IMG/VR virus record: IMGVR_UViG_3300020410_000948
Span: 29,807 to 93,806 of that record
Length of the DNA stretch: 64,000 nucleotides
From: a virus
Strand: one strand, 5' to 3'
Position 1 is the first letter of the stretch. Every line of letters starts with the position of its first letter. Both the position numbers and the translations under genes were made by a program. The notes under the pieces are model-generated. The model worked only from the letters and a program-made list of their open reading frames with translations. It had not been told where the DNA came from and made no database searches. This document shows, in pieces, positions 1-64,000 of the stretch.

Positions 1-2
1 TG

Positions 3-278
3 CCTAATGGGTCGGCTAGCCTTGAGAGTTTTAGGTTCTTTGAGGCTGCAATGGCGGGTTGCGTAATAGTTAGTCAGCAAATGCCGGTTGTCCCGATGTA
101 CAATGTGGCTCCAACAATTACTGTAGATAATAATTGGACTAACCTTCCAGATGTTATAGATATGATTTTAGATAACAGGGAGGAGATGGAGTATTACTCA
201 CACGCAAGTAAAGTATGGTACGAATACTTCTGCTCTCCAGAAGGTCTAGCCGGCTACATGAAGAAAAGGCTGGTTTGA
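3..278 (+). CDS. Exostosin-like glycosyltransferase, C-terminal fragment (cut by window edge)
   Basis: The reading frame is open from the first bases of the window, so this is the C-terminal part (about 91 residues) of a longer protein. A start at base 51 would be artificial. The stretch ESFRFFEAAMAGCVIVS matches the 'E-x-x-R-x-x-E-A-x-x-x-G-C-V-P-V' signature near the C-terminus of exostosin/GT47-type and related glycosyltransferases, where the glutamates bind the nucleotide sugar. The next gene carries the same signature and follows four bases later. The two are probably co-transcribed glycosyltransferases of one glycan cassette. The family call rests on this single motif; donor and acceptor are unknown. 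Confidence 0.6.
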   Translation, partial: PNGSASLESFRFFEAAMAGCVIVSQQMPVVPMYNVAPTITVDNNWTNLPDVIDMILDNREEMEYYSHASKVWYEYFCSPEGLAGYMKKRLV

Positions 279-282
279 CTAT

Positions 283-1047
283 ATGGATTTTGTTGACGGA
301 GAAAGATTCCAGTCAATCTGTGACTTTGAACTTGGTCAAGAAATGCCTAAAAAATCGCAGTTGGTAATGTATGCGCCCTCGGAAAATTATCTAGAGGCGC
401 TAGTGTTCATTAAACAAAACACTGATACACAATTCAAGCTTGTAACACATAATGGCGATATCGAAATTTATTTAGATGACAGGGTTCTGCCTGATAACCT
501 TATACACTGGTATGCACAAAACCTGTGTACCAAATCGAATAAGATGTCTTCGCTTCCTATAGCGATGGAGAATACCCACTGGCATCCAACAAAGCGCCCA
601 GCAATGCTCTCTATAGAAAAGCAATCCGAAAGGTTTCTTAAGCCGTTCACTCAATTTAATCCCCGCACACATCCATCTAGGTTGGATCTAGTAAGATTGA
701 TACAGCAAGGAGAAATTGATGTTGATTTTGCTCCTTCAATTAATGGGACGGGGTTTGATCAATATGTATACAATCTATCTAAATACGCATTTTGTATTTG
801 CCCGAGGGGTAACGGCATTGATACTCATAGGATATGGGAAGCCTTACATATGGGCTGTGTGCCAATAGTAAAGAGGCATGTTACGCACGAATGTTTGTTA
901 GATTTGCCGGTCTTGTTCGTAGATGACTGGAGAGAAATAACTCATGAAAAGCTTGTGCAATTTATTGAACAAATACCCAACAATATATATAACATGCAGA
1001 AACTTTCTTTTTCCTACTGGGAGAATCTGATAAAAAATGACATCTAA
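283..1047 (+). CDS. Exostosin-like (GT47-type) glycosyltransferase
   Basis: A 254-residue protein. The C-terminal half has the exostosin-type donor-binding signature: FCICPRGNGIDTHRIWEALH followed by MGCVPIV (roughly residues 168-195), with the expected Pro-Arg-Gly, Arg and Glu positions. The N-terminal half is poorly conserved, as is usual in phage members. It should transfer a sugar from a nucleotide donor; the linkage cannot be predicted. It starts just after the preceding glycosyltransferase and overlaps the next gene by 11 bases, so it belongs to the plus-strand cassette. No signal peptide or membrane segment is seen, so it is probably cytoplasmic. Confidence 0.72.
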   Translation: MDFVDGERFQSICDFELGQEMPKKSQLVMYAPSENYLEALVFIKQNTDTQFKLVTHNGDIEIYLDDRVLPDNLIHWYAQNLCTKSNKMSSLPIAMENTHWHPTKRPAMLSIEKQSERFLKPFTQFNPRTHPSRLDLVRLIQQGEIDVDFAPSINGTGFDQYVYNLSKYAFCICPRGNGIDTHRIWEALHMGCVPIVKRHVTHECLLDLPVLFVDDWREITHEKLVQFIEQIPNNIYNMQKLSFSYWENLIKNDI

Positions 1048-1927
1048 GTTGAGAATTAAATTTGATAACTTTTGGGGTGGGTTTCCCCTGTATGACAATA
1101 TAATAACAGTAGCTCTAAGTCTAAAACACGATGTAGAGATTGTTCAGCATGACCCAGATATTTTAGTGCATCAAGGCCAAACTTCCCACAAGCATGATGG
1201 CGCAATTACAATAGCTTGGTTTATAGAGTCTATGAATAGAATAGGGGAACCTGACTATAGTAAATGTGACTATTCTTTTAACAGTTGTAATCTTGATGAT
1301 GAGAGAAACTATAGGATTCCCTTTTGGTCTACACAAATAAACTGGAATGGGGCTCCTGCGCATGACCTTAATCGAGGACCAACATACTATATATCAATAG
1401 ACGAGTTATCTAATAGGCAGATAGCTAATAGAGACAGGTTGTGTTGCTCAGTAGCGTCTGGAACGCTTGGTAGGAGAGCAGAGTTTTATCCTTACATATC
1501 CTCAAGAATGGATGTAGCACATGGAGGAGACTTCCTAAGAAATACAACAGAGATGATTGAAAAGCCGGGAAACAGTGACTACTTAGAGAAGATAGAGTTT
1601 ATTTCTAAATTTAAATCGAACCTATGTTTTGAGAACGATGACAGACAAGGATACGTATGTGAGAAGATACTACATGCTTTTTATGCTGGTTGTCTGCCCA
1701 TATACTGGGGACCAGCAAATGTAGGTGAAGACTTCAATAAGAAAGCGTTTATTGATGTTAGTGATTTTGAGTCTAGCGAAGAGGCTGTTAATTATATACA
1801 CGATGTGCTTTTAAACGATACAAAATTATTAGAATATCTAGAGCAACCAGTATTTGAAAATGGACAGGTGCCATATCACTCAACACCGGAGTCACTATTA
1901 GAGTTCTTAGAGAAAAAGGGTATATAA
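1037..1927 (+). CDS. GT10 alpha-1,3-fucosyltransferase-like glycosyltransferase
   Basis: A 296-residue protein with the hallmark C-terminal motif of family GT10: residues near 195-235 read FKSNLCFEND, then GYVCEKILHAFYAGCLPIYWG. The family consensus is F-x-x-x-F-E-N-S ... Y-V-T-E-K ... A-G-x-V-P-V-x-W-G. These residues bind GDP-fucose in characterised bacterial fucosyltransferases. A GDP-mannose 4,6-dehydratase, the first step to GDP-fucose, lies in the same cassette, which supports a 6-deoxyhexose donor. The second enzyme of GDP-fucose synthesis (Fcl/WcaG) is not in the window, so it would come from the host, or the donor is another GDP-6-deoxy sugar. It overlaps both neighbours. Confidence 0.82.
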   Translation: MTSKLRIKFDNFWGGFPLYDNIITVALSLKHDVEIVQHDPDILVHQGQTSHKHDGAITIAWFIESMNRIGEPDYSKCDYSFNSCNLDDERNYRIPFWSTQINWNGAPAHDLNRGPTYYISIDELSNRQIANRDRLCCSVASGTLGRRAEFYPYISSRMDVAHGGDFLRNTTEMIEKPGNSDYLEKIEFISKFKSNLCFENDDRQGYVCEKILHAFYAGCLPIYWGPANVGEDFNKKAFIDVSDFESSEEAVNYIHDVLLNDTKLLEYLEQPVFENGQVPYHSTPESLLEFLEKKGI

Positions 1928-2502
1928 TGGCTGGAGAATTTTCTTACAACCGCAAAAAGTATTTTTTTCTTCATATCCCGAAGACTGGCGGTAAGATGTG
2001 GGAGCATGTATTTAGCGGTATTGGGCTGACTTCTGGACATGGTTTCGTAGAATCTAAACCAGAAGGATATTCATTTACTGTAATAAGAAACCCATTTGAT
2101 AGATTGGTCAGCTGTTTCTATTACCTCAAGGCTGGCGGGTGCTGGTCGGGTGACGCAAATGATGCGTTAAAGTATGATATTACAAACAATACTTTTGAAG
2201 ACTGGCTCAAGCTAGCTAGCAAAAACCCTCAGCACTATCTAGAACAGCAACACGTTATGCCTATGATGCGTAGGATTGGCAGAAAAGAACACTTCGATCA
2301 TATTGGATTGTTTGAAAATTTAGAACGGGAAACTAGAGATCTATATTCTATTATATATGGCCATAAAATTGATGAAGTGCCTGTGATTAACAAAAGCACC
2401 CATCGTCACTTTGAAGATTGTTACACCGAAGAAACAAAAGCTATAGTTTCAGAGCTATACAAGGATGATATAAAACTATATGAGGAGCTATTAAATGCAT
2501 AA
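1927..2502 (+). CDS. Sulfotransferase, PAPS-dependent
   Basis: A 191-residue protein with both nucleotide-binding signatures of the sulfotransferase superfamily. Near the N-terminus HIPKTGG is the 5'-phosphosulfate loop, with the strand YFFLHIPK before it. FTVIRNPFDRLVSCFYYLK is the 3'-phosphate-binding motif (R-x-P-x-x-x-x-x-S). It should transfer sulfate from PAPS, which the host must supply, to a carbohydrate hydroxyl. The start codon overlaps the stop of the fucosyltransferase gene at base 1927, indicating translational coupling. With the second sulfotransferase two genes on, it implies a sulfated glycan product. This is closest in style to the Sulfotransfer_2 branch. Confidence 0.85.
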   Translation: MAGEFSYNRKKYFFLHIPKTGGKMWEHVFSGIGLTSGHGFVESKPEGYSFTVIRNPFDRLVSCFYYLKAGGCWSGDANDALKYDITNNTFEDWLKLASKNPQHYLEQQHVMPMMRRIGRKEHFDHIGLFENLERETRDLYSIIYGHKIDEVPVINKSTHRHFEDCYTEETKAIVSELYKDDIKLYEELLNA

Positions 2503-2902
2503 GATATATAAAGACGAGAAGCTTTACCACTGCTACTTCAACGCCGACGAATACCAAGAGGGTAGGTTTGATGCTACCGACGCTGGAGAATATTTGCAGT
2601 GCGCTATTATAAATATGGATGACGGCAAGAAGTTTGATCCGCATGTCCATATCCCCTGTGAAAGAACAACTGACACAACTCAAGAGGCATGGGTTGTGCT
2701 TAAGGGCAAGATAAAAATAACATATTATGACGAAGATAAAAATCAAATGGATGAACCGGCTATAGTCTCTGCCGGAGGGTGTACTATAAGTTTTTGGGGT
2801 GGCCATAAATATGAATGCCTAGAAGACGGAACTGTAGTCTATGAATTTAAGACTGGTCCATACTTTGGTAAAGATGCGGATAAGGTGGTATTTGATGCGT
2901 AA
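2495..2902 (+). CDS. Cupin-fold protein of a glycan cassette
   Basis: A 135-residue single-domain protein with cupin character: a histidine pair in FDPHVHIP, then TQEAWVVLKGKIKITYYD (the E...G spacing of cupin motif 1), and a later GGHKYECLEDGTVVYEFKTG resembling motif 2. Small cupins in nucleotide-sugar clusters are often sugar 3,4-ketoisomerases or epimerases of the WxcM/FdtA/RmlC types. That would fit downstream of a 4,6-dehydratase, whose product is a 4-keto-6-deoxy sugar. Catalytic residues of those enzymes cannot be assigned with certainty, so the specific reaction is inference. It overlaps both flanking sulfotransferase genes by 8 bases. Confidence 0.6.
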   Translation: MHKIYKDEKLYHCYFNADEYQEGRFDATDAGEYLQCAIINMDDGKKFDPHVHIPCERTTDTTQEAWVVLKGKIKITYYDEDKNQMDEPAIVSAGGCTISFWGGHKYECLEDGTVVYEFKTGPYFGKDADKVVFDA

Positions 2903-3539
2903 TATTGTACAATATAGTCTGCCTCGAACAGGCTCTACACTTATCTGTAGGGTGTTAGATAGTCTGTTCCCTGAAGAGCTGGAAAACCTTGCACAACATC
3001 CTCCGCTCCATTATAACTCCCGTGACGCTTTGATTGTGAGCTCCTGTAGGTATCCGCTGGATGTTCTGGTATCGTATGCTAGAGTACACCACTGTGAACA
3101 AGGTTATGAGCTCGGTGGGATTGATGAGGATTTACTTGCACATCATGCAAAAAGGATAAAAACACTATATCAATGGTATTTTAAAGACTTAGACCATCAT
3201 AGGGGTCACATTCTACAAATCAAATATGAAAAATTTTGGAACAACTATGATTATATTTTCGATAACCTTGAGACCTTTTTTTCAATAGAGATTGATGATA
3301 ATAAAAGACATGATATAACACAAGAATGTGGAATAGAAAACTCCAGAAAGATACAGGCAGAATTGGTTGGTGAAGAAGGAACAGAGGACTTTGGTTGTGT
3401 TGATCAAAAGACATCTCTGCACGGCAACCATATATTTGCGCCAGAGCCATTTGGCTACAAAAAAGTTTTAACACGCACGCAAACAGCTTCTATGAAAATG
3501 TTTTTAAAGGACGCTATTAAAGAATGGGAAAAAATATGA
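2895..3539 (+). CDS. Second sulfotransferase-like protein
   Basis: A 214-residue protein. The start at 2895 is chosen because it overlaps the upstream stop in the usual short way and places the P-loop next to the N-terminus; a longer frame from 2841 would read through the cupin gene. YSLPRTGSTLICRVL is the 5'-phosphosulfate loop (P-R-T-G-S-T) and SSCRYPLDVLVSYAR the 3'-phosphate-binding region. The protein is not closely similar to the sulfotransferase at 1927, so the two probably modify different positions or acceptors. The expected activity is transfer of sulfate from PAPS to a sugar hydroxyl. Confidence 0.72.
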   Translation: MRNIVQYSLPRTGSTLICRVLDSLFPEELENLAQHPPLHYNSRDALIVSSCRYPLDVLVSYARVHHCEQGYELGGIDEDLLAHHAKRIKTLYQWYFKDLDHHRGHILQIKYEKFWNNYDYIFDNLETFFSIEIDDNKRHDITQECGIENSRKIQAELVGEEGTEDFGCVDQKTSLHGNHIFAPEPFGYKKVLTRTQTASMKMFLKDAIKEWEKI

Positions 3540-4087
3540 GGCTTCACTTAGGATGTGGATGGAGAAATTTTGGAGGTGACTGGATTCATGTTGATGGTGG
3601 TGATTATGAACACTTAGACCACAATGATATTACTAAGCTTCCATACGAAGATGAAACAGTTGATTTAATATATGCCTCTCATGTGTTGGAGTACTTCGAT
3701 AGAGAAGAAGCTGTTGACATTCTTACTGAATGGACGAGAGTATTGAAAAAGGGTGGAGTATTAAGAATAGCTGTGCCAGATTTTGAGTCTATGGCTATTA
3801 TGTATGTAATGGGCAAGAATACTCTTGATAATACAAAATTAAGTAACTTTCTCGGCCCGCTTTACGGTAAGATGCAGATGGGTGATGATATTATTTATCA
3901 CAAAACAGTCTATGACTTTGAAGAGCTATCAACGCTTTTATCATCTGCAGGAATACAAAACATTGCTAGATATGATTGGAGAGATACGGAGCATCATAAC
4001 TTCGATGACCACTCTCAAGCCTATATCCCGCATATGGATAAAGACAATGGAACACTAATTAGTTTGAATATAGAGGGAACAAAATGA
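3536..4087 (+). CDS. Class I SAM-dependent methyltransferase
   Basis: A 183-residue protein starting MRLHLGCGWRNFGGDW, where LHLGCG is methyltransferase motif I for S-adenosylmethionine binding. Later DLIYASHVLEYFDREEA and RVLKKGGVLRIAVPDFE match the post-I and motif III strands of the Methyltransf_11 fold. The start at 3536 sits in an ATGA overlap with the upstream sulfotransferase; an in-frame ATG at 3524 is possible but less economical. In this cassette it most likely O- or N-methylates a sugar or a sugar precursor. It resembles small methyltransferases often found next to glycosyltransferases in phages. The acceptor is unknown. Confidence 0.75.
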   Translation: MRLHLGCGWRNFGGDWIHVDGGDYEHLDHNDITKLPYEDETVDLIYASHVLEYFDREEAVDILTEWTRVLKKGGVLRIAVPDFESMAIMYVMGKNTLDNTKLSNFLGPLYGKMQMGDDIIYHKTVYDFEELSTLLSSAGIQNIARYDWRDTEHHNFDDHSQAYIPHMDKDNGTLISLNIEGTK

Positions 4088-4668
4088 GATTAGAGAAATG
4101 GGAAGGCGTACATATAGATACGGTTTATAATGATGTAGTTACTAAGATAGCGCCTAAAGGCAAGGTTCTAGGCGTTGGAGATAGTGCATTTCCTCATGCT
4201 GTTCTAAACATGCAATATTTTCATGACAATCCAGTAGAAGAAGGCGTTGCGGTTAATACTAACGAAAAGGATTTAGGACATCTAAATGGGTTTGATGTTA
4301 TACTATGTAACGGCAATGATATCTGCTATGAAGACAATTACTTTGACTTTGTATACACTGTGATGATGCTTGAGCATGATCCTAAGTTCTGGCTGTCAGT
4401 ACAAGAGATGCACAGAGTTTTGAAGCCCGGATGCCCTTTAATGATAGCTATTCCCGGATTTGTAGGAGAGCCAGAGTACGCTGTTGTAGACAATAGAGAC
4501 CATTGGGGACATGGCACTAGTTGTTATGAGAACCATACCGACTGTGACTGCTATAGATTTAGTCCCGATTTCTTTAAGTTTTTCGCGCTCAAAGACTTCG
4601 ATGATGCTGTCGTGTATCACAGTATGTTTCCTCCAAGACTTATAGGAGTTGGATATAAACCTAAATGA
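4084..4668 (+). CDS. Class I SAM-dependent methyltransferase, second copy in cassette
   Basis: A 194-residue protein, ATGA-coupled to the methyltransferase before it. Motif I is degenerate (KGKVLGVGDSAFPH instead of a clear G-x-G-x-G). The motif-II and motif-III region, NYFDFVYTVMMLEHDPKFW followed by MHRVLKPGCPLMIAIPGF, is typical of Methyltransf_11. It shows little direct similarity to its neighbour, so this is not a recent duplication. The region GHGTSCYENHTDCDCYRFSP is rich in Cys and His. Sugar methylation is the likely role, inferred from context. Confidence 0.65.
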   Translation: MRLEKWEGVHIDTVYNDVVTKIAPKGKVLGVGDSAFPHAVLNMQYFHDNPVEEGVAVNTNEKDLGHLNGFDVILCNGNDICYEDNYFDFVYTVMMLEHDPKFWLSVQEMHRVLKPGCPLMIAIPGFVGEPEYAVVDNRDHWGHGTSCYENHTDCDCYRFSPDFFKFFALKDFDDAVVYHSMFPPRLIGVGYKPK

Positions 4669-5270
4669 GCACAATACCTGATGTAAAACTACTTGAACAG
4701 AAAGTGGCTAAATTTTTTGGCGCTCCTTATGGAGTAGCTGTAGATTGCTGCACTCATGGCGTTGAGTTATGTTTGAGATACGTAAAAGCCAAGCAAGTAG
4801 AATCTCCCCATAGAACTTATCCTTCTATTCCATTCTTGGCTCGTAAACTAAATATCCCTTTGGTTTGGAGAGAAGAAGACTGGCAAGATTATTACCAAGC
4901 AGGCGTGGGCGAATCAGGAGAAGTGGTTTATGACGCTGCGGTTCTATGGAAAGAGAATAGCTATATACCAGACAGCTTCATGTCACTGAGTTTTCAGTTT
5001 CAAAAACATCTAAGTCTCGGTCGTGGAGGTATGATACTTACCGACAATGAAGAAGCAGCAAAACAACTAAGAAGAATGGTTCACGACGGAAGAAAACCTT
5101 TTATTCCTTGGCGCGAGCAGAACATAGACTGTGAAGGATACCATTACTATATGACGCCAGAAACAGCTGCTTTAGGTCTACAAAAACTTCCTGAAGCAAT
5201 TAATAGAGAACCTAGACAGTGGGTCATTGAAGACTGGCCCGACTTAAGAAACATGGAGATTTTTAAATGA
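4665..5270 (+). CDS. Short DegT/DnrJ/EryC1-type PLP aminotransferase-like protein
   Basis: A 201-residue protein, much shorter than usual family members (about 370). Recognisable elements are an N-terminal FFGAPYGVAVDCCTHGVELC (the cofactor-phosphate segment normally reading 'G-T-x-A-L'), VVYDAAVLW (equivalent to the conserved Asp-Ala), and LSFQFQKHLSLGRGGMILTD, where the Lys of F-Q-K aligns with the PLP-binding lysine of the 'S-F-x-x-x-K-x-L-x-x-G-x-G-G' motif. The C-terminal small domain is largely missing. If active it would put an amino group on a 4-keto-6-deoxy sugar made by the Gmd encoded next. With Gmd this would be a GDP-perosamine-type route, but the truncation makes activity uncertain. 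Confidence 0.65.
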   Translation: MSTIPDVKLLEQKVAKFFGAPYGVAVDCCTHGVELCLRYVKAKQVESPHRTYPSIPFLARKLNIPLVWREEDWQDYYQAGVGESGEVVYDAAVLWKENSYIPDSFMSLSFQFQKHLSLGRGGMILTDNEEAAKQLRRMVHDGRKPFIPWREQNIDCEGYHYYMTPETAALGLQKLPEAINREPRQWVIEDWPDLRNMEIFK

Positions 5271-6241
5271 GAAAAGTTGCATTAATAACAGGTATTTCTG
5301 GACAAGATGGAAGTTACCTTGCGGAACACCTGTTAAATCAAGACTATAAAGTTTATGGAATTATCCGTAGGCAATCCGTAGCAGAAAACCAAGAGTCTAG
5401 GATAGATCATATTATAGATCATGTAGAAACCCGCTATGGAGATCTGATGGACTGGTGTTCGTTGGAAAGAGTTGTTAGGGAATGTAATCCCACTCATATT
5501 TTTAATTTAGGAGCGATGAGCCACGTTAGAGTTAGTTCCGACGTACCATCCTTTACTATTAAAACCAACGCAGAAGGTGTTCTAAACTTATTAGAAGTCT
5601 ACAAAAATTATTGTCCCGAAGCTAAATTTTATCAAGCAAGCTCGTCTGAGATGTTTGGGAACAGCGTCGATGATGATGGATTCCAAAGAGAGACGACGCC
5701 AATGACTCCTGTCAGCCCTTATGGTTGCTCAAAGCTTATGGGGTATTCCTTAGTTAGGCATTATCGACACGCTTATGGTCTGCATGCTAGTAATGGTATA
5801 TTATTTAATCACGAGTCTCCACGAAGAGGCTCTAACTTTGTTACAAATAAAGTTGTAAAGACAGCGGTAGAGATTTCTTTAGGTATGAGAGATAAACTCT
5901 TCTTAGGCAATATGGATTCTTACAGGGATTGGGGACATTCCAAAGACTACACAAGAGCTATGATTGATATTATTAATCATGACACTGCTGATGATTTTGT
6001 AGTGGCTACAGGAGAAACACACTCAGTACGAGAACTATGTGAGGTAGTGTTTAACTGCTTAGACATGGACTATAATGATTACGTTGAACAAGACCCTAGA
6101 TTTATGCGTCCAGAAGAATTGAAATACCTGAAAGGCGACCCAACAAAGACAAGAGAGACTTTCGGATGGAAGCCAGAATACACCTTCCAATCCATGATGG
6201 AAGAAATGGTTAGACATTGGCAAGACTTCTATAGCAAATAA
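5267..6241 (+). CDS. gmd: GDP-mannose 4,6-dehydratase (copy 1)
   Basis: A 324-residue short-chain dehydrogenase/reductase. ITGISGQDGSYLAEHLL is the NADP-binding G-x-x-G-x-x-G with the Gmd-specific Gln-Asp-Gly. IIRRQS binds the cofactor phosphate, QASSSEMFGN carries the catalytic Ser/Glu pair, and SPYGCSKLMGY is the Tyr-x-x-x-Lys. NFVTNKVV and MDSYRDWGHSKDY match GDP-mannose-binding segments. It converts GDP-mannose to GDP-4-keto-6-deoxymannose, the precursor of GDP-fucose, GDP-rhamnose and GDP-perosamine. It overlaps the aminotransferase gene by four bases, coupling the two steps. A divergent second Gmd is encoded at 58975-60021 on the other strand. Confidence 0.93.
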   Translation: MRKVALITGISGQDGSYLAEHLLNQDYKVYGIIRRQSVAENQESRIDHIIDHVETRYGDLMDWCSLERVVRECNPTHIFNLGAMSHVRVSSDVPSFTIKTNAEGVLNLLEVYKNYCPEAKFYQASSSEMFGNSVDDDGFQRETTPMTPVSPYGCSKLMGYSLVRHYRHAYGLHASNGILFNHESPRRGSNFVTNKVVKTAVEISLGMRDKLFLGNMDSYRDWGHSKDYTRAMIDIINHDTADDFVVATGETHSVRELCEVVFNCLDMDYNDYVEQDPRFMRPEELKYLKGDPTKTRETFGWKPEYTFQSMMEEMVRHWQDFYSK

Positions 6242-6242
6242 A

Positions 6243-6938
6243 ATGTATAAGACCTATGTAATGCACTATAGCCCTCTCTGTGAAAGGAGAGGGTTTATTC
6301 TCAATCAACTATCTTCTGCTGGAATTAGCCAATTCGAGTTAGTCACAGAATTCGATAGAGAAGATCTGACACATGAAGATCTTTCTAGATACAATGATGA
6401 CCCAGACTTTCACCGTCAGGTTTGTGAAATATCAAGACAGCCACATGGGTTTGCGGGACTGACGCCATACACATATCAAAAAATGACACTGGCGTCAATA
6501 TCTTTAAATCTAAAACACCTAGAATCTTTCAATAGGTTCATCAATCAAGAAGTAGAATTTGCATTATTTTTAGAAGATGACTGTAGTTTTTATGGGCATC
6601 CTTTCGATATAAATGATATAATTAATAGGGCACCGCATGATTGGGACGTAATATTACTAGGTGGAGCATTTGATCATGGGATCATAACTCCTTTAGCAGT
6701 ATATGGCGACATGGATAAGGGCTATATATTAGCCTCACATCCTGCCACTAACACTACATCATCAATAATTTATAATAAACAGAGTGCTAAAAAAATAGTT
6801 CCATATTTGGAAACCTTTTGTGTTCCTATTGATTGGCAGCTAAACTATGCTTTTCACGAAGCTAAATTAAAAGTGTACCATGTATATCCTTATATATGTG
6901 GTCAGGGTACATTTAGGAGTACAGCAAAAGATGAATAA
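6243..6938 (+). CDS. GT25-like glycosyltransferase (LPS-type)
   Basis: A 231-residue protein. The N-terminus MYKTYVMHYSPLCERRGFIL is the opening strand plus 'R' of the GT25 family. ASISLNLKHLESFNRF matches the conserved 'S-x-x-x-x-H' segment, and FALFLEDDCSFYG holds the family's Glu-Asp-Asp donor/metal-binding signature. WDVILLGG follows as expected. GT25 members add galactose or related sugars to lipopolysaccharide core or to proteins. It directly follows gmd with one base between the stop and the ATG, and closes the glycan cassette with the unknown protein after it. Confidence 0.72.
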   Translation: MYKTYVMHYSPLCERRGFILNQLSSAGISQFELVTEFDREDLTHEDLSRYNDDPDFHRQVCEISRQPHGFAGLTPYTYQKMTLASISLNLKHLESFNRFINQEVEFALFLEDDCSFYGHPFDINDIINRAPHDWDVILLGGAFDHGIITPLAVYGDMDKGYILASHPATNTTSSIIYNKQSAKKIVPYLETFCVPIDWQLNYAFHEAKLKVYHVYPYICGQGTFRSTAKDE

Positions 6939-7404
6939 ACAATCAAAGAACCTAGCGGTTTTAACAGAGGACTTGGGCTTGTCTCAGAGGTCTTTTTATC
7001 TCATAGATAACCTTAATAAGTTCTGTAGAGATAGGAGTGCTGCGGTGACTTGTTATACAACCTCAGTAATCCCTCCGGTTATGAAGGCTCTTTTTCCTTT
7101 TATGAATCAGTATTACTTCTCGTCTTTTAATGGTACTGCTATAGCTACCAGTATAGACACAGCTAAAGCACTGATTAAGACAAAGAACAATACTAAGAGA
7201 TTCCTTTACTTATGGGACTTAGAATGGATTAGAAAGCCTGTAGACTTTGATGATACCTGTTCTGTGTTGAGGAATCCAGATATTAATATAATTACTAGAA
7301 GTGAGTCTCATAAAAAAATGGTTGAAAACTATGCGAATACTACAGTGTGTGGTATAGTTGACGACTGGGATATGGCACAATTGGAGGAGTTGATATGGAA
7401 TTAG
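6931..7404 (+). CDS. Conserved-looking hypothetical protein in glycan cassette
   Basis: A 157-residue protein of unrecognised family. The start at 6931 is preferred because it overlaps the GT25 stop by eight bases, as elsewhere in this cassette; an upstream in-frame ATG at 6880 lies deep inside the previous gene. It has alternating short hydrophobic strands and helices (KNLAVLTED, RFLYLWDLEW, INIITRSESH, TTVCGIVDDW), resembling a single Rossmann-type half such as the N-terminal domain of a GT-B glycosyltransferase. That is a structural impression only; no catalytic motif is evident. Its 3' end overlaps the start of the endonuclease gene. Confidence 0.55.
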   Translation: MNKQSKNLAVLTEDLGLSQRSFYLIDNLNKFCRDRSAAVTCYTTSVIPPVMKALFPFMNQYYFSSFNGTAIATSIDTAKALIKTKNNTKRFLYLWDLEWIRKPVDFDDTCSVLRNPDINIITRSESHKKMVENYANTTVCGIVDDWDMAQLEELIWN

Positions 7405-8165
7405 AAAAGATTATCAATATGTATGTTGAGGATGGCATGAGCACCAAAGCTATTGCCGAAGAGTTTGGTACTTACCCTAATAAGATCCGACGAGCACTTG
7501 TTTCTTCCGGAGTTGAATTGCGTAGTAAAAGCGCAGCACAAAAGAAAGCCTTAGAAAATGGACGAGCCAAACATCCCACTAAAGGCAAGAAAAGAAGCGA
7601 GGAAGAGAAAGATAAGATCAGTGCTTCCCTAGAAAAGTCTTGGTCAAATGTAACCAAGAAAGAGCGCAGTAGAAGATCTCAAATGGCCAAAGATCAATGG
7701 GAGAATATGCCTGAAGCAGATAAGCTGGCACTAAGAAAGAAAGCCGCAGAAGCGTTATTGATGACAGTGAAGCATGGCTCCAACCCAGAAAAGCTACTGT
7801 ATGAAAAATTAACTGAGGCTGGCTATGAGGTTGAGCTTCATAAAAAAGATATGATTGAGGGTAAGAAGTACGAGATGGATCTGTATTTGCCTGAATTATC
7901 TACGGTTATAGAGGTCGATGGGCCTCAACATTTTAAGCCACTTTTTGGAGAAAAGGGGTTGCGAGAATATGTTAAACATGATATAATTAAGAACGGAATA
8001 CTCCTTAAAAGGGGTTATTGTGTAATTAGAGTGAAGTATTTGTGCAGCAACTATAGTCGTGCTGTCGGAAGAAGATTGTGGGAGCTTGTTGAGCCTGTTG
8101 TAAATAGGGTTAACAAAAAGTTTCCCACTAAGGAAAACAGGTTAATTGAATTGGAGATAACATAA
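7395..8165 (+). CDS. Vsr-like (EDxHD-type) homing endonuclease
   Basis: A 256-residue protein. Residues 1-45 form a helix-turn-helix (GMSTKAIAEEFGTYPNKIRR). Residues 50-110 are Lys/Arg-rich with a NUMOD3-like segment (KGKKRSEEEKDKIS), the usual DNA-contact module of phage homing enzymes. The C-terminal half has YEMDLYLPE, then VIEVDGPQHF, then VKHDIIKNGILLKRGYCVIRV. The E-x-D-G-x-x-H and following His-Asp fit the Vsr/DUF559 fold of EDxHD homing endonucleases, known from I-Bth0305I. The ribosome site GGAGGAG precedes the ATG. It sits between the glycan cassette and recombination-type genes and may promote spread of this segment. It could also be a repair-type nicking enzyme. Confidence 0.7.
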   Translation: MELEKIINMYVEDGMSTKAIAEEFGTYPNKIRRALVSSGVELRSKSAAQKKALENGRAKHPTKGKKRSEEEKDKISASLEKSWSNVTKKERSRRSQMAKDQWENMPEADKLALRKKAAEALLMTVKHGSNPEKLLYEKLTEAGYEVELHKKDMIEGKKYEMDLYLPELSTVIEVDGPQHFKPLFGEKGLREYVKHDIIKNGILLKRGYCVIRVKYLCSNYSRAVGRRLWELVEPVVNRVNKKFPTKENRLIELEIT

Positions 8166-8938
8166 TGCCAGAAGTTGAATTAGACATTTTTGATGTTGAC
8201 AGTATTGATGAAGAAAACCTACTTGAAGAAGATTCACAAGAGTCTCAAGTGCCCCCATATGGTACAAAAGAATGGAACGAATATGTTATGGGACATTTTC
8301 GTAAAGATGAACTGATTGATGGAAATCCTATCTGTGCTGGTCTTAGACGTGTAGCTAACTTATTGTTAGGTGACATTCTAGAGTCTGGTCCAGATCAAGT
8401 TTTTCCAGCGACTGAGGGGAATGGTCCCGGCAGAGCTACTGTTGTTTACCAAGTTGTTATCAACTGGTTTAATAGTGGCCAAGCTAGGATATTTAAAGAA
8501 GTTGCGGATGTGTGGCATGGGAATACAGATGATTTATTCTGTGCTCATCCTGTGGCTACAGCAAGCACTAGGGCAGAAGGACGAGCTTTGCGTAAGGCTT
8601 TAGGTTTACGATGTCTAGCCGCTGAAGAATTGGCAAGAAAAGATATTGTATCTATTGTACAGCAGAGTGTAAAAAAGGATAACCCCACCGATGGAGCGTG
8701 GGACGAGGCAGCTATGATTAGCTCCTCACAGATCAATTTTATTGATAATAAGTGTAGACAGTTAGATATTAATGTTTTGGCATTTGTCAACTCTGGAGAG
8801 GGTGTTTACGAGTCCATTGAGGATGTAGAAAAAAGTAAAGCCTCTGCAATGCTTGGTGTGCTAAACAAATATCAAACTAAACAAAACGAGGTGCCAGAAG
8901 GCATCGTGGGTTATAACAAGAATTGGAGAAATGCATAA
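8165..8938 (+). CDS. Putative single-strand annealing / recombination protein
   Basis: A 257-residue protein with an acidic N-terminus (about 30 residues). The central segment ATASTRAEGRALRKALGL resembles the conserved helix of Rad52/Erf-type annealing proteins ('T-R-A-x-G-R-A-L-R-x-A-L-G'). The C-terminus, SSSQINFIDNKCRQLDINVL followed by a short helix pair, looks like the helical tail common in phage annealing proteins. The next gene encodes a small zinc-ribbon protein, a frequent partner of phage recombination genes. The proposed role is DNA annealing in replication and recombination. Similarity is by motif only, so other DNA-binding functions remain possible. Start and stop overlap both neighbours by one base. 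Confidence 0.45.
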   Translation: MPEVELDIFDVDSIDEENLLEEDSQESQVPPYGTKEWNEYVMGHFRKDELIDGNPICAGLRRVANLLLGDILESGPDQVFPATEGNGPGRATVVYQVVINWFNSGQARIFKEVADVWHGNTDDLFCAHPVATASTRAEGRALRKALGLRCLAAEELARKDIVSIVQQSVKKDNPTDGAWDEAAMISSSQINFIDNKCRQLDINVLAFVNSGEGVYESIEDVEKSKASAMLGVLNKYQTKQNEVPEGIVGYNKNWRNA

Positions 8939-9267
8939 TGAAAGTTAACTACAATGCAGGTAAACTAAACGTCGCTTTTGAAGGCGAAACCGTCCGTGAA
9001 CTATGGAAGCAGATCGCTGTCTTCCAAGAAGTGTTTGGTGAAACCAAATGCGGAAAGTGTGGCTCAGAAAACCTTAGATTCGTCGTGAGAGAAAACGACG
9101 GAAATGAATACTATGAGCTTCGCTGTATGGACTGTGGAGCTAAGTTGTCGTTTGGCGCCAACAAGAAGGGTGGCGGACTGTTCCCTAAACGTAAGGATGC
9201 CGATGGAAATTGGCTACCTGACGGCGGGTGGCAGAAATGGAACCCAAAAACAAAGTCCCTTGAATAA
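8938..9267 (+). CDS. Small zinc-ribbon protein
   Basis: A 109-residue protein. The start at 8938 is in a TAATG overlap with the preceding stop. Two Cys pairs, CGKCGS and CMDCGA about 27 residues apart, form a four-Cys zinc ribbon. The remainder is basic and glycine-rich (GANKKGGGLFPKRKD). The helix before the ribbon (TVRELWKQIAVFQEVFG) could mediate partner binding. It most likely accompanies the putative annealing protein upstream, but its function is unknown. It is the last plus-strand gene before two terminator hairpins. Confidence 0.7.
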   Translation: MKVNYNAGKLNVAFEGETVRELWKQIAVFQEVFGETKCGKCGSENLRFVVRENDGNEYYELRCMDCGAKLSFGANKKGGGLFPKRKDADGNWLPDGGWQKWNPKTKSLE

Positions 9268-9286
9268 GGGTGCTCCGGTTAAGGCG

Positions 9287-9320
9287 ACCTCGCTCAGGGA
9301 AACTTGGGCGAGGTTTCTTT
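9287..9320 (+). terminator. Rho-independent terminator of the plus-strand cassette
   Basis: ACCTCGC (9287-9293) pairs with GCGAGGT (9308-9314), a seven-base GC-rich stem with a 14-base loop, followed by TTCTTT. It lies 20 bases after the last plus-strand gene and would end the glycan/recombination transcript. Confidence 0.6.
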
Positions 9321-9331
9321 ATGGCATAAAT

Positions 9332-9356
9332 AAAGCCCCGCACGAAGCAGGGCTTT
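9332..9356 (-). terminator. Terminator between convergent transcription units, best on minus strand
   Basis: AAAGCCC (9332-9338) and GGGCTTT (9350-9356) form a stem flanked by T-rich sequence on both sides, so it can act in either direction. On the minus strand the inner bases extend the stem to ten pairs through a T-G wobble, closing a UUCGU loop. On the plus strand the same position is a C-A mismatch. It lies 26 bases beyond the last minus-strand late gene, so it probably ends the 52-kb late region while also serving as backup for plus-strand transcripts. Confidence 0.8.
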
Positions 9357-9382
9357 TTTAATGGACTTAAAGGCTCAAGTCT

Positions 9383-10312
9383 TTATAGGTACTCTAGAGA
9401 TACATACAGTCCATATGATGTTTTCGATCCAATACTTAGCGGTGAAGCCGAGATACCAACATACCAAGTATGTCGCTTAGCTAACCCAGTACCACCATAA
9501 GTGTTAGTCGTAGTCTTTGCTCCAAGATTAGGACAGTCGTCAGGACGATTGCTATTATCATAGTATTGTAACCATTTAGGTTGCACAGCAGAGACAGTAC
9601 TATTAATCGAGTTAAGGAAAAATCCTCCACTTCCGGGAGAGTTAAACAAAGGCACAACAACGCCAGTACCACCAACAGTTTCGGTGTCACCAGTTACAGT
9701 GCCAAGTCTAGAGTCTCCATTACCCTGCCCAGCAGTAGCTTCTGTCTGAGTAAAGTTTGAGAATTTAACTCCAGAAGAGTTTGTGTAGAAATCTTGACCT
9801 GCTCTAACTGGACCAGAATCTGGCCAAGGAGATCCCCACCAAAACATGTCACCAGAACCGTAAAAGTTACTGTTCATAGCTACGTTATCTTGACCATTAG
9901 CTGATATCCAAGCGCTTGTTGTTTTGCCATCAAAGTTTACGAGCTCACAAACCTTAGTGACAACACCAGAAGCTGGATTATTAATATTAACTCTATCGTA
10001 TATTTTTAGTTGGCAATTCTGTACATTAACATCAGACGTGTGGTCGAAGTTAATATGGAAGGTTCTATTACCAGAATTTATCTTGCTTAAAGGAATACCA
10101 GATCCTACAGCTTGTGAGTTACCAGTAGCTGGAACTTCGTATTTAATGTTGTTTGCTGCTGGGCCTTGAGAGGTTCCCGCAGAATTAGTTACAAATGTTC
10201 TGTCTTGGAAAGACCCAATTTGAACTGAGGAGCCAAACGTTGACCCATAGAAGCCCAGTCCTGAGCCGACAATATTCTCTTGATTGTCTATACCAAATGT
10301 TATTTCTGCCAT
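9383..10312 (-). CDS. Putative virion (tail fibre or adhesin) protein
   Basis: A 309-residue protein rich in Gly, Ser, Asn and Thr with few charged residues and no helices predicted by eye, typical of secreted beta-rich virion proteins. It contains short aromatic-glycine runs such as NFYGSGDMFWWGSPWPDSG and a C-terminal GSKTSYGLYVSLEYL strand. No family was recognised. It has a strong ribosome site (AAGGAG) and its own copy of the late-promoter motif 37 bases upstream, so it can be expressed separately from the tail genes before it. As the last gene of the tail block it is a candidate receptor-binding or decoration protein (inference). Confidence 0.65.
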   Translation of the reverse strand: MAEITFGIDNQENIVGSGLGFYGSTFGSSVQIGSFQDRTFVTNSAGTSQGPAANNIKYEVPATGNSQAVGSGIPLSKINSGNRTFHINFDHTSDVNVQNCQLKIYDRVNINNPASGVVTKVCELVNFDGKTTSAWISANGQDNVAMNSNFYGSGDMFWWGSPWPDSGPVRAGQDFYTNSSGVKFSNFTQTEATAGQGNGDSRLGTVTGDTETVGGTGVVVPLFNSPGSGGFFLNSINSTVSAVQPKWLQYYDNSNRPDDCPNLGAKTTTNTYGGTGLAKRHTWYVGISASPLSIGSKTSYGLYVSLEYL

Positions 10313-10348
10313 TATATTCTCCTTATGATATCTAGAAGCACCTATGTA

Positions 10349-10361
10349 TTATAATACACAA
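10349..10361 (-). promoter_or_regulatory. Putative late promoter motif
   Basis: Read on the minus strand this is TTGTGTATTATAA, a one-base-expanded version of the TTGTGTATATAA motif found upstream of other late genes. It lies 37 bases upstream of the start of the 309-residue virion protein in a 76-base gap. Confidence 0.5.
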
Positions 10362-10388
10362 TATGCCTGCCTTAACTCCATTTTTTTT

Positions 10389-10805
10389 CTATTTTCGACC
10401 GCAATTACACCCTCCTTCGGTGCGACTGTATGGGCCCCATTTAGCAAGAGGACATGCCTCAGACGCCCAACCTGCCTTCATTTCAACGAAACACCCACAT
10501 TCAGAGCACCTAGATCCCTCAAGCTTGTCACAAGAACTGCATATTTCCAACCTACTGTTCTTAACATGTTGAGGGGCGCTTTGCGCACCATTAGCTACGT
10601 GTTTGGTCACAGATGTAGCAAAGTTCTTAGCCTGCCTAATCAAAGATGGCATCTTTTTCTTTTTGTTTGTCTGGCTTGGCTGTTTTGGCTTCTTCGTGGT
10701 TTTTCGCCCAGATGCGCCGGGCGATATAACAAAACCACAGTTCTCACACCTGCAAGACTGTCCAACCTGACATGAGTTCCTATAATTGCATCGTTTGCAT
10801 CTCAT
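10389..10805 (-). CDS. Small multi-zinc-ribbon protein
   Basis: A 138-residue protein with three Cys clusters: CKRCNYRNSC with CRCENCG at the N-terminus; a central CSSCDKLEGSRCSECGC; and CPLAKW followed by a C-terminal CNCGRK. A basic low-complexity linker (KKPKQPSQTNKKKK) separates the first from the rest. The central pattern 'R-x-x-x-C-x-x-C ... C-x-x-C-G-C-x-x-x-x-K ... C-P-x-x-K-W' recurs in small phage proteins (recalled family pattern, not searched). It is ATGA-coupled to the gene before it. Function is unknown; zinc binding, and possibly nucleic-acid or structural roles, are inferred. Confidence 0.7.
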   Translation of the reverse strand: MRCKRCNYRNSCQVGQSCRCENCGFVISPGASGRKTTKKPKQPSQTNKKKKMPSLIRQAKNFATSVTKHVANGAQSAPQHVKNSRLEICSSCDKLEGSRCSECGCFVEMKAGWASEACPLAKWGPYSRTEGGCNCGRK

Positions 10806-11122
10806 TCCTGATATTCTCCAAATATGTCTGGCCTAAATAAGTCTGTGTCCGAAAAGTCGGGAATCACTATAAACTCATTGTTTTCATCTAATATATAACC
10901 TGTAAGAAGCATGCCACGGGCTTGTGAGAGACTTATAGTATATCTGCCTCCTCCATCTACCACCTTAAAATTTATTAGATCCCTACCGTAAGATTGCACT
11001 GTACACGCTCTAAGCTGGTTTACCTGCCCACTAGCAAGATTAGTGTCCATTATTTTGACCTGTCTTCCTATTGGGAGGTTAGAATAAATAAAACCTTGAT
11101 AAAAGTTTATTTCTTTTGCCAT
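10802..11122 (-). CDS. Small hypothetical protein after the tail-tip genes
   Basis: A 106-residue protein with no recognised motif. It is predominantly beta: FYQGFIYSNLPIGRQVKIMD, then LRACTVQSYGRDLINFKVVD, then RYTISLSQARGML, and an acidic C-terminus. It has a good ribosome site (AGGAGAT six bases before the ATG) and overlaps the zinc-ribbon gene by four bases. Its position between giant tail proteins and the last virion gene suggests a minor tail component or accessory factor, but this is only positional. Confidence 0.6.
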   Translation of the reverse strand: MAKEINFYQGFIYSNLPIGRQVKIMDTNLASGQVNQLRACTVQSYGRDLINFKVVDGGGRYTISLSQARGMLLTGYILDENNEFIVIPDFSDTDLFRPDIFGEYQE

Positions 11123-11130
11123 TGTATCTC

Positions 11131-14100
11131 CTAATGAAGTCTTATGTCTAAGGGTATAGAATCAATAATTTTTATAGTCTTGTCTATCTCCACTTTGCTT
11201 AGTGTTCCTATATCAACAGGGACTATATTACACTTAACATTTAAGGCACAGCAAGTGTCAATTGTTGTTCCGCTTCGTATAGTGTTTCCGAAACACTCCC
11301 CCATACACTCATTACCAAACTCATCAAAAACGGCATTTCCTGATGTGGTTTGACGTTGTAATCCTCTATACCAAACATATCCATCTTTATGAGGAGATGA
11401 TTCTTCCCCACACACATAGTAGGTAACAAAACATGTATCTAGTTGATTGTCAGGAGGCTCGTCTGTATCCATGCAGACATCACAACAGGTTCCGGGCATA
11501 TCGGGCCCACCAAATTGTTGTAGCCATGGTACCGCTATATCGAACTGCTCTGACCCAGCGCACTTCATCTTACATGCAGCAACCTCGTCAGTATCGTTGC
11601 CATCCGCATCCTTTTTATAAACACACTCGGCCTCATAGTTAGGCGCACATCTACTACAATGATATAAATTCAAATCAAAGTCATCAATAGTGCTGAGTGT
11701 TGCTAGTGGGTAGGTTTCTGTACAATAGTTACCACCTATAGGTATGTATTGGTCAGGGTCGCTAACAGTGTCTTTTAAATTGCCGGCTTCGTCAAAAGCA
11801 TCCTCATCAAGCTTATGACTAAAATACATTTTTGTTCCACAAGCATACACATACTTATCTTCTGGCTCTGGAAATTCCTCCCAACACCTTTTGCCATTAG
11901 CGCCTATTTTACCCAAGTCTTCTCTATTGTCACCGAACCCTACAATTGGGGGCTTCATAGGAGCAGGGAATATCTGTTGTATATTTTCTCGATGTATCAC
12001 ATAGATATAATTGTCTTTGGCGCATATCTCTTTTACCTCTTCTCCTTCCTCATCCTCTTTTGTGCAGACCATCTCCTCTGGAACGCTATCTTTGACTTTG
12101 CCATCTTCGTCATAAATACATCTTTTAATAATATTACTATCTGGGTTTAGTTCTCCGAATGCTCCTGTTGGAAACATAAAGACATCATCTACAATTATGT
12201 CGCAATCAAAGATTCTCTGCCCTGTGTCAAAATAGGGCGGAGCGGGCGTGTAGAAAGATGAGGTAGCGCCAAGAATATCATCACGGCTATTGTACTGCCC
12301 TACGAAGAACTCTAATGATCCCTCATTACATGTCTCTACCTTGTCCATTGGGAAGCAAGAACCCTCAACTCTCAACTGATACGGCTCGCACGTAGCGTCA
12401 TTAAAGATAGCCGCGTCACAATTCTCCCAGTCTCTGGTAAGATATGGCCAACTTCCACAATGACCAAGCGCGCTTATATCATGTATATCATAACAGCCCT
12501 GTTCCTCCTCAACATTAGTCCAAGGATTTTTGCGCATTACTTTCCCGCAACGGGATCGCCCCGACAGATAGGCAAAATCTGTATTGGCTCCGAATCCAGC
12601 ACCAATCGTGTTTCCATAATGATCATAATATGTTGTATCATCACCGACTAGAAAAGGGTCATTGGCATATAAATATGTGCCAGCTTTATGAGCTTTATAT
12701 ATGTACTCTACAGCGCCGAGGCCTCCAATTAAGGTAGCTCCGTGAGCTCCGACTCCTCCGGCTGCCAATCCGAAATACCAGTCTTTGACTAGCCCCTCAA
12801 TGGTTGTGCTGTCAAAACCGCCTTTGCCTACATCTTCAGGTATTTGATTAAGTGACTGAGTAAAAGCTTTTTGGTAAATTTCTTTTAATACTACATTCAA
12901 TTCGCCTGTTTGTGTTTGCATAGCATCTACATCGACTGTATAGAAAGTTATGCCTATAAGTTGGTCTATGCCTTTGCCTGAAACAAATCCTGAGTTAGAT
13001 GTGTTGCTGTCAGATAAACTTCCATACCAATCACAAACTGTATGTGTACCGCATCTACCTCCAAAAAACTCTTGGGAGCCAGAGGTTTCGGAATCACTGG
13101 TATCGAAGCTAACCGAAATGTCATTATTTATAAGGTAGTCTAGTTTAGTTAATTCAAAAGTATCACCATCACCACCTTTTATTCTATGGCCGACTGTATC
13201 AAAATCCGTTGGGTTAGTTCTCGCATCACCACTGTCATTTTGCGCATGTAAGTGAACTCTATCGTCCTGTTCTTGTGAAGAGCTGCCACCTGAAGGCGTT
13301 CCCCTTTCCGTGTCTGTCATGGCTATATTACCATAAATGACAGGCTTACAAACTCCAACAATCTTATCTATAAGCTCTCTGTTTTGTTCGGAACAGTTCT
13401 CATCAATTGCATCTACGGGAAAATCATGCACATACGCCTCACCCCAATTACCATATTCTCCTGTTGGTTCATCCGTCTCTGGGTCTATAATTTCATTCCT
13501 AGAAAATGGCAGTAAAACACCTGTCCCGCAAGCTATGCTACCTGTTCCGGTTCCACATGAGCCACCAAACCCATCAGCACTTTCGCCAAAGCTGTCTGTT
13601 ACGTCACCGTCATGGCCTGCTATATTGGATCGCTGACCACATCCCGGTATAAACTCTTTCTCTTTGTAATCTTCCAAAAAGGCTTCAATCGCAGCCCCTG
13701 CACTCTCAAACTGATACTGCTTTTGCTGCTCACAAAAATCGCTCGCTCTTTTAACAAAAGGAGAGTCAAAAGAAGTATATGACTTACATACTGTGTGGCT
13801 AGTCATATTGCGTCCTGAAACCAGCGTTGAACATGGGACTAGATTGTAATAATGTTCTTCTGGCAGCTTAGGAAATTCTAGCACCCCACAAGCTATGCCA
13901 TTAGCGTTTTCATTAGGTTCTTCGTCTTCGTCTTCTTCGTTTACAGCAAGCTCCTCTTTGCAAAACTTACAGCAATCCTTAATCTCACCCAATGAGCCTT
14001 CGTCTTCATCTTCGTCGCAATTTTCAGGGTATTTAGGCGGCCCTAAAGAAGTTGTTGATTCTAAAGGATCTATAGTTGTCCAATATTCTTTACCTCCATC

Positions 14101-15366
14101 TCCGGGCTGATTAACCATAGCCTCACCCCAGCCCGCTTCGTGGATAACCGTGTGGTAGATTTCCCCTATTTTAGTAAATCTAGTTTGCCTTTGAACACCA
14201 AGTTGTTTTTTATATTGGGTGTTATGAAAGTATCTACCTTGACTATTCTGGTCACTACCAGCGCGTCTAGTTGGATGAGATCCTATAACATGCGGATGTT
14301 TTGAATTGCCAGATATTTGAAATTCTTGTGAGCCATCTATAGATTCACACTTACTGCGAACAAACAAGAAAAACCCTTCACCCTTATATCTATTATAGCT
14401 CTTCTCGTCTTCACTATCTTCATCCTCTTCATCGTCAGGATCGTCCTCGGTAGTATCTCCATTATCGTCTGGATTGTCTGGATCTCCGCCAATGTCTTCG
14501 TCGCCACCATCGCCTTCACCTCCAAGCTCAGCACCGCCATCGCCCAGATCTTCCTCACCATCACCTTCTTCTGTTTCTCCGGGACTATCGTCGTCAGACG
14601 AATCTTTAATCTCTTCAAGATGATCAAAGCCAAATCCGGGACTTTCCTCTACAACCAGCTCTCCACAAACGGGGAAAAAACTAAATATCTCAACTGGAGC
14701 GTAAACACTTATTGTCTCTATAGTGGTTGCAGTATTTATCATATTCTGATAGATAGTGCCCATGATAGTATCGACATCGACGAGCTTCATCTCGTTACCT
14801 TCGTCAGAAGCTACACAGTCTTGACAGCCGCCCAAAGTAATATCTTGCTCGTTAGACACTCTCTTATTATATGTCCTAAGCCATGTACAATAGCACTCTA
14901 TCTCGTCTTCTGTTGGGGGATTGGTAAATTCTCCAAATAAATGTTGGTAAATAATAGAAAGATTATACTTCGCAAATTCCCTACCTCTCGACCAAAAGCC
15001 AAGCCCAACATCGGTTGAGTACTCACAATCTTGGATGCTTTCAGCTGCAGATAGCGAGTCGCTCAGCCTTCCGCTATCTTCAAATTCTATACGTATATCA
15101 CCAAAAAAAGTGCGCACTTGGTTTTTAACTGTAACAACATCCCCTGTTGTATATCCTCCGCCAATAGTAAACTGAGGCGAAGGTGTTGACTGCATTGGCG
15201 TTTTTTCACCTATCAAACCAGTATCGAAAGCCCAAAAGTTAAACTTGTCAAAAATGTTTTTTATCTCATCGAAACACTCTGTTGTGCATTGGGGACACGG
15301 ACCAGTAAAGTCTTCTGGTCTAATTCCTGTTTGTCCATATCTAAAATATTTGTCGCCTGTTTTCAT
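11131..15366 (-). CDS. Giant cysteine-rich tail-tip/baseplate protein
   Basis: A 1,411-residue protein. The start at 15366 is chosen because GAGGAAGAGGAATAAAATG gives a ribosome site and TAA-A-ATG spacing to the previous stop; an upstream in-frame ATG at 15423 lacks such a site. By my count it has more than 50 cysteines, many as pairs (CPQC, CCKFCK, CSRC, CCDVC, CCALNVKC). An extremely acidic Asp/Glu/Gly linker occupies roughly residues 245-320. The Cys pattern suggests bound metal or disulfides; no enzyme motif is seen. With the 1,156- and 1,441-residue proteins it forms the tail tip region downstream of the tape measure. No family recognised. Confidence 0.72.
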   Translation of the reverse strand: MKTGDKYFRYGQTGIRPEDFTGPCPQCTTECFDEIKNIFDKFNFWAFDTGLIGEKTPMQSTPSPQFTIGGGYTTGDVVTVKNQVRTFFGDIRIEFEDSGRLSDSLSAAESIQDCEYSTDVGLGFWSRGREFAKYNLSIIYQHLFGEFTNPPTEDEIECYCTWLRTYNKRVSNEQDITLGGCQDCVASDEGNEMKLVDVDTIMGTIYQNMINTATTIETISVYAPVEIFSFFPVCGELVVEESPGFGFDHLEEIKDSSDDDSPGETEEGDGEEDLGDGGAELGGEGDGGDEDIGGDPDNPDDNGDTTEDDPDDEEDEDSEDEKSYNRYKGEGFFLFVRSKCESIDGSQEFQISGNSKHPHVIGSHPTRRAGSDQNSQGRYFHNTQYKKQLGVQRQTRFTKIGEIYHTVIHEAGWGEAMVNQPGDGGKEYWTTIDPLESTTSLGPPKYPENCDEDEDEGSLGEIKDCCKFCKEELAVNEEDEDEEPNENANGIACGVLEFPKLPEEHYYNLVPCSTLVSGRNMTSHTVCKSYTSFDSPFVKRASDFCEQQKQYQFESAGAAIEAFLEDYKEKEFIPGCGQRSNIAGHDGDVTDSFGESADGFGGSCGTGTGSIACGTGVLLPFSRNEIIDPETDEPTGEYGNWGEAYVHDFPVDAIDENCSEQNRELIDKIVGVCKPVIYGNIAMTDTERGTPSGGSSSQEQDDRVHLHAQNDSGDARTNPTDFDTVGHRIKGGDGDTFELTKLDYLINNDISVSFDTSDSETSGSQEFFGGRCGTHTVCDWYGSLSDSNTSNSGFVSGKGIDQLIGITFYTVDVDAMQTQTGELNVVLKEIYQKAFTQSLNQIPEDVGKGGFDSTTIEGLVKDWYFGLAAGGVGAHGATLIGGLGAVEYIYKAHKAGTYLYANDPFLVGDDTTYYDHYGNTIGAGFGANTDFAYLSGRSRCGKVMRKNPWTNVEEEQGCYDIHDISALGHCGSWPYLTRDWENCDAAIFNDATCEPYQLRVEGSCFPMDKVETCNEGSLEFFVGQYNSRDDILGATSSFYTPAPPYFDTGQRIFDCDIIVDDVFMFPTGAFGELNPDSNIIKRCIYDEDGKVKDSVPEEMVCTKEDEEGEEVKEICAKDNYIYVIHRENIQQIFPAPMKPPIVGFGDNREDLGKIGANGKRCWEEFPEPEDKYVYACGTKMYFSHKLDEDAFDEAGNLKDTVSDPDQYIPIGGNYCTETYPLATLSTIDDFDLNLYHCSRCAPNYEAECVYKKDADGNDTDEVAACKMKCAGSEQFDIAVPWLQQFGGPDMPGTCCDVCMDTDEPPDNQLDTCFVTYYVCGEESSPHKDGYVWYRGLQRQTTSGNAVFDEFGNECMGECFGNTIRSGTTIDTCCALNVKCNIVPVDIGTLSKVEIDKTIKIIDSIPLDIRLH

Positions 15367-15367
15367 T

Positions 15368-18300
15368 TTATTCCTCTTCCTCCACTCCCCAATCCAAAGC
15401 GGGTGATAGCTGCTCAAGCTCAAACTCTAGTGTTAAATAAGTTCCAAATAGATACCCAAAGTTTGGTTTTTGCGAACCCTTAAACTTTACATTGGAAGTA
15501 AATTCGGGTTCACCTTCTCCATCAAATGTCATATTATGAGCTAAATCAATTTCTCTAAGAACATTCATTATGCTAACGGCACCAGTCTGGTATACTATAT
15601 TATCAGCGTAAAACTTCTCAAATGCATCCTCCCCCGGACTATTTACGTCAGGAACAATGCAAGGAGGAATTATAGGATTTCCCAATACATCTGTTGCCTC
15701 CCTTTGTTCCTTTGTGGCAAACTTGTAGTCACAGCACGCACTTGTTGCAGACTTTTTGACGTGTTTAAAAGATATGCGAGGAGTGACAACTGCAGTGTTG
15801 TCAGACAGCAGGCATAACTTTCCAAAGCCATCATTGCTTTCTTTATCAAAAAGACCATGCAGAGGAAAAGGCTCTAACACAAATGAGTGCGGAATTTCTT
15901 TATAGTCAAGCCCGTCTGTTTTGGCAAACTCATCAAAACACTCTCTACCCCCAGCAAGAATAGTATTTCCGTCCTGCCTAGCTAGTACCTTTGCGTACTC
16001 TAAATCTTCAGGTTCAGGTGGGTCTTCTGGGCAGCGCGTTTCTTCTGGTATCTTATTCCAAGATAGGGAAGAGGTTAGTTTTATTCGAGTTGGATTTAAG
16101 TGTTCTTTTCCATCATGTGTTATGACAATAGAACCTCTTTGCAGGTCTTCTTTAACATAAGCTATGTCCTCTAAGTGTACATGTTGCCTCCTGCTCCGAT
16201 TATAGTATAAGTCTTTTTCTGGATTAATAAGGCTAATAGATCTCACTCTATAATAAAATGGATTTCTAAACATTCCATGCAAATAAGTTGTTTGTAGCTG
16301 GTATGTGCTATCGCCCATAGGATATGAAAATACATCGCTTGCAGATTCAACCTCAGACACATCAATCGGCTCATTTTCACCTCGAATATTTAGCTTCTGC
16401 GGAAGTCCCGAAGGCCCAAACTCGGCAACGCTCTGTATCTCTTTTGTTTCACATCCGCCAATAGGATACCAAACTAGGCCGTGCTCCATCATGTCCTCTA
16501 TCTTGTCAGTGGGAACCTTCCTCATGCTGCGACTCTTTACTACTATTATATCTCTAAGTCTATCATCATCAGTGGGCTCATTCATACTAGGGTTTGAAAA
16601 ATTGTTTGGAGAAGGCAACCCTGTCTTCAGATCATGACCATTAACAAGCAATGAAAGTAAAGATTGGGGCAAATAAAATGCTTCCTCGCCGTTACGCCAC
16701 AAGGGTAATAATTCATCTTTATTCTTCTCCCTTATTGTTCTTTGTTTAGTCATCTGATTTGGTGGTTCATTTTTGTCAAAAAGAAATCGCTGACGAGGGA
16801 AGGTAATATTAGTAGCAGTATCTCCAGCACCGCCGATGGGGGTGTCTATTGTTCCTGACTGTGGTTCTTCTGGCTTATTTAAATCGTCCCGATCAGGGCT
16901 CGTAGCATTATCATTCCACAGCCCAAGAGGAGCATAGGAAGTGACCATCCTTTGTGGTATATCTTTTTCAAGGTTTATCTTAACATCTGTGTAAGTAAAT
17001 GGTGCGCCTCCAAGCCAAGGCTGTTTAATTATATTATAATTATTAACAAGATCTTTCACATATTGCTCGTATTTTTCTCTTTTTTCTGTCCAGTCTTCAA
17101 GAGCCTCGGCAAAGTCATCATCTCCTCTTCTATCAATCACGGAACCTTCAGGTCCCTGCATGAAGTCTTTTCTTTCGGGTTTGTCTCCCGGATCTGGTTC
17201 TGGCCTTAAAACTCTATCTGGCTTTTGAAGAACTTTTCTATTGGGAATTATTCCGTCTCTTAATCTGCCGGAGCTATCGCTTTTTTCCCCATCATTGTAA
17301 GTTAGCGTCGAATGTCTTGGATAACGATACCCATAATGTTCAAAATCTTTCGAGGGAATCTGAGCCATTGTAGTGACATAAGGGTTAAATACGCGGAAGT
17401 CCTCACTTATAATTTCAATGCATTTAAAAGCGTGTTCATCGAGATGTCTGGCTATAACTGAATCTCTTCTAGGTATATTAGTTATAGAAATGCCTCGACG
17501 CCTTTGGCCAGATAGGACTTGGATATAATCTTCCGGGGCTGAATTGCTAGGCATCGACTGGCTCATTTGAGGTCTATTAGATGTTGTTTTGGGTCCACTC
17601 TGTCTTGGATAATCACTATAAGTAGGTCCCCAAGATGTACCATCACTGTGTTTCATAAACGGATGAGTTAGACACCAATTAAAAACATCATAACCTAAGT
17701 TAGACATTGCACTTCCAGCAACAACGCCAAATTCCTCCATAGCATTTTTGGCCGGCTCATTAATCTGCCAGCTGCTGTCAGAATCTTTTCCACCAACAAA
17801 TCTCCAGCAGAAGAGCTCGATTTTATTATCTCTCATCTCTCCCTGATAGCCGAAACTTTCACGTTCCTGTGGCTGTGGATTATATAAAAGCACATCGTCT
17901 ATTTCCATCTCCTCTACTTCGCCACCATCAATCCGCTCTAGTTTGAGCTCGTATTGTATTCTGCAAGGGATCATCCTTTTGGAACTACTAAGGATTCTCC
18001 CAACAGGCTCAAGTTGCGTTATGGTTCTTGTAGCACTTCTAAAGGTAACTCTTTTAATAACCTGTATCCGGGTTTTTACGTCATCTTCATCTTCGGGATT
18101 TATCGCATCAAGGTATGCGTCTTCCCATAACTTTAAAAGAGGTGCAGGAATTTCATTCTTTCTTGAACCAGTTCTACTTAGACATGTTCTTTCGCCTTGT
18201 AGATCTTTAAAACCAAACTGCTCGCCATGAAACCTAAATTCGATTACCTGTGGCTTTGGATTATAAGCATGGCTTACAATTATCCCTCTTTCTTCGCCAT

Positions 18301-18838
18301 TATCATCTTCAAGAGTAAGTTTTACTTTCCATCTTATAGGCATATGTTTGCCAGTACGGGCCGGACGGTTACTGGTGTCAATAGTATAATAGGAAAAATA
18401 TTCTTCTTCAAATATCTTCCAAGGAGGGTTTAGACCTTGGGGAGCAAAAGTAATCTCTGGATGGAGCCAAGGACCGCCTCGGGATTGGTATTCTGCAAAG
18501 TCTTTTTTGCACTCAGAATACTTAACTTTGCTTCTATGGTTAAACCGAAAACCTCCATGATCAAACTGTTTCTCTATGAGGCTCTCTATATACTTTCCAT
18601 AGTTCGGAAGTTTTCTAGGTAGCTCTTCTTGATTGTTGTCATCGTCAGCAGCTTGAGCGGCTTCTGCATCTTTTTCAGGATCTACATTTTCACACAGATA
18701 CCCAGCAGATTCGATCTCTATTCTGTTTTCACCTTGAACCCGTCTACCTACACGGTGCTCATAACAGACATCATATGTATCAATGATACATCCTTTTTCT
18801 GATTCTTCGCAACAGGAACTACATCCGGGCCTTCCCAT
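15368..18838 (-). CDS. Large tail-tip/baseplate protein
   Basis: A 1,156-residue protein starting with a cysteine cluster (CSSCCEESEKGC) and rich in charged residues, Pro and Tyr. The segment around residues 130-230 is beta-rich (MPIRWKVKLTLEDD, PQVIEFRFHGEQFGF). The middle is Pro/Asp/Arg-rich (PDRVLRPEPDPGDKPERKD), and the C-terminus returns to beta structure (YLFGTYLTLEFELEQL). No enzyme or known tail-tip domain was recognised. Ribosome site AGGAG is six bases before the ATG. It lies in a run of giant genes separated by 1-15 bases, which must be co-translated tail components. Confidence 0.68.
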   Translation of the reverse strand: MGRPGCSSCCEESEKGCIIDTYDVCYEHRVGRRVQGENRIEIESAGYLCENVDPEKDAEAAQAADDDNNQEELPRKLPNYGKYIESLIEKQFDHGGFRFNHRSKVKYSECKKDFAEYQSRGGPWLHPEITFAPQGLNPPWKIFEEEYFSYYTIDTSNRPARTGKHMPIRWKVKLTLEDDNGEERGIIVSHAYNPKPQVIEFRFHGEQFGFKDLQGERTCLSRTGSRKNEIPAPLLKLWEDAYLDAINPEDEDDVKTRIQVIKRVTFRSATRTITQLEPVGRILSSSKRMIPCRIQYELKLERIDGGEVEEMEIDDVLLYNPQPQERESFGYQGEMRDNKIELFCWRFVGGKDSDSSWQINEPAKNAMEEFGVVAGSAMSNLGYDVFNWCLTHPFMKHSDGTSWGPTYSDYPRQSGPKTTSNRPQMSQSMPSNSAPEDYIQVLSGQRRRGISITNIPRRDSVIARHLDEHAFKCIEIISEDFRVFNPYVTTMAQIPSKDFEHYGYRYPRHSTLTYNDGEKSDSSGRLRDGIIPNRKVLQKPDRVLRPEPDPGDKPERKDFMQGPEGSVIDRRGDDDFAEALEDWTEKREKYEQYVKDLVNNYNIIKQPWLGGAPFTYTDVKINLEKDIPQRMVTSYAPLGLWNDNATSPDRDDLNKPEEPQSGTIDTPIGGAGDTATNITFPRQRFLFDKNEPPNQMTKQRTIREKNKDELLPLWRNGEEAFYLPQSLLSLLVNGHDLKTGLPSPNNFSNPSMNEPTDDDRLRDIIVVKSRSMRKVPTDKIEDMMEHGLVWYPIGGCETKEIQSVAEFGPSGLPQKLNIRGENEPIDVSEVESASDVFSYPMGDSTYQLQTTYLHGMFRNPFYYRVRSISLINPEKDLYYNRSRRQHVHLEDIAYVKEDLQRGSIVITHDGKEHLNPTRIKLTSSLSWNKIPEETRCPEDPPEPEDLEYAKVLARQDGNTILAGGRECFDEFAKTDGLDYKEIPHSFVLEPFPLHGLFDKESNDGFGKLCLLSDNTAVVTPRISFKHVKKSATSACCDYKFATKEQREATDVLGNPIIPPCIVPDVNSPGEDAFEKFYADNIVYQTGAVSIMNVLREIDLAHNMTFDGEGEPEFTSNVKFKGSQKPNFGYLFGTYLTLEFELEQLSPALDWGVEEEE

Positions 18839-18850
18839 ATTATTCTCCTA

Positions 18851-21800
18851 TTAAGCATTATCGCAACTTATATAAACGATTCGCCACTCATAATTTATCC
18901 TAACAGCCATAACATAAATATCATAATCCGCATTTCCGGGGTCTACTGACAGTGAAGGATCTCTATTCGTTAGTGTTATTTCATCAGGAGCTTCGTGCTT
19001 CCATTCTGTATCATATGCAGTTGGCCTACCTTTGTTATCAAATTCAGTGGCTTTGCGGTTTCTTCTGTATACTTGCATTGTGGCTGTCGTAGGTTCTCCA
19101 CCCTCAGCGGGCTCTACAGCGGTAGTAAGCTTGCCCTCTAGGAATTGAAGACCTCCTGCCCAAACCTGTCTTTCATCATCCCACATAACATGAAGTGGGC
19201 CGGTCTTCCAAAGAGATCTATTCTTTGCGGCATTCTCAACAAGGGTATTGGGAAATGGGTCAGTATTTTCAGATGGCGCATGATTACCACATATATCGTA
19301 TCCCCATCCGGACAGAAGCATAGGAGTTCTCATACCATATGTTCTTACTTCTGCATTAGCTGGAGTTGGAATCTTTCCATCATTATTTTGTATGTGTATA
19401 TTATTTTTGTCGCCCGCAAACCATTCATAGTCATTCATGACAACAGCACCATAATCAATCACACCGCCTTGTCTTTGTGGATAGAAATATGGATCTAGTT
19501 CGTGAGATGTAGGAAGAGCGTTACCCTCAAGAAAGCCACCCTTGGAGTCCTCTTCCCCGTCTATGTTTGTGGTCTTTTTGGTTTTTAAGACATATGGTAA
19601 TAACTCATATCCTAATTTTGTGTCGCCTCTTTTCCCTTCATTAGGCGTATTCTTTATGCCGACAGGCGTAAATATTTGCTCAGGAGTACAGCCAAACATT
19701 CTGTCGTATGTCTGATAATATTCGGGAATACTATTGGGATCAGGAGAGTTGGCTCTAAGTTCGGGAAGATAGTTTCCCTCTTCATCATAGTAATCTCTGT
19801 TCACAAAATCTGGATGTGCAGCACCACCAAAGATCATACTCATATCCCAAGAGGTTCTTCTCTGATGAAACGGATTAGCATTTGCTCCGGCAGCGTTTAA
19901 TTTTCCTTCTTCAGGGAAAGCAAATCCAGTGAAGAAGTTACTGCCATTCCTATTTCTTACAACCTCCTGATTGTTCATATCATTAGTTCTGGTTGAACCT
20001 GCCGCACCATGTCCAGAAACACCTAAAGATCCAGCTCCGCCCTCTCTAAATCGCTTGATTCTGGCCTTATTAATATCAGCGATTCTTTCTATATTATATT
20101 TGGCAATTTTCCCAAAATTTCTTGTCCAAGTAGAAAACGTATAATTAGTCGTCATGCCTCCTGTACCGACAGAAACATCCATCTTGGTTATGTATGGACC
20201 ATTTACATCGAACCTCTCTGCCATATTGTACTGAGGAAAAGCAGCAAGAGATAAGCTACCGCTTTCGGATGCATACATATCTGCAGTAGCGGCATTCACG
20301 AGACTAAATGCGGCCTTGTCCAAAGTTTCAACATCTCCAAAGACTTCTGGTCTAAGATTTTCGTCTTGTTCTACCTCAGCCTTTCCATATTTTGTCTTGC
20401 CATAAGCGTACCAAGGCCCCCAAGTATACATATTACTTTCTTGAGGTATGCAGACAAAACTAGGGTATACTAATCTTGGAGCCTGTCTAATCCTTGACAA
20501 GCCACTATCGTTTTCATTGTTCTGCCATAGCGCGGCGTTGCTGAGGTTGGTGCCGCCTGCTATTACTTGATCTTGAACCTGATTAGCCAAGTTTCCAATA
20601 TAATTCCAAACGTATGTATTTCCGTCCGCCTCATAGACCCGAGGGCATGTGACATGAACATATGCCTCTAAAAATCTTTCGTCACAAGGGTCATAATTAT
20701 TATAAGTCTTACCGCGTACTTGCACCTTTAGTCTTGCTGGTGTCGGCAAATAGTGAATTTGCTTATCTATCTGCACATCCGTGGTTCCAATGGTCACATC
20801 GCCGGGATCAACCCGAAAACAACCCTGCTGGTTTATTAAGGGAAACGTTGAGCCTAACTCTGAAAAGTCTGTTTTTATAAGTGGGTTTTCTTGAGGTTTC
20901 CAGCCAGCGCACGCTTTAAGCTTTCCTTCATCAGTATAGGCAGCGTTAAAGTTCCCCTTCGCTCTAAAAGTATGGTCCCAACCACTTTCAGAAATTTCCC
21001 AAGCTGATTCAAAGTTGTGCTTGTCGTCATCTTTAAATCTTATATTGTTGTCCCTACCGCCGGGCTCTACAGGAAGTCTTACAAAAAAGGTTTTACCGTA
21101 ATAGTTTTGAGCATAGTGAAGAATTGTATCCCATCTGGATTCATATCCTACTCGTTTGGTAACATCACTTCTGTTCGTAAGGTCGTCAGGATGAAAGTAA
21201 CTATCAGTCATCGAAGTGACCATACCACTATAACCAGATAGTGCGGAATTCATGCTACTGAAACCCTTCTTTATTTTATTAAATAGGTCTAGCCCGGCAA
21301 GAGAAAATCTGCTGTGAACACCTATGTTTCGTACTGCATCTAGCCCATAGTTTGTCCTGAGTGAGTTATAAAGAACCCAAGTATCTTCGCCCGCTAAAGC
21401 ACACCTTAATTCAAGAATAGTAACATCTTCAAACACAAGACCGGCGTTAGCATCGTAAGCCGTTAATACGTCGCTATCGGAAAAACCTGTTCCAACATTC
21501 CAATTTCCATTAGGTTTTTTACCAAAAGAAGGAATATAATTCAATGCGCAAGCTTCAAATATCCGGCTAGCCTTTCCGCCTAGAAGAAGCTTCTGAGTTA
21601 CCACATTGGAAAGTTCGGCGCCGTGACTAGAACTCATATAAAAATTCTGATCATTAGGCTTGCCTTTATGTTCATTTATAATTTTTTCAATTACACCAGA
21701 TTCTGTTGGTTTTGATTTATCCAGTATCTTGAAGGATATAGCTGGTCCAATAATAGGTTTGTCTGGATCGTTATCTTCGTAAAGCTGTGGTATCACTCCG

Positions 21801-23176
21801 TTGACAATATCACCCTTGTTTGCAAAGGCGATGTTCCCAGTCCCGGTGGCTGCAAGGTTAGGTGTAACTAAATCAGTGGGAGCCGGAACAAGATCTAAAA
21901 TACAAACATAATCGGCAACTATCATCTCGCATGCTTCTTGCACAATAGCATTAACGTTTTGGATTGGCCCCTTCATTCTTAGAAAATCACTATCTGTAAT
22001 AACCTCAGCTATCTTCTCCTTTAACATTGTGAAATCTATAGTCATTAAAGATTCGCCATAGTGAACAGGGCCTCCAATAACTTCAGAGTCATCATACTTA
22101 GGGACTACATATGCGTCAGAACTAGGTATTTCAGGAAGGCCCACAGTATTGACGTTTGTCATCTTGGTTGGTGAAGATGTACTACTATTTAAAGTATATG
22201 GTGTATACCTGTATCCAGACTTAGATATGTTTTCTATTAAAGTAAGCAACCCTAACCCCCGAAGAGATGTGTTGGCATCCATCAGTCGCATACCATATTT
22301 ATTTATGTCTGGCTGACTGAAGAAACCTCTTCCTGTGGTTATGTTGTCATCATCAAAAATAAATCTGTAATTAGACAAAATACCATACGGATTATATACA
22401 TTTCTTATCTGACTAGTAAACAAAGGGGAACCATAAAAATCTTTACATTCATAGGCACAAAGTGTTCCATCTGGCATTTTAACTTGATTACAAGCAGCGT
22501 TACCCCATTGGGTTACAGTAAAACCCGCAGGGTCAAGCATATTATTTTGCTGAAAAGACGAACCATTGAAGTCCGCCATAATAACCTGAACACCCTCAAG
22601 AGCCTTAGATGGCGACTCAAAAACAATATCATATGTTCTGCCGCCAGTGCTTTCGCTATAGGTATGTCTCTGGAAAATACCAGCAAACTGAAAACCTTCT
22701 ACTTTTTTTCCAGTATCGTCTTTGAGCCTGTTGCCCGGAAACATAAATTGACAGGCTGTTCCAACTGCAGGAAAGCCCTCAACTCTTTCCATAATGAACT
22801 CACCCGCCGCAGTTTTTTGCGGCACGCCATCAGCATCTTTTTTGTAGACGTAATGATGTATCAATACAGGGTCAGACTCCATGACTTTAGTGTTTGTAGC
22901 ACTTGTAGCTTCGTCTGTCGCATCTGTAGTGGTCTGGGCAGTATCGTCAGTGCCGTCTGCGTTTTTAGGAAAATATAGAGGTTCGCCGTCTGCATTCCTT
23001 GACTGAACCATATTGTTCGGGTCTTCAGCTATTTTCATTTGTAGGGTGCTTGATTCAGCCCCATAGCCAACAGAAGAAGTAAAGTCTAAAACATACGCTC
23101 CAAACATACGTATAGGCTCAGTGATTGCTTGCCCTGCTTCAGGTTGCCACTTTGATACTTGATTTGCTTCCGCCAT
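18851..23176 (-). CDS. Giant tail-tip protein, possible baseplate hub
   Basis: A 1,441-residue protein. The first 250 residues (VLDFTSSVGYGAESSTLQMKI ..., GTACQFMFPGNRLKDD, FAGIFQRHTYSESTGG, YDIVFESPSKALEGV) look like the N-terminal beta-barrel of phage tail-hub proteins that sit under the tube. The following about 1,100 residues are mixed alpha/beta without a motif I recognise. The start overlaps the previous stop region (TAATATG). Its position, third of the giant genes after the tape measure, fits the central tail tip where siphoviruses place the hub. The hub call is inference from order and fold impression. Confidence 0.6.
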   Translation of the reverse strand: MAEANQVSKWQPEAGQAITEPIRMFGAYVLDFTSSVGYGAESSTLQMKIAEDPNNMVQSRNADGEPLYFPKNADGTDDTAQTTTDATDEATSATNTKVMESDPVLIHHYVYKKDADGVPQKTAAGEFIMERVEGFPAVGTACQFMFPGNRLKDDTGKKVEGFQFAGIFQRHTYSESTGGRTYDIVFESPSKALEGVQVIMADFNGSSFQQNNMLDPAGFTVTQWGNAACNQVKMPDGTLCAYECKDFYGSPLFTSQIRNVYNPYGILSNYRFIFDDDNITTGRGFFSQPDINKYGMRLMDANTSLRGLGLLTLIENISKSGYRYTPYTLNSSTSSPTKMTNVNTVGLPEIPSSDAYVVPKYDDSEVIGGPVHYGESLMTIDFTMLKEKIAEVITDSDFLRMKGPIQNVNAIVQEACEMIVADYVCILDLVPAPTDLVTPNLAATGTGNIAFANKGDIVNGVIPQLYEDNDPDKPIIGPAISFKILDKSKPTESGVIEKIINEHKGKPNDQNFYMSSSHGAELSNVVTQKLLLGGKASRIFEACALNYIPSFGKKPNGNWNVGTGFSDSDVLTAYDANAGLVFEDVTILELRCALAGEDTWVLYNSLRTNYGLDAVRNIGVHSRFSLAGLDLFNKIKKGFSSMNSALSGYSGMVTSMTDSYFHPDDLTNRSDVTKRVGYESRWDTILHYAQNYYGKTFFVRLPVEPGGRDNNIRFKDDDKHNFESAWEISESGWDHTFRAKGNFNAAYTDEGKLKACAGWKPQENPLIKTDFSELGSTFPLINQQGCFRVDPGDVTIGTTDVQIDKQIHYLPTPARLKVQVRGKTYNNYDPCDERFLEAYVHVTCPRVYEADGNTYVWNYIGNLANQVQDQVIAGGTNLSNAALWQNNENDSGLSRIRQAPRLVYPSFVCIPQESNMYTWGPWYAYGKTKYGKAEVEQDENLRPEVFGDVETLDKAAFSLVNAATADMYASESGSLSLAAFPQYNMAERFDVNGPYITKMDVSVGTGGMTTNYTFSTWTRNFGKIAKYNIERIADINKARIKRFREGGAGSLGVSGHGAAGSTRTNDMNNQEVVRNRNGSNFFTGFAFPEEGKLNAAGANANPFHQRRTSWDMSMIFGGAAHPDFVNRDYYDEEGNYLPELRANSPDPNSIPEYYQTYDRMFGCTPEQIFTPVGIKNTPNEGKRGDTKLGYELLPYVLKTKKTTNIDGEEDSKGGFLEGNALPTSHELDPYFYPQRQGGVIDYGAVVMNDYEWFAGDKNNIHIQNNDGKIPTPANAEVRTYGMRTPMLLSGWGYDICGNHAPSENTDPFPNTLVENAAKNRSLWKTGPLHVMWDDERQVWAGGLQFLEGKLTTAVEPAEGGEPTTATMQVYRRNRKATEFDNKGRPTAYDTEWKHEAPDEITLTNRDPSLSVDPGNADYDIYVMAVRINYEWRIVYISCDNA

Positions 23177-23177
23177 A

Positions 23178-24878
23178 TTAGTATGCCCACTCCACGCTAA
23201 TTGTTAATGCTCCTGTCGATTCATTCCACCCTTCGCTATAACTCTGCTGCCAGAAGTTTGTGCCTTCAGTTCCTGCAGGTTTATATGAGTTGACAGCACT
23301 CTCTGCCGATTCAACTTTTGATTTTCCTAAACTAATGTGAGTCCCACTATTTTTAATATAGTTAGTAATTGCCTCTCTTACGTTCACAGTCGCTCCTTCG
23401 TGATCAATTTCTTTCTTAAATGTCCAGTTCAATGAGACACTTCTTCTCTGTTCCCCAGAAGTTCCCATGTCTTGAATAACCGGACCATTGTCTTTCCCTA
23501 TAACAGCAAGCAAAGCTATGACTCTGTTTGTGTGCCCTTTATTGTTGTCTGTGACCTCTATGCTCTCCTCAATAGTATCATCATTTTCCTGCGGCTTATC
23601 ATTATAGGTCATTGAGACAGTAATTACACCACTAATTCTGTTCTTGCTAATACTGATTGCCTGCTCCACTGTGGCTAATGTATCAGCTCCCTCTGCGTCA
23701 GGATCAATAGATTTTCTTTCTTGATAAAAAGTATTAGAAAGAGAATACGAGTCATTTAAAACACCTGCCAGCGCCGTCTCTGCATTAGTAATCTTGTTCT
23801 GCTCTCTAACGTCAACAGAATTGCTTAGTCCTGTAATGGTACAGTTAAAATTAACAGTAGATACACCCTCTTCATCTGTGTCAAATGACATATCAAAATC
23901 TACAGTATGATTCTGTTTTGACAAAATCCAAGTTTCTGTTATAGCGTAAGTTCCACCTGTGGTGTCAGGACTAAACTCTTTCTTGTAATCATACGCAGTA
24001 TATGTAGACAGATCTATCATAGAAATATTATCTGCGGACTCATCTACCTCGGTCGTGCTAGTATCGTCTGCCACATCTACAAGCATACCCATCCTATCCA
24101 CCTTAAAAGATGTGGCTGTATTGCCTGCCTCATCAGTGGTAATAGTTTTGGCTATTGGGTTTGTTACCAGTCTTGAGTTAACCCACTTCTGAGCCTCTGC
24201 CCACCCAGAAACACCCCATGTTCCAGAAGTATACTTGTCATATCCCGTAGCACTAATCGTATGAGTTAGAGTGTAGGTTTTAAATAAAGTGCCAGAAAGC
24301 CCCGATGTAGCGTCGGCAGATTCATCTTCTGCTTCTGTGGTTGGATCGTCTTCAACACTGGCTGTTGAGTTAACGAAAATTTGCCCTTCATTTTCAGCAA
24401 GACTCCAGTTTTCTTCAGCAGAACTTAAGTAGTATATGGAGCCCTGTTTTCCACTATCGGCAGCATGCGCTTCAAAATTGAATGTGTACTCTGCGGTTTG
24501 AGTCCCGCCAGTTTCGTCGTCTCCTTCGGGAAAATCTACGGAAACTAATCTTGCGTCACTAAAGGTGAAGTTTTTGCCAGTTGAACCTGATCCATAGGGA
24601 TCTATATCTAATGTCCCGGTAGGTCGCTTGTTTTCAAGCAATGCTAAGAGCGCATTTTGCCTTGCCATTAAGTTGCCCTGACGGGCGCCGAGCGTGGTTA
24701 TATTTCCGCTTGCAAGCATTGAGCCAGTAACAGTGATATTGTATATAACATCAAGCAAGATGCCCTGTTCGCTTTGCACTCTCTCTGCAGAGATACTGTA
24801 CTTAGGGTTTGGCCCAGTGGCATCAGTGCCCCCTATGACTACTGAGTCTCCACCATCTGGATTAAATGTTACCGCCAT
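23178..24878 (-). CDS. Tail protein, beta-rich
   Basis: A 566-residue protein with repeated beta segments around paired motifs: YTLTHTISATGYDKY, VSGVITVSMTYNDKP-like strands, and several 'S-x-x-W-T/S-x-x-x' turns. The C-terminus GWNESTGALTISVEWAY repeats the style of the middle (NRISGVITVSMTYNDK and GVSTVNFNCTITGL), suggesting duplicated beta-sandwich domains. The region VTGSMLASGNITTLGARQGNLMARQNALLALLENKR is the one clear helix. A good ribosome site (AAGGAG) precedes the start. It lies between the FG-GAP proteins and the hub candidate, so it is probably a distal tail structural protein; no family assigned. Confidence 0.65.
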   Translation of the reverse strand: MAVTFNPDGGDSVVIGGTDATGPNPKYSISAERVQSEQGILLDVIYNITVTGSMLASGNITTLGARQGNLMARQNALLALLENKRPTGTLDIDPYGSGSTGKNFTFSDARLVSVDFPEGDDETGGTQTAEYTFNFEAHAADSGKQGSIYYLSSAEENWSLAENEGQIFVNSTASVEDDPTTEAEDESADATSGLSGTLFKTYTLTHTISATGYDKYTSGTWGVSGWAEAQKWVNSRLVTNPIAKTITTDEAGNTATSFKVDRMGMLVDVADDTSTTEVDESADNISMIDLSTYTAYDYKKEFSPDTTGGTYAITETWILSKQNHTVDFDMSFDTDEEGVSTVNFNCTITGLSNSVDVREQNKITNAETALAGVLNDSYSLSNTFYQERKSIDPDAEGADTLATVEQAISISKNRISGVITVSMTYNDKPQENDDTIEESIEVTDNNKGHTNRVIALLAVIGKDNGPVIQDMGTSGEQRRSVSLNWTFKKEIDHEGATVNVREAITNYIKNSGTHISLGKSKVESAESAVNSYKPAGTEGTNFWQQSYSEGWNESTGALTISVEWAY

Positions 24879-24893
24879 CTATATTGCTCCTTC

Positions 24894-27800
24894 CTACAGT
24901 TGATAACCTTTTGTATATAACGAAGCGTCTTTGTTTATAGCTCCAAAAACTCCTGAAATAGCGACATTCATATCGCCATTAACTATGTTCGCCCCACTAG
25001 TATACACATTTACGTTAGAACTGACAGTAATATTAGTCAGCGACATATTCATAGTCTTTTCAATTTCTTGACCTCCACTCAAGCCCTTTCTATATAATAC
25101 TAAATCTACCCCTGAATTAGCAGGACCAGCAGCATTCATTACTATATCTAGACCTTTTCTTGTGATTATACCGCCAACAAGAGAATCTCTTGGTATTGAA
25201 GTTTGCGTGTTCTGCAACATTAAGTCATTAGCTTTAGCGTCTGTACCGCTAGGCTCATCAACTCTAAGTAGAATGTCCATGTCGCCAGACCCTACCAGAA
25301 ATTCAGGCCCTTTCATTACAGCGGTGGTTATTCCACTAGCAGGACCAAAGTCTCCAGCTCCAAGATAAAGTGACCTAAGTCCAGTTATGTTTCCTGTTCC
25401 GGGGCCTATCGCATTTGCAATCTGTAGATTCTGTTGGCCAGAGGCATCAAATATGTCTACTTGCGGCAAGAACAAATCGAACCCAAGCTGTTCTGAGTTG
25501 CCCACAGCGCCAAGCAAAGAAAGGTCCGCTTGTTTAGTAGCTGCCGCGTGAGGCTCAGCCATCAAATTCATAGCTCCAGTTAGTCCGGATGGGCCAGACA
25601 TATATGTGGTTAGAATTCCGCTAGAGGGTCTTCTTTCAGCAGTTATGAATAATGGGAAGTCTAGCTCTGTGCTCGCCCTCATGTGTAATGGTATTATTCC
25701 AGTAGAGCCTCCGGGAGATGCCATATACAATGTTGTAGCACCCGTTACACCATATGCTGCGAACGTAACGCTCATATCGTTATTGGCTGTACCAAATGTC
25801 TGCATAGACAAGTCTACTATGCCTGTTGATTGTAGAGGGCCTTGAAGCATAAGTGTTCCACTGAGATCGGAAAGATTCATCAATGAAATTTTCTGGATCG
25901 TTACCTTCTTACCTAAAGCATACGTAGCTGAGAAGTCTCTTCCTACCAGAAGAACAGCAGAGCCGAGAAGGTCAAACTTTTTACACATAGTTATTGTCTC
26001 TGTAGAGCTGGACACCTTTTCTCCGGCTATGTATTGTTCTATTTCCGAACTTATATTACTAGAAGAGTAGCTAGTGCTGCTAGAGTTTCTTGGGTCTTGA
26101 ACTTCAGATGCTGTATTTGTAAACAGGCTACTTGAAGACGAACTCACGAATGAACCAAACCTATTACTGGTAGATGTGTAAGATTTGTCCAGTCTTGGAG
26201 TGCCATCAGAGTCAACAACAAACTGATAAGCTTTTTTAGATACAGGTTCTCCCACAGACAGGAACTCACTAACAGAATCATAGTCTATATCATATCCAAA
26301 CAGTTTGGGCTCATATCCGCAAGATCCTTCGCCGGCAATATTGGTAGAAGTGAATCCTCCCGCATACACCGAATCAGTATTTGACCAGCCTCCATCGTTT
26401 TTGAATATATAAACTGCACCGTTTGGCGAAGAAGCGTTTGTGGCTGACAAAGTATTATTCGCAACGTAGTTGTCCATAAGTGGAGCCGAGACAAACGCGA
26501 GGTCTCCGGAAACGATTATTCTACTGCCAAATCCAACCTTTGTGCCTTCTGGCAAGTTGTATCTGTTATCGTAGTATCCTGTGCCGTCTGAAGTGTCACT
26601 AAAAGAAAAGGCAGTGGTGTAGCCAGAATATGAGTCAGAAGCCAGCATTACTTTAACTGAGGCATATCTATTACTCTGCTTATCAAAGTACAAGTCTTCC
26701 CCATTCCAAGCGACTGATGTGCCCATAATGATATTTAATTTTTCATCTAAACGAGTGTCAGCCGTCCAGCTTTTAGATGACACGGCTTTAGTTAGCTTCC
26801 ATCCATCAACAGAAGATGTAATAATTTCCTTAGTTACAATCGGATTTAAAGCGCATATATCTGTTATATCTGAGCTTACAGTAGATGTAGTTATTGTAGA
26901 AGGCTCTAATATACAAACAATATCTTTATAAGAAGAAGATACTTCAACCCGTATTGAAACAGCAATTTTATGAGCGGGCGAAATCTTGACATCTTTATAA
27001 AATATCTTTATAAAATTCTCGTCACTATTTATTACGCCAGCAGCCTTGAGTTCCTCTAGAAAATTGTCGTATGTATATTTCAGTTTGACGGAAGAGGAGT
27101 TTACTACCTCGAATATTTGCAAAGCATACTGCGTAGATAGCACACTAGTGTTTGATCCTATTGCTAAATAAGTGCCGTTAGAGTCAATAGATGTTCTACT
27201 TGTCTCATTCTCATAGAAGCTGTCAGCGTAAAAACCACTGTATTGAGCTATGGTAGAACCAATGCTAGAAATTCTTCTATATCCATAATCCATGCTGCTT
27301 TCAAGAAGTTTATTTCTGGATATCGAGTTAGAGTTTGTTGGCGATATTACAGCCTCTGCACTTGTACTGGTGTCAAATGGAGCAGTTGAAAGAGATGGCA
27401 ACGACTGATGTGAAAAGTTGTTACTTAAGGAATTTGCGGAAGGCGCTATGCTTCCAGAAGCGTACAGTGTAGTGTCGGCAACTGCTGGCTCAGGAGCTTG
27501 CATAAATAGATCAAGGTCTTCACTCATATTCCTATCGTTAAGGAATAGAGTCGTGTTGGAGGAAGCGAGAGCGTGCCCGTGCTGGTCTAAATCAATTCCA
27601 CTACCGAAAAACTCCGTGTTCAAAACAAGAGGCATGTCTGCATTTACAGGATCTGGTGAACCCATGTATAAGGGAGGCGCACCAGTCGCAGAGTTTCGGT
27701 TTATATGTAGCGTCATATTATTATTTAATATGTTAGCTCCGAAAGTGCGTAAATTACCTTCAGCACAAGGTATACTGTTTACCGCGCCATGAACACCAGA

Positions 27801-28163
27801 AAAAGCAATGTTCATATTAGCGTTATCAGGTGCAGGCTGTCCAATAGCTAAGTTTAGCGCGCCTGTAGCAGAGACATTTCCTATATTCAAGTCGATGCCT
27901 TGAGTGACGCCAGAGCCTCCAGCAAACTGAAGATCAAGAGCAGAGTTAACTCTACTACCAAGCGGTGTAGGTGTGAAAAGGCCCATACCATCGCATCTAA
28001 AACCAAGAACTTCAGGTACGCTCAATGTTCTAAACGTCGAAGACCTAGTAGCTCCTATCTTCAATGGCATGTCGCCAACAGAGGAGGCTATCCCCTTTAC
28101 ATATGCTATAGTATCTCCGCTAGCTGGCACAGAGCCAGTTAGGAATAAAGTTCCTTTACTCAT
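24894..28163 (-). CDS. Tail protein with short beta-repeats flanking an FG-GAP-like domain
   Basis: A 1,089-residue protein. Residues about 1-290 and 790-1,089 contain many copies of a 14-20-residue repeat with the core 'T/P/D-L-x-M/L-x-x-P' (for example PLYMGSP, DLFMQAP, TLMLQGP, TLYMASP, PLFITAE, TTYMSGP). The middle has integrin-type FG-GAP features: VGFGSRIIVSGDLAFVSAP (about residue 544), PNGAVYIFKNDGG (about 584) and LFGYDIDYDS (about 620). FG-GAP repeats build beta-propellers that often bind calcium and ligands. The gene overlaps the previous stop (TAATG) and has GGAGG upstream. Likely a surface-exposed tail protein involved in host contact (inference). Confidence 0.68.
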   Translation of the reverse strand: MSKGTLFLTGSVPASGDTIAYVKGIASSVGDMPLKIGATRSSTFRTLSVPEVLGFRCDGMGLFTPTPLGSRVNSALDLQFAGGSGVTQGIDLNIGNVSATGALNLAIGQPAPDNANMNIAFSGVHGAVNSIPCAEGNLRTFGANILNNNMTLHINRNSATGAPPLYMGSPDPVNADMPLVLNTEFFGSGIDLDQHGHALASSNTTLFLNDRNMSEDLDLFMQAPEPAVADTTLYASGSIAPSANSLSNNFSHQSLPSLSTAPFDTSTSAEAVISPTNSNSISRNKLLESSMDYGYRRISSIGSTIAQYSGFYADSFYENETSRTSIDSNGTYLAIGSNTSVLSTQYALQIFEVVNSSSVKLKYTYDNFLEELKAAGVINSDENFIKIFYKDVKISPAHKIAVSIRVEVSSSYKDIVCILEPSTITTSTVSSDITDICALNPIVTKEIITSSVDGWKLTKAVSSKSWTADTRLDEKLNIIMGTSVAWNGEDLYFDKQSNRYASVKVMLASDSYSGYTTAFSFSDTSDGTGYYDNRYNLPEGTKVGFGSRIIVSGDLAFVSAPLMDNYVANNTLSATNASSPNGAVYIFKNDGGWSNTDSVYAGGFTSTNIAGEGSCGYEPKLFGYDIDYDSVSEFLSVGEPVSKKAYQFVVDSDGTPRLDKSYTSTSNRFGSFVSSSSSSLFTNTASEVQDPRNSSSTSYSSSNISSEIEQYIAGEKVSSSTETITMCKKFDLLGSAVLLVGRDFSATYALGKKVTIQKISLMNLSDLSGTLMLQGPLQSTGIVDLSMQTFGTANNDMSVTFAAYGVTGATTLYMASPGGSTGIIPLHMRASTELDFPLFITAERRPSSGILTTYMSGPSGLTGAMNLMAEPHAAATKQADLSLLGAVGNSEQLGFDLFLPQVDIFDASGQQNLQIANAIGPGTGNITGLRSLYLGAGDFGPASGITTAVMKGPEFLVGSGDMDILLRVDEPSGTDAKANDLMLQNTQTSIPRDSLVGGIITRKGLDIVMNAAGPANSGVDLVLYRKGLSGGQEIEKTMNMSLTNITVSSNVNVYTSGANIVNGDMNVAISGVFGAINKDASLYTKGYQL

Positions 28164-31100
28164 TATTCATCCTCCGAACTAACTGTTGGATAAGATCGTA
28201 TAAACAATGGTAATATCTCTGGTTTCTGTACATCAAAATTTCCATACCTATCTAAGCCACCACTACCTGTGAGACCATGATTTACAAGGCCGTTGTAGTC
28301 ACCATCTGAGTTATAGTACAAAACCTGAATAGAATCACTGCTAGTTCCACGACTAATAGTGTTTTCTTTATCAAAATACGCAGCCGATTTTGAAGAGCCT
28401 ATTCTTATAATTCCCGGAGCTTCTCCTGACGGCGTATCTTCAGAGCTGGTGCAGTCAAGTCTTCTGTTCAAAGTGTCCTCATATGCTGAACAATGAAATC
28501 TTCTTATGACTCCAAGATCATAATCACGGTAAGATAGCTTAGCAGAAATAACCCTAACATCGCTTACAAATGAATGCTGGTTTGCAACCGCATCATAAGG
28601 CTTGCTGTAAGGAACAAAATCTAACTCTTGCTGTCTCATGTCGGATGTCCATTTTTGTCGGTATTGGTCTGGATCTATGGAAATATTTTGATTGACAAGA
28701 CCAACAATAAGGCTGTCTTCTATTGATGCTTCCGAATTAAAGCTAGGTTTGTTCTCATCGTCAAAGTTCAATGTGTAAGTGTTTATCTCTCCTGCCAGAG
28801 TAGCTCTACCGTTTCCATCATTATATCTAAATGTTCTGTCGTCAGAACTGTTTTTTAACACACTTCCCGATCTTATAAATCTAAATAGTTCCGCTGTCGT
28901 GAAGGAGTATGTGCCTCTCCATTCAAGTATAGCTTCGCCTAAAGCAAGAGACTTCTGCTGGAATGTACCCTCTCTTGCTACGTCATAACTATCCTGCATA
29001 CCATCAGTATAAAGGGGAGCTCTTGTCGCAGTTTTTGCTCCGTACTTCAAATTTATTCCGGACAGATGACCCTTCTGTGTTATGGTTTTTCTTGGGTCTT
29101 CATTGTAAAGTGTCATCACAGGGAATACTGCATCTGCGCCTATATCGACACCAGCCTGCAAGCAAATATTATTACCTATATCGACAGTGAATTCAGCGCC
29201 GACTAACTTTCTTATGATCTGTTCTTCATCCGAAACATTATCAATATTATATACTAAACATAAACCTTTATGATCTTCACAAACATCAAATATATTATCA
29301 GCAGATGAGACTCCTGCGCCATCCCTGTAAGAGAACATATTGTTTAAATTGTAAGGTTTTTTTGAATCGAACTTTTCTGTGAAGCTAAAATACGGTGATG
29401 AAAAGTAAGTTTTGCCTACATTCTGGAAGTCTATTCTTTTACTCCTGCCTGAGTCAGAAAATACAGCATGCCCAATAGGTGTCTTCAAAACTATTTTTCC
29501 ATCTAAGACATCAAACATATCATCCATAAGATATGCGATAGAAAGACTATGGTCGCAATTCTCAGAAAACGTTAGCGTGCCTTCTCTAAAATACTTTATG
29601 TAACTTAAGTCTGAAGCAGTCCCTCGATCTGAGCGACTGTCTGGGCTATTAATGGCGGGCGTAATCTTCTGAAATAGATTGACGCTTTTTAATGAGTCGC
29701 TAATCTCATAAAGATATAGTCTCTGAGCCAAAACATCTACAGATACATCAAACTCACTATTGTAGGACGTTCCATTTGTTGCTAAAATATGTCCGTCTGA
29801 TCTAAAGTTGTGACCAAAAGGAGTTCTTAATAATATGTTATCGTCTTCAATGTCTGAACTATTGACAGTTGCAAAGTTATTTCCTGCGTTAACACTATAC
29901 ATGTTACCTAAGCCGGGATACAGTCTAAAGAAAGTTACAGATGTATCGGCAAAACCTTGAGCTTCTTGAAACGATGGAGAGTTATAAGAAGTGCCCGAAG
30001 ATGAGGGATAGTAAACACTTTGAGAATTGCCATCGTGTACTTTTGAAAATTCCCAGAATTGCATAGGATCAGAGTAAAGATTGCTATTCACATTGTATAT
30101 GTTGTAATCATCATTCTCTAGCTTTTGTGCCGCTGTAAAATTTTGATATTCTTCTGAGCCAGATTCTATTTGAATATCTAAATTAAATGTGTCAAACTCG
30201 CTTCCACTTAAAGTAGAGGAGCTTTTATATAAGGTTGTGTTGTCACCCTCAAAAAATACTTTTATCCCATCGCCATCTGTTCCGGCAATAATCTTACCAT
30301 CTACATACTGCATAGAGAAAGGCTTGCCATACCATCCTACCATGTTTCTGTATCTTGTGGAGAGGTCATTAGAGGCATTGAAATAGTTTTGCTCAACAAC
30401 CTTTTCTCGCAATCTAGTTGTGTGATCCAAAAACTTAGAATTGTATTCTTGGTTTGGATTATATACATATATAGATCCACATCTAAATTTATTACCAAGA
30501 TTGTCTGAGTTGGTTCCATCAGTACAAAAGTCCATTATGAACTGATTTGTCTTAGTGTTTCTTTCATAGAAATCAAGCGAATCTCTATCGTCATATCCAG
30601 CATCTGTCGCTGAGTCTATCTTATTTTTTAGTTCCTCTAGCTGACTATCTGCAGACTGACTGACTGATGCTATGTGGGGAAATGTCCTATTAGCAATTGC
30701 GACTATAGGCTTTAATTCTGAGCCAGTAAGGTTTGGTAAATGGTTTTCTTTAAGTGCTATGCTATAGCCAAAGCCATCCGCAAATTTATAGCCGTCTGTA
30801 AGCCACCTAAATGAAATAGCATCTTTTTTCTGAAAGTATGGGAGCGTGTTGTCTTTTACATATTTTACTATATTCTCTCTATAGAATTCAGAGTCCCATC
30901 TCCTCTTAAAGGAAGCTCTTTTGCTACCATCAGTCTTCAAGAAAAACTCATCATTTTCAAAGGCTTCCTCAAGACTTTTATTCGAGTTTTCAACCGTAGA
31001 AAAAACTCCAGATGTATTATCAGCAATAGCATTTGCCACAGCTGCTCTATACCAATACAAATTTCTATAGTCTGTGAAGACATCCATTGTAACACCAGAG

Positions 31101-32848
31101 TCTTGAAATGGTGCAGTATTGACGTAAGGATTGGTAGTTGATGCGTCTATTTGATCTGGCGTTGATATGTCACTCAAAAAATCATTTGTTGTGCTAAGCT
31201 TGTATAAAAACACTTTGCCAAAGGGCTTGCTATCGGGCTCTACAAATTTGAATCCGCCTTCGTTTTCATAGGATCTAAACAAAGTGCTTGAATCGCCCAC
31301 ATCAGCTCTCTCATCTACTATGACAGGACTAGCCTTTCTTTTATTGCCATAGTAATCAATACCCTCTAGACAGGAATAAGGCGCACCAACTTCGCTGATG
31401 GCCAGCCAGTAAAAATCTTGATCGGACTGTCGGACTATATCTACAGACTGTCCAAATCTATATTTATCAGCAACAACAGAAGTGCCGTCATAATCTACTA
31501 CAGTTTCAGATGTAGGAGCAGAAAAGGTGTGATCGGTTGGAATAAGCATATCATCTTTAAAAACCGACTGACCGTTCAATCCATTCGGAGAAAAGAGAGT
31601 CGTGTAGTAGCGCCAAGAACCAGTAAGGTCTTGGGTTGAGCCATAATGAGTCCATGTTACACCGGACACACTTCTAAGAGAAGACGTGTCTGTAGGTTCA
31701 TACATCCTTTCATCATCAAACACAAAGTATTGAGTATCACTAATTCTTTTTACATACTTGATACCGTTGGCTGGATGATTGGTAGCGACAGTGTTATTAG
31801 TATTTACTGCGCCAGATATTTTAATTATATCTCCATCTTGAAGTAGCTTTGTATCATATGTGCCATCACCGCTTGGCCCAGATAAAGTTATTTTATTTCC
31901 ATCGACCGCAGTAACAGAACCCTTACGTCTTTCATATATATCTACTCTGCCACATCTATTATGTACTCCTGTTTTACTAAAAAACGAACTACTAGATACG
32001 TCAAACAATACTTTAATAAAACTAATATTTTGTGAAGAATCGCTAGGATTTACAAAAGAAAATATAGTTTCTCCTTGATTAGCAAAAGAAGTGAGGTTGG
32101 CGGAAGTGGGTGAAAAGTTAACAGCCAGACCTTTGTAATTACTACCTTCAATTTTTGCTATAGATGTCGTCGTAGGAAAGAATATAATATCCATGCTAGG
32201 ATTATATCCTAATGAATCTGTAATATAACTATCTTTTTTGACTGCCACTTTACTAACATCAGTGTCAACCGAATAAGATGTTTTTGATAAAACTGAAGTT
32301 GTGGAGGAATCGCCATCTACTAGAGTAAAATCTATACGAGAATCTTTACCCGCATTAGAATTCACAAAATTAGAAATATCATCATTAGAAGCTCCGACAT
32401 TCATAAATACTAATCCTGTCTGGAGTTCGTATTCAGTTGTGGTAGACTCATATCCAACAGTGTATGTTTTCTTAATTATAAAAAACTTTTCTGTATTATC
32501 CAGAGATCTATTCGCCAGAAAAACTTTTTGGCTATGGTCTTTATAGGAGACTATAGCAATGTCGTCGAGTATCTTTATGTCACTGGGAAATTTGCTGCAT
32601 GTATCGTCAGAAAAATCTCCGAATATAGAGGGGGCATTGTCACGATAAGGACTGCTCGTAAAGGCGGAGAGAGGCGTTCTGCCTCTGTTTATAGAGGTTA
32701 TTCTATCATTAAAGTTAGTAAAGCATTCTATTCCGCCGGGACCTTGTAAAAATAAGTCCATCTCAGAATTTCTCTGCGAAACACCATTAGTCCCTGTCTC
32801 ATCATTTTGTATGAATAGGGATGTGTTTTGGTTAGGTTTACAACTCAT
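28163..32848 (-). CDS. Giant tail protein related to the FG-GAP tail protein
   Basis: A 1,561-residue protein. The start at 32848 forms a TAATG overlap with the tape-measure stop; an in-frame ATG at 32881 lies inside the tape-measure gene. The N-terminus contains two copies of the short beta-repeat seen in the next gene (SLFIQND and DLFLQGP). It then has propeller-like segments such as IKILDDIAIVSYKDH, MQYVDGKIIAGTDGDGIKV, DDNILLRTPFGHNFRSDGH and LDGKIVLKTPIGHAVFSDSG. The last pair repeats the phrase 'L-x-T-P-x-G-H', giving an internal duplication. It is the first gene after the tape measure, where siphoviruses place distal-tail or tip proteins. Exact role unknown. Confidence 0.65.
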   Translation of the reverse strand: MSCKPNQNTSLFIQNDETGTNGVSQRNSEMDLFLQGPGGIECFTNFNDRITSINRGRTPLSAFTSSPYRDNAPSIFGDFSDDTCSKFPSDIKILDDIAIVSYKDHSQKVFLANRSLDNTEKFFIIKKTYTVGYESTTTEYELQTGLVFMNVGASNDDISNFVNSNAGKDSRIDFTLVDGDSSTTSVLSKTSYSVDTDVSKVAVKKDSYITDSLGYNPSMDIIFFPTTTSIAKIEGSNYKGLAVNFSPTSANLTSFANQGETIFSFVNPSDSSQNISFIKVLFDVSSSSFFSKTGVHNRCGRVDIYERRKGSVTAVDGNKITLSGPSGDGTYDTKLLQDGDIIKISGAVNTNNTVATNHPANGIKYVKRISDTQYFVFDDERMYEPTDTSSLRSVSGVTWTHYGSTQDLTGSWRYYTTLFSPNGLNGQSVFKDDMLIPTDHTFSAPTSETVVDYDGTSVVADKYRFGQSVDIVRQSDQDFYWLAISEVGAPYSCLEGIDYYGNKRKASPVIVDERADVGDSSTLFRSYENEGGFKFVEPDSKPFGKVFLYKLSTTNDFLSDISTPDQIDASTTNPYVNTAPFQDSGVTMDVFTDYRNLYWYRAAVANAIADNTSGVFSTVENSNKSLEEAFENDEFFLKTDGSKRASFKRRWDSEFYRENIVKYVKDNTLPYFQKKDAISFRWLTDGYKFADGFGYSIALKENHLPNLTGSELKPIVAIANRTFPHIASVSQSADSQLEELKNKIDSATDAGYDDRDSLDFYERNTKTNQFIMDFCTDGTNSDNLGNKFRCGSIYVYNPNQEYNSKFLDHTTRLREKVVEQNYFNASNDLSTRYRNMVGWYGKPFSMQYVDGKIIAGTDGDGIKVFFEGDNTTLYKSSSTLSGSEFDTFNLDIQIESGSEEYQNFTAAQKLENDDYNIYNVNSNLYSDPMQFWEFSKVHDGNSQSVYYPSSSGTSYNSPSFQEAQGFADTSVTFFRLYPGLGNMYSVNAGNNFATVNSSDIEDDNILLRTPFGHNFRSDGHILATNGTSYNSEFDVSVDVLAQRLYLYEISDSLKSVNLFQKITPAINSPDSRSDRGTASDLSYIKYFREGTLTFSENCDHSLSIAYLMDDMFDVLDGKIVLKTPIGHAVFSDSGRSKRIDFQNVGKTYFSSPYFSFTEKFDSKKPYNLNNMFSYRDGAGVSSADNIFDVCEDHKGLCLVYNIDNVSDEEQIIRKLVGAEFTVDIGNNICLQAGVDIGADAVFPVMTLYNEDPRKTITQKGHLSGINLKYGAKTATRAPLYTDGMQDSYDVAREGTFQQKSLALGEAILEWRGTYSFTTAELFRFIRSGSVLKNSSDDRTFRYNDGNGRATLAGEINTYTLNFDDENKPSFNSEASIEDSLIVGLVNQNISIDPDQYRQKWTSDMRQQELDFVPYSKPYDAVANQHSFVSDVRVISAKLSYRDYDLGVIRRFHCSAYEDTLNRRLDCTSSEDTPSGEAPGIIRIGSSKSAAYFDKENTISRGTSSDSIQVLYYNSDGDYNGLVNHGLTGSGGLDRYGNFDVQKPEILPLFIRSYPTVSSEDE

Positions 32849-35800
32849 TATGCTACTCTGCCATCCTGTTCTCGCTGCCACATTGTGATTGCATTGTCTA
32901 TCTTGGTTGCCGTGCTTGAAGCGACCGAATCTCCGATAATATTAACCAGCTTGTTAATTGCCTCCTGAGTAAATCCGGGTATCGCTAAACTTCCGCTAAC
33001 ATTTACATTGTGTGTTATCTGCATGTTTCCAAACTGTGTTGCTATATCCTGTAGCGCATTAGCTACAGTATTAAAGGCTGACATAGCTTGAGAAACATTA
33101 TCTAAAGCCTCCATCAGTGCGTTTCTACCGCCGAAGATACCTCCGCCGTTTTGCCTATACTGAACTCCAGCAACAGAGCCGCCTCTAGCAAATCCGGGAA
33201 CCTTGCCCCTGTTAACCTGTTTCATGAATCCAGTGCCGTGCTTTTTGACAGCAGCAGTACTCATAACAAACTCTCCGGGAGTCAACATAGCTGGCACAGA
33301 ATCTACAGAACCACCCGAGGCAAAGCCTCGAAAGTTTGCCATGGCAAAGTCACTAGTACCTCGAAATCTTTGCCCAAACCCTGTCGCAAAAGCATCCCTG
33401 AGTGCAACCATGTCTGCATAAAATTGAGGATTATAAAGGGCGTTTAGTAGCCCCTCTGTCCCGCTTTGGGCGTTATTAAACGCGATCACAGTAGACCCAA
33501 TTTTACCTTTGGTGTTATCGTCCTTTCGAGCCTTGATAGCCGTATGATAAACTCTTCGCTTGTATAGTCCACTATTTTCGCCTGCCTTTCTAACAGCCTC
33601 GTGGGTGAATGGTGTGCCCGCAAACGGGTCTTGATTACCACGCTTTCCGAATATAGCCCTGTAAAAATCTGATGGTACGACAAATGTGCGTTTTTGCCCA
33701 AGCGCCGGGTTCATGTAAATATTCCCGTCTCCGCCCATCGCCATTAGTTGGCCCTCTTTAGCTACGACTCTTCCAAAATTTATTCCTTCACTATTCGTAT
33801 TCGATCTTACTGCGCCATAACGTGAAGCATAATCCTGTAAGCCCTTAATAGCCCAGATTGTATCGGGGAAAAGCTTCGCTATTGCTCCCTGCGCCCCCTG
33901 TAACGCCATCGCATAGAGTTTACGAAAGTTCTTGACGTTGGGGTCTTTTGCTGCTGCATTTTTTTGCTTTTTGTTTAAAAGATCTCCTTTCGCCACGAAT
34001 GAGCCTTTAAGTAATTTAGTTAAACCTTGTTCTATGAATCCTCCGCCGGCTGCATATACAGTAGAAGCGTTACCGTTATTTAAAGCACTTAGAGCTCCTA
34101 CACCAATTTTGTCTACAGCACTTTTCCTAATAACAAATTCACCCGGCGTTAACATTGCTGGCACTGTGTCTGTGCCTCTTGGCTTGAATACATTACCTCC
34201 TTTAGCAAAGCCTCTAACAGGAACAAAACCTCCTCTAGCGGCACCGCCCGCATTATCAGCCTCCTCAACTGCTGTATCGGTATTGTCTTTTAGCCATTGC
34301 AAAAGATTTTCCGCAGCAGTCTTCATGGAGGTAAGAGCTTCTATTTGAATGTTTGCTTCCTGTTCCTCAAGCTTTCTAAGTGCTGCAGCAGCGTCCTGCT
34401 CCTCTTTGTTTATTTGACGAAGGTCATTAATAAGTTTTTCTTCCTTTGTGGTAGCTTCAAATATAGCTTTTACTAGCTGGGGAGGTACACCTTGTTGTCC
34501 GCCTGACATCATTCGGAACTGTTGCTCCATCTGTCTGATTTGAAGGTTTTTAGAAACATCACCACCAGTCATGCCACCAAATATTGGGACATCTTTAAAC
34601 TGATCTAAAAGCTTACCTACGGCAGCTCTAAACTTATCAGGTATTGCATTTATGTTTCCTGTCTGTAACACTTTTTGCAAGGCCATAAACTCTTGGTTCA
34701 TTCCTTGTCGCTGTTCATTAGTGGCAAAGGTAAAGTCCTTTATGGCTCCCTGCATTGCTTCTCGGGCGCCCTTTTCTTTGTCTATCTCCTCCATAACAGC
34801 TGCGGCTTCATCAGACCTGTCAGCCAAAACCTTAAGCGCATCTTTAGTTCTGGTTATCTCGTCTTGTAATAACTTTTGGGCGTTGGCCATATCTTGGTCA
34901 CGCTTTATGGCCGCTGTTCCTACTACTGGGCCAGCAGCATTTCTGGCCTGCTGTATTTGATTTACCCGAGCATTCATTGCCTGACCTCGGGCCGCAAGAC
35001 CAGCTACATTTACTGGGCCACGCATTCCAGCTGCAGCGGCAGCTTTTTGATTGGTCATTCCTCTAGCCATACGCGCAGTCATTTCTTGACCAGTAGCTTT
35101 TAGTATTCTGTTGATACCTTTGTGTCTGACATCAATCTCGAATTTGTACGCATCGACTATCTCTTTCTTGTTCTTCCTTACGGCATCGCCAATAGCAGAA
35201 AGAACATTGACATAATCACCTTGGGCTTTAGCTAATTTCTGTAGTAGCTTTACTTGGTGACCTACCTCGGCGCCTAATATCTCCGTAGCTTCTGCAATAT
35301 CTGTGGAGTCAAATCCATCATCAAACAGCTTTAAGAGTTTTTCTTGCATAGCATCTGAAAGGCTTGTAAAATCTATGCCCGCATCGCTGAGCGCTTGTTT
35401 CCTCTGTGTGTTACTTAGGTTTTCTCCTGCGAACTGCTCAACCAAACTATCCAAAGCGCCTTCTAATTTCTTGTTCTTCGCTAAGCCTGATCTTATACTC
35501 TCAGCTATTTCTGGACTAATTCTTCTTGCTGCAGCAAACGCTTCTGGGCTAAATCCATCTTTCAGGGTTGCTATAAGACCGCCAACATTTACTTTAGCAT
35601 CCTGTATAGACCCAGAGAAGCCCTTGACAGCACTATCAATTTGACCCATTGCTACACTTGCCAACTCAAATCCGCGATTGGCTTTATTTATAGCTTGAGT
35701 TCTCGCCCTTTCAAGTCTCACTAATTCTAACTCGGCAGCCTTCAATGCCTTCAATTCGCGGATACGCTCTTCTTCTGCCGCCGCAGCCTCTTTGTTTGCT

Positions 35801-38800
35801 TTATCCAAGTTCTCGGCAGCTTCCTCTGCTTGTTCTTGACCTTTGGCTTTTGCGATTGCTTTCTCTCTAGTTTTTACCAGTTCTTTTTCTGCAGCTGAAA
35901 GATCTTCAAAGCTTCTGCTGCCAAAACCAGCACCAGACATGGCTTCATCACGAGCTGATCCTGAAGCAAGAATTTCTTTTTCAAAGCCCTTCGATAATGT
36001 TTGGGTCAATTGATCTAATTGTGCTTTGTATCTTGGGTCTGCAAATATATCATCAAAAGATCTGCCAGATTCGCGCATACTTTCAATCATAGTTGATATG
36101 CCTTCTCTGACCCTTGCAGCTGCTTCAAAGTTTGCTTTTGCTAATTCTTCTCTAGAGTTTTGAAGCTGCTCTCTAGCCGCTTCAAACTCTTCGCCCTCAA
36201 AAATATTTTGATCGCCAAGCTCTTTAAGTTTCTGTTCATATTTTGCCATTGCTTTATCAGCCCTAGACTGTCCGCCAACAAAATCACTAGTAGCTTTTAT
36301 GTTTGCATTAACAGCTTTCATGCCTTTTAATTGCAGCTGCTCGTTCTTTTTTATTGCTGCATTATAGTTGCCTAAAGTTTCGGCAGTTTCTGCTGACGCG
36401 TCTACAAAAGATTCGATAGCCTCCTTTTGCGCAATGATCTTCCTGTATTTTTCTGACTGCTCTTGAGCACCCTTGACAGCTCTTGCGAAGGGAGAAAATA
36501 CGGCTACTGTGCTATAGAGAGCTCCTGCGAAGTCTCCCTCCATCAAAGCTTTTCCCGCATCTATCGCATGGCCGAAACCTGTAAGTTGATTAAAGGCTAC
36601 ACTAGCGACATTACCTAAGCTATACATTTCCGCAGCCGCTGACTCGTCTACAAAAGTTCCTAGTTCATTTGTAACCCTAGTTCTATCAAACTTGCCTCCG
36701 CCTTCTATTACTCTCTTTGATTCTTCTGCGGCAGATTCAGCCATAGCTTTTGCGGCTTCTGAGGCTTGCATCGACAAGAACTGAAAGACGCCTATAAGAG
36801 CTATAACAACAACAGCCAGCGCAGCCATTGGAGCGTTAGCAATAGTTTGCGCTATTGTGTTCTTCACGGTTGCTAAAGTATTGGCTCCAGTAGCTACAGT
36901 TTCAGCTATTTTAGCTTCCATTTGTGCAATCATAGGAACTATAATCATTCCTAGTACACCAGCAAGCATAAGTGCTCCACTGGCGGCTTTTTTAGTGGCC
37001 TCCGAAAGGTTAGTAGCTTCCAGCGCCATAGGAGCCATAAATGTAGCCATCATAGCAGCATTGCCTATTCCGCCCATGCCTCCTCCGGCGGCTTTCTGAG
37101 TTTTAGCGTTTTGAACAGGAGCTGTACCTGTGGGAGCTACTCCGGTAGGGGCAGGACCTTTAGGAGCAAATGCAGCGTACTTACCTCCGGCGGTTTGAAT
37201 TTGAGTTCCGGCTGCCTGCGTCTGCTGGCCTGTCACCTGCCCCTTTTGCGCCAGCTGCTGGAAGGCTTTTCCGCTCAGGTTGAACGCTCCATCCATAAGA
37301 CCAAGCGGACCCAAAGTCCTAAGTACGCCACCTCCAAGTTTTTTTGCAGTAGTGCCAGCCATTGTGAGTCCAGACTTCATTTGAGCAAGAATGGGCGTAG
37401 CGCTTTTTAGCTGGCCAGCAAACGCCGTTAAAGATGGACCTAAAGTCGCACTTCCCATCATGCCCTGATTTCCACCGCCCCCCATAAATGATTGGCCTCC
37501 CCTCATAGCCGATGCAGGGCCTACTCCGCCACCCATATTAAAGTGAGCGACTCCGCTTTTGTTCATTCTGTTTAGATTGCCATAGCCTATAGACTGGGCT
37601 GATGATTTATTTATTACATACTCGCCGGGAGTTAACATGGCAGGAACAGTGTCTACTTGACCGCCTTTGTTGAATCCTGTTACATTAAATAAACCTTGTG
37701 CAAAGGCTAGAGATGGATTTTGTGCGATATAGTTGCCTAACTTCTTAGGAATCCCCGTAGGTCTAGCTGCCTCAGCTTTGCTCCTTTTTACCTCCATAAC
37801 TTTAGCTAAAGACATGTTGTCACCATAAAGAGCGGTAAGACTTTGCCTGTTGCGTGACACCTCTCCAAACCCGAGGTCAAAGCTAGCCTTACCTCTAGAT
37901 GGAATGGCTCCGGTCATTGCGGAAATAACACCTTCTTGTATAAAACCTTCCATTGACTCTACAGCCGTGTCATCTAAAGCGGATGAGGTCCTTGCTGCAG
38001 CAATTTTGCTCTCATTCACGTTAAGAGCTGGTAAAAGATCTAGCAGTCCAGACGATCCTATCGTTGTTGATGCTTTAGCAACACCAGTACTTATAGCATC
38101 CATAGCTGCGGCCTGAATGATGCTAGCGAATCTCCCTCCTCTTAACTTTTGTGGCTGAGGTGCAGATATTGGATAAGATCCAGAGCCTACATTAAAAGGA
38201 ATACGCTGCTTCGCAAGCAAGCTTCTATCTCCACCCATATATTTCTGTGCAAGTGTATTTTGTACGTTGGCGGGAAGCTGATTACCCAAAACCATTTGGT
38301 TACCGCCTTTACCTGCAAATCCGCCTCCGTGAGTATATGTGGTGAGGGTTCCTACCGGAAGCATCACCGCCCCACCAATAGCTCCAGCTTTAGGCGACAT
38401 TGTTAGAGGAGGAATATTAACTGCTTTCTTAGTGGCAGCACCCTTCTGTTTCGACATAGCTGATGCGGCGGCGACTGCAGGCACTCCTGTTCCAGCCGTA
38501 CCGTTTGCGTACTTATTTGCTCTAGCAAGATTTTCAGCTCCGATAGACTGTACACTACTTTTCTTAATTACAAACTCGCCCGGACTAAGCATTGCTGGCA
38601 CAGTGTCTCTATTACCACTTCCGGGGACTAAGCCTCCTCTATTAAAGCCATATATTTTGCCGCCCTGATTCTTGCCGGCAAGTCCAGAAAATCTACCAAT
38701 TGCGGGAACAGCAATCTTACCTAGCTGAAACGCCGCCAAAGCTGTCATGAGAGGCAGTAGGGGCTCTAGAGCATCTACTACATTTAGTATAGCCTCTGCA

Positions 38801-40062
38801 AATCTAATAGCTCCTCTAGCTAAAGTCTGGAAAGTATCACTGCCAGCAATATCACGTATTGTTTTGTCAAACTCTTCTTTGAGTTTTGCGAAGGCGTTGC
38901 CCAAACCTAGTTGTGCTGTAGCGGCATCTCTAGCTGTTGATCCAGATGAAAGATTAGCTAAGGCAAGAGCTTCTTGTGTTGTGCCGAACTGCTTTAATAA
39001 TGGAATGACTTTACCGACCTGTCTAAAACCACCAAGCTGTTCAACAACTTCTTGGAATCTAAAGTCCGTAGCCGAAAGACCGGAAAGACCTATTTGCAAC
39101 CTTTTAATTGCTTCAAGCGGACCAACAAACTCACCCTTTGCATTTCTAAGCTCTATACCAAGTTCTCTAAGCTGTTCAACAGTCTCAGTTCTTTGTATAC
39201 GAGTGAAGATAGTTCTAAACCCAGTCGCGATAGTCTCTGCAGTTTCACGGGTCGTGGCTCTCACTGAAGTGAACAAGGCTATCAACTCATTGATTTTACC
39301 TCCGGCAGCTTCAAACACACCCCCAGTTCTACGAACCGCAGAAATCAAGTCGGCAGATTCGACAGCAAAGTTCTTAGAAACTGTATTGATTGCATCCAAA
39401 GATTTTTCAAGAAACGCTAGGTCTCCACCTGTCGCCCTAGCCTCATTCCTAAACTGCCTAAGTATAGCAATCGCACCTTCTGTAGTGTCAGCCAAGTTAT
39501 CAAAGGTTGCTCCCAGATCTGTCCTAGCCAGTATAGCTAACGCCTTCTGTGTTTTGCTTGCAGAAAAACCTGCCTGAGAAAGTGTCCTCGCTACATTAAG
39601 TAATTCGCTAGAAGAGACACCAAGACTCGTAGATAGTTTACTAACCTCTCCAGTTAGGCTCTTCATCCCCGACATGGTTTTGCCGGTGACCTGACTTATC
39701 TTTAACAGTTCTTTCTCGAAATCTACAGCTCTACCAAACGCCTCGGTTATACCTCTAGCCAAAGCCAAGAAAGCTCCAGTAGCAATAGTAATAGACGCAA
39801 ATCTTCTTGCTGCTGCGCCAAGAGCAGAACCAAGGCTGGTTGCTGATCTAGAAGCTGTTTTTAAATTGGCACTAGCTGATTTAGCTGAGTTCGCAACATT
39901 CTGAACTTGTTTATTCGCATTAGCTAATGCCTGAGTATTTATTGTTGGGTTAATAGTTATATTTGCTTGCGAAAGCTGACGGCGTACCTGCGTAATAACC
40001 TGACGGGTATTCGTAGGTGCTTGCAACTGCATTTGTGCCGTTAGTACAAATCTGCCTGCCAT
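32848..40062 (-). CDS. Tape measure protein
   Basis: A 2,404-residue protein that sets tail length and scaffolds tube assembly. Residues 1-330 match the phage tail tape-measure core (ALARGITEAFGRAVDFEKEL, LSTSLGVSSSELLNVARTL, ETAETIATGFRTIFTRIQR). Four copies of the tape-measure motif 'G-G-x-V ... D-T-V-P-A-M-L-T-P-G-E-F-V-I-x-K' occur near residues 490, 807, 1969 and 2259. Two hydrophobic segments lie near 1020-1095. Long helical coiled-coil segments occur at about 1190-1480 and 1650-1950. At about 0.15 nm per residue the tail would be near 360 nm, a rule-of-thumb estimate. Ribosome site AAAGG lies nine bases before the ATG. Confidence 0.95.
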   Translation of the reverse strand: MAGRFVLTAQMQLQAPTNTRQVITQVRRQLSQANITINPTINTQALANANKQVQNVANSAKSASANLKTASRSATSLGSALGAAARRFASITIATGAFLALARGITEAFGRAVDFEKELLKISQVTGKTMSGMKSLTGEVSKLSTSLGVSSSELLNVARTLSQAGFSASKTQKALAILARTDLGATFDNLADTTEGAIAILRQFRNEARATGGDLAFLEKSLDAINTVSKNFAVESADLISAVRRTGGVFEAAGGKINELIALFTSVRATTRETAETIATGFRTIFTRIQRTETVEQLRELGIELRNAKGEFVGPLEAIKRLQIGLSGLSATDFRFQEVVEQLGGFRQVGKVIPLLKQFGTTQEALALANLSSGSTARDAATAQLGLGNAFAKLKEEFDKTIRDIAGSDTFQTLARGAIRFAEAILNVVDALEPLLPLMTALAAFQLGKIAVPAIGRFSGLAGKNQGGKIYGFNRGGLVPGSGNRDTVPAMLSPGEFVIKKSSVQSIGAENLARANKYANGTAGTGVPAVAAASAMSKQKGAATKKAVNIPPLTMSPKAGAIGGAVMLPVGTLTTYTHGGGFAGKGGNQMVLGNQLPANVQNTLAQKYMGGDRSLLAKQRIPFNVGSGSYPISAPQPQKLRGGRFASIIQAAAMDAISTGVAKASTTIGSSGLLDLLPALNVNESKIAAARTSSALDDTAVESMEGFIQEGVISAMTGAIPSRGKASFDLGFGEVSRNRQSLTALYGDNMSLAKVMEVKRSKAEAARPTGIPKKLGNYIAQNPSLAFAQGLFNVTGFNKGGQVDTVPAMLTPGEYVINKSSAQSIGYGNLNRMNKSGVAHFNMGGGVGPASAMRGGQSFMGGGGNQGMMGSATLGPSLTAFAGQLKSATPILAQMKSGLTMAGTTAKKLGGGVLRTLGPLGLMDGAFNLSGKAFQQLAQKGQVTGQQTQAAGTQIQTAGGKYAAFAPKGPAPTGVAPTGTAPVQNAKTQKAAGGGMGGIGNAAMMATFMAPMALEATNLSEATKKAASGALMLAGVLGMIIVPMIAQMEAKIAETVATGANTLATVKNTIAQTIANAPMAALAVVVIALIGVFQFLSMQASEAAKAMAESAAEESKRVIEGGGKFDRTRVTNELGTFVDESAAAEMYSLGNVASVAFNQLTGFGHAIDAGKALMEGDFAGALYSTVAVFSPFARAVKGAQEQSEKYRKIIAQKEAIESFVDASAETAETLGNYNAAIKKNEQLQLKGMKAVNANIKATSDFVGGQSRADKAMAKYEQKLKELGDQNIFEGEEFEAAREQLQNSREELAKANFEAAARVREGISTMIESMRESGRSFDDIFADPRYKAQLDQLTQTLSKGFEKEILASGSARDEAMSGAGFGSRSFEDLSAAEKELVKTREKAIAKAKGQEQAEEAAENLDKANKEAAAAEEERIRELKALKAAELELVRLERARTQAINKANRGFELASVAMGQIDSAVKGFSGSIQDAKVNVGGLIATLKDGFSPEAFAAARRISPEIAESIRSGLAKNKKLEGALDSLVEQFAGENLSNTQRKQALSDAGIDFTSLSDAMQEKLLKLFDDGFDSTDIAEATEILGAEVGHQVKLLQKLAKAQGDYVNVLSAIGDAVRKNKKEIVDAYKFEIDVRHKGINRILKATGQEMTARMARGMTNQKAAAAAGMRGPVNVAGLAARGQAMNARVNQIQQARNAAGPVVGTAAIKRDQDMANAQKLLQDEITRTKDALKVLADRSDEAAAVMEEIDKEKGAREAMQGAIKDFTFATNEQRQGMNQEFMALQKVLQTGNINAIPDKFRAAVGKLLDQFKDVPIFGGMTGGDVSKNLQIRQMEQQFRMMSGGQQGVPPQLVKAIFEATTKEEKLINDLRQINKEEQDAAAALRKLEEQEANIQIEALTSMKTAAENLLQWLKDNTDTAVEEADNAGGAARGGFVPVRGFAKGGNVFKPRGTDTVPAMLTPGEFVIRKSAVDKIGVGALSALNNGNASTVYAAGGGFIEQGLTKLLKGSFVAKGDLLNKKQKNAAAKDPNVKNFRKLYAMALQGAQGAIAKLFPDTIWAIKGLQDYASRYGAVRSNTNSEGINFGRVVAKEGQLMAMGGDGNIYMNPALGQKRTFVVPSDFYRAIFGKRGNQDPFAGTPFTHEAVRKAGENSGLYKRRVYHTAIKARKDDNTKGKIGSTVIAFNNAQSGTEGLLNALYNPQFYADMVALRDAFATGFGQRFRGTSDFAMANFRGFASGGSVDSVPAMLTPGEFVMSTAAVKKHGTGFMKQVNRGKVPGFARGGSVAGVQYRQNGGGIFGGRNALMEALDNVSQAMSAFNTVANALQDIATQFGNMQITHNVNVSGSLAIPGFTQEAINKLVNIIGDSVASSTATKIDNAITMWQREQDGRVA

Positions 40063-40089
40063 TTATCAACCTTTCAATAAAAAAAATAG

Positions 40090-40123
40090 GGGCAGCACGA
40101 TACCTTAGTATTTTGCTACCCCT
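40090..40123 (-). terminator. Rho-independent terminator upstream of the tape measure
   Basis: Read on the minus strand, GGGGTAGCA (40123-40115) pairs with TGCTGCCCC (40098-40090), nine pairs with one T-G wobble, followed by TATTTTTTTTATT. The plus-strand version has a C-A mismatch, so the hairpin is built for minus-strand RNA. It lies 28 bases before the tape-measure gene and could reduce read-through from the abundant tail-tube transcript into the 7.2-kb tape-measure gene. Confidence 0.8.
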
Positions 40124-40141
40124 TTTTAAGACTGTCCAAAG

Positions 40142-40153
40142 TTATATACACAA
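40142..40153 (-). promoter_or_regulatory. Putative late promoter motif
   Basis: Reads TTGTGTATATAA on the minus strand, identical to the best copies elsewhere. It directly follows the stop of the preceding gene, 80 bases upstream of the tape-measure start. A terminator hairpin lies between them, so the order motif-hairpin-gene is unusual. Confidence 0.5.
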
Positions 40154-40156
40154 AAA

Positions 40157-41119
40157 CTATGTAATTTCTTCAGTCTTTTTAGGTCTACCTCTTTTTTTAG
40201 GTTTTTCTGCTACTTCTTCAACCTCTTCTTCCGAAGCTTCCTCTTTACTAGGGACATCTACAGGCTTTCCGCTGTCATCTAAAAACGGACTGAATGCGCC
40301 AGCAACAGTGCCTTCTTCGTCAACTTCTTCACCATCAATGTTAACAAAATAAGCTTGTTCAGGATCTTGATTTTTGTATCCTTCATCAGTTTTATAAGCA
40401 ATATATCTGCCGTCTTCGTTGATTAGCCTTTCTGTTACACCGTCTTCATCTAAAGCAATTCGATGACCGTCAGTATTAATTAACTCATAATTTTCATTAG
40501 CAAAGTTATAAGTAGACAAGAACTTGTTTTCTTCAAGAGTATCGTCATAATTAGGATCTAACTCATATATCAATCCTGCAAGCTTAGATGCTGCTTCTGC
40601 AGCAAACGGTTCTGCAGCACGTTTATCATAATCTTCCTGAGTAGCAAAGAAAGGTCCTGACTGATTCTCTTTTAGAATACAGAGACTAACTAGAGCATTA
40701 AACCTAGCATTATCTGCCTGACCCTCAACAGTGTTTGCGTCTAAGACGGTTCTTTCTGCAACAAGAGATCTAAATCTGCCTCTTACCTTTCTAAGATCTA
40801 AAGCTGTTTTTCTAGCATCCTTAAGTGGGATACCTCCTGACTTAAGAACTTTTTCAAGAGACATCATTTGGTCTACAAGCTTTTGCTCTTCGCTCTCTTT
40901 TTCATCGTCCCATAGTCCTTGATCACGCATGTACTCATTTAGCTTTTTCTTAAGCACAGCTCCGCTATCTAAAGCCGATCTAAATGCTTTGTTATAACTA
41001 ATTTGTGAGTCCCTGTATTCCTTGACTGTGGGCTTTTTGACATAAACAGTTACATCATTTCCATCTGCATCCTGTCCTGTAAAAAGGCCTTCTCTTTTAT
41101 CTTGTTCTTCTTTAGCCAT
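40157..41119 (-). CDS. Putative tail assembly protein with C-terminal AT-hook-like tail
   Basis: A 320-residue protein. The start at 41119 has AAGGAG six bases upstream; an earlier in-frame ATG at 41146 has no such site. Residues 10-60 (GQDADGNDVTVYVKKPTVKEYRDSQ) followed by helices resemble phage tail assembly chaperones, which occupy this position between the tail tube and tape measure. The second half is acidic (DDSGKPVDVPSKEEASEEEVEE) and ends in KPKKRGRPKK, an AT-hook 'R-G-R-P' flanked by lysines, normally a DNA minor-groove binder. The AT-hook is odd for a tail chaperone. Role assigned by position only. Confidence 0.55.
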   Translation of the reverse strand: MAKEEQDKREGLFTGQDADGNDVTVYVKKPTVKEYRDSQISYNKAFRSALDSGAVLKKKLNEYMRDQGLWDDEKESEEQKLVDQMMSLEKVLKSGGIPLKDARKTALDLRKVRGRFRSLVAERTVLDANTVEGQADNARFNALVSLCILKENQSGPFFATQEDYDKRAAEPFAAEAASKLAGLIYELDPNYDDTLEENKFLSTYNFANENYELINTDGHRIALDEDGVTERLINEDGRYIAYKTDEGYKNQDPEQAYFVNIDGEEVDEEGTVAGAFSPFLDDSGKPVDVPSKEEASEEEVEEVAEKPKKRGRPKKTEEIT

Positions 41120-41480
41120 TTTCTTCTCCTTCTTTCTTATTAACAACTGGTAGTGTTAAGCTGTATTTTTTCCAATTAATATCGTAGTTAACAAACTCTG
41201 CTTTTAGGTTTCTCATTTGAGCATTTCCCCGATCCAATATCTGAGATCTGGCTTCTTCAAATATTTTCTTTAGTTGGGATTGTTCTGGAGTAAGTTCCCC
41301 ATCAGCTTCCCAAAGAAAACCAAAACTCTTCTCTATTGTATCAAGAGCCCCAATCATAGTAGTTTGTATTTTCTTTCTAGAGATTTCATAAAGTCTCGTT
41401 TTAGAAATTTCTTTATATCTCTCCTCTCTTTTTGCCTTCAAGTCTAATGACTGTCTTAGCAAACTATTAAAATCATCCAT
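41112..41480 (-). CDS. Small helical protein of the tail assembly region
   Basis: A 122-residue, almost fully helical and highly charged protein (LLRQSLDLKAKREERYKEI; then KIQTTMIGALDTIEKSFGFL; then LKKIFEEARSQILDRG). It overlaps the downstream gene by eight bases, and each gene has its own ribosome site. Position between the tail-tube gene and tape measure suggests a tail assembly chaperone component. No family motif was recognised. Confidence 0.6.
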   Translation of the reverse strand: MDDFNSLLRQSLDLKAKREERYKEISKTRLYEISRKKIQTTMIGALDTIEKSFGFLWEADGELTPEQSQLKKIFEEARSQILDRGNAQMRNLKAEFVNYDINWKKYSLTLPVVNKKEGEENG

Positions 41481-41486
41481 TTTTCA

Positions 41487-42545
41487 TCACCTTCCTCCTT
41501 TAAATCTATCAGCAACTGCTTGCTGTCTCTGCATTTGAATATCCAACTTAACATCAGGCATAGCTGTATGTTTTAAGTCTTCTCCATCTGTATCTTTAAT
41601 TCTATTTTGTCTTTGTATAATAGTTCCTCTAGCAACAGGATCATTTACTTCAAATATTTCTCCGGCCTCTTCTGGAGTCCTAGCCATCACAAACATCTCG
41701 TTAGAATTTTTAATCTTGTCATTAGAGGTCATGGATTCAATTTCTCTCTCTTTTCTTTCTTTCTTTGCTTTACGCTTTTGTGCTACAAACCATCCATCTA
41801 GAGCGATATCATCCTCTATAATTTTTTCGTTGGGATGTTCAGGATGCTCTAATACATTATCATACATTCTACTGTAAGCGACAAGTCTAGCTTGTGGGGC
41901 TGTTATTTCCATAGCCGGTTTACCAAATAGATTGCATCCTCCAGACTTAAACAACGTCCACATTCCTTTCCATTCATCACACCTAGCTATGGTTCTTGTG
42001 TCTTCTAGACTTATAGCGTTTTTAGTATAATAATTTAATACCTTTGGTATTGTAAGTAAAGACCAGTCATAAAGCTGACCATCTCTGGTTTTTACAGTCT
42101 GTGAGATTATCCATTGCGTTCTAGCTAACTCTGCCGCACCTTCGCAGGTTAGATGTTTAAGAGAGCTCTTTTTACCTATCGCTTTGGACCATTTCTTTTC
42201 TAAACCAATGGCTTTTCTTTTTAACCTGCTAAGTTCTTTTTTATTATAAAAGTTTTTGAAAGCTTGATACTTGGTTTCCTCTACGTCTTTTTTAATTTTT
42301 TCAACCTCTCTGTCATCCAAAGGGTTCCAAAATCCATATTCTATAAGAATGGGAAGTATTTCTGCTTCGACATATGAGCCCTGTCTGTACGCCTCATCGT
42401 AAGCCTCATCGTATATTTCGTGTGAGTGTTCTATGATTTCAGAATCAGGTTCGTATATATATAAAAAGAGGCCGTCACGAGCTTTAAAACTCATGCGACC
42501 TCTTATGATTCTATATAATAATTTTTCGATACGAGCGTCCGCCAT
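41487..42545 (-). CDS. Hypothetical protein of the tail assembly region
   Basis: A 352-residue protein of mixed helical character with basic patches (AKKERKEREIESM, KSSLKHLTCEG) and many Trp and Tyr residues in the central region (TQWIISQTVKTRDGQLYDW, WKGMWTLFKSGGCNLFG). No enzyme motif is visible. It follows the tail-tube gene after a 75-base gap and lies directly before the small helical protein, so tail assembly or tape-measure chaperoning is possible (position only). Ribosome site AAGGAAGGTGAT precedes the ATG. Confidence 0.6.
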   Translation of the reverse strand: MADARIEKLLYRIIRGRMSFKARDGLFLYIYEPDSEIIEHSHEIYDEAYDEAYRQGSYVEAEILPILIEYGFWNPLDDREVEKIKKDVEETKYQAFKNFYNKKELSRLKRKAIGLEKKWSKAIGKKSSLKHLTCEGAAELARTQWIISQTVKTRDGQLYDWSLLTIPKVLNYYTKNAISLEDTRTIARCDEWKGMWTLFKSGGCNLFGKPAMEITAPQARLVAYSRMYDNVLEHPEHPNEKIIEDDIALDGWFVAQKRKAKKERKEREIESMTSNDKIKNSNEMFVMARTPEEAGEIFEVNDPVARGTIIQRQNRIKDTDGEDLKHTAMPDVKLDIQMQRQQAVADRFKGGR

Positions 42546-42620
42546 ATCACCTTCCTTATATCCCAGCTTTGTGCTTGCCGCTTTGTCCCAAAGTGTACGA
42601 CTATCGCACGATCAAAATAA

Positions 42621-43718
42621 TTATGAATCCACAGTAGCAGATTCTACTACTTTCAAATCATTAAATGTTGAGTAAGAGTAAGTAATACTTGCATTACCAC
42701 CGCCAGTGTCTCCACCAGAGTATGATACTGAAGTTAACTTATTCTTAGTTCCAAGGTTCAAAAATGTTCCAGCATTATCAGCGATAGTAATAACCTGATC
42801 TGTTAGGTTTTGAGCATCGCCCGAAACATTGATCAAGTCACCACTAGTTGCAATAACTTCAAATTCAGAAGTAATTTCAAATGGGAACGTTGCATACTTA
42901 TAGTAAGGCCCAAATCGACCCAACTCTAAGATGTTTTCACGACCAAAATCAGCACTAACGCTAATATTCTGGAGGTGAGCATCAACTGCGCTTTGTTTAC
43001 TTGCTTCGGCTGCTGAGATTGAAGCAGCAGGAGCCTGTCTAATAACTTCCGTAGGGAGGTTAGTAGAAAGAGCTGCAGCTGCGGGGGATTGCATGTCAAT
43101 TTCGACCCTAACACCAGCATGTCGTCTTTGAAGACCGGAAGCTGGAGTATCAGTACCATCAATAGCTGTAGCTAAGTTATTGACCCACATGCCGCCAGTA
43201 CCAGTATCATCAATATAAGCTTTCTTGGCAGATGATGCAACGCTAGCATTATTCCAATATTTGTCATTACCAACCAACGTAATAGACGTAGTGGCATTAC
43301 CATCTACTGGATAAGTCCAAGAACAGCTACTTACGTACATTCCGGAACACCAAACAACACTCTTAGCTGCAGTTGAAGCAACACTACTTGCAGTGTCGTC
43401 ATATATAGCTAAATAAACATCTGACTTAACAGCTGATGCATCTACAACTCCAGCCGCCGCAGGACTAGCCCCAACAGCTAAAGAATAAAGGCCTTTTCTA
43501 CCGTCAATCAATTTTTCAATAGTGACTTCTACTTCGGCAATTTCTTCTGAGTTTTCGTATATTTCAACTTGACCCAGTTCAAATGCCTGTTCTAAGCTGA
43601 AGTTAGTGTTAATCCCTACGGATTGAACACCTTTAGCAATATGAGCAGCAGCGGGCGTAACACCCGTTGGCACAATCGCTACAGCTTGGCAGGCATAGAA
43701 AATTCTATTATTTGCCAT
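42621..43718 (-). CDS. Putative major tail tube protein
   Basis: A 365-residue protein of beta-rich composition with Ala/Gly/Ser/Thr-rich loops. The N-terminus (ACQAVAIVPTGVTPAAAHIA; then VQSVGINTNFSLEQAFELGQ; then VEVTIEKLIDGRKGLYSLA) follows the pattern of marine phage tail-tube proteins: a strand, 'G-V-Q-S-V', a long loop and paired strands. Two copies of the late-promoter motif lie within 75 bases upstream, and the ribosome site AAGGAG is strong, matching a protein needed in hundreds of copies. It precedes the tail assembly genes and tape measure as expected. The call combines order, expression signals and fold impression. Confidence 0.65.
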   Translation of the reverse strand: MANNRIFYACQAVAIVPTGVTPAAAHIAKGVQSVGINTNFSLEQAFELGQVEIYENSEEIAEVEVTIEKLIDGRKGLYSLAVGASPAAAGVVDASAVKSDVYLAIYDDTASSVASTAAKSVVWCSGMYVSSCSWTYPVDGNATTSITLVGNDKYWNNASVASSAKKAYIDDTGTGGMWVNNLATAIDGTDTPASGLQRRHAGVRVEIDMQSPAAAALSTNLPTEVIRQAPAASISAAEASKQSAVDAHLQNISVSADFGRENILELGRFGPYYKYATFPFEITSEFEVIATSGDLINVSGDAQNLTDQVITIADNAGTFLNLGTKNKLTSVSYSGGDTGGGNASITYSYSTFNDLKVVESATVDS

Positions 43719-43733
43719 GATTAAAATCTCCTT

Positions 43734-43745
43734 GTAATATACACG
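43734..43745 (-). promoter_or_regulatory. Second, weaker copy of the late promoter motif
   Basis: Reads CGTGTATATTAC on the minus strand and lies just 16 bases before the tail-tube start, partly adjoining the ribosome site. It shares the GTGTATAT core with the other copies. So close to the gene, it may be a chance or degenerate copy. Confidence 0.3.
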
Positions 43746-43778
43746 TATATATTGTATCTGTCTCTGGCTTGGTTACTA

Positions 43779-43790
43779 TTATATACACAA
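43779..43790 (-). promoter_or_regulatory. Putative late promoter motif for the tail tube gene
   Basis: Reads TTGTGTATATAA on the minus strand, preceded by a run of T. It is 61 bases upstream of the putative tail-tube start in an 88-base intergenic gap with no terminator. Confidence 0.6.
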
Positions 43791-43806
43791 AAAATGCGAA
43801 AGATGG

Positions 43807-44796
43807 TTAGATTGCCTTAACTTCCGTGCCAAATCTTACCGTCGCCATATAAAGATTAGGAGCTATTTGGGTTATTTGGCTAGCTCTTGCGTCTCCTATG
43901 TAGCACTTCCTGTATCTAAAGTTATAAGAAGCGTCTGACGCATTTGGTGCCTCATCTACAAGTTGAGGATATAGACCGCTAGGCAAAGCATTTGCATTGA
44001 GCTCGCCCCTATAATTTAAAGGATATACTCCAGAAAGTGCGATCTTATTGGTATCAAACAACCATATAGCCCTATCGTTTTGGAATGATACCTGATCTAT
44101 AAGGTTGTTGCACTCCCAGTGTGTCTCAGCTATTACATAGAAAAGCATGTCTGAGTTAACAAACTGACCTCCGCCAAGTTGGTATCCATTGAAAGACTTA
44201 TTTGGTACAGTCTCTACAGCAATTGCAGGTAACTGAACTCTAGTCTGACCGAGTTGAGCCCAATCGCCAGAACCAAACTGCGTAAAGGTGCTATTGTCTA
44301 AACGTGAAGCTCCCTGCTGTATTTGTCTAAACCAAGGCACACCCTCTGCAGGAATGACATTAACCCACTTGTGGGAGTACTCTAGTTTTACTTCACTAGT
44401 TGTTGAAATAGCGCTATCAAAAATAATCCTTCCGTCTGGATAATTTATATGAAAAGGTTGCTCTACGTTACCAGTCGCCCTGAATGTGCTTCCCAGAAAG
44501 ACTCCAGATATTTGTATAGGCTGTTCTGGATTCTGCACACCTGTCTCCCAGACCCAGTTACTTCTAAAGCCCTCCCAAACCTGACCGTCATTATAGTTAG
44601 GATCATCAACAGCTCTAAGCTTATGCTTATCTCCACCATAAAGTCCAACTTCTGGAATTTCTACGCTATAAAATCCACCGAGATCAACAAGACCCCAATC
44701 AAAAAACATTATGAAGTTTTCTAAGAGCAGATTAGAAAGAGTGGCATCTTGGGTGTTCTCTACTCTTTTTAAATGTTTGTAGTCTTCATCTGGCAT
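43807..44796 (-). CDS. Head-tail/neck region structural protein
   Basis: A 329-residue protein with beta character and many Trp, Tyr and Phe (NFIMFFDWGLVDLGGFYSVE; then WEGFRSNWVWETGVQNPE; then VIAETHWECNNLIDQVSFQN). The first helix (LKRVENTQDATLSNLLLENF) leads into a barrel-like strand series. Order between small neck genes and the tail-tube gene suggests a tail terminator or neck protein. No domain could be assigned with certainty. Its start is one base after the stop of the preceding gene. Confidence 0.6.
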   Translation of the reverse strand: MPDEDYKHLKRVENTQDATLSNLLLENFIMFFDWGLVDLGGFYSVEIPEVGLYGGDKHKLRAVDDPNYNDGQVWEGFRSNWVWETGVQNPEQPIQISGVFLGSTFRATGNVEQPFHINYPDGRIIFDSAISTTSEVKLEYSHKWVNVIPAEGVPWFRQIQQGASRLDNSTFTQFGSGDWAQLGQTRVQLPAIAVETVPNKSFNGYQLGGGQFVNSDMLFYVIAETHWECNNLIDQVSFQNDRAIWLFDTNKIALSGVYPLNYRGELNANALPSGLYPQLVDEAPNASDASYNFRYRKCYIGDARASQITQIAPNLYMATVRFGTEVKAI

Positions 44797-44797
44797 T

Positions 44798-45421
44798 TTA
44801 TATGTACCTCGCTAATATAGCCATTATTTCGTTGTTAGCGGATTCAATAGACTCTGTAATAAAGTTGTTGGTTGATGTCCCAGAAAACTGGCTATCAACC
44901 TTGTATGGTGCATTGTAGTTAAGTTTCATCGTTGCTTGACCGCTTCTACCAGTGCCACCTTTATATTTGACTCCATACCTAGCGACTATGATAGTATCCC
45001 CCTTCAGTAAAAGCCAGTCTAGCCAAGGTAAAACTTCACCTTTCTCTGTGACTACTGTACTAGTGGGCAAGGATAAAACATTCATATAGTCTGATGGCTG
45101 TGCTGTAAGAGTAATACCGCCCTTCAATACACCTCTCCCAGCAGTAACAGGAACAACCGTCATGTCAACAGAGCTAGTCACCGACTCTATAATTGCGGTG
45201 ACCACATCTACTCCACTAGGTATACCAAAATCTCCTCTAAGTTTTCCCCCAGAAAGGGAAGATATTGCAGGGTGTGAAGACAATGAAGATCTTATTGCCT
45301 GCTTTATAGGTCCGAGAGCCTTGGTCTTCAACTTAGAAAAACTCCGATTGACTTCACGAGCAATTTCTCGAAGTATCATCCTCTCTATCTGAGCATCAGA
45401 TTCTAGTATTCTAAATGACAT
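44798..45421 (-). CDS. Putative neck / tail completion protein
   Basis: A 207-residue protein with an N-terminal amphipathic helix (DAQIERMILREIAREVNRSF; then SKLKTKALGPIKQAIRSSL) followed by beta strands and a basic Gly-rich loop (VKYKGGTGRSGQATMKLN). This helix-plus-sheet pattern and size match tail completion or head-tail joining proteins of the HK97 gp10 type. The start overlaps the previous stop by one base. Assignment rests on architecture and position. Confidence 0.5.
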   Translation of the reverse strand: MSFRILESDAQIERMILREIAREVNRSFSKLKTKALGPIKQAIRSSLSSHPAISSLSGGKLRGDFGIPSGVDVVTAIIESVTSSVDMTVVPVTAGRGVLKGGITLTAQPSDYMNVLSLPTSTVVTEKGEVLPWLDWLLLKGDTIIVARYGVKYKGGTGRSGQATMKLNYNAPYKVDSQFSGTSTNNFITESIESANNEIMAILARYI

Positions 45422-45933
45422 TACGAAGTCCTTTGCCAGAATGTAACCGCATACTTTTCGGGATTTTGCTTGAAGCCTTGTGGGTAAGAGCCTCCAGCTC
45501 TCGTATATCTCATAGTATGATAGTTAGCTATGTTCCCATAGCTTTTAGGTATAAGGTACTTAGCTCTTTCCAGCTTTGGAAGGTCTGTCATGTTGCATAT
45601 AGTTTGGATTGATCCTTCTGGTAAATCAACCGCAAATCCAACGTTATACCACTTTGATGGCTCCCAATATATACGAAGCTCAATCTCCTCTTCAGTTTCT
45701 ATTGCTTTATATCCAAGCCCATCACAGTAAGGACATGGCATACCTCTACCGAAAGGATAAGGACCGCCGGGCTTATAAACAGCAACAGACCTAGTTCGCG
45801 TACCCATAGTATCTAAGTAACAGTTTGGACACTGCTCCTTTTTTTCTGGATAAACTAACGTGACTGTTCTTTCAAAAAGCTCGACAGCTTCGTTATATAT
45901 ATTAAATACCCCTGTGGGAATTACAATAGGCAT
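45421..45933 (-). CDS. Zinc-finger-containing neck protein
   Basis: A 170-residue protein. CPNCYLD (about residue 35) and CPYCDGLGY (about residue 68) form a four-Cys zinc site reminiscent of DnaJ-type 'C-x-x-C-x-G-x-G' knuckles, with the loop VYKPGGPYPFGRGMP between. The rest is beta-rich (IELRIYWEPSKWYNVGFAVD). It lies in the neck gene block, where head-closure proteins are expected, so it is likely a connector stabilised by zinc rather than a nucleic-acid-binding factor (inference). Confidence 0.6.
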   Translation of the reverse strand: MPIVIPTGVFNIYNEAVELFERTVTLVYPEKKEQCPNCYLDTMGTRTRSVAVYKPGGPYPFGRGMPCPYCDGLGYKAIETEEEIELRIYWEPSKWYNVGFAVDLPEGSIQTICNMTDLPKLERAKYLIPKSYGNIANYHTMRYTRAGGSYPQGFKQNPEKYAVTFWQRTS

Positions 45934-45934
45934 A

Positions 45935-46231
45935 CTACACCGTTATGAAAAATACCTTTGAACTACTACCGCTTGCTGCTCTAACATAAATTGTTGACGG
46001 GTCTATAACAGGAACTACTACACTTTCTCCTGCAGCCAAAGGAAATCCATCTGTGGTATCTGCAGAGTCTGCTGTTACTGTAGATATTCCAATATACACG
46101 GCAACACTATTTCCGGAGGCGGCTACAATTTGAACGCCTCTCTTAGCATGGACATGTGTTGTTGTAAGTTGGGCTGCACTGGTTCCAATGCTGCTTTTTC
46201 TTCCTGTGGCAAAACTTGGTACTGCTGCCAT
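45935..46231 (-). CDS. Small beta-rich virion protein
   Basis: A 98-residue protein. VQIVAASGNSVAVYIGISTV, then FPLAAGESVVVPVIDPSTIY and VRAASGSSSKVFFITV are four clear strands with 'A-G-E-S' and 'I-Y-V-R-A' turns. This is typical of a small phage structural protein often placed near connector genes. It may be a head or neck decoration. It ends one base before the next gene's start codon region. No enzyme activity is expected. Confidence 0.6.
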   Translation of the reverse strand: MAAVPSFATGRKSSIGTSAAQLTTTHVHAKRGVQIVAASGNSVAVYIGISTVTADSADTTDGFPLAAGESVVVPVIDPSTIYVRAASGSSSKVFFITV

Positions 46232-46242
46232 TTTAATCCTCC

Positions 46243-46470
46243 TTATGCACTATAAGTATTATAATCATCAAACCTATTTTTTAGGTTATCAAAAATTGTT
46301 GTTATTGTTTGATCTATCTTTGCTGAGCTGATAGGTGGATCTAGAGTATGATTAGAGTCAATCTTCTGAGCCGATGTTAAGCCTCTAGCTCCGCCGACAC
46401 CGACAACACCTCTCCCACCTTTGGGCTGGTCGTCACCATCTACTACCTTTTGAACTACATCAATCGCCAT
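46243..46470 (-). CDS. Small hypothetical protein in the neck block
   Basis: A 75-residue protein with a Gly-rich N-terminal half (DDQPKGGRGVVGVGGARG) and a helical C-terminal half (SAKIDQTITTIFDNLKNRFD). No motif recognised. The ribosome site AAAGGAG is eight bases before the ATG, strong enough to support a real gene. It is probably a minor head-tail protein by position. Confidence 0.55.
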   Translation of the reverse strand: MAIDVVQKVVDGDDQPKGGRGVVGVGGARGLTSAQKIDSNHTLDPPISSAKIDQTITTIFDNLKNRFDDYNTYSA

Positions 46471-46482
46471 TTTAAATCTCCT

Positions 46483-46998
46483 TTATTGGTTTTCAAATAT
46501 AGTACCAGAACGACTATATCCGTATTGGAACTGTGTATTAACAATAGAACTTCCGGGGCTGTAAGGTCCAAGAACAGCTTGGCCATGAAGACTATTGGTT
46601 GCTTTATATGTATTCATTAAGTCTTCAAACTTAGAACACAAATCTTTATACATTATATTCAAACTTCCCGTTACGCCTCTAAGGTCAATAGCAGAAGGGC
46701 CATCTTTGAGCATTAGAGAGTTTGCAGCTTCTGTCTTTACTTCACTACCAACAATTATGCAGGCGGCTTGATAAGCTGTCAAAACAGTAAAGTCTGTATC
46801 AGTGTTTGTTACTGGATCTGGGCTAATAGAACTATCGCCAATATCTACAGTATAAGTGTAGCTAAAATCTGCTTGGTCATTCACCTTATACGCTGCGACA
46901 GCAATGATTTGCTGAAGTCTAGCGTCGGCGTATTTTGAGCTATCAAGATCACCGATTAAGGTTCTGACAAAAAGAACCAAATCTGTTGTCCAAGCCAT
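46483..46998 (-). CDS. Putative head-tail adaptor protein
   Basis: A 171-residue protein, helical at the N-terminus (WTTDLVLFVRTLIGDLDSS; then YADARLQQIIAVAAYKVNDQ), then a beta hairpin (FSYTYTVDIGDSSISPDP), then a helix bundle (LTAYQAACIIVGSEVKTEAA; then MYKDLCSKFEDLMNTYKATN). This order matches HK97 gp6/lambda-type head-tail adaptors, which form a ring under the portal. It is preceded by its own late-promoter motif. The match is by architecture and position. Confidence 0.6.
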   Translation of the reverse strand: MAWTTDLVLFVRTLIGDLDSSKYADARLQQIIAVAAYKVNDQADFSYTYTVDIGDSSISPDPVTNTDTDFTVLTAYQAACIIVGSEVKTEAANSLMLKDGPSAIDLRGVTGSLNIMYKDLCSKFEDLMNTYKATNSLHGQAVLGPYSPGSSIVNTQFQYGYSRSGTIFENQ

Positions 46999-47036
46999 TT
47001 TACTGCCCTTTCATAAAAAATATACTAATACAAATA

Positions 47037-47047
47037 GATATACACAA
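47037..47047 (-). promoter_or_regulatory. Putative late promoter motif
   Basis: Reads TTGTGTATATC on the minus strand, preceded by GATT, 39 bases upstream of the head-tail adaptor start in a 72-base gap. Confidence 0.5.
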
Positions 47048-47070
47048 AATCAGGGCCTAAATAAAGAAAA

Positions 47071-47601
47071 TTAAAATACCTCTAAATAAAAGTCATCAAG
47101 TTCATGATAATCTTCATACCCTAGACAGAAGTTACGACGATTTTTAACTGAAGTATCACCGGAATTAGTTACAGTACCTCTTTCAGCCTCGCTATATGCA
47201 ACGACTGTTATGTTCGGAATACTCATACTATTAGTTCCGCTAACAGTAGATCCAACTGCAGTAGCTTCAACATTTGATATCAGCTCGGCGTTAGATATCG
47301 TACCGTTGGCGGAAGAGCCTATAGCGTTTGCAACGGCATTCGGAATACTCATAGAGTTTGTTCCAGCGACAGCGGAACCTATAGCGCCAGCGACAACATT
47401 AGAGATGGGTAAATTATTAGTGAATGTTCCCGCTACGGCAGACCCTATAGCTGTGGCCTCTACGTTAGGTATACTCATAGAGTTCGTTCCACTAGCGGAA
47501 GAACCGATAGCGGTAGCTTCGACATTACTTATAGTAATATCGGATACGCCCCCATCATCAGCATAGGTGAGCGATCCTATAGGACCACCGGAGTAAACCA
47601 T
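47071..47601 (-). CDS. Repeat-containing virion protein
   Basis: A 176-residue protein, about two thirds of which is a tandem repeat. Alternating units of about 19 and 23 residues (ISNVEATAIGSSASGTNSM and SIPNVEATAIGSAVAGT) occur three times each from residue 22 to about 145. The rest is an acidic, Tyr-rich C-terminus (CLGYEDYHELDDFYLEVF). The strict alternation of small and beta-branched residues suggests a beta-solenoid or stacked strands. It is probably a capsid decoration or fibre-like protein; no family recognised. Copy-number change of the repeat would be easy by recombination. Confidence 0.65.
   Translation of the reverse strand: MVYSGGPIGSLTYADDGGVSDITISNVEATAIGSSASGTNSMSIPNVEATAIGSAVAGTFTNNLPISNVVAGAIGSAVAGTNSMSIPNAVANAIGSSANGTISNAELISNVEATAVGSTVSGTNSMSIPNITVVAYSEAERGTVTNSGDTSVKNRRNFCLGYEDYHELDDFYLEVF
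47210..47545 (-). repeat. In-gene tandem repeat (about 126 bases per double unit, three copies)
   Basis: The coding repeat of the 176-residue protein is visible in DNA: GGAATACTCATA occurs near 47217, 47341 and 47468 on the plus strand, spaced about 125 bases. These correspond to the SMSIPN units, with related units between them. Units have diverged, so the array is not freshly expanded. Confidence 0.75.
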
Positions 47602-47612
47602 TTTTTACCTCA

Positions 47613-48113
47613 TTAATCTTCGATAGCCAAAGCGCCTTTGACTGTGATATTTGGATTTGTCGCATCAAACACGGAAAAATCTACACTATAATTTTCAATA
47701 TCATCTAAAGTGGTTTCTGACTCAAGTGCGGCCTCTGAGGAAATAACCAAAGAAACGACCGTCTTTACCCAAGTGAGAAGTTGATTAATATAATTAAGTC
47801 TGTTCGTCAGTCCTGTGTTTCTAGCCTCTTCAGCGAGTGCTATAAAAAGTTCTCTCCTAAAAGATGGGTAGTATACCTCTATGTAAGAGTTTGCCTGCTG
47901 AGATATAGTATTATTCTTATGCTCTCTAGCCGGCTGAAGCAGATAAGCCTCAAGGTTAGACATGTAGGTAGCAAGTGCGGCCTCTAAGTCTTCTTGCGAA
48001 ACGCCATCTACTTGAATTCCTCCATCCCTATATAGAGTAGAAGACATACTACCACCTGCTATAGCAACTATAGAGGATAAGTTTTGTTCTGGTGAAACTT
48101 CTACAAAAGCCAT
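47613..48113 (-). CDS. Hypothetical virion-region protein
   Basis: A 166-residue protein, largely helical (LEAALATYMSNLEAYLLQPA; then SFRRELFIALAEEARNTGLT; then LNYINQLLTWVKTVVSLVIS), ending in a short beta segment (ITVKGALAIED). No motif recognised. The start overlaps the fibre-like gene's stop (TAATG), so the two are translated together. It may be a trimerisation or attachment partner of the fibre-like protein before it (inference). Confidence 0.6.
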   Translation of the reverse strand: MAFVEVSPEQNLSSIVAIAGGSMSSTLYRDGGIQVDGVSQEDLEAALATYMSNLEAYLLQPAREHKNNTISQQANSYIEVYYPSFRRELFIALAEEARNTGLTNRLNYINQLLTWVKTVVSLVISSEAALESETTLDDIENYSVDFSVFDATNPNITVKGALAIED

Positions 48114-49705
48114 TATCTAATCTCCTCAACTTCTAAAAACGGTTTTCCACCATTGTTTGCAACGAGAGTCACTTCACTACTTCCGTCATCTTGGTAGGTA
48201 TATAATGTAATAACATCATCGACAGCACAGTCCCTTATAAAGCTTGTTTGTGGAGCAGGCCTCTTGTCATAATCAGAGCTCATTGTCCAGTTAGCCGCAG
48301 TCCCAATTTTGTAATAATCAAGAGCACCTCCATCCGGCGTTATTCCAATCATAACAACTGCAGCCGAGCAGCAATTGTCCAAGCTAACATACTTGATATA
48401 CCCAGTTATTCTGTAAAGACCAGCCCTTTTAATTACTATTTTATTATTGCTATGGTCTGCATCAGCACCTCGCTCAATAGTATCTTCATCAAAAGTGACT
48501 TGTGTTAAAGTTTTATTTGCTATTGTTTGCTGACTAGTTTGAGTGATCGTAGCAACATGAGGCTTGATACCCTTAGCCACTTCTGCCCATATATAATCAT
48601 TGGCCACAGAAGGGTTTCTCATGCACTGCAGCTCGACAAAATCGCCATACAAAAATAACTTCATTGTAGAACTAAGCGTTCCTGCTTCGGTTACAAAGTC
48701 AGTTGCGCCAGAAGAAATCGTCAGAGCGTTTGCGTCATTCGTCATCTTTTTGATCAAGTATCTAAGACCCAAATACGTTGCTCCTGCAGTAGGCAAGGTC
48801 AAAGTCCAAGCAGCAGACGTGTCACAAAGAATTGTTGAGTCATTATCATCAGCTGTGTAAGTTCCGCTTTTTATAACGTAGTCTGCGCCCTCCATCCTTG
48901 AAGGCGAACCACAAAAAACAGTAGATGTGCCAGTTAGAGTTATACCCGCATTTGAATTGCTTGAGGAAATTATTGTAGATCTAGTTAGAGTGTCACTACC
49001 CGAAGTCGGGTCGGTTACAAGACCAATGCCAACTTCCCAATTGTTACCACTCTCAATAACATAGTAAGTATAATTTCCACCTCCTACTCCTGCTGCGAAA
49101 GTTTGGTAGCCATCTTCTGCACCGGCAAGAGTTATTGTAGTATTATCGCCATAAGCACCTGTATCGGTCGTGGTCTCTTTGACTCTATCTCCAACTTTGA
49201 AATCATAGTTGTTTGAAGCGTCCGGAGTTTCAAACCAAGCTTCAGAAACAAGGTTAGTTTCACTGGCACTACCGCCACTAGCTCTAACAAACCTAATCCT
49301 TAGATCACTATAGTCAGTGATAGCATTAGCTTCAGACGAACTTAGAGTAAAGCTGTAATCAGCAAAGGAGGTAGTTAGCGAAGAATTGGTGGCCGTAGCT
49401 ATTTCCGTGCTAGTGCCTTGGCGTAGGGATACCGTCAGGCTTGGTATTCCATAAGAGCCCGATGGATCACTACCCTTTGCTCTGTATCTAACTATATGGC
49501 TACTAGAACTTTGAGGGTCGCTAATATCACTTAATCCAACCTCCATAGTGTCAGACGAACTAGAGCTATCCGTAGAGATAACATAGTCACTGTCATTCTC
49601 TCCGTCAGCCTCGTCTATACTCTGGAATAAGTTACTACCGCTTCCGGCTTGGTTTACCCATGAGCCGGCTGATACATCTGAATCTGGTCTTGCGTATTGA
49701 GTCAT
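48113..49705 (-). CDS. Fibre-like virion protein with C1q/TNF-like C-terminus
   Basis: A 530-residue protein. Residues 1-170 are Ser/Thr/Asp-rich beta sandwich. The middle has the phage fibre phrase NWEVGIGLVTDP, then LTRSTIISSSNSNAGITLTG. The C-terminal about 140 residues (HNKIVIKRAGLYRITGYIKY-like strands, VVMIGITPDGG, CAVDDVITLYTYQDDGSSE, PFLEVEEI) match the jelly-roll of C1q/TNF-type trimeric domains common at fibre tips. It lies among head genes immediately after the capsid cluster, so it is more likely a head or neck fibre than a tail fibre. Confidence 0.72.
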   Translation of the reverse strand: MTQYARPDSDVSAGSWVNQAGSGSNLFQSIDEADGENDSDYVISTDSSSSSDTMEVGLSDISDPQSSSSHIVRYRAKGSDPSGSYGIPSLTVSLRQGTSTEIATATNSSLTTSFADYSFTLSSSEANAITDYSDLRIRFVRASGGSASETNLVSEAWFETPDASNNYDFKVGDRVKETTTDTGAYGDNTTITLAGAEDGYQTFAAGVGGGNYTYYVIESGNNWEVGIGLVTDPTSGSDTLTRSTIISSSNSNAGITLTGTSTVFCGSPSRMEGADYVIKSGTYTADDNDSTILCDTSAAWTLTLPTAGATYLGLRYLIKKMTNDANALTISSGATDFVTEAGTLSSTMKLFLYGDFVELQCMRNPSVANDYIWAEVAKGIKPHVATITQTSQQTIANKTLTQVTFDEDTIERGADADHSNNKIVIKRAGLYRITGYIKYVSLDNCCSAAVVMIGITPDGGALDYYKIGTAANWTMSSDYDKRPAPQTSFIRDCAVDDVITLYTYQDDGSSEVTLVANNGGKPFLEVEEIR

Positions 49706-49721
49706 AGTTTATCCCTCAAAA

Positions 49722-50168
49722 TTAACTTTCGGTTATTTTAATCTTAAAACCTGTAAGGGTTAATGTTGCTCCATCTGAAACTGCCTGTGTGCTTCCTAAG
49801 TCCCAGTAGCACAAAACATTGTTACTTGCATGACCACCGCTACCGCCGGCATCATCTGTTATAATTGCATATCTAGCATTTGCTATTGCTGAACCGCTGG
49901 CAGTCCATGCGCAGTCTGGCACTGTGATTTGCCCAAAGTTGCTGCTATCATCTTCAGAGATAAGGAAGCCTGTGCCTCTAGCCTTGGTTAATTCTCCATA
50001 ACTGCCACCAGTAGATTCGGCTGAACTTACATCACTAAACGTGTTTGTGTCGTCACTAAGGCTCGCTGAACTTGTTAGGAGGTGAACATAAAAATTAGTA
50101 GGCTCATCTTGAGCCCTGAAAGCCATAGACAAAATAATCTTTTTGCCTCTATTTGTCATTCCTGCCAT
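49722..50168 (-). CDS. Putative head-associated virion protein
   Basis: A 148-residue beta-rich protein (FYVHLLTSSASLSDDTNTFS; then ITVPDCAWTASGSAIANARY; then LCYWDLGSTQAVSDGATLTL). It carries the phrase 'A-R-Y-A-I-I-x-D' typical of small phage structural proteins. It has its own late-promoter motif 37 bases upstream and follows the capsid terminator, so it begins a new transcript right after the major capsid gene. It is probably a head decoration or completion protein. No family assigned. Confidence 0.6.
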   Translation of the reverse strand: MAGMTNRGKKIILSMAFRAQDEPTNFYVHLLTSSASLSDDTNTFSDVSSAESTGGSYGELTKARGTGFLISEDDSSNFGQITVPDCAWTASGSAIANARYAIITDDAGGSGGHASNNVLCYWDLGSTQAVSDGATLTLTGFKIKITES

Positions 50169-50204
50169 AATTATTCTCCATTTGTAGGTAAACTATACTC
50201 TATA

Positions 50205-50216
50205 TTATATACACAA
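50205..50216 (-). promoter_or_regulatory. Putative late promoter motif
   Basis: Reads TTGTGTATATAA on the minus strand, a full match to the consensus. It lies between the capsid terminator and the next gene, 37 bases from that start codon. The order terminator-promoter-gene strongly suggests a true promoter. Confidence 0.65.
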
Positions 50217-50230
50217 AATACATAAAAAAA

Positions 50231-50258
50231 CCGCCTCACTATCGAAATAATGAGACGG
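50231..50258 (-). terminator. Rho-independent terminator after the major capsid gene
   Basis: Read on the minus strand, an 11-base stem (50258-50248 with 50241-50231) closes a six-base TTTCGA loop and is followed by TTTTTTTATG. Two T-G wobble pairs on the minus strand are mismatches on the plus strand, so it serves minus-strand RNA. It lies 22 bases after the capsid gene stop. Confidence 0.85.
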
Positions 50259-50280
50259 CTTATGGATATAGTGCCTAGAA

Positions 50281-51288
50281 TTAGAATGAGCCAGCGATAA
50301 CTCTTCTATTGTCAAGAACACCAAAGCCAATTTCGGCCCATCCGTAATAACCTTGACGCTGATGTCTGTGAAGAGCTTCGTCTTCATAAACTTCAACTTC
50401 TTTCTTGACAGGCATTACAAAGCTGTCGTTGCTTGCTTGGTCAATACCAATAACAAGTTCAACGTCGCCATTAGGTCCGAGGCTACCGCCAAGATCGTCA
50501 TCAAAGTATGTTTGATACTCTTGATTTGTGCCAAACTCGAACAAGTCGTGTAGGTTGACACCGAATAGGCGGGTAAGAGGAGCACCGTCGTCAGCTGCCA
50601 CGTAGATTTCACGACGTGAAACTTCGTCAAGCTGATCAACACCCCAGTTGCGAATATCTTCAATAGCTTCTGGAGACATGTACAAGTCAGTCAAACGACC
50701 GTTAGCAGTAACGCTGTTACCGCCGCCGTTTCTTCTCATAACAGTCTTCATGAGCGATACAAGACGCTTAGTGAACTGACCAGCAGCTGCATCAGCATCG
50801 TATACCAAGATATTTCTGTCAACAGCAGCAGCTAGCAATGTATGCCATCCGTCGTCGTTGATTTTCTTTACAAATGATGCTTCCAAAACTTGCATTGCGC
50901 GAGCAATAACGTTCCAGTTAGCTTCACGGGCATACTTCAGCAAGAAGTCAATCGAGCTGGTAATTCCGTAAGTGTTAACCATGACGTAATCGCCTTCGAC
51001 GCTACGTTCTGGAATACGACCATGACCGGGATTAGTATAAGCAACATGCTCATTTTCTGTTCCCGGAGCAAGTAGGTCGAGAGGAAATTCAGGTGTTGCA
51101 CCCGGCTCAAGAGGCATAGCTTCATAAATAGAAGTAACCACATCACCAAATAATACACCTTTACGTAGTGGCAATTCTAGCGCTTTAGCGATTTCTCGCT
51201 GAGCTTCAATAGCCACTGCTTTATCAGAACTGCCAGATTGCTTTAGCAGAGCGATAAAATCTTCAGAAGGACGTTCTTTCATATTCAT
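50281..51288 (-). CDS. Major capsid protein (HK97-fold)
   Basis: A 335-residue protein. The start at 51288 has AAGGAG nine bases upstream; a longer frame from 51402 reads into the preceding gene. It has an N-terminal helical arm (MKERPSEDFIALLKQSGSSD; then AIEAQREIAKALELPLRKGV), a central region with RAMQVLEASFVKKINDDGWH, MKTVMRRNGGGNSVTANGRL and SPEAIEDIRNWGVDQLDEVS, and a C-terminal GWAEIGFGVLDNRRVIAGSF. This layout is characteristic of HK97-fold capsids of large phages. It follows scaffold and decoration genes and is closed by a strong terminator, consistent with very high expression. Confidence 0.85.
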   Translation of the reverse strand: MNMKERPSEDFIALLKQSGSSDKAVAIEAQREIAKALELPLRKGVLFGDVVTSIYEAMPLEPGATPEFPLDLLAPGTENEHVAYTNPGHGRIPERSVEGDYVMVNTYGITSSIDFLLKYAREANWNVIARAMQVLEASFVKKINDDGWHTLLAAAVDRNILVYDADAAAGQFTKRLVSLMKTVMRRNGGGNSVTANGRLTDLYMSPEAIEDIRNWGVDQLDEVSRREIYVAADDGAPLTRLFGVNLHDLFEFGTNQEYQTYFDDDLGGSLGPNGDVELVIGIDQASNDSFVMPVKKEVEVYEDEALHRHQRQGYYGWAEIGFGVLDNRRVIAGSF

Positions 51289-51319
51289 CTTTATATTCTC
51301 CTTATGAGGTTGTGGTTTA

Positions 51320-51847
51320 TTAGATAATAGTTGTATTACCTGAACCGTACGGTACGTAAGCCCAAGCGCTTGGTAGATCAACTTCGACCTTGGCATATCC
51401 ATCTTCGTCTACTCCAGACAAGAATCGTCCAACAATTGGCACCATGTCTTTGAAACTATCACCTTCAGCGATCGCACTTTGTGAAACATTACCACTATGA
51501 GCTAAAAATGCAGGTCTACCAGCTAAGCTAGTCGTAGAACCTTCAATAGCATTAGTAACAACAGTTCCCTTACGAAGAATAGTAACTTTACCACCCTTCT
51601 GAACTTCATCTTTGTGTTGGTTAATATGTTGACGAGTGAGGTCAAGATTAACCATATCATTAAGCAAAATACCCATAGGCACAACTCGTGCTCCTGATAC
51701 AGCATAAGTAACCAAGGCAGAACCTTGGTCCATTGCTGCACCACTACCACCAGTGCTTAAAGAAACCACACCACCTCTAGTAGCAACTTCATTCATGAAG
51801 AAGCTAATATCAGTTTGCACTTCATTTCTATCTGATTTAAGAGCCAT
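51320..51847 (-). CDS. Putative capsid decoration protein
   Basis: A 175-residue protein placed between the scaffold and the major capsid. It is Gly/Ala/Val-rich and beta (ATRGGVVSLSTGGSGAAMDQ; then LVTYAVSGARVVPMGILLND; then GKVTILRKGTVVTNAIEG) and ends in ADLPSAWAYVPYGSG-like strands. Size and position match head-decoration or stabilising proteins, which commonly precede the major capsid gene. No family motif recognised. The ribosome site AAGGAG is good. Confidence 0.6.
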   Translation of the reverse strand: MALKSDRNEVQTDISFFMNEVATRGGVVSLSTGGSGAAMDQGSALVTYAVSGARVVPMGILLNDMVNLDLTRQHINQHKDEVQKGGKVTILRKGTVVTNAIEGSTTSLAGRPAFLAHSGNVSQSAIAEGDSFKDMVPIVGRFLSGVDEDGYAKVEVDLPSAWAYVPYGSGNTTII

Positions 51848-51866
51848 TATATCTTTCTCCTTTTAA

Positions 51867-52562
51867 TTACTTATTAAGGTTAGCAGTTGTTTTAAGAAGA
51901 GAGCCGAACCATTCGCTTGCAGTAGAACGTAGTTCCGTAGATGGATCAAGATCGTCAGCGGCTTCAGCCATTGCAATATCTTCTTCAACTTCTACTTCTT
52001 CTAATTCTTCAGCGCTAGCTTCAGCTTCGTCAGTTTCTTCATCAAGAAGTTCATCTTCAGCTTTGACCTTTTTAGGAGCCATTGCAGCTGGAGCTTCTTC
52101 TTCTTCTTTTTCGTCTTTTTTCTTCATCTCAGCTTTTTTGTTGTACATCTTAGCAACAACAAACTCGAAAGTGCTGTCGTCTAGATTTTCAAACTGAGCT
52201 AAAGTTTCCTCAATCTCTTCTTCTTCAATACCAGCTTCTTTAAGGGAAGCAATTCTTCTTTCAAGAGCTGCTGCCTTTTCGATTTCTGCAATCTTAGCAA
52301 CTGCTTCTTCTTTGGCGGCTTCAGCAACAGAAAGAGCTTCTTCAACTTCAGCTAATTTAGCTAAGGCTTCTGTAGCTTCTTCTGACTTCGAGGCAATAGC
52401 CTCATCTTTAGCAGAGATGGTCTCTTCAAACTTTTTCAATTGAGCTTCAATTGCTTCGGCTTTTTGAGATTCCATTTCTTGCTTCATAGTTTCGTTGGTA
52501 AGACGGGCTTCGCTTAATTCAGCCTTTAGATCTTCCAACTGTTTCTGTAAAACATCGGACAT
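51867..52562 (-). CDS. Scaffold protein from an internal in-frame start
   Basis: Inside the protease-scaffold gene, minus-strand AAAGGAGACTGATATG gives a near-perfect ribosome site six bases before an in-frame ATG at codon 278. The product MSDVLQKQLEDLKAELSEAR and onward is 231 residues: the coiled coil plus acidic tail without the protease domain. The same arrangement is known for lambda C/Nu3, where the scaffold is made in excess from an internal start. The spot is exactly the domain boundary, which makes chance unlikely. Confidence 0.65.
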   Translation of the reverse strand: MSDVLQKQLEDLKAELSEARLTNETMKQEMESQKAEAIEAQLKKFEETISAKDEAIASKSEEATEALAKLAEVEEALSVAEAAKEEAVAKIAEIEKAAALERRIASLKEAGIEEEEIEETLAQFENLDDSTFEFVVAKMYNKKAEMKKKDEKEEEEAPAAMAPKKVKAEDELLDEETDEAEASAEELEEVEVEEDIAMAEAADDLDPSTELRSTASEWFGSLLKTTANLNK

Positions 52563-53393
52563 ATCAGTCTCCTTTATTGATGAAACAGTAATGAATTCAC
52601 TTTTACTTTCACTAAAACTTTTGTTGTCATTCAGTATGACACTTCGAGGATTAGCAGGTTTAGAAACCAAGCCCTTGCCAGAGAAAGATATATTTCTTAA
52701 TAATCGACCTACTGTGTAACCCTCATACTTTCCTGTTCCCCCGTAAGCTCTAAGATGCTTCGTCAAAAATGCCGATGCCTCTTCTCTCTTAACAACCTTG
52801 AACTCTCCCTGTGAATCCTTTAGGGCATAGTCAAAGTTTGGAAACAAACATTCCATGGATACAAACCACTTATTTCCTTCTTCAATTTCCTCTACTATGT
52901 TGTTCATTCTTTCTCGAAGTGATGGGTCACTCCAAGACTTATATAGAACAGCATTTGTAATTATATTGAATTTTTCAGGACTGCCGGCTTCTTCCCATTC
53001 TGCCTGACTATCCATTACGTTTCCGTCAAAGTCAACAATATAATTGCCAGTAATGTGACCGATTATGTCAGCCTCATTGTGCATATAATTAAACTGTTTA
53101 TCTTCAGGAGTTGAACGAGCATCCCACATTTCTTGTGCGTCGAATACATCGTCATTCTTATTCCAGCCAGTACTGACTAAAACAGAGCTAAGATAATACA
53201 AGTCTATTTGTTCTTTGTTTTCTGCCTTAGCACCCATAAACGAAAGAGCTACTTCATGATCGCTCTCAAGTTCAGATGCGGTAGCCTCGATGAGATCTTC
53301 CTTAGACATAACAGGCGAACAATACGCAACAGTATTGTTATTCTGTATAGCATCTTGAAGACCATCTTCGATTTCTTGTGCATAAACTTTCAT
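51867..53393 (-). CDS. Prohead protease-scaffold fusion protein
   Basis: A 508-residue protein. The start at 53393 has AAGGAG eight bases upstream; an in-frame ATG at 53486 lacks a site. Residues 1-270 look like a prohead protease: FNYMHNEADIIGHITGNYIV carries the expected catalytic His region, and KWFVSMECLFPNF the likely nucleophile Ser. Residues 280-430 form a long coiled coil rich in Ala/Glu/Lys (LEDLKAELSEARL onward), as in scaffolds. The C-terminus is very acidic (EDELLDEETDEAEASAEELE). It lies between portal and capsid genes, as expected. An internal start at 52562 probably yields scaffold alone. The exact protease family (S78 or S80) is not certain. Confidence 0.7.
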   Translation of the reverse strand: MKVYAQEIEDGLQDAIQNNNTVAYCSPVMSKEDLIEATASELESDHEVALSFMGAKAENKEQIDLYYLSSVLVSTGWNKNDDVFDAQEMWDARSTPEDKQFNYMHNEADIIGHITGNYIVDFDGNVMDSQAEWEEAGSPEKFNIITNAVLYKSWSDPSLRERMNNIVEEIEEGNKWFVSMECLFPNFDYALKDSQGEFKVVKREEASAFLTKHLRAYGGTGKYEGYTVGRLLRNISFSGKGLVSKPANPRSVILNDNKSFSESKSEFITVSSIKETDMSDVLQKQLEDLKAELSEARLTNETMKQEMESQKAEAIEAQLKKFEETISAKDEAIASKSEEATEALAKLAEVEEALSVAEAAKEEAVAKIAEIEKAAALERRIASLKEAGIEEEEIEETLAQFENLDDSTFEFVVAKMYNKKAEMKKKDEKEEEEAPAAMAPKKVKAEDELLDEETDEAEASAEELEEVEVEEDIAMAEAADDLDPSTELRSTASEWFGSLLKTTANLNK

Positions 53394-53412
53394 TTTATTA
53401 TTCTCCTTAGTC

Positions 53413-53424
53413 TTAAATACACAA
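53413..53424 (-). promoter_or_regulatory. Putative late promoter motif
   Basis: Reads TTGTGTATTTAA on the minus strand, one base off consensus. It is 20 bases before the protease-scaffold start, close to its ribosome site, so the leader would be very short. Confidence 0.5.
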
Positions 53425-53457
53425 AAAACGGGATTAATTAATTTTTTTGCACTAAAA

Positions 53458-55563
53458 CTAAGCAAGCGCTGCAAAGGTTGAAGCATAGATGTACCTCATT
53501 TCATCAATGTTAGGTTTTCGTTTTTGATTTTTTACAAAAGAAGCGACAGCCTCTTTAACATTGTTCTTGAATGTAGCCGAAGGTTTTGTATTGCTATCTA
53601 TAATAGATTTTATGACAGACTCATCAATATCCATAAACGGCTCCATGCCTGTCAATATACAAAGCTTAAGATATTCCAATTGATCAAACTCACTTTTTGT
53701 TAAGCTTCTAGCGTTCTTTTTATTGAAGTGATTTAATGCCATTGGAGCAACAAGTTCTGCGATAGTCTTCTGTGACTCGTAAGCCCAAAGAGTTACAGCG
53801 AGAGAGTCTCCAGTTCTAGGAAGAACCCTTTTCTGCTTTCTAGGGCCTGTATCTCTAGAGTTTAAAGGTCTACCACCTCTTGGATCTACAAGGTCACGCT
53901 TTTCTTCCTGCGGTGGTTGTTTGGATTTCTCTTCAAGTTTATTAATCTCGTCAACCTCTGATGGCGGCAAGCCTAGTCCATTCAAATAGATATCCTTGTC
54001 TATTATATCTTTAGTCAAAGCTATCTTAGCAATATCGTCTTTGTGTTGGGGGTTATGATAAGGACCAGCTTTCTTTGGAGATAGCGCATCATTCACTCTA
54101 GCTCTTTCCTCTCTTCGTACACGTATCTTCTCAATAGATGGCAGCTCTCTAAATCTTTCAAGAAGTGTCTCGTGAGATATAATATCTCTGTCTGCCAATT
54201 GAACTAACAATTGTTTTTGGGCCGCTTCATCAGAAAGCACAATAGAATCGAAATGTATTTCGGCAGGAAATCTAAAACCCATAGCTTTTTGCACTAACTT
54301 GATTTCGTGTTGCCAAAACTGTTTTAATACTTCTCTTCCATACTCTAGTCTTTCAATGAGAGTTTTTAGTGATACATAATTGTTTGTGTATCCACCGCTT
54401 GCTCCCGCAGCTCCCGTTAGGGTTGGTGGAATCCCAAGACCAGCGTAAACACTAGTAAGAACTGGTTGATATTTTTCTGAACCTAAGAACTTGTATACCT
54501 GAGTGCTACTTTCTTTGAAGTCAATTTCTGGACCCCAAACCAAATCCATTGTACCTCCGCCAACATTACTAGCCAAGATATCTCTTAGTTTATTAATGGC
54601 AGCTTTAGTAGGAATAATCTTATGATCTAAATCACCAATCCTCCAAAGTCTTACGTTTGAGATTGCGCCATCTAGAGCAGCTAGGTCTGCAAGCTTCATT
54701 TTTTCTAGCATAATGATATCATCGAGAATAGCATAGATCATAGGGTTTGCCCACATGTTCCAGTCGTCTTTCTTGTAATGGAACATCATGACCTTTTCTC
54801 TGTCTAAAGGTATCTCTCTTTCCCCTCCGTTAAACTGCTTTAGCATCGCAGGAGGGAGAGGTTTATTATTACCCTCTCGACCATTATACATCAATAGAGA
54901 ATTTACTGTGGTTTTTGATACCTTGAGGACATACTCCAGATCTCCTGTAAAAGCTGCTGTTTCGCTATTCTTTACGCTAACAGCTAAAGGGTTTAAGAAA
55001 TCATACTTCCAAGGAATCTCTCTTCTAGAAACAGGAATGTCTTCTATCTTCATGTCTGGGGCTGCGCTACTTCTCTTTAGTTCAGCTTCTTTTTTCTTGC
55101 TAATTTTGGCCGTTCTTCTTTTTGCTACAACGTTACCACATCTGTAGAGATAATTTAAAAATCTTTCAGACCGATCTAAGCCATTTACATTTTCAAACCA
55201 TTTTCTATAGAATCTTTCGATGGACTTGTTGGGATGTACTAAAGTAAGCCCTTGAGACGCAAAGTCTCCCATTAGATCAATAACGTTTCTTACAATACCA
55301 ACTTTCTCGTAGGCTTGCATACACATTTTCATTATTCTTTTTTGCTGCTTAGGTACAGCTTCACCCGGACGAAACGCAGTGTAGTCATTTCTATAGAAGC
55401 TCGGACGAACAGAGCGAGATGATTCAACATCTATAAAAGTTCTGTTGTCGTAAGCATATGATTTTTGTATTCCGTCATAGGCATGAACATTGTCAGAAGA
55501 CTGTTGATAGGCCTTACTTTTCTCTAAATCATCAGACCATGTTAAGTAAAGATCGTCGGACAT
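53458..55563 (-). CDS. Portal protein
   Basis: A 701-residue protein. The segment AYEKVGIVRNVIDLMGDFAS, then QGLTL is the conserved early helix-strand of large-phage portals. It is followed by YLYRCGNVVAKRRTA, the KVMMFHYKKDDWNMWANPMI region and DFKESSTQVYKFLGSEKYQP, typical of the stem and wing. YAGLGIPPTLTGAAGASGGY, then YVSLKTLIERLEYGREVLKQ belongs to the crown side. The long C-terminal extension (residues 540-701) is Lys/Glu/Pro-rich and helical. It lies directly downstream of TerL with its own late-promoter motif. It forms the dodecameric ring through which DNA enters the capsid. Confidence 0.88.
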   Translation of the reverse strand: MSDDLYLTWSDDLEKSKAYQQSSDNVHAYDGIQKSYAYDNRTFIDVESSRSVRPSFYRNDYTAFRPGEAVPKQQKRIMKMCMQAYEKVGIVRNVIDLMGDFASQGLTLVHPNKSIERFYRKWFENVNGLDRSERFLNYLYRCGNVVAKRRTAKISKKKEAELKRSSAAPDMKIEDIPVSRREIPWKYDFLNPLAVSVKNSETAAFTGDLEYVLKVSKTTVNSLLMYNGREGNNKPLPPAMLKQFNGGEREIPLDREKVMMFHYKKDDWNMWANPMIYAILDDIIMLEKMKLADLAALDGAISNVRLWRIGDLDHKIIPTKAAINKLRDILASNVGGGTMDLVWGPEIDFKESSTQVYKFLGSEKYQPVLTSVYAGLGIPPTLTGAAGASGGYTNNYVSLKTLIERLEYGREVLKQFWQHEIKLVQKAMGFRFPAEIHFDSIVLSDEAAQKQLLVQLADRDIISHETLLERFRELPSIEKIRVRREERARVNDALSPKKAGPYHNPQHKDDIAKIALTKDIIDKDIYLNGLGLPPSEVDEINKLEEKSKQPPQEEKRDLVDPRGGRPLNSRDTGPRKQKRVLPRTGDSLAVTLWAYESQKTIAELVAPMALNHFNKKNARSLTKSEFDQLEYLKLCILTGMEPFMDIDESVIKSIIDSNTKPSATFKNNVKEAVASFVKNQKRKPNIDEMRYIYASTFAALA

Positions 55564-55607
55564 TTGTATTACCTCTTAAGCAATAGTATTGATAGTTGTA
55601 TTCATAA

Positions 55608-55619
55608 CAATATACACAG
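55608..55619 (-). promoter_or_regulatory. Putative late promoter motif for the portal gene
   Basis: Reads CTGTGTATATTG on the minus strand, a variant of TTGTGTATATAA, 45 bases upstream of the portal start in the 58-base gap after TerL. Confidence 0.45.
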
Positions 55620-55621
55620 TA

Positions 55622-57616
55622 TTAATATATATTGTCCATATTTTCAGTAAACCAAGAGGGTCCCCTATACATCGGACCGTCTTCTTTATTATCAATAGTA
55701 TTGGATTTTTTAGCAAACCCACCATAATGGTCAAACGTTTGTACTGTTTTTTCAACAGACATTTGTCTAGCGGACATGTTAGCCATGATTAAGGAAGAGT
55801 AGCGGTCTTTACGCAATCTTCTTTTCCTTCCTGCCGCAACTTTTACTTCAGGAGTATCCCATCTTTCTCTCCCCGTGCCGGTTTGGGTCATGACTATCAT
55901 AGATAGTTCGTTCTTTAATTCTTCTATCTCCATAACGCAATCTTCCAGAGTATCATACAGTCTCCCCTCTCTTCCGTCCTCCTCTGCTGATAGACCTAAG
56001 CTAACCGCATCAAAATCTGGAAACAGCACAAGTTTGTCCTCGAAGTCCTTTCTTAATCCGTGATTCGCCTCTGCTAGCCAATCGTATTTTGCAAACTGGC
56101 ACATCTTCAAGATATGCAGTCCGGGTTCATTGTCTGTATCTTTAGGCTTATCCCAGTCTATAACGGGCCAGATCTTATGTTCTCCCTCTCTGACTTTATC
56201 TTTATCATGCAAAGCCTCCATTACGGCTATACCGCCGCCTTGAGCATCTAGAGCTATTTCAGCGCAAGGAAATACCCTCATTAAATTTCGTATTTTTCTT
56301 GCACAGTATGAGTAGAAGTCGTCCTCGTCCGCCATATTTGATTTTAGTTGTTCTCTATGTTGGCTTCTGTTTGTAGTCCATACATGTACAACTCTACGAT
56401 GTGTACCGTTTAGCTCTAACACGACAATACTAAAGTTATCAACCTCAGACGCTGGGTCAACTCCAAAAATATATTTTTTCTCAGGATCGCCTTTGAGGAG
56501 TGCCTCAAAATGGACTTCTTCATCATTGAACTTTATATTGTTTGATTCTGAAGCTACGCAGTTTTCTATGAGTGATCTCTTGAAAAAACCCTGACTGTCT
56601 GTTGTAAAACATGCTCCGTACTCCATCTGGAAAATGCCTGCATGAACTGTGGCTCTGGCTCTTGCTATCTGGCCTTCATCCATAAATCCTTCTGGAAGTG
56701 TTGTGACGGGCATCCTAATGACAGAATATTCATCCCAAGCAAAATCTTCTGGAACATCCGGACCAAATACTTCTTGCAGCTTAAATCTATCGCCTCCACT
56801 ATTCACTATAGCTTTATATCTTTTCCAGTAATCAGCAAAGTGATTAAAATCATAATATGCTGTTCCGGAAAGTATGATTTGGTTTGATTTGTCGGTGAGG
56901 GGGTTGTTAGCATCTGCAGTATAGGGGATTCCCAGCTCTTCCGCTTTTTTCTTGCTGGCTTTGGTTTTAACTTTTTCTATTGGTGATGCTGACACTGCCG
57001 CAAAACCCGCAACAACATTCTCAAATATGTCACGAGGTATGGATGCAAACTCGTCAGCAATAATATCGTTTGCACGCTGACCACGAATCTTGCTTCCGTC
57101 ACCGAGAGGTAAACAAGTTATAGTGCTATCGCCAATATGCATTACACATCTATCGACATCTCTTCTGGGGCCGCTATTAGAGCCGCACAGATCCCTCAGA
57201 ATGGGCGCGTTCTTCCAAATGGTGTCCATATACTCAAAAAGCACTTTCGACTGTCTAAACGCTGCACCGACGACGATAATCTTTCTTCTCGGCATAAACA
57301 ATGCTCGAAGTAGTGGATATACAGATAGAATAAAAGACTTACCCATACCACGACTACCAATAAGCATTGGAAACTTTTTATTCCACATTTCTTGCAGTAT
57401 CAGAGATTGAAAGGGGGATACCTCAATGTTTAAGATATATTTACATGCGAACGAAAAATATTCTGGCTGCATAAAGAGCCAAGCTATTCTTTCTAGAATT
57501 TTATCATTGTCGCCATCATGAAATATAAAATCTATCGGATTAAATAAATCTTCTTCTTTTACGCTTATGCCTAGCCATGCGTCTTGTAATACTTTTTCTA
57601 TGTTTTCTTTTTTCAT
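55622..57616 (-). CDS. terL: Terminase large subunit
   Basis: A 664-residue DNA-packaging motor. Walker A is LIGSRGMGKSF (about residues 84-94), followed by the IIVVGAAFRQSKVLFEYM segment. Walker B is DIIADEFASIP (about 187-197), and the coupling motif ILSGTAYYDFNHF follows. The C-terminal RNase H-type nuclease shows FGVDPASEVDNFSIV and EIALDAQGGGIAVME with the expected aspartates. It pairs with the putative small subunit four genes upstream and with HNH and ERCC4 nucleases between them. The start overlaps the ClpP-like gene's stop (TAATG). Confidence 0.95.
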   Translation of the reverse strand: MKKENIEKVLQDAWLGISVKEEDLFNPIDFIFHDGDNDKILERIAWLFMQPEYFSFACKYILNIEVSPFQSLILQEMWNKKFPMLIGSRGMGKSFILSVYPLLRALFMPRRKIIVVGAAFRQSKVLFEYMDTIWKNAPILRDLCGSNSGPRRDVDRCVMHIGDSTITCLPLGDGSKIRGQRANDIIADEFASIPRDIFENVVAGFAAVSASPIEKVKTKASKKKAEELGIPYTADANNPLTDKSNQIILSGTAYYDFNHFADYWKRYKAIVNSGGDRFKLQEVFGPDVPEDFAWDEYSVIRMPVTTLPEGFMDEGQIARARATVHAGIFQMEYGACFTTDSQGFFKRSLIENCVASESNNIKFNDEEVHFEALLKGDPEKKYIFGVDPASEVDNFSIVVLELNGTHRRVVHVWTTNRSQHREQLKSNMADEDDFYSYCARKIRNLMRVFPCAEIALDAQGGGIAVMEALHDKDKVREGEHKIWPVIDWDKPKDTDNEPGLHILKMCQFAKYDWLAEANHGLRKDFEDKLVLFPDFDAVSLGLSAEEDGREGRLYDTLEDCVMEIEELKNELSMIVMTQTGTGRERWDTPEVKVAAGRKRRLRKDRYSSLIMANMSARQMSVEKTVQTFDHYGGFAKKSNTIDNKEDGPMYRGPSWFTENMDNIY

Positions 57617-58275
57617 TAAAGTCTCTTAAGTATATTTTCTACTGAATTGTTTTGGCCTTTACCAAACAATATATCTGCAAAGCCATATTCTACGGCACGT
57701 TCGCCATCAAGTATCCAATCCTCTTTTACATTTAGTCTTCGTTTCAAAATTGATTTTATCTCTACAGGTTTTTTGCCTTTGAAAGCCGAGCCCTTCTTGC
57801 AAGCAGATACATATATATCATACATCATTTCCTTTGACTTTTTAAGGGCCTCAGCGTTCGATATAAACTGCTTTGTGGTTCCACTGGTCTCACAAGACCC
57901 TTCGTGTATTAACCACTCTGTGTGGGGGTGTGTGACCCTTAAACCTTTACCTATGACAGCTTGTGGTATAATGCTTCCCATAGAAGATGCTGAACCATAG
58001 CAAATAAATAAGAATTTACACTTACTTGCTCTTATTGCGTCGTATATTGCAAAGCCTGCATTTTGGTCACCACCAATATTGTACTGATGAATAATTATTG
58101 GGTTACTGTTTAAAGATTCAAGCATTGTTAGATTTTTGATAAACTCTACAGCATGTTTTGACCCCAACCCATCATCTCCTGACTCAAGGAATATTTCTCT
58201 TGTCTGAGAAAGCAGTCCATAGTCGTGCCAGTTTGATAAAGCTGAATATATTTGTGATCTATTCGGTCGGTTCAT
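57616..58275 (-). CDS. ClpP-like serine protease
   Basis: A 219-residue protein. FICYGSASSMGSIIPQA is the ClpP 'G-x-A-x-S-M-G' nucleophile elbow (Ser about 98). VTHPHTEWLIHEGS holds the catalytic His (about 124). KEDWILDGERAVEYGFAD matches the Asp-containing segment of ClpP (about 186). In phages such ClpP-type domains serve as prohead maturation proteases. Here it sits directly before TerL rather than next to the portal, while a second protease-like domain lies in the scaffold gene. It could be the maturation protease or a partner of host Clp ATPases. Confidence 0.8.
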   Translation of the reverse strand: MNRPNRSQIYSALSNWHDYGLLSQTREIFLESGDDGLGSKHAVEFIKNLTMLESLNSNPIIIHQYNIGGDQNAGFAIYDAIRASKCKFLFICYGSASSMGSIIPQAVIGKGLRVTHPHTEWLIHEGSCETSGTTKQFISNAEALKKSKEMMYDIYVSACKKGSAFKGKKPVEIKSILKRRLNVKEDWILDGERAVEYGFADILFGKGQNNSVENILKRL

Positions 58276-58786
58276 GGAACATCTCGTTCAACCTCTTAAA
58301 AATACTATTCGCTACTAAAAAGGCGTTATCTTTGTTATCACAGAAAAGCACGTGTATGCCGTACCAGTTTTGGTATTCCATCAAAGATCTGAGCAGATAC
58401 TTCCCTGTTATGCGCCGCTTCTTTATTTGTGCCTCTACGTAAGCCGGTCTGGTTTGCTTCATGTAATCAGAAAAAATAGAATTTGGATAGTCTACTAAGT
58501 CTGACATAGAAAATTCACAAATAATATATTTAAATGCGAATTCTTGCATCCTCTGCATCTCTTTATCAAAAGCTTTCTTTTTCTTTCCAAGGTTGTTAGC
58601 TATTTCCTCTACGGAAAACTTTCGTTCGATACAGACCATATCCTCAAAACCTTTGATCGTATAGTCTCCGGTCTTTAGTGTTTCCTGCTCCATGCCGGCA
58701 CACTTATCGTATTCACCAAAGTACCATCCTTTTTGTTCTCTGGTATCTTGCAATACTGTATATTTCGGTATAGTCTTTTTAGCCAT
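58259..58786 (-). CDS. ERCC4/XPF-type structure-specific nuclease
   Basis: A 175-residue protein consisting of just the ERCC4 nuclease fold. VLQDTREQKGW has the first catalytic acid and 'R-E' (Asp14, Arg16, Glu17). LKTGDYTIKG provides the Gly-Asp-Tyr acid (Asp41). VCIERKFSVEEIANNL carries the signature E-R-K (54-56). The later YIICEFSMSDLV completes the sheet. XPF/Mus81 family enzymes cut branched or flap DNA near junctions. In this packaging gene group it may resolve replicated, recombined DNA before packaging, the role T4 endonuclease VII plays. There is no C-terminal HhH domain. It overlaps both neighbours. Confidence 0.85.
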   Translation of the reverse strand: MAKKTIPKYTVLQDTREQKGWYFGEYDKCAGMEQETLKTGDYTIKGFEDMVCIERKFSVEEIANNLGKKKKAFDKEMQRMQEFAFKYIICEFSMSDLVDYPNSIFSDYMKQTRPAYVEAQIKKRRITGKYLLRSLMEYQNWYGIHVLFCDNKDNAFLVANSIFKRLNEMFHEPTE

Positions 58787-59036
58787 CTATCAGTCCTAAC
58801 AAATAAGCCTCGTAATGCCCCTCATTACCCGTTACTTCCTTGTGACAGTTATAACATAGGGTTATGCCATTGTTTACATCAAACCTCAAAGAAGAAGCGC
58901 TAGCCCATTTTCTAATGTGGTGAACGTATAGCTTTTTCTTTTTGCCGCCCGTCTTACACATCTTACAAGTAAACTTATCTCGCTTCAAGACATCCATCCG
59001 AAACTTCTTGTAAGCTGGATCGTCGTAATTCCTCAT
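58779..59036 (-). CDS. HNH endonuclease of the packaging group
   Basis: An 85-residue compact HNH protein. CKMC (24-27) and CYNC-His (61-65) form the structural zinc site. LYVHHIRKW gives the catalytic His pair (39-40), with Asn in FDVNNGITL. Short HNH proteins of this type next to terminase genes assist TerL cleavage in HK97-like phages (gp74), so a packaging role is likely rather than homing. Its 5' end overlaps the Gmd-2 gene by 62 bases, the longest overlap in the late region. It ends just inside the ERCC4 gene. Confidence 0.85.
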   Translation of the reverse strand: MRNYDDPAYKKFRMDVLKRDKFTCKMCKTGGKKKKLYVHHIRKWASASSLRFDVNNGITLCYNCHKEVTGNEGHYEAYLLGLIDG

Positions 59037-60021
59037 CTATATCTGCCTCCGTCATTAATTCTGCTAGTCTTCTGAATTTGATTTGTGGTTCCCATCCGAG
59101 CTCTTCTCTTGCTTTGGTCGGGTTACCAAGTAAGTAATCAACTTCAGCGGGTCTAAAGAATTCAGGGTCAATGTACACGTACTCATTCCAATTGTCAATG
59201 CCAGCGTACCCAAAAGAGCATTCCAAAAACTCCTCAACACTGTGTGTTTCTCCAGTAGCGATGACATAATCGTCTGGTTCTTCTTGTTGCAGCATGAGCC
59301 ACATTCCTCGTACATAGTCTTTTGCATGTCCCCAATCTCTCCTTGCTTGTAGGTTTCCAAGTCTTAGTTTTGGGAAATTCTCATCTTTCCCAGAAGCAAC
59401 AAATTTTCCAATCCATTTTGTTATTTTTCGCGTGACGAAGTTTTCTCCTCGTCGCTCGCTCTCATGGTTGAACAGAATCCCGCTAGAAGCATGAATTCCA
59501 TAGCTGTCTCTATAATTTCTTACCAAGTGATGTGCTGCAAGTTTTGCAATCGCGTAAGGCGACTGGGGCATAAAAGCCGTGTTTTCGTCTTGATATTTTC
59601 CACTACTTGTTACGGTAAAGTTTTTGCCAAACATTTCACTGGAAGAAGCCTGATAAAATCTTATTTCGTTACATCTAGGAGAAACTCTGATCGCTTCCAA
59701 TATATTTAGGCATCCGCCAGCAGTAACATCCCAAGTTAGTGTCGGTTGTTTAAAAGATGTCCCAACGTGAGACTGAGCAGCAAGATTGTAAACTTCATCT
59801 GGCTCATACTTATTAATAATGTCAGAGACACAAAATCCATCGGTAATGTCTCCCTCTACCAAAACAAAGTTTTCGTTTTTCTGATGTTCGCCAATTCTTT
59901 CCGTTGTGTCCACGCTACTTCTTCTAGCAACGCCAACTACTTTATAATTTTTAGATATTAGCAAGTCAGTTAAATAACTTCCGTCTTGGCCGGTAACTCC
60001 AAATACAATCGCTGTCTTCAT
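58975..60021 (-). CDS. gmd: GDP-mannose 4,6-dehydratase (copy 2, in the packaging region)
   Basis: A 348-residue protein. The start at 60021 follows AAAGGTGAA and lies one base past the preceding stop; the in-frame ATG at 60045 is inside that gene. It carries VFGVTGQDGSYLTDLL (NADP loop), ARRSSVDT, YQASSSEMFGKN, SPYAIAKLAAHH (Tyr-x-x-x-Lys), NFVTRKITKW and LQARRDWGHAKDYVRG. All Gmd signatures are intact. It differs clearly from copy 1 at 5267 in loops and linkers, so they are not a recent duplicate. Its place between small terminase and HNH genes is unusual; it could supply a virion- or host-glycan precursor late in infection. Confidence 0.92.
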   Translation of the reverse strand: MKTAIVFGVTGQDGSYLTDLLISKNYKVVGVARRSSVDTTERIGEHQKNENFVLVEGDITDGFCVSDIINKYEPDEVYNLAAQSHVGTSFKQPTLTWDVTAGGCLNILEAIRVSPRCNEIRFYQASSSEMFGKNFTVTSSGKYQDENTAFMPQSPYAIAKLAAHHLVRNYRDSYGIHASSGILFNHESERRGENFVTRKITKWIGKFVASGKDENFPKLRLGNLQARRDWGHAKDYVRGMWLMLQQEEPDDYVIATGETHSVEEFLECSFGYAGIDNWNEYVYIDPEFFRPAEVDYLLGNPTKAREELGWEPQIKFRRLAELMTEADIDEELRRSSLQEVSDGCLEAR

Positions 60022-60022
60022 A

Positions 60023-60838
60023 TTATTCACCTTTAAAAGTATCACTTGTTAGAAACGGTTGGTCTACTTGACCATCTTCATATTTAATGTATTCTGATAA
60101 ACGCTCTTTCTCTGCTGCTGTGGCTAGTCGCATTTTTTCCATCTCTACACCTATCTGGGTTCTGAAAGTAGGATCTGATGCAATCTTTTTCACCAATGAC
60201 GCAAACGTTAACTTAGAATCTTCGATAGCCTTGATTCTTTGTTCCCTAGTACCCTTCAGGTCCTTGAGCATTGTTGCTTTTCGTGCTTGAAGATCCTTAT
60301 AATCCTTAGATAGCGTCTCTTGCGCTGCTCTTTGCATAGCCACTTGCCGCTCTAAGGACGAGATGTAGTCACGGTCCTGATCTTCTTTATCTCTTTGTTT
60401 CTCGGCTATGATGAGAGCCTGAACGCCCTCAATATCTTCTAGATTTTCTTGTTGTGTCGTCAAGATCCTATTCATTAGAATCTCAAGCTTAATTGTATCC
60501 ACGATTTGGATTTCTTCTGTGTGAAACACATCGTCTTTGAACTGCGCCCACATTTTTGTAAAGTGGAACTGAAAAAGCTCTAATTCGGAACTTGAGAACT
60601 GAGTCAAAAGCTCCTTAAAGTATGGCTTACTTTTAAGTTCCTGATGAGCCTCGATTTCTCTCTTCTGACTTTTAGATAAGCCGACATTCGTTTCGATCCA
60701 GCTTTTAACCGAGGATACATTCCTACCTAACTGATCCGCTATGTGCTCAGGAGAAAGAGCCTCGCAATTCTGCTCGATAAATTCAATTTCATCTACTGAG
60801 AACCGCCCCTTCTTTTTGTCTTTGCTAGTTTCAGACAT
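60023..60838 (-). CDS. Putative small terminase subunit
   Basis: A 271-residue protein with an N-terminal SANT/HTH-like domain (FSVDEIEFIEQNCEALSPEH; then IADQLGRNVSSVKSWIE), which would bind the packaging site. A long helical coiled coil spans residues 130-215 (SSLERQVAMQRAAQETLSKD; then YKDLQARKATMLKDLKGTRE) for ring assembly, and the C-terminus is charged. This layout is that of many small terminases. It lies before Gmd-2, HNH, ERCC4 and TerL on the same strand and two bases after the sigma-factor stop. Recognition is by domain layout and position, not by family motif. Confidence 0.6.
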   Translation of the reverse strand: MSETSKDKKKGRFSVDEIEFIEQNCEALSPEHIADQLGRNVSSVKSWIETNVGLSKSQKREIEAHQELKSKPYFKELLTQFSSSELELFQFHFTKMWAQFKDDVFHTEEIQIVDTIKLEILMNRILTTQQENLEDIEGVQALIIAEKQRDKEDQDRDYISSLERQVAMQRAAQETLSKDYKDLQARKATMLKDLKGTREQRIKAIEDSKLTFASLVKKIASDPTFRTQIGVEMEKMRLATAAEKERLSEYIKYEDGQVDQPFLTSDTFKGE

Positions 60839-60840
60839 AT

Positions 60841-61344
60841 TTACTCCCCATCAACAATCTTTTTAATTATGCTCTCTATTTCAAGCCTTCTCTTTTTAGA
60901 TATAGATACACCAGAACACAATCTGAGATAATCAGCCCTCATGTTTGCTGGTATGTTGTTTTTTACTAGCTCTTTTATTTCTAGATCGGAGATTCTGGAC
61001 AAGATATCCTGATCCTCTCTCATTATACTAAAGTTTTCGATACTGTGTGCTTCAAGAAGGTTCTTCTTCCTCCTCTGGACATTTTCTGCCTTGCCTTCGT
61101 CCTGCCGGTAGTAATTGTCTCTCTTAAAGTTCTTGAGTCTGTTGGCTATATGTACAAACAAAAAGTTTTCTAGTGGTCTGGACTCATTATATCTTTCAAG
61201 AGCTTCCATGCCTATGATAAAAGCCTCCTGCTTAATATCTTCTACCGAATAAAACGCAAACGTATATTTATTGGACAGTTTATCAGCGACTTTAGTAATA
61301 GTATCAACAACTTCCTGTTCTGACATATTACTAGGTATTTTCAT
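60841..61344 (-). CDS. T4 gp55-like sigma factor (late transcription)
   Basis: A 167-residue protein. Residues about 20-85 match sigma-70 region 2: FYSVEDIKQEAFIIGMEALE (region 2.1, core RNA polymerase binding), then RPLENFLFVHIANRLKNFKR followed by DNYYR (regions 2.2-2.4, -10 recognition). There is no region 1 or full region 4, as in small phage late sigma factors. Its product would direct host RNA polymerase to phage late promoters. The recurrent TTGTGTATATAA motif upstream of the late genes is the natural candidate target. It is TAATG-coupled to the small acidic protein before it. Confidence 0.75.
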   Translation of the reverse strand: MKIPSNMSEQEVVDTITKVADKLSNKYTFAFYSVEDIKQEAFIIGMEALERYNESRPLENFLFVHIANRLKNFKRDNYYRQDEGKAENVQRRKKNLLEAHSIENFSIMREDQDILSRISDLEIKELVKNNIPANMRADYLRLCSGVSISKKRRLEIESIIKKIVDGE

Positions 61345-61517
61345 TAACTGTCGCCGCCCTCTTCTTCAATAGTTAGTTTCTCAATGATAGCAGCAGCTTC
61401 TTCAGTCGCCGGATCTTCATTTTCTAATTCAGAAGCCACAGACTCCTCTAGCTCCCCGGAAGCGCGCGCCACGAACTCAGATTCTACCTGCTTCGGTTGA
61501 TTTTTATCGTGTGACAT
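61344..61517 (-). CDS. Small acidic protein preceding the late sigma factor
   Basis: A 57-residue protein reading from MSHDKNQPKQVESEF to the C-terminal IEEEGGDS. Roughly one third of residues are Asp or Glu, with helical stretches (GELEESVASELENED; AAAIIEKLTIEEE). The ribosome site TGGAGA is six bases before the ATG and the stop overlaps the sigma-factor start (TAATG), which argues for a real, translated gene. It is the first gene of the late region, 60 bases after a late-promoter motif. A sigma partner or coactivator role is possible but unsupported by a motif. Confidence 0.6.
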   Translation of the reverse strand: MSHDKNQPKQVESEFVARASGELEESVASELENEDPATEEAAAIIEKLTIEEEGGDS

Positions 61518-61576
61518 ATTATCTCCATTGCACTAAAATGTAAAATTACCTATAATAATAATAGGCTTTTGTAAAA

Positions 61577-61588
61577 AACTATACACAA
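61577..61588 (-). promoter_or_regulatory. Putative late promoter motif at the head of the late region
   Basis: Reads TTGTGTATAGTT on the minus strand, preceded by seven T residues, 60 bases upstream of the small acidic protein. It is the first copy of the motif in the late region and would make the sigma factor autoregulated. Confidence 0.5.
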
Positions 61589-61698
61589 AAAAAGACCTAA
61601 TTTGAAAAATACAAAACAAATAGGATATTAGCAGAGAAGAATTATGGGCGATTTTGACTGTAATCTGAAACTGGAAATTAAAAGGATGGAGAGTATAT

Positions 61699-63081
61699 AT
61701 GCATATAACGGAATTAACTAATAAATTGATTAAAGAACTACGTGAATATATTGAGGTCAACTCTGAGGGTCATGTTATAACAAAGAAAATAAGATTTAGT
61801 CCTCTTCAGACGAGGGGAAGAGCTGTTGTCGGTAAAAGGAGAGGAGGTAAGACAAAATATGGTTACACTTTTAATTTTAACTTTCCAGATATCGGAGAAA
61901 GTATTGCTTGTAAAGCGAGAGAAGTTATTTGGGTTCTGAATAATGGTGTATATGATCCAAAGTATAAGGTGTCTTGTAAAAATGGAGACGTATTTGATGA
62001 TAGAATAGACAACTTGTATCTTGAGAAGAGAAAGAATGGGCGACCAGCTGGATCAAAGGATAAGAAGAAGAGGCAACGGAGAGATACACTGAATGCAAAA
62101 CAAGAAAAGAAGGTAGTTGAACTAAGAAAGTGCGGATTAGCCGTGTATCAAATAGCAGAAAAAATGGAAACCACGACTGATGTTATCAAATATGCGTTAA
62201 AGAGGGCGGTAGGGGCAAAAAAAGTTAAGCCTTTCTTTAATGCAGGGACTATTAAAGAGCCGATAAGTAAGGGCGGGTGCCAAGTGGGGGTATATGCTTT
62301 GTTGGCTTCGTCCTTAGATGGGAAAAATTCAATAAGTAAAGCTTATATTGGTTCATCTAGAAGAACTTGGTCTAGAATTCAGGGTCATTTTAACATGTTA
62401 AGAAAAAATAAACATTATAATACAGAAATGCAGACCGCATACAACTCTGGAAATTACAAATTTGCTGCATTTTGGTTAGAGAGGGGCGATTTTGAGCATG
62501 GGCTAGAGCTGGAGTTGGAAACGGAGCATATAAATAAGTATGAAAACGCTTCATTGTTTAACACATGGTCGCAACCAAGCCTTGAGGAGGTTCGGCCATA
62601 TTTAGATAAGTGTAAACATTACCTAGATGATGAAAGTAGGTACACTGTAGATGAGAACGGATGCTGGAATTGGAACAAACTTCACCCAGCAGGCTATGGA
62701 AAAGACATTCAGTGCAGTATTAAGGGCAAGATTAAGCACATAAAACCTCACAGGTTAAGCTACTACAAGACCTACGGCGAATATCCAGAGCTTATCCGCC
62801 ATATGTGTGACAACAAAGCGTGTGTCAACCCGAAGTGTCTTAAAAAGGGAAGCCATCAACAGAACGGATTAGACAAAAGTAGAGAATTTAGGAAAGAGTT
62901 CGAGTACTGGTGGTTTCATTATGGGGGAAATGGTATAAAATTGACAGAACACTTTGGGTGGAAACCGGATAGAGAACACCCTTGGTCCAATGCTGTATAC
63001 GAATGGGAAAGGAAATTGGGTCTAAGAGAGAAATATAAGCATCTCTATACACGTAGGCTCGACTCGAAACGATCAAGATGA
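61699..63081 (+). CDS. Homing endonuclease with HNH, GIY-YIG and HNH modules
   Basis: A 460-residue protein. Residues 10-115 resemble an HNH-associated DNA-binding fold (VIWVLNNGVYDPKYKV, then NGDVFDDRIDNLYLE), with the catalytic His positions lost. Residues 130-175 hold a helix-turn-helix (RKCGLAVYQIAEKMETTTD). Residues 195-300 are GIY-YIG: GVYALLASS, KAYIGSSRRTWSRIQGHFNM, then Tyr/Asn-rich helices ending LFNTW. Residues 315-400 form an HNH: CWNWNKLHPAGYGKD, then KPHRLSYYKTYGEYPELIRH, then MCDNKACVNPKCLKKGSHQQ. Here the usual last His ('N-P-x-H-L') is Cys. It is free-standing at the boundary between late and early regions. Ribosome site GGATGGAGAG precedes the ATG. Confidence 0.82.
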   Translation: MHITELTNKLIKELREYIEVNSEGHVITKKIRFSPLQTRGRAVVGKRRGGKTKYGYTFNFNFPDIGESIACKAREVIWVLNNGVYDPKYKVSCKNGDVFDDRIDNLYLEKRKNGRPAGSKDKKKRQRRDTLNAKQEKKVVELRKCGLAVYQIAEKMETTTDVIKYALKRAVGAKKVKPFFNAGTIKEPISKGGCQVGVYALLASSLDGKNSISKAYIGSSRRTWSRIQGHFNMLRKNKHYNTEMQTAYNSGNYKFAAFWLERGDFEHGLELELETEHINKYENASLFNTWSQPSLEEVRPYLDKCKHYLDDESRYTVDENGCWNWNKLHPAGYGKDIQCSIKGKIKHIKPHRLSYYKTYGEYPELIRHMCDNKACVNPKCLKKGSHQQNGLDKSREFRKEFEYWWFHYGGNGIKLTEHFGWKPDREHPWSNAVYEWERKLGLREKYKHLYTRRLDSKRSR

Positions 63082-63099
63082 AGCTAATTTGGAATAAAT

Positions 63100-63167
63100 G
63101 GGGGCTGTCTGAAAGGATTGGGTAAGACATTGAAATATATTTCCTGACTTAATGTTTGAACGCCCCC
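63100..63167. repeat. Long-loop inverted repeat after the homing endonuclease
   Basis: GGGGGC (63100-63105) and GCCCCC (63162-63167) are complementary across a 56-base AT-rich spacer, 18 bases after the endonuclease stop. It may be a terminator stem of unusual loop length or chance. The remaining 63082-63350 gap holds only the direct repeats and promoter listed separately. Confidence 0.3.
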
Positions 63168-63181
63168 CGCTAAACCAATAA

Positions 63182-63251
63182 TAGGTACTGCCAATGTGAC
63201 AAAATAGAAAAGTATAGGGTGCCATTATGACAGTAGGCACTGCCAATAAAG
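63182..63251 (+). repeat. Three imperfect direct repeats, possible operators
   Basis: TAGGTACTGCCAATGTGACA (from 63182), TAGGG-TGCCATTATGACA (from 63215) and TAGGCACTGCCAATAAAGA (from 63234) share TAGG...TGCCA(A/T)T. They sit 40-100 bases upstream of the first right-end promoter in noncoding DNA. Spacing and position fit binding sites for a repressor or activator; no protein is identified. Confidence 0.45.
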
Positions 63252-63287
63252 ATATATACTTATTTTGACATTTTATTAAAGGATAAT

Positions 63288-63317
63288 TTGACTCTGGCCG
63301 ATAATATGTAATAATAT
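63288..63317 (+). promoter_or_regulatory. Sigma-70-like promoter for the 37-residue membrane peptide gene
   Basis: TTGACT (63288-63293) and TAATAT (63312-63317) are separated by 18 bases. A second possible -10, TATAAT, begins at 63315 but at poor spacing. It drives the small gene starting at 63351. Confidence 0.5.
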
Positions 63318-63350
63318 AATATACAAATTAATTAATCGAAAGGAAATAAA

Positions 63351-63464
63351 ATGGTAGACAAGATTATTGATGCAATGGCTTATACACTGATTGGCGTTAT
63401 CGTAGTGTATGGCGTTTACTTTTACGGTACAGAATTAATTAGAATTATTTCTGAATTTAGTTAA
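63351..63464 (+). CDS. 37-residue membrane peptide
   Basis: It reads MVDKIIDAMAYTLIGVIVVY followed by GVYFYGTELIRIISEFS. Residues 9-28 are a single hydrophobic segment of helix length with charged ends, so it is likely a small membrane protein. The ribosome site AAAGGA lies eight bases before the ATG, and a sigma-70-like promoter lies upstream. Small early phage membrane peptides often inhibit host functions, but nothing specific can be said here. Confidence 0.55.
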   Translation: MVDKIIDAMAYTLIGVIVVYGVYFYGTELIRIISEFS

Positions 63465-63472
63465 GATTACTA

Positions 63473-63501
63473 TTGACTTTTGACGATACTTAGTATATAC
63501 T
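63473..63501 (+). promoter_or_regulatory. Sigma-70-like promoter, first duplicated unit
   Basis: TTGACT (63473-63478) and TATACT (63496-63501) with an ideal 17-base spacer. It lies 36 bases upstream of the first of two duplicated small genes and after the preceding stop. Confidence 0.75.
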
Positions 63502-63536
63502 ACTAGTATAACAATTAAACGATTAAGGAATTAAAC

Positions 63537-63707
63537 ATGACACGCAACGAAGCAAAATTAGAACTTTTCAAAGTAGAGCGAAAGATTGAAAAGAAGATCG
63601 TTGAACACGCCAACGAACTAGGACAGTATAATAAAAACTGTGTTTACAACGAATTGCAGTTGTTATGGGATAGAAAAGATATTCTAAAAAAGTTTATAAA
63701 TAGTTAA
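63537..63707 (+). CDS. 56-residue protein, first copy of a tandem pair
   Basis: MTRNEAKLELFKVERKIEKK, then IVEHANELGQYNKNCVYNEL, then QLLWDRKDILKKFINS. It is charged, helical and without Pro, probably a two-helix protein with a conserved turn LGQYNKNC. It is 43 of 56 residues identical to the next gene's product. It has its own sigma-70-like promoter and an AAGGA ribosome site. Not a recognised family. Confidence 0.65.
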   Translation: MTRNEAKLELFKVERKIEKKIVEHANELGQYNKNCVYNELQLLWDRKDILKKFINS

Positions 63708-63716
63708 AGATAGCTA

Positions 63717-63744
63717 TTGACAATTCCGATAATACTAGTATAAT
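63717..63744 (+). promoter_or_regulatory. Perfect-consensus sigma-70 promoter, second duplicated unit
   Basis: TTGACA (63717-63722) and TATAAT (63739-63744) match the sigma-70 consensus exactly with a 16-base spacer. It is 36 bases from the start of the second copy gene, the same distance as in the first unit. Confidence 0.8.
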
Positions 63745-63779
63745 AAAAGCATAACAAACAACGAACAAAGGAAAACAAA

Positions 63780-63950
63780 ATGACTCGCAACGAAGCTAAA
63801 CTAGAACTGTTCAAAGTCAACCGCAACATTGAAAAGATGATTGTTGCACACGCTAACGAATTAGGACAATACAATAAAAATTGTGTGATGAATGACCTAC
63901 AACGATTGTGGGACAGGAAGAAAACACTACAGAATACAATCAACGGTTAA
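63780..63950 (+). CDS. 56-residue protein, second copy of a tandem pair
   Basis: MTRNEAKLELFKVNRNIEKM, then IVAHANELGQYNKNCVMNDL, then QRLWDRKKTLQNTING. The first 13 residues and the turn HANELGQYNKNCV are identical to copy 1, while surface and C-terminal residues differ, a pattern expected of a duplicated, functionally retained protein. The ribosome site AAAGGA precedes the ATG. A partial further gene follows 11 bases later. Confidence 0.65.
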   Translation: MTRNEAKLELFKVNRNIEKMIVAHANELGQYNKNCVMNDLQRLWDRKKTLQNTING

Positions 63951-63961
63951 GGAGATAAAAT

Positions 63962-64000
63962 ATGTCAGTAGTAAAACATAATGCACCGCTTAGAGATGTT
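63962..64000 (+). CDS. Start of a further early gene (cut by window edge)
   Basis: Only 13 codons are visible, MSVVKHNAPLRDV, after a strong ribosome site (GGAG eight bases before the ATG). It follows the duplicated gene by 11 bases and is probably co-transcribed. No function can be assigned. Confidence 0.45.
   Translation, partial: MSVVKHNAPLRDV

Follow-up and report, generated by a model that had tools for sequence, protein, structure and literature searches.

The window analysed here, a stretch of 64,000 nucleotides whose own numbering is used throughout, comes from a virus record of 93,806 bases and contains an open reading frame of 508 residues on the minus strand, running from an ATG at 53393 to a stop at 51867. 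The original prediction did not give the strand of this gene. Along the direction of transcription, the gene order is ERCC4-type nuclease, ClpP-like protein, terminase, portal, the 508-residue gene, cement-like protein and major capsid protein. The 508-residue gene is placed between the portal and the cement and major capsid genes, an order also found in relatives. The interval between portal and capsid genes is the customary location of prohead protease and scaffold, and no second scaffold reading frame was found in it. The genes at the locus are as follows.

51867..53393, minus strand: gene of 508 codons for a probable protease-scaffold fusion, with a frame unbroken across the domain junction in the sampled relatives
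53403..53408, minus strand: Shine-Dalgarno (SD) sequence AAGGAG serving the main start, with 9 nt between it and the ATG at 53393
53458-55563: portal, the upstream neighbour of the fusion gene
55622-57616: terminase, upstream of the portal in the direction of transcription
57616-58275, minus strand: ClpP-like serine protease, matching head maturation protease families
51320-51847: cement-like protein (PF22758, 25.6 bits, slightly below the cut-off), followed by the major capsid protein

Cultured matches to this head region are remote. The terminase is 26% identical to those of Bacillus phages of the Staley type, and the nearest cultured match of the major capsid protein, in Bacillus phage G, reaches 24%. 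For the fusion gene, no relative was found among 50,697 cultured phage records searched with different queries. Several other genes of the region are worth recording in their own right. A GDP-mannose dehydratase/epimerase-like gene (58975-60045, minus strand) adjoins the head genes, and a similar gene is present at that position in related loci such as L096 and L125; in locus L111, a sugar-nucleotide dehydratase-like gene upstream (L111:31-1135) carries an apparent intein-like insertion (with a C-terminal end ...GVVHN|S ahead of the conserved PRRGEQFVTRK). A small reading frame at 58779-59036 (minus strand) has an HNH endonuclease-like pattern (CxxC...HH...N...CxxCH), and the reading frame at 47071-47601 (minus strand) is built of short near-identical repeats (ISNVEATAIGSSASGTNSMSIPN).

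Relatives of the fusion gene were collected from IMG/VR in four scans with different queries, each of which gave at least about 600 matches, and 80 loci were kept per scan. The pooled scans contain at least 277 loci and at least 194 non-identical genes, hereafter the listed genes. Such scans favour close relatives, and the N-terminal domains share a pairwise identity of at least 49% among the matches listed. In one of the scans, one of the six search peptides overlapped the internal start codon discussed below. Three further homologues, L441, L442 and L443, come from contigs in genome assemblies that binning had assigned to SAR202, Flavobacteriales and Gemmataceae; these contigs may be of phage origin, and their hint at a host is weak at most. 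A scan with L443, the most divergent homologue, found no deeper relatives.

The first half of the encoded protein is a probable prohead protease, as indicated by invariant alignment columns, an AF2 model and Foldseek comparisons.

52629..53393, minus strand: domain of residues 1-255 at the N terminus, probably a prohead protease
codon 53081-53079, minus strand: candidate catalytic His105, in an invariant column
codon 52859-52857, minus strand: candidate catalytic Ser179, in an invariant column

The invariant motifs of this domain are NKNDD-F, MH-E--IIGHIT (containing His105 and His113), VSMEC (containing Ser179) and GLV-PANP-S. His105, His113 and Ser179 are invariant in representative relatives, and their candidate catalytic role is assigned by pattern resemblance. 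The motif order, judged by eye, resembles that of T4 gp21 and HK97 gp4, which offers a lead. Modelling with 38 relatives gave a poor result (pLDDT 51), while an AF2 model built from 107 diverse relatives reached a pLDDT of 76.4 and a pTM of 0.68. When the N-domain model was compared by Foldseek with predicted viral structures, 38 matches with E<=1e-3 were obtained, at modest TM-scores of 0.3-0.45; their names include prohead protease, COG3740 head maturation protease, capsid maturation protease and XkdF, and gp19 of Bacillus phage G is a cultured form among the best. The predicted fold of the N-domain resembles that of the HK97-type prohead proteases.

In sequence searches, the N-domain has no family match in Pfam or NCBIfam, and the fusion gene gave no usable match in Pfam, NCBIfam, PHROGs or PDB sequences; a weak match to phrog_16389, which has no annotated function, was seen for 24 of 38 members (best E 1e-4). 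None of the 38 members matches the Peptidase S78 or S77 profiles, to which the controls HK97 gp4 (S78) and T4 gp21 (S77) were assigned, and the Peptidase S49 profile recognised its positive control, lambda C, and not the N-domain. Alignment by hhalign to T4 gp21 and HK97 gp4 also gave nothing, but the control comparison of T4 with HK97 was equally empty. A fold search of the PDB with the N-domain model returned nothing significant, the herpesvirus proteases appearing there with non-significant E values of 1-2.3.

The second half of the protein has the features of a scaffold.

51867..52562, minus strand: predicted scaffold-only frame of 231 residues, 25.6 kDa, pI 4.3 (composition, heptad scan, alignment)
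52563..52628, minus strand: variable linker, residues 256-277, carrying the internal ribosome-binding site (alignment)
52569..52575, minus strand: internal SD sequence AAAGGAG, read (at)A AAG GAG (Ile-Lys-Glu); GGAG in 194/194 listed genes, in two registers
52560..52562, minus strand: internal ATG, codon 278; ATG in 194/194 listed genes

The C-terminal part is acidic (29% D+E), lacks Cys and His, contains just two Gly and terminates in the conserved motif LRSVASEW-GS; this composition and this motif are as expected for a scaffold. Its strongest coiled-coil-like heptad pattern starts at residue 282, four residues past the internal Met. From position, composition and helical pattern, we infer that this part serves as a scaffold.

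The junction between both parts reads TCA TCA ATA AAG GAG ACT GAT ATG TCC GAT on the minus strand. As the original prediction had described, AAAGGAG precedes an in-frame ATG at 52562, which is codon 278; the gap is 6 nt, and the count of 231 codons from there onwards confirms the predicted length of the shorter frame. Its placement of this start at the boundary of protease and scaffold is borne out as well, the linker of residues 256-277 preceding the ATG and the heptad pattern following at residue 282. The start codon at the junction is ATG in all 194 listed genes and never GTG or TTG. Residue 2 of the predicted short product is Ser in 178, Ala in 5, Thr in 5 and Pro in 3 genes (191 of the 194 listed), residues that are usual at this position in genuine N-termini. 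In 157 of the 194, the start region folds less than random gene positions, which is partly owing to its higher AT content. Pairing with the anti-SD sequence is on average stronger for the internal SD (-8.6 kcal/mol) than for the main SD (-7.1 kcal/mol) across the listed genes; taken singly, however, the internal SD is the stronger one in only 116 of the 194, and SD strength alone therefore does not predict an excess of the short form.

Conservation of the site in relatives, which the original prediction had proposed to examine, was analysed in the sampled loci. All 194 listed non-identical genes have the ATG at the junction with a GGAG upstream of it, and so do L441-L443; no relative that keeps the gene and has a decayed or lost site was found among the matches listed. 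The distance between GGAG and ATG is 5, 6, 8 or 9 nt in 2, 112, 76 and 4 of the listed genes, respectively. In L079:4001-5581, where the gap is 9 nt, the ATG is one codon farther from the SD and AAGGAG is kept; L187, L148 and L117 have the same 9-nt gap. Synonymous resampling of the same peptides would place a GGAG 5-9 nt upstream of the ATG in 31.7 genes, compared with the 194/194 observed, and only 3 of the 1,974 other in-frame ATGs of these genes have such a site.

The GGAG occurs in two registers relative to the reading frame. In 116 of the 194 listed genes it is read as AAG-GAG, encoding Lys-Glu, while in the remaining 78 it is shifted to GGA-GA, the register of the second large clade, encoding x-Gly-Asp/Glu, where x is K, I, L, Q, E or N (for example AAA GGA GAT, ATA GGA GAT or CAA GGA GAA). 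The Gly codon of the second register is GGA without exception in the 76 listed genes with a gap of 8 nt. Codon choice in the first register is similarly restricted: among the first 81 genes, GAG encodes Glu275 in 80/80, in contrast to 22.6% in the remaining gene, and AAG encodes Lys274 in 74/74, in contrast to 41%; none of the other conserved columns, 149 in all with these two, is as strongly fixed in its codon. A single register change suffices to explain the distribution on the tree, over whose total length of 35 substitutions/site the site is kept. The 194 are related genes and not independent trials, and what weighs in the argument is the single change of register and the length of the tree. 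Since the same GGAG is combined with different residues in the two registers, the RNA signal outlasts the residues it encodes. Retention of an SD through a register shift would be explained by selection on the RNA and not by selection on the protein; on this comparative evidence, it is an active ribosome-binding site, and not a protein motif, that accounts for the conservation pattern. The evolutionary evidence is unusually clean because the signal occupies two reading frames and has survived in both. Although the linker differs among the genes in both length and sequence, no stop codon separates the two domains in any listed relative. With the fusion frame unbroken and the internal site conserved, selection appears to act on both products, the long fusion and the predicted short scaffold.

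One frame very probably encodes two proteins, a protease-scaffold fusion and a predicted scaffold-only product made from the internal start. Ribosomes that start at 53393 on the late-gene mRNA would produce a 57-kDa fusion with an N-terminal protease domain and a C-terminal scaffold, while ribosomes recruited to the internal AAAGGAG would start at 52562 and produce the 25.6-kDa scaffold alone. As the scaffold segment is common to both forms, the short form would build the prohead core and the long form would co-assemble with it via this segment, so that a restricted amount of protease would enter the prohead and later cut scaffold and shell proteins there. The steps that we infer are that the short form is translated and exceeds the fusion in amount, that the C-terminal part acts as a scaffold and that the N-domain is proteolytically active.

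Conservation at the junction could in principle reflect the protein, the run Lys-Glu...Met-Ser-Asp being, for instance, a self-cleavage site between protease and scaffold whose likeness to an SD is incidental. Cleavage does occur at some protease-scaffold junctions, such as the R site described for herpesvirus in PMC12474303, and Met-Ser-Asp is conserved at the junction in the alignment. However, Glu and Lys are encoded there by GAG and AAG far more consistently than codon usage predicts, and the 78 listed genes with GGAG in the other frame encode different residues; the two registers largely refute a protein motif, which makes this explanation very improbable, and a cleavage site could still coexist with the internal start. 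Equally, the SD might be a disused relic of a separate scaffold gene that was once fused to a protease gene, as could be suggested by Bacillus phage G, where the protease-like gene of gp19 is separate from the downstream genes, and by the variable linker, which resembles a former intergenic stretch. A relic is expected to decay, whereas this site is intact in all listed genes over the whole tree; an origin of the gene by fusion is possible, but disuse of the site does not fit, and we consider it scarcely credible. A scaffold-only protein might also be made from a nested transcript with its own promoter within the gene, and not from a second start on the long mRNA; the nesting of UL26.5 in UL26 of herpesvirus (PMC12474303) is a precedent for such a transcript. 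A scan of the coding strand for promoters of the sigma70 type gave a single, weak promoter-like match at 53035-53007 and a total below that of shuffled sequences. The internal SD would be required even with a nested transcript, and a separate promoter is quite unlikely.

Internal initiation would yield the scaffold alone even if the maturation protease were encoded elsewhere, namely by the ClpP-like gene, with the N-domain being structural or inactive. The match of the ClpP-like protein to head maturation protease families speaks for this assignment, and so does the finding that, of 40 loci with sufficient space for such a gene, most have a ClpP-like relative ahead of the terminase. In seven loci, however, no ClpP-like relative was found, although the N-domain is present in all of them; His105 and Ser179 do not vary in the representative relatives, and the predicted fold matches prohead proteases. 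The slot upstream of the terminase contains an HExxH-type small metallopeptidase-like reading frame in four of these loci (L096, L126, L137 and L109), a trypsin-like one in L128 and nothing evident in L111 and L125, so that the replacements in this peptidase slot are apparently non-homologous. Because the N-domain is retained where no ClpP-like relative was found, it is the better candidate for head maturation. A division of labour between both proteins is possible; a structural or inactive N-domain is unlikely.

The arrangement of protease-scaffold fusion and internally started scaffold has several counterparts. In Mu I/Z, KS10 gp28/gp29 and PaMx73 gene 27, the scaffold is nested in-frame in the protease gene and has its own SD and start, as here. 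The Mu Z start, CAG GAG AAC AAA CCC ATG, is closely similar to the present KE/QE junction; Mu I, however, belongs to Pfam PF10123, whereas the present N-domain has no Pfam match. In-frame nesting in many other phages is stated in a passage of the KS10 paper (PMC2628397), and the PaMx73 paper (PMC4378225), in its treatment of this gene, proposes the internal start and SD on similar grounds. Lambda C and Nu3 are overlapping in-frame genes for a protease-scaffold and a scaffold-only protein, located between portal and decoration genes as in the present locus; the overlap is attributed to Shaw and Murialdo 1980 where PMC8508860 cites it. T4 gene 21, a prohead protease gene, is likewise annotated with internal translation initiation, but its internal start is inside the protease and yields no scaffold, which in T4 is encoded by the separate gene 22.

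The original prediction regarded the locus as the economy of lambda C/Nu3, evolved in a different protease-scaffold background. Likeness to C/Nu3 gains support from the conservation of the site in all listed relatives. A different background is also correct with respect to lambda, C being a Peptidase S49 and the N-domain having no S49 match, no family match and a predicted fold that resembles HK97-type prohead proteases. It is not a novelty in itself, as Mu I/Z and KS10 already combine in-frame nesting with a non-S49 protease. One economy, a common scaffold segment with a limited amount of attached protease, thus recurs over different protease families, and a large uncultured phage group, with at least about 600 IMG/VR matches, joins the cases in which scaffold dose is apparently set through internal initiation by ribosomes. 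Gene callers that assign one protein to each frame would overlook the scaffold of such phages.

Outside the phages, herpesvirus UL26/UL26.5, as outlined in PMC12474303, combines an N-terminal protease, a C-terminal scaffold and a nested in-frame scaffold-only product, the organisation predicted here; UL26.5 is a separate nested gene of a eukaryotic virus, whereas the present gene contains a ribosome-binding site inside one frame. Cheng et al. 2004, by the title given among the references of PMC10052503, report homology between phage prohead and herpesvirus proteases. The present gene might be the phage counterpart of UL26/UL26.5 with a homologous protease fold, the nested fusion being ancestral to tailed phages and herpesviruses; we regard this as a long shot, which, if true, would mean that the nested protease-scaffold fusion was not invented repeatedly. 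The principle is already known from lambda C/Nu3, Mu I/Z and UL26/UL26.5, to which the present case is a well-supported addition; what is new here is a protease background without a match in the libraries searched, and evolutionary evidence that extends beyond one sequence.
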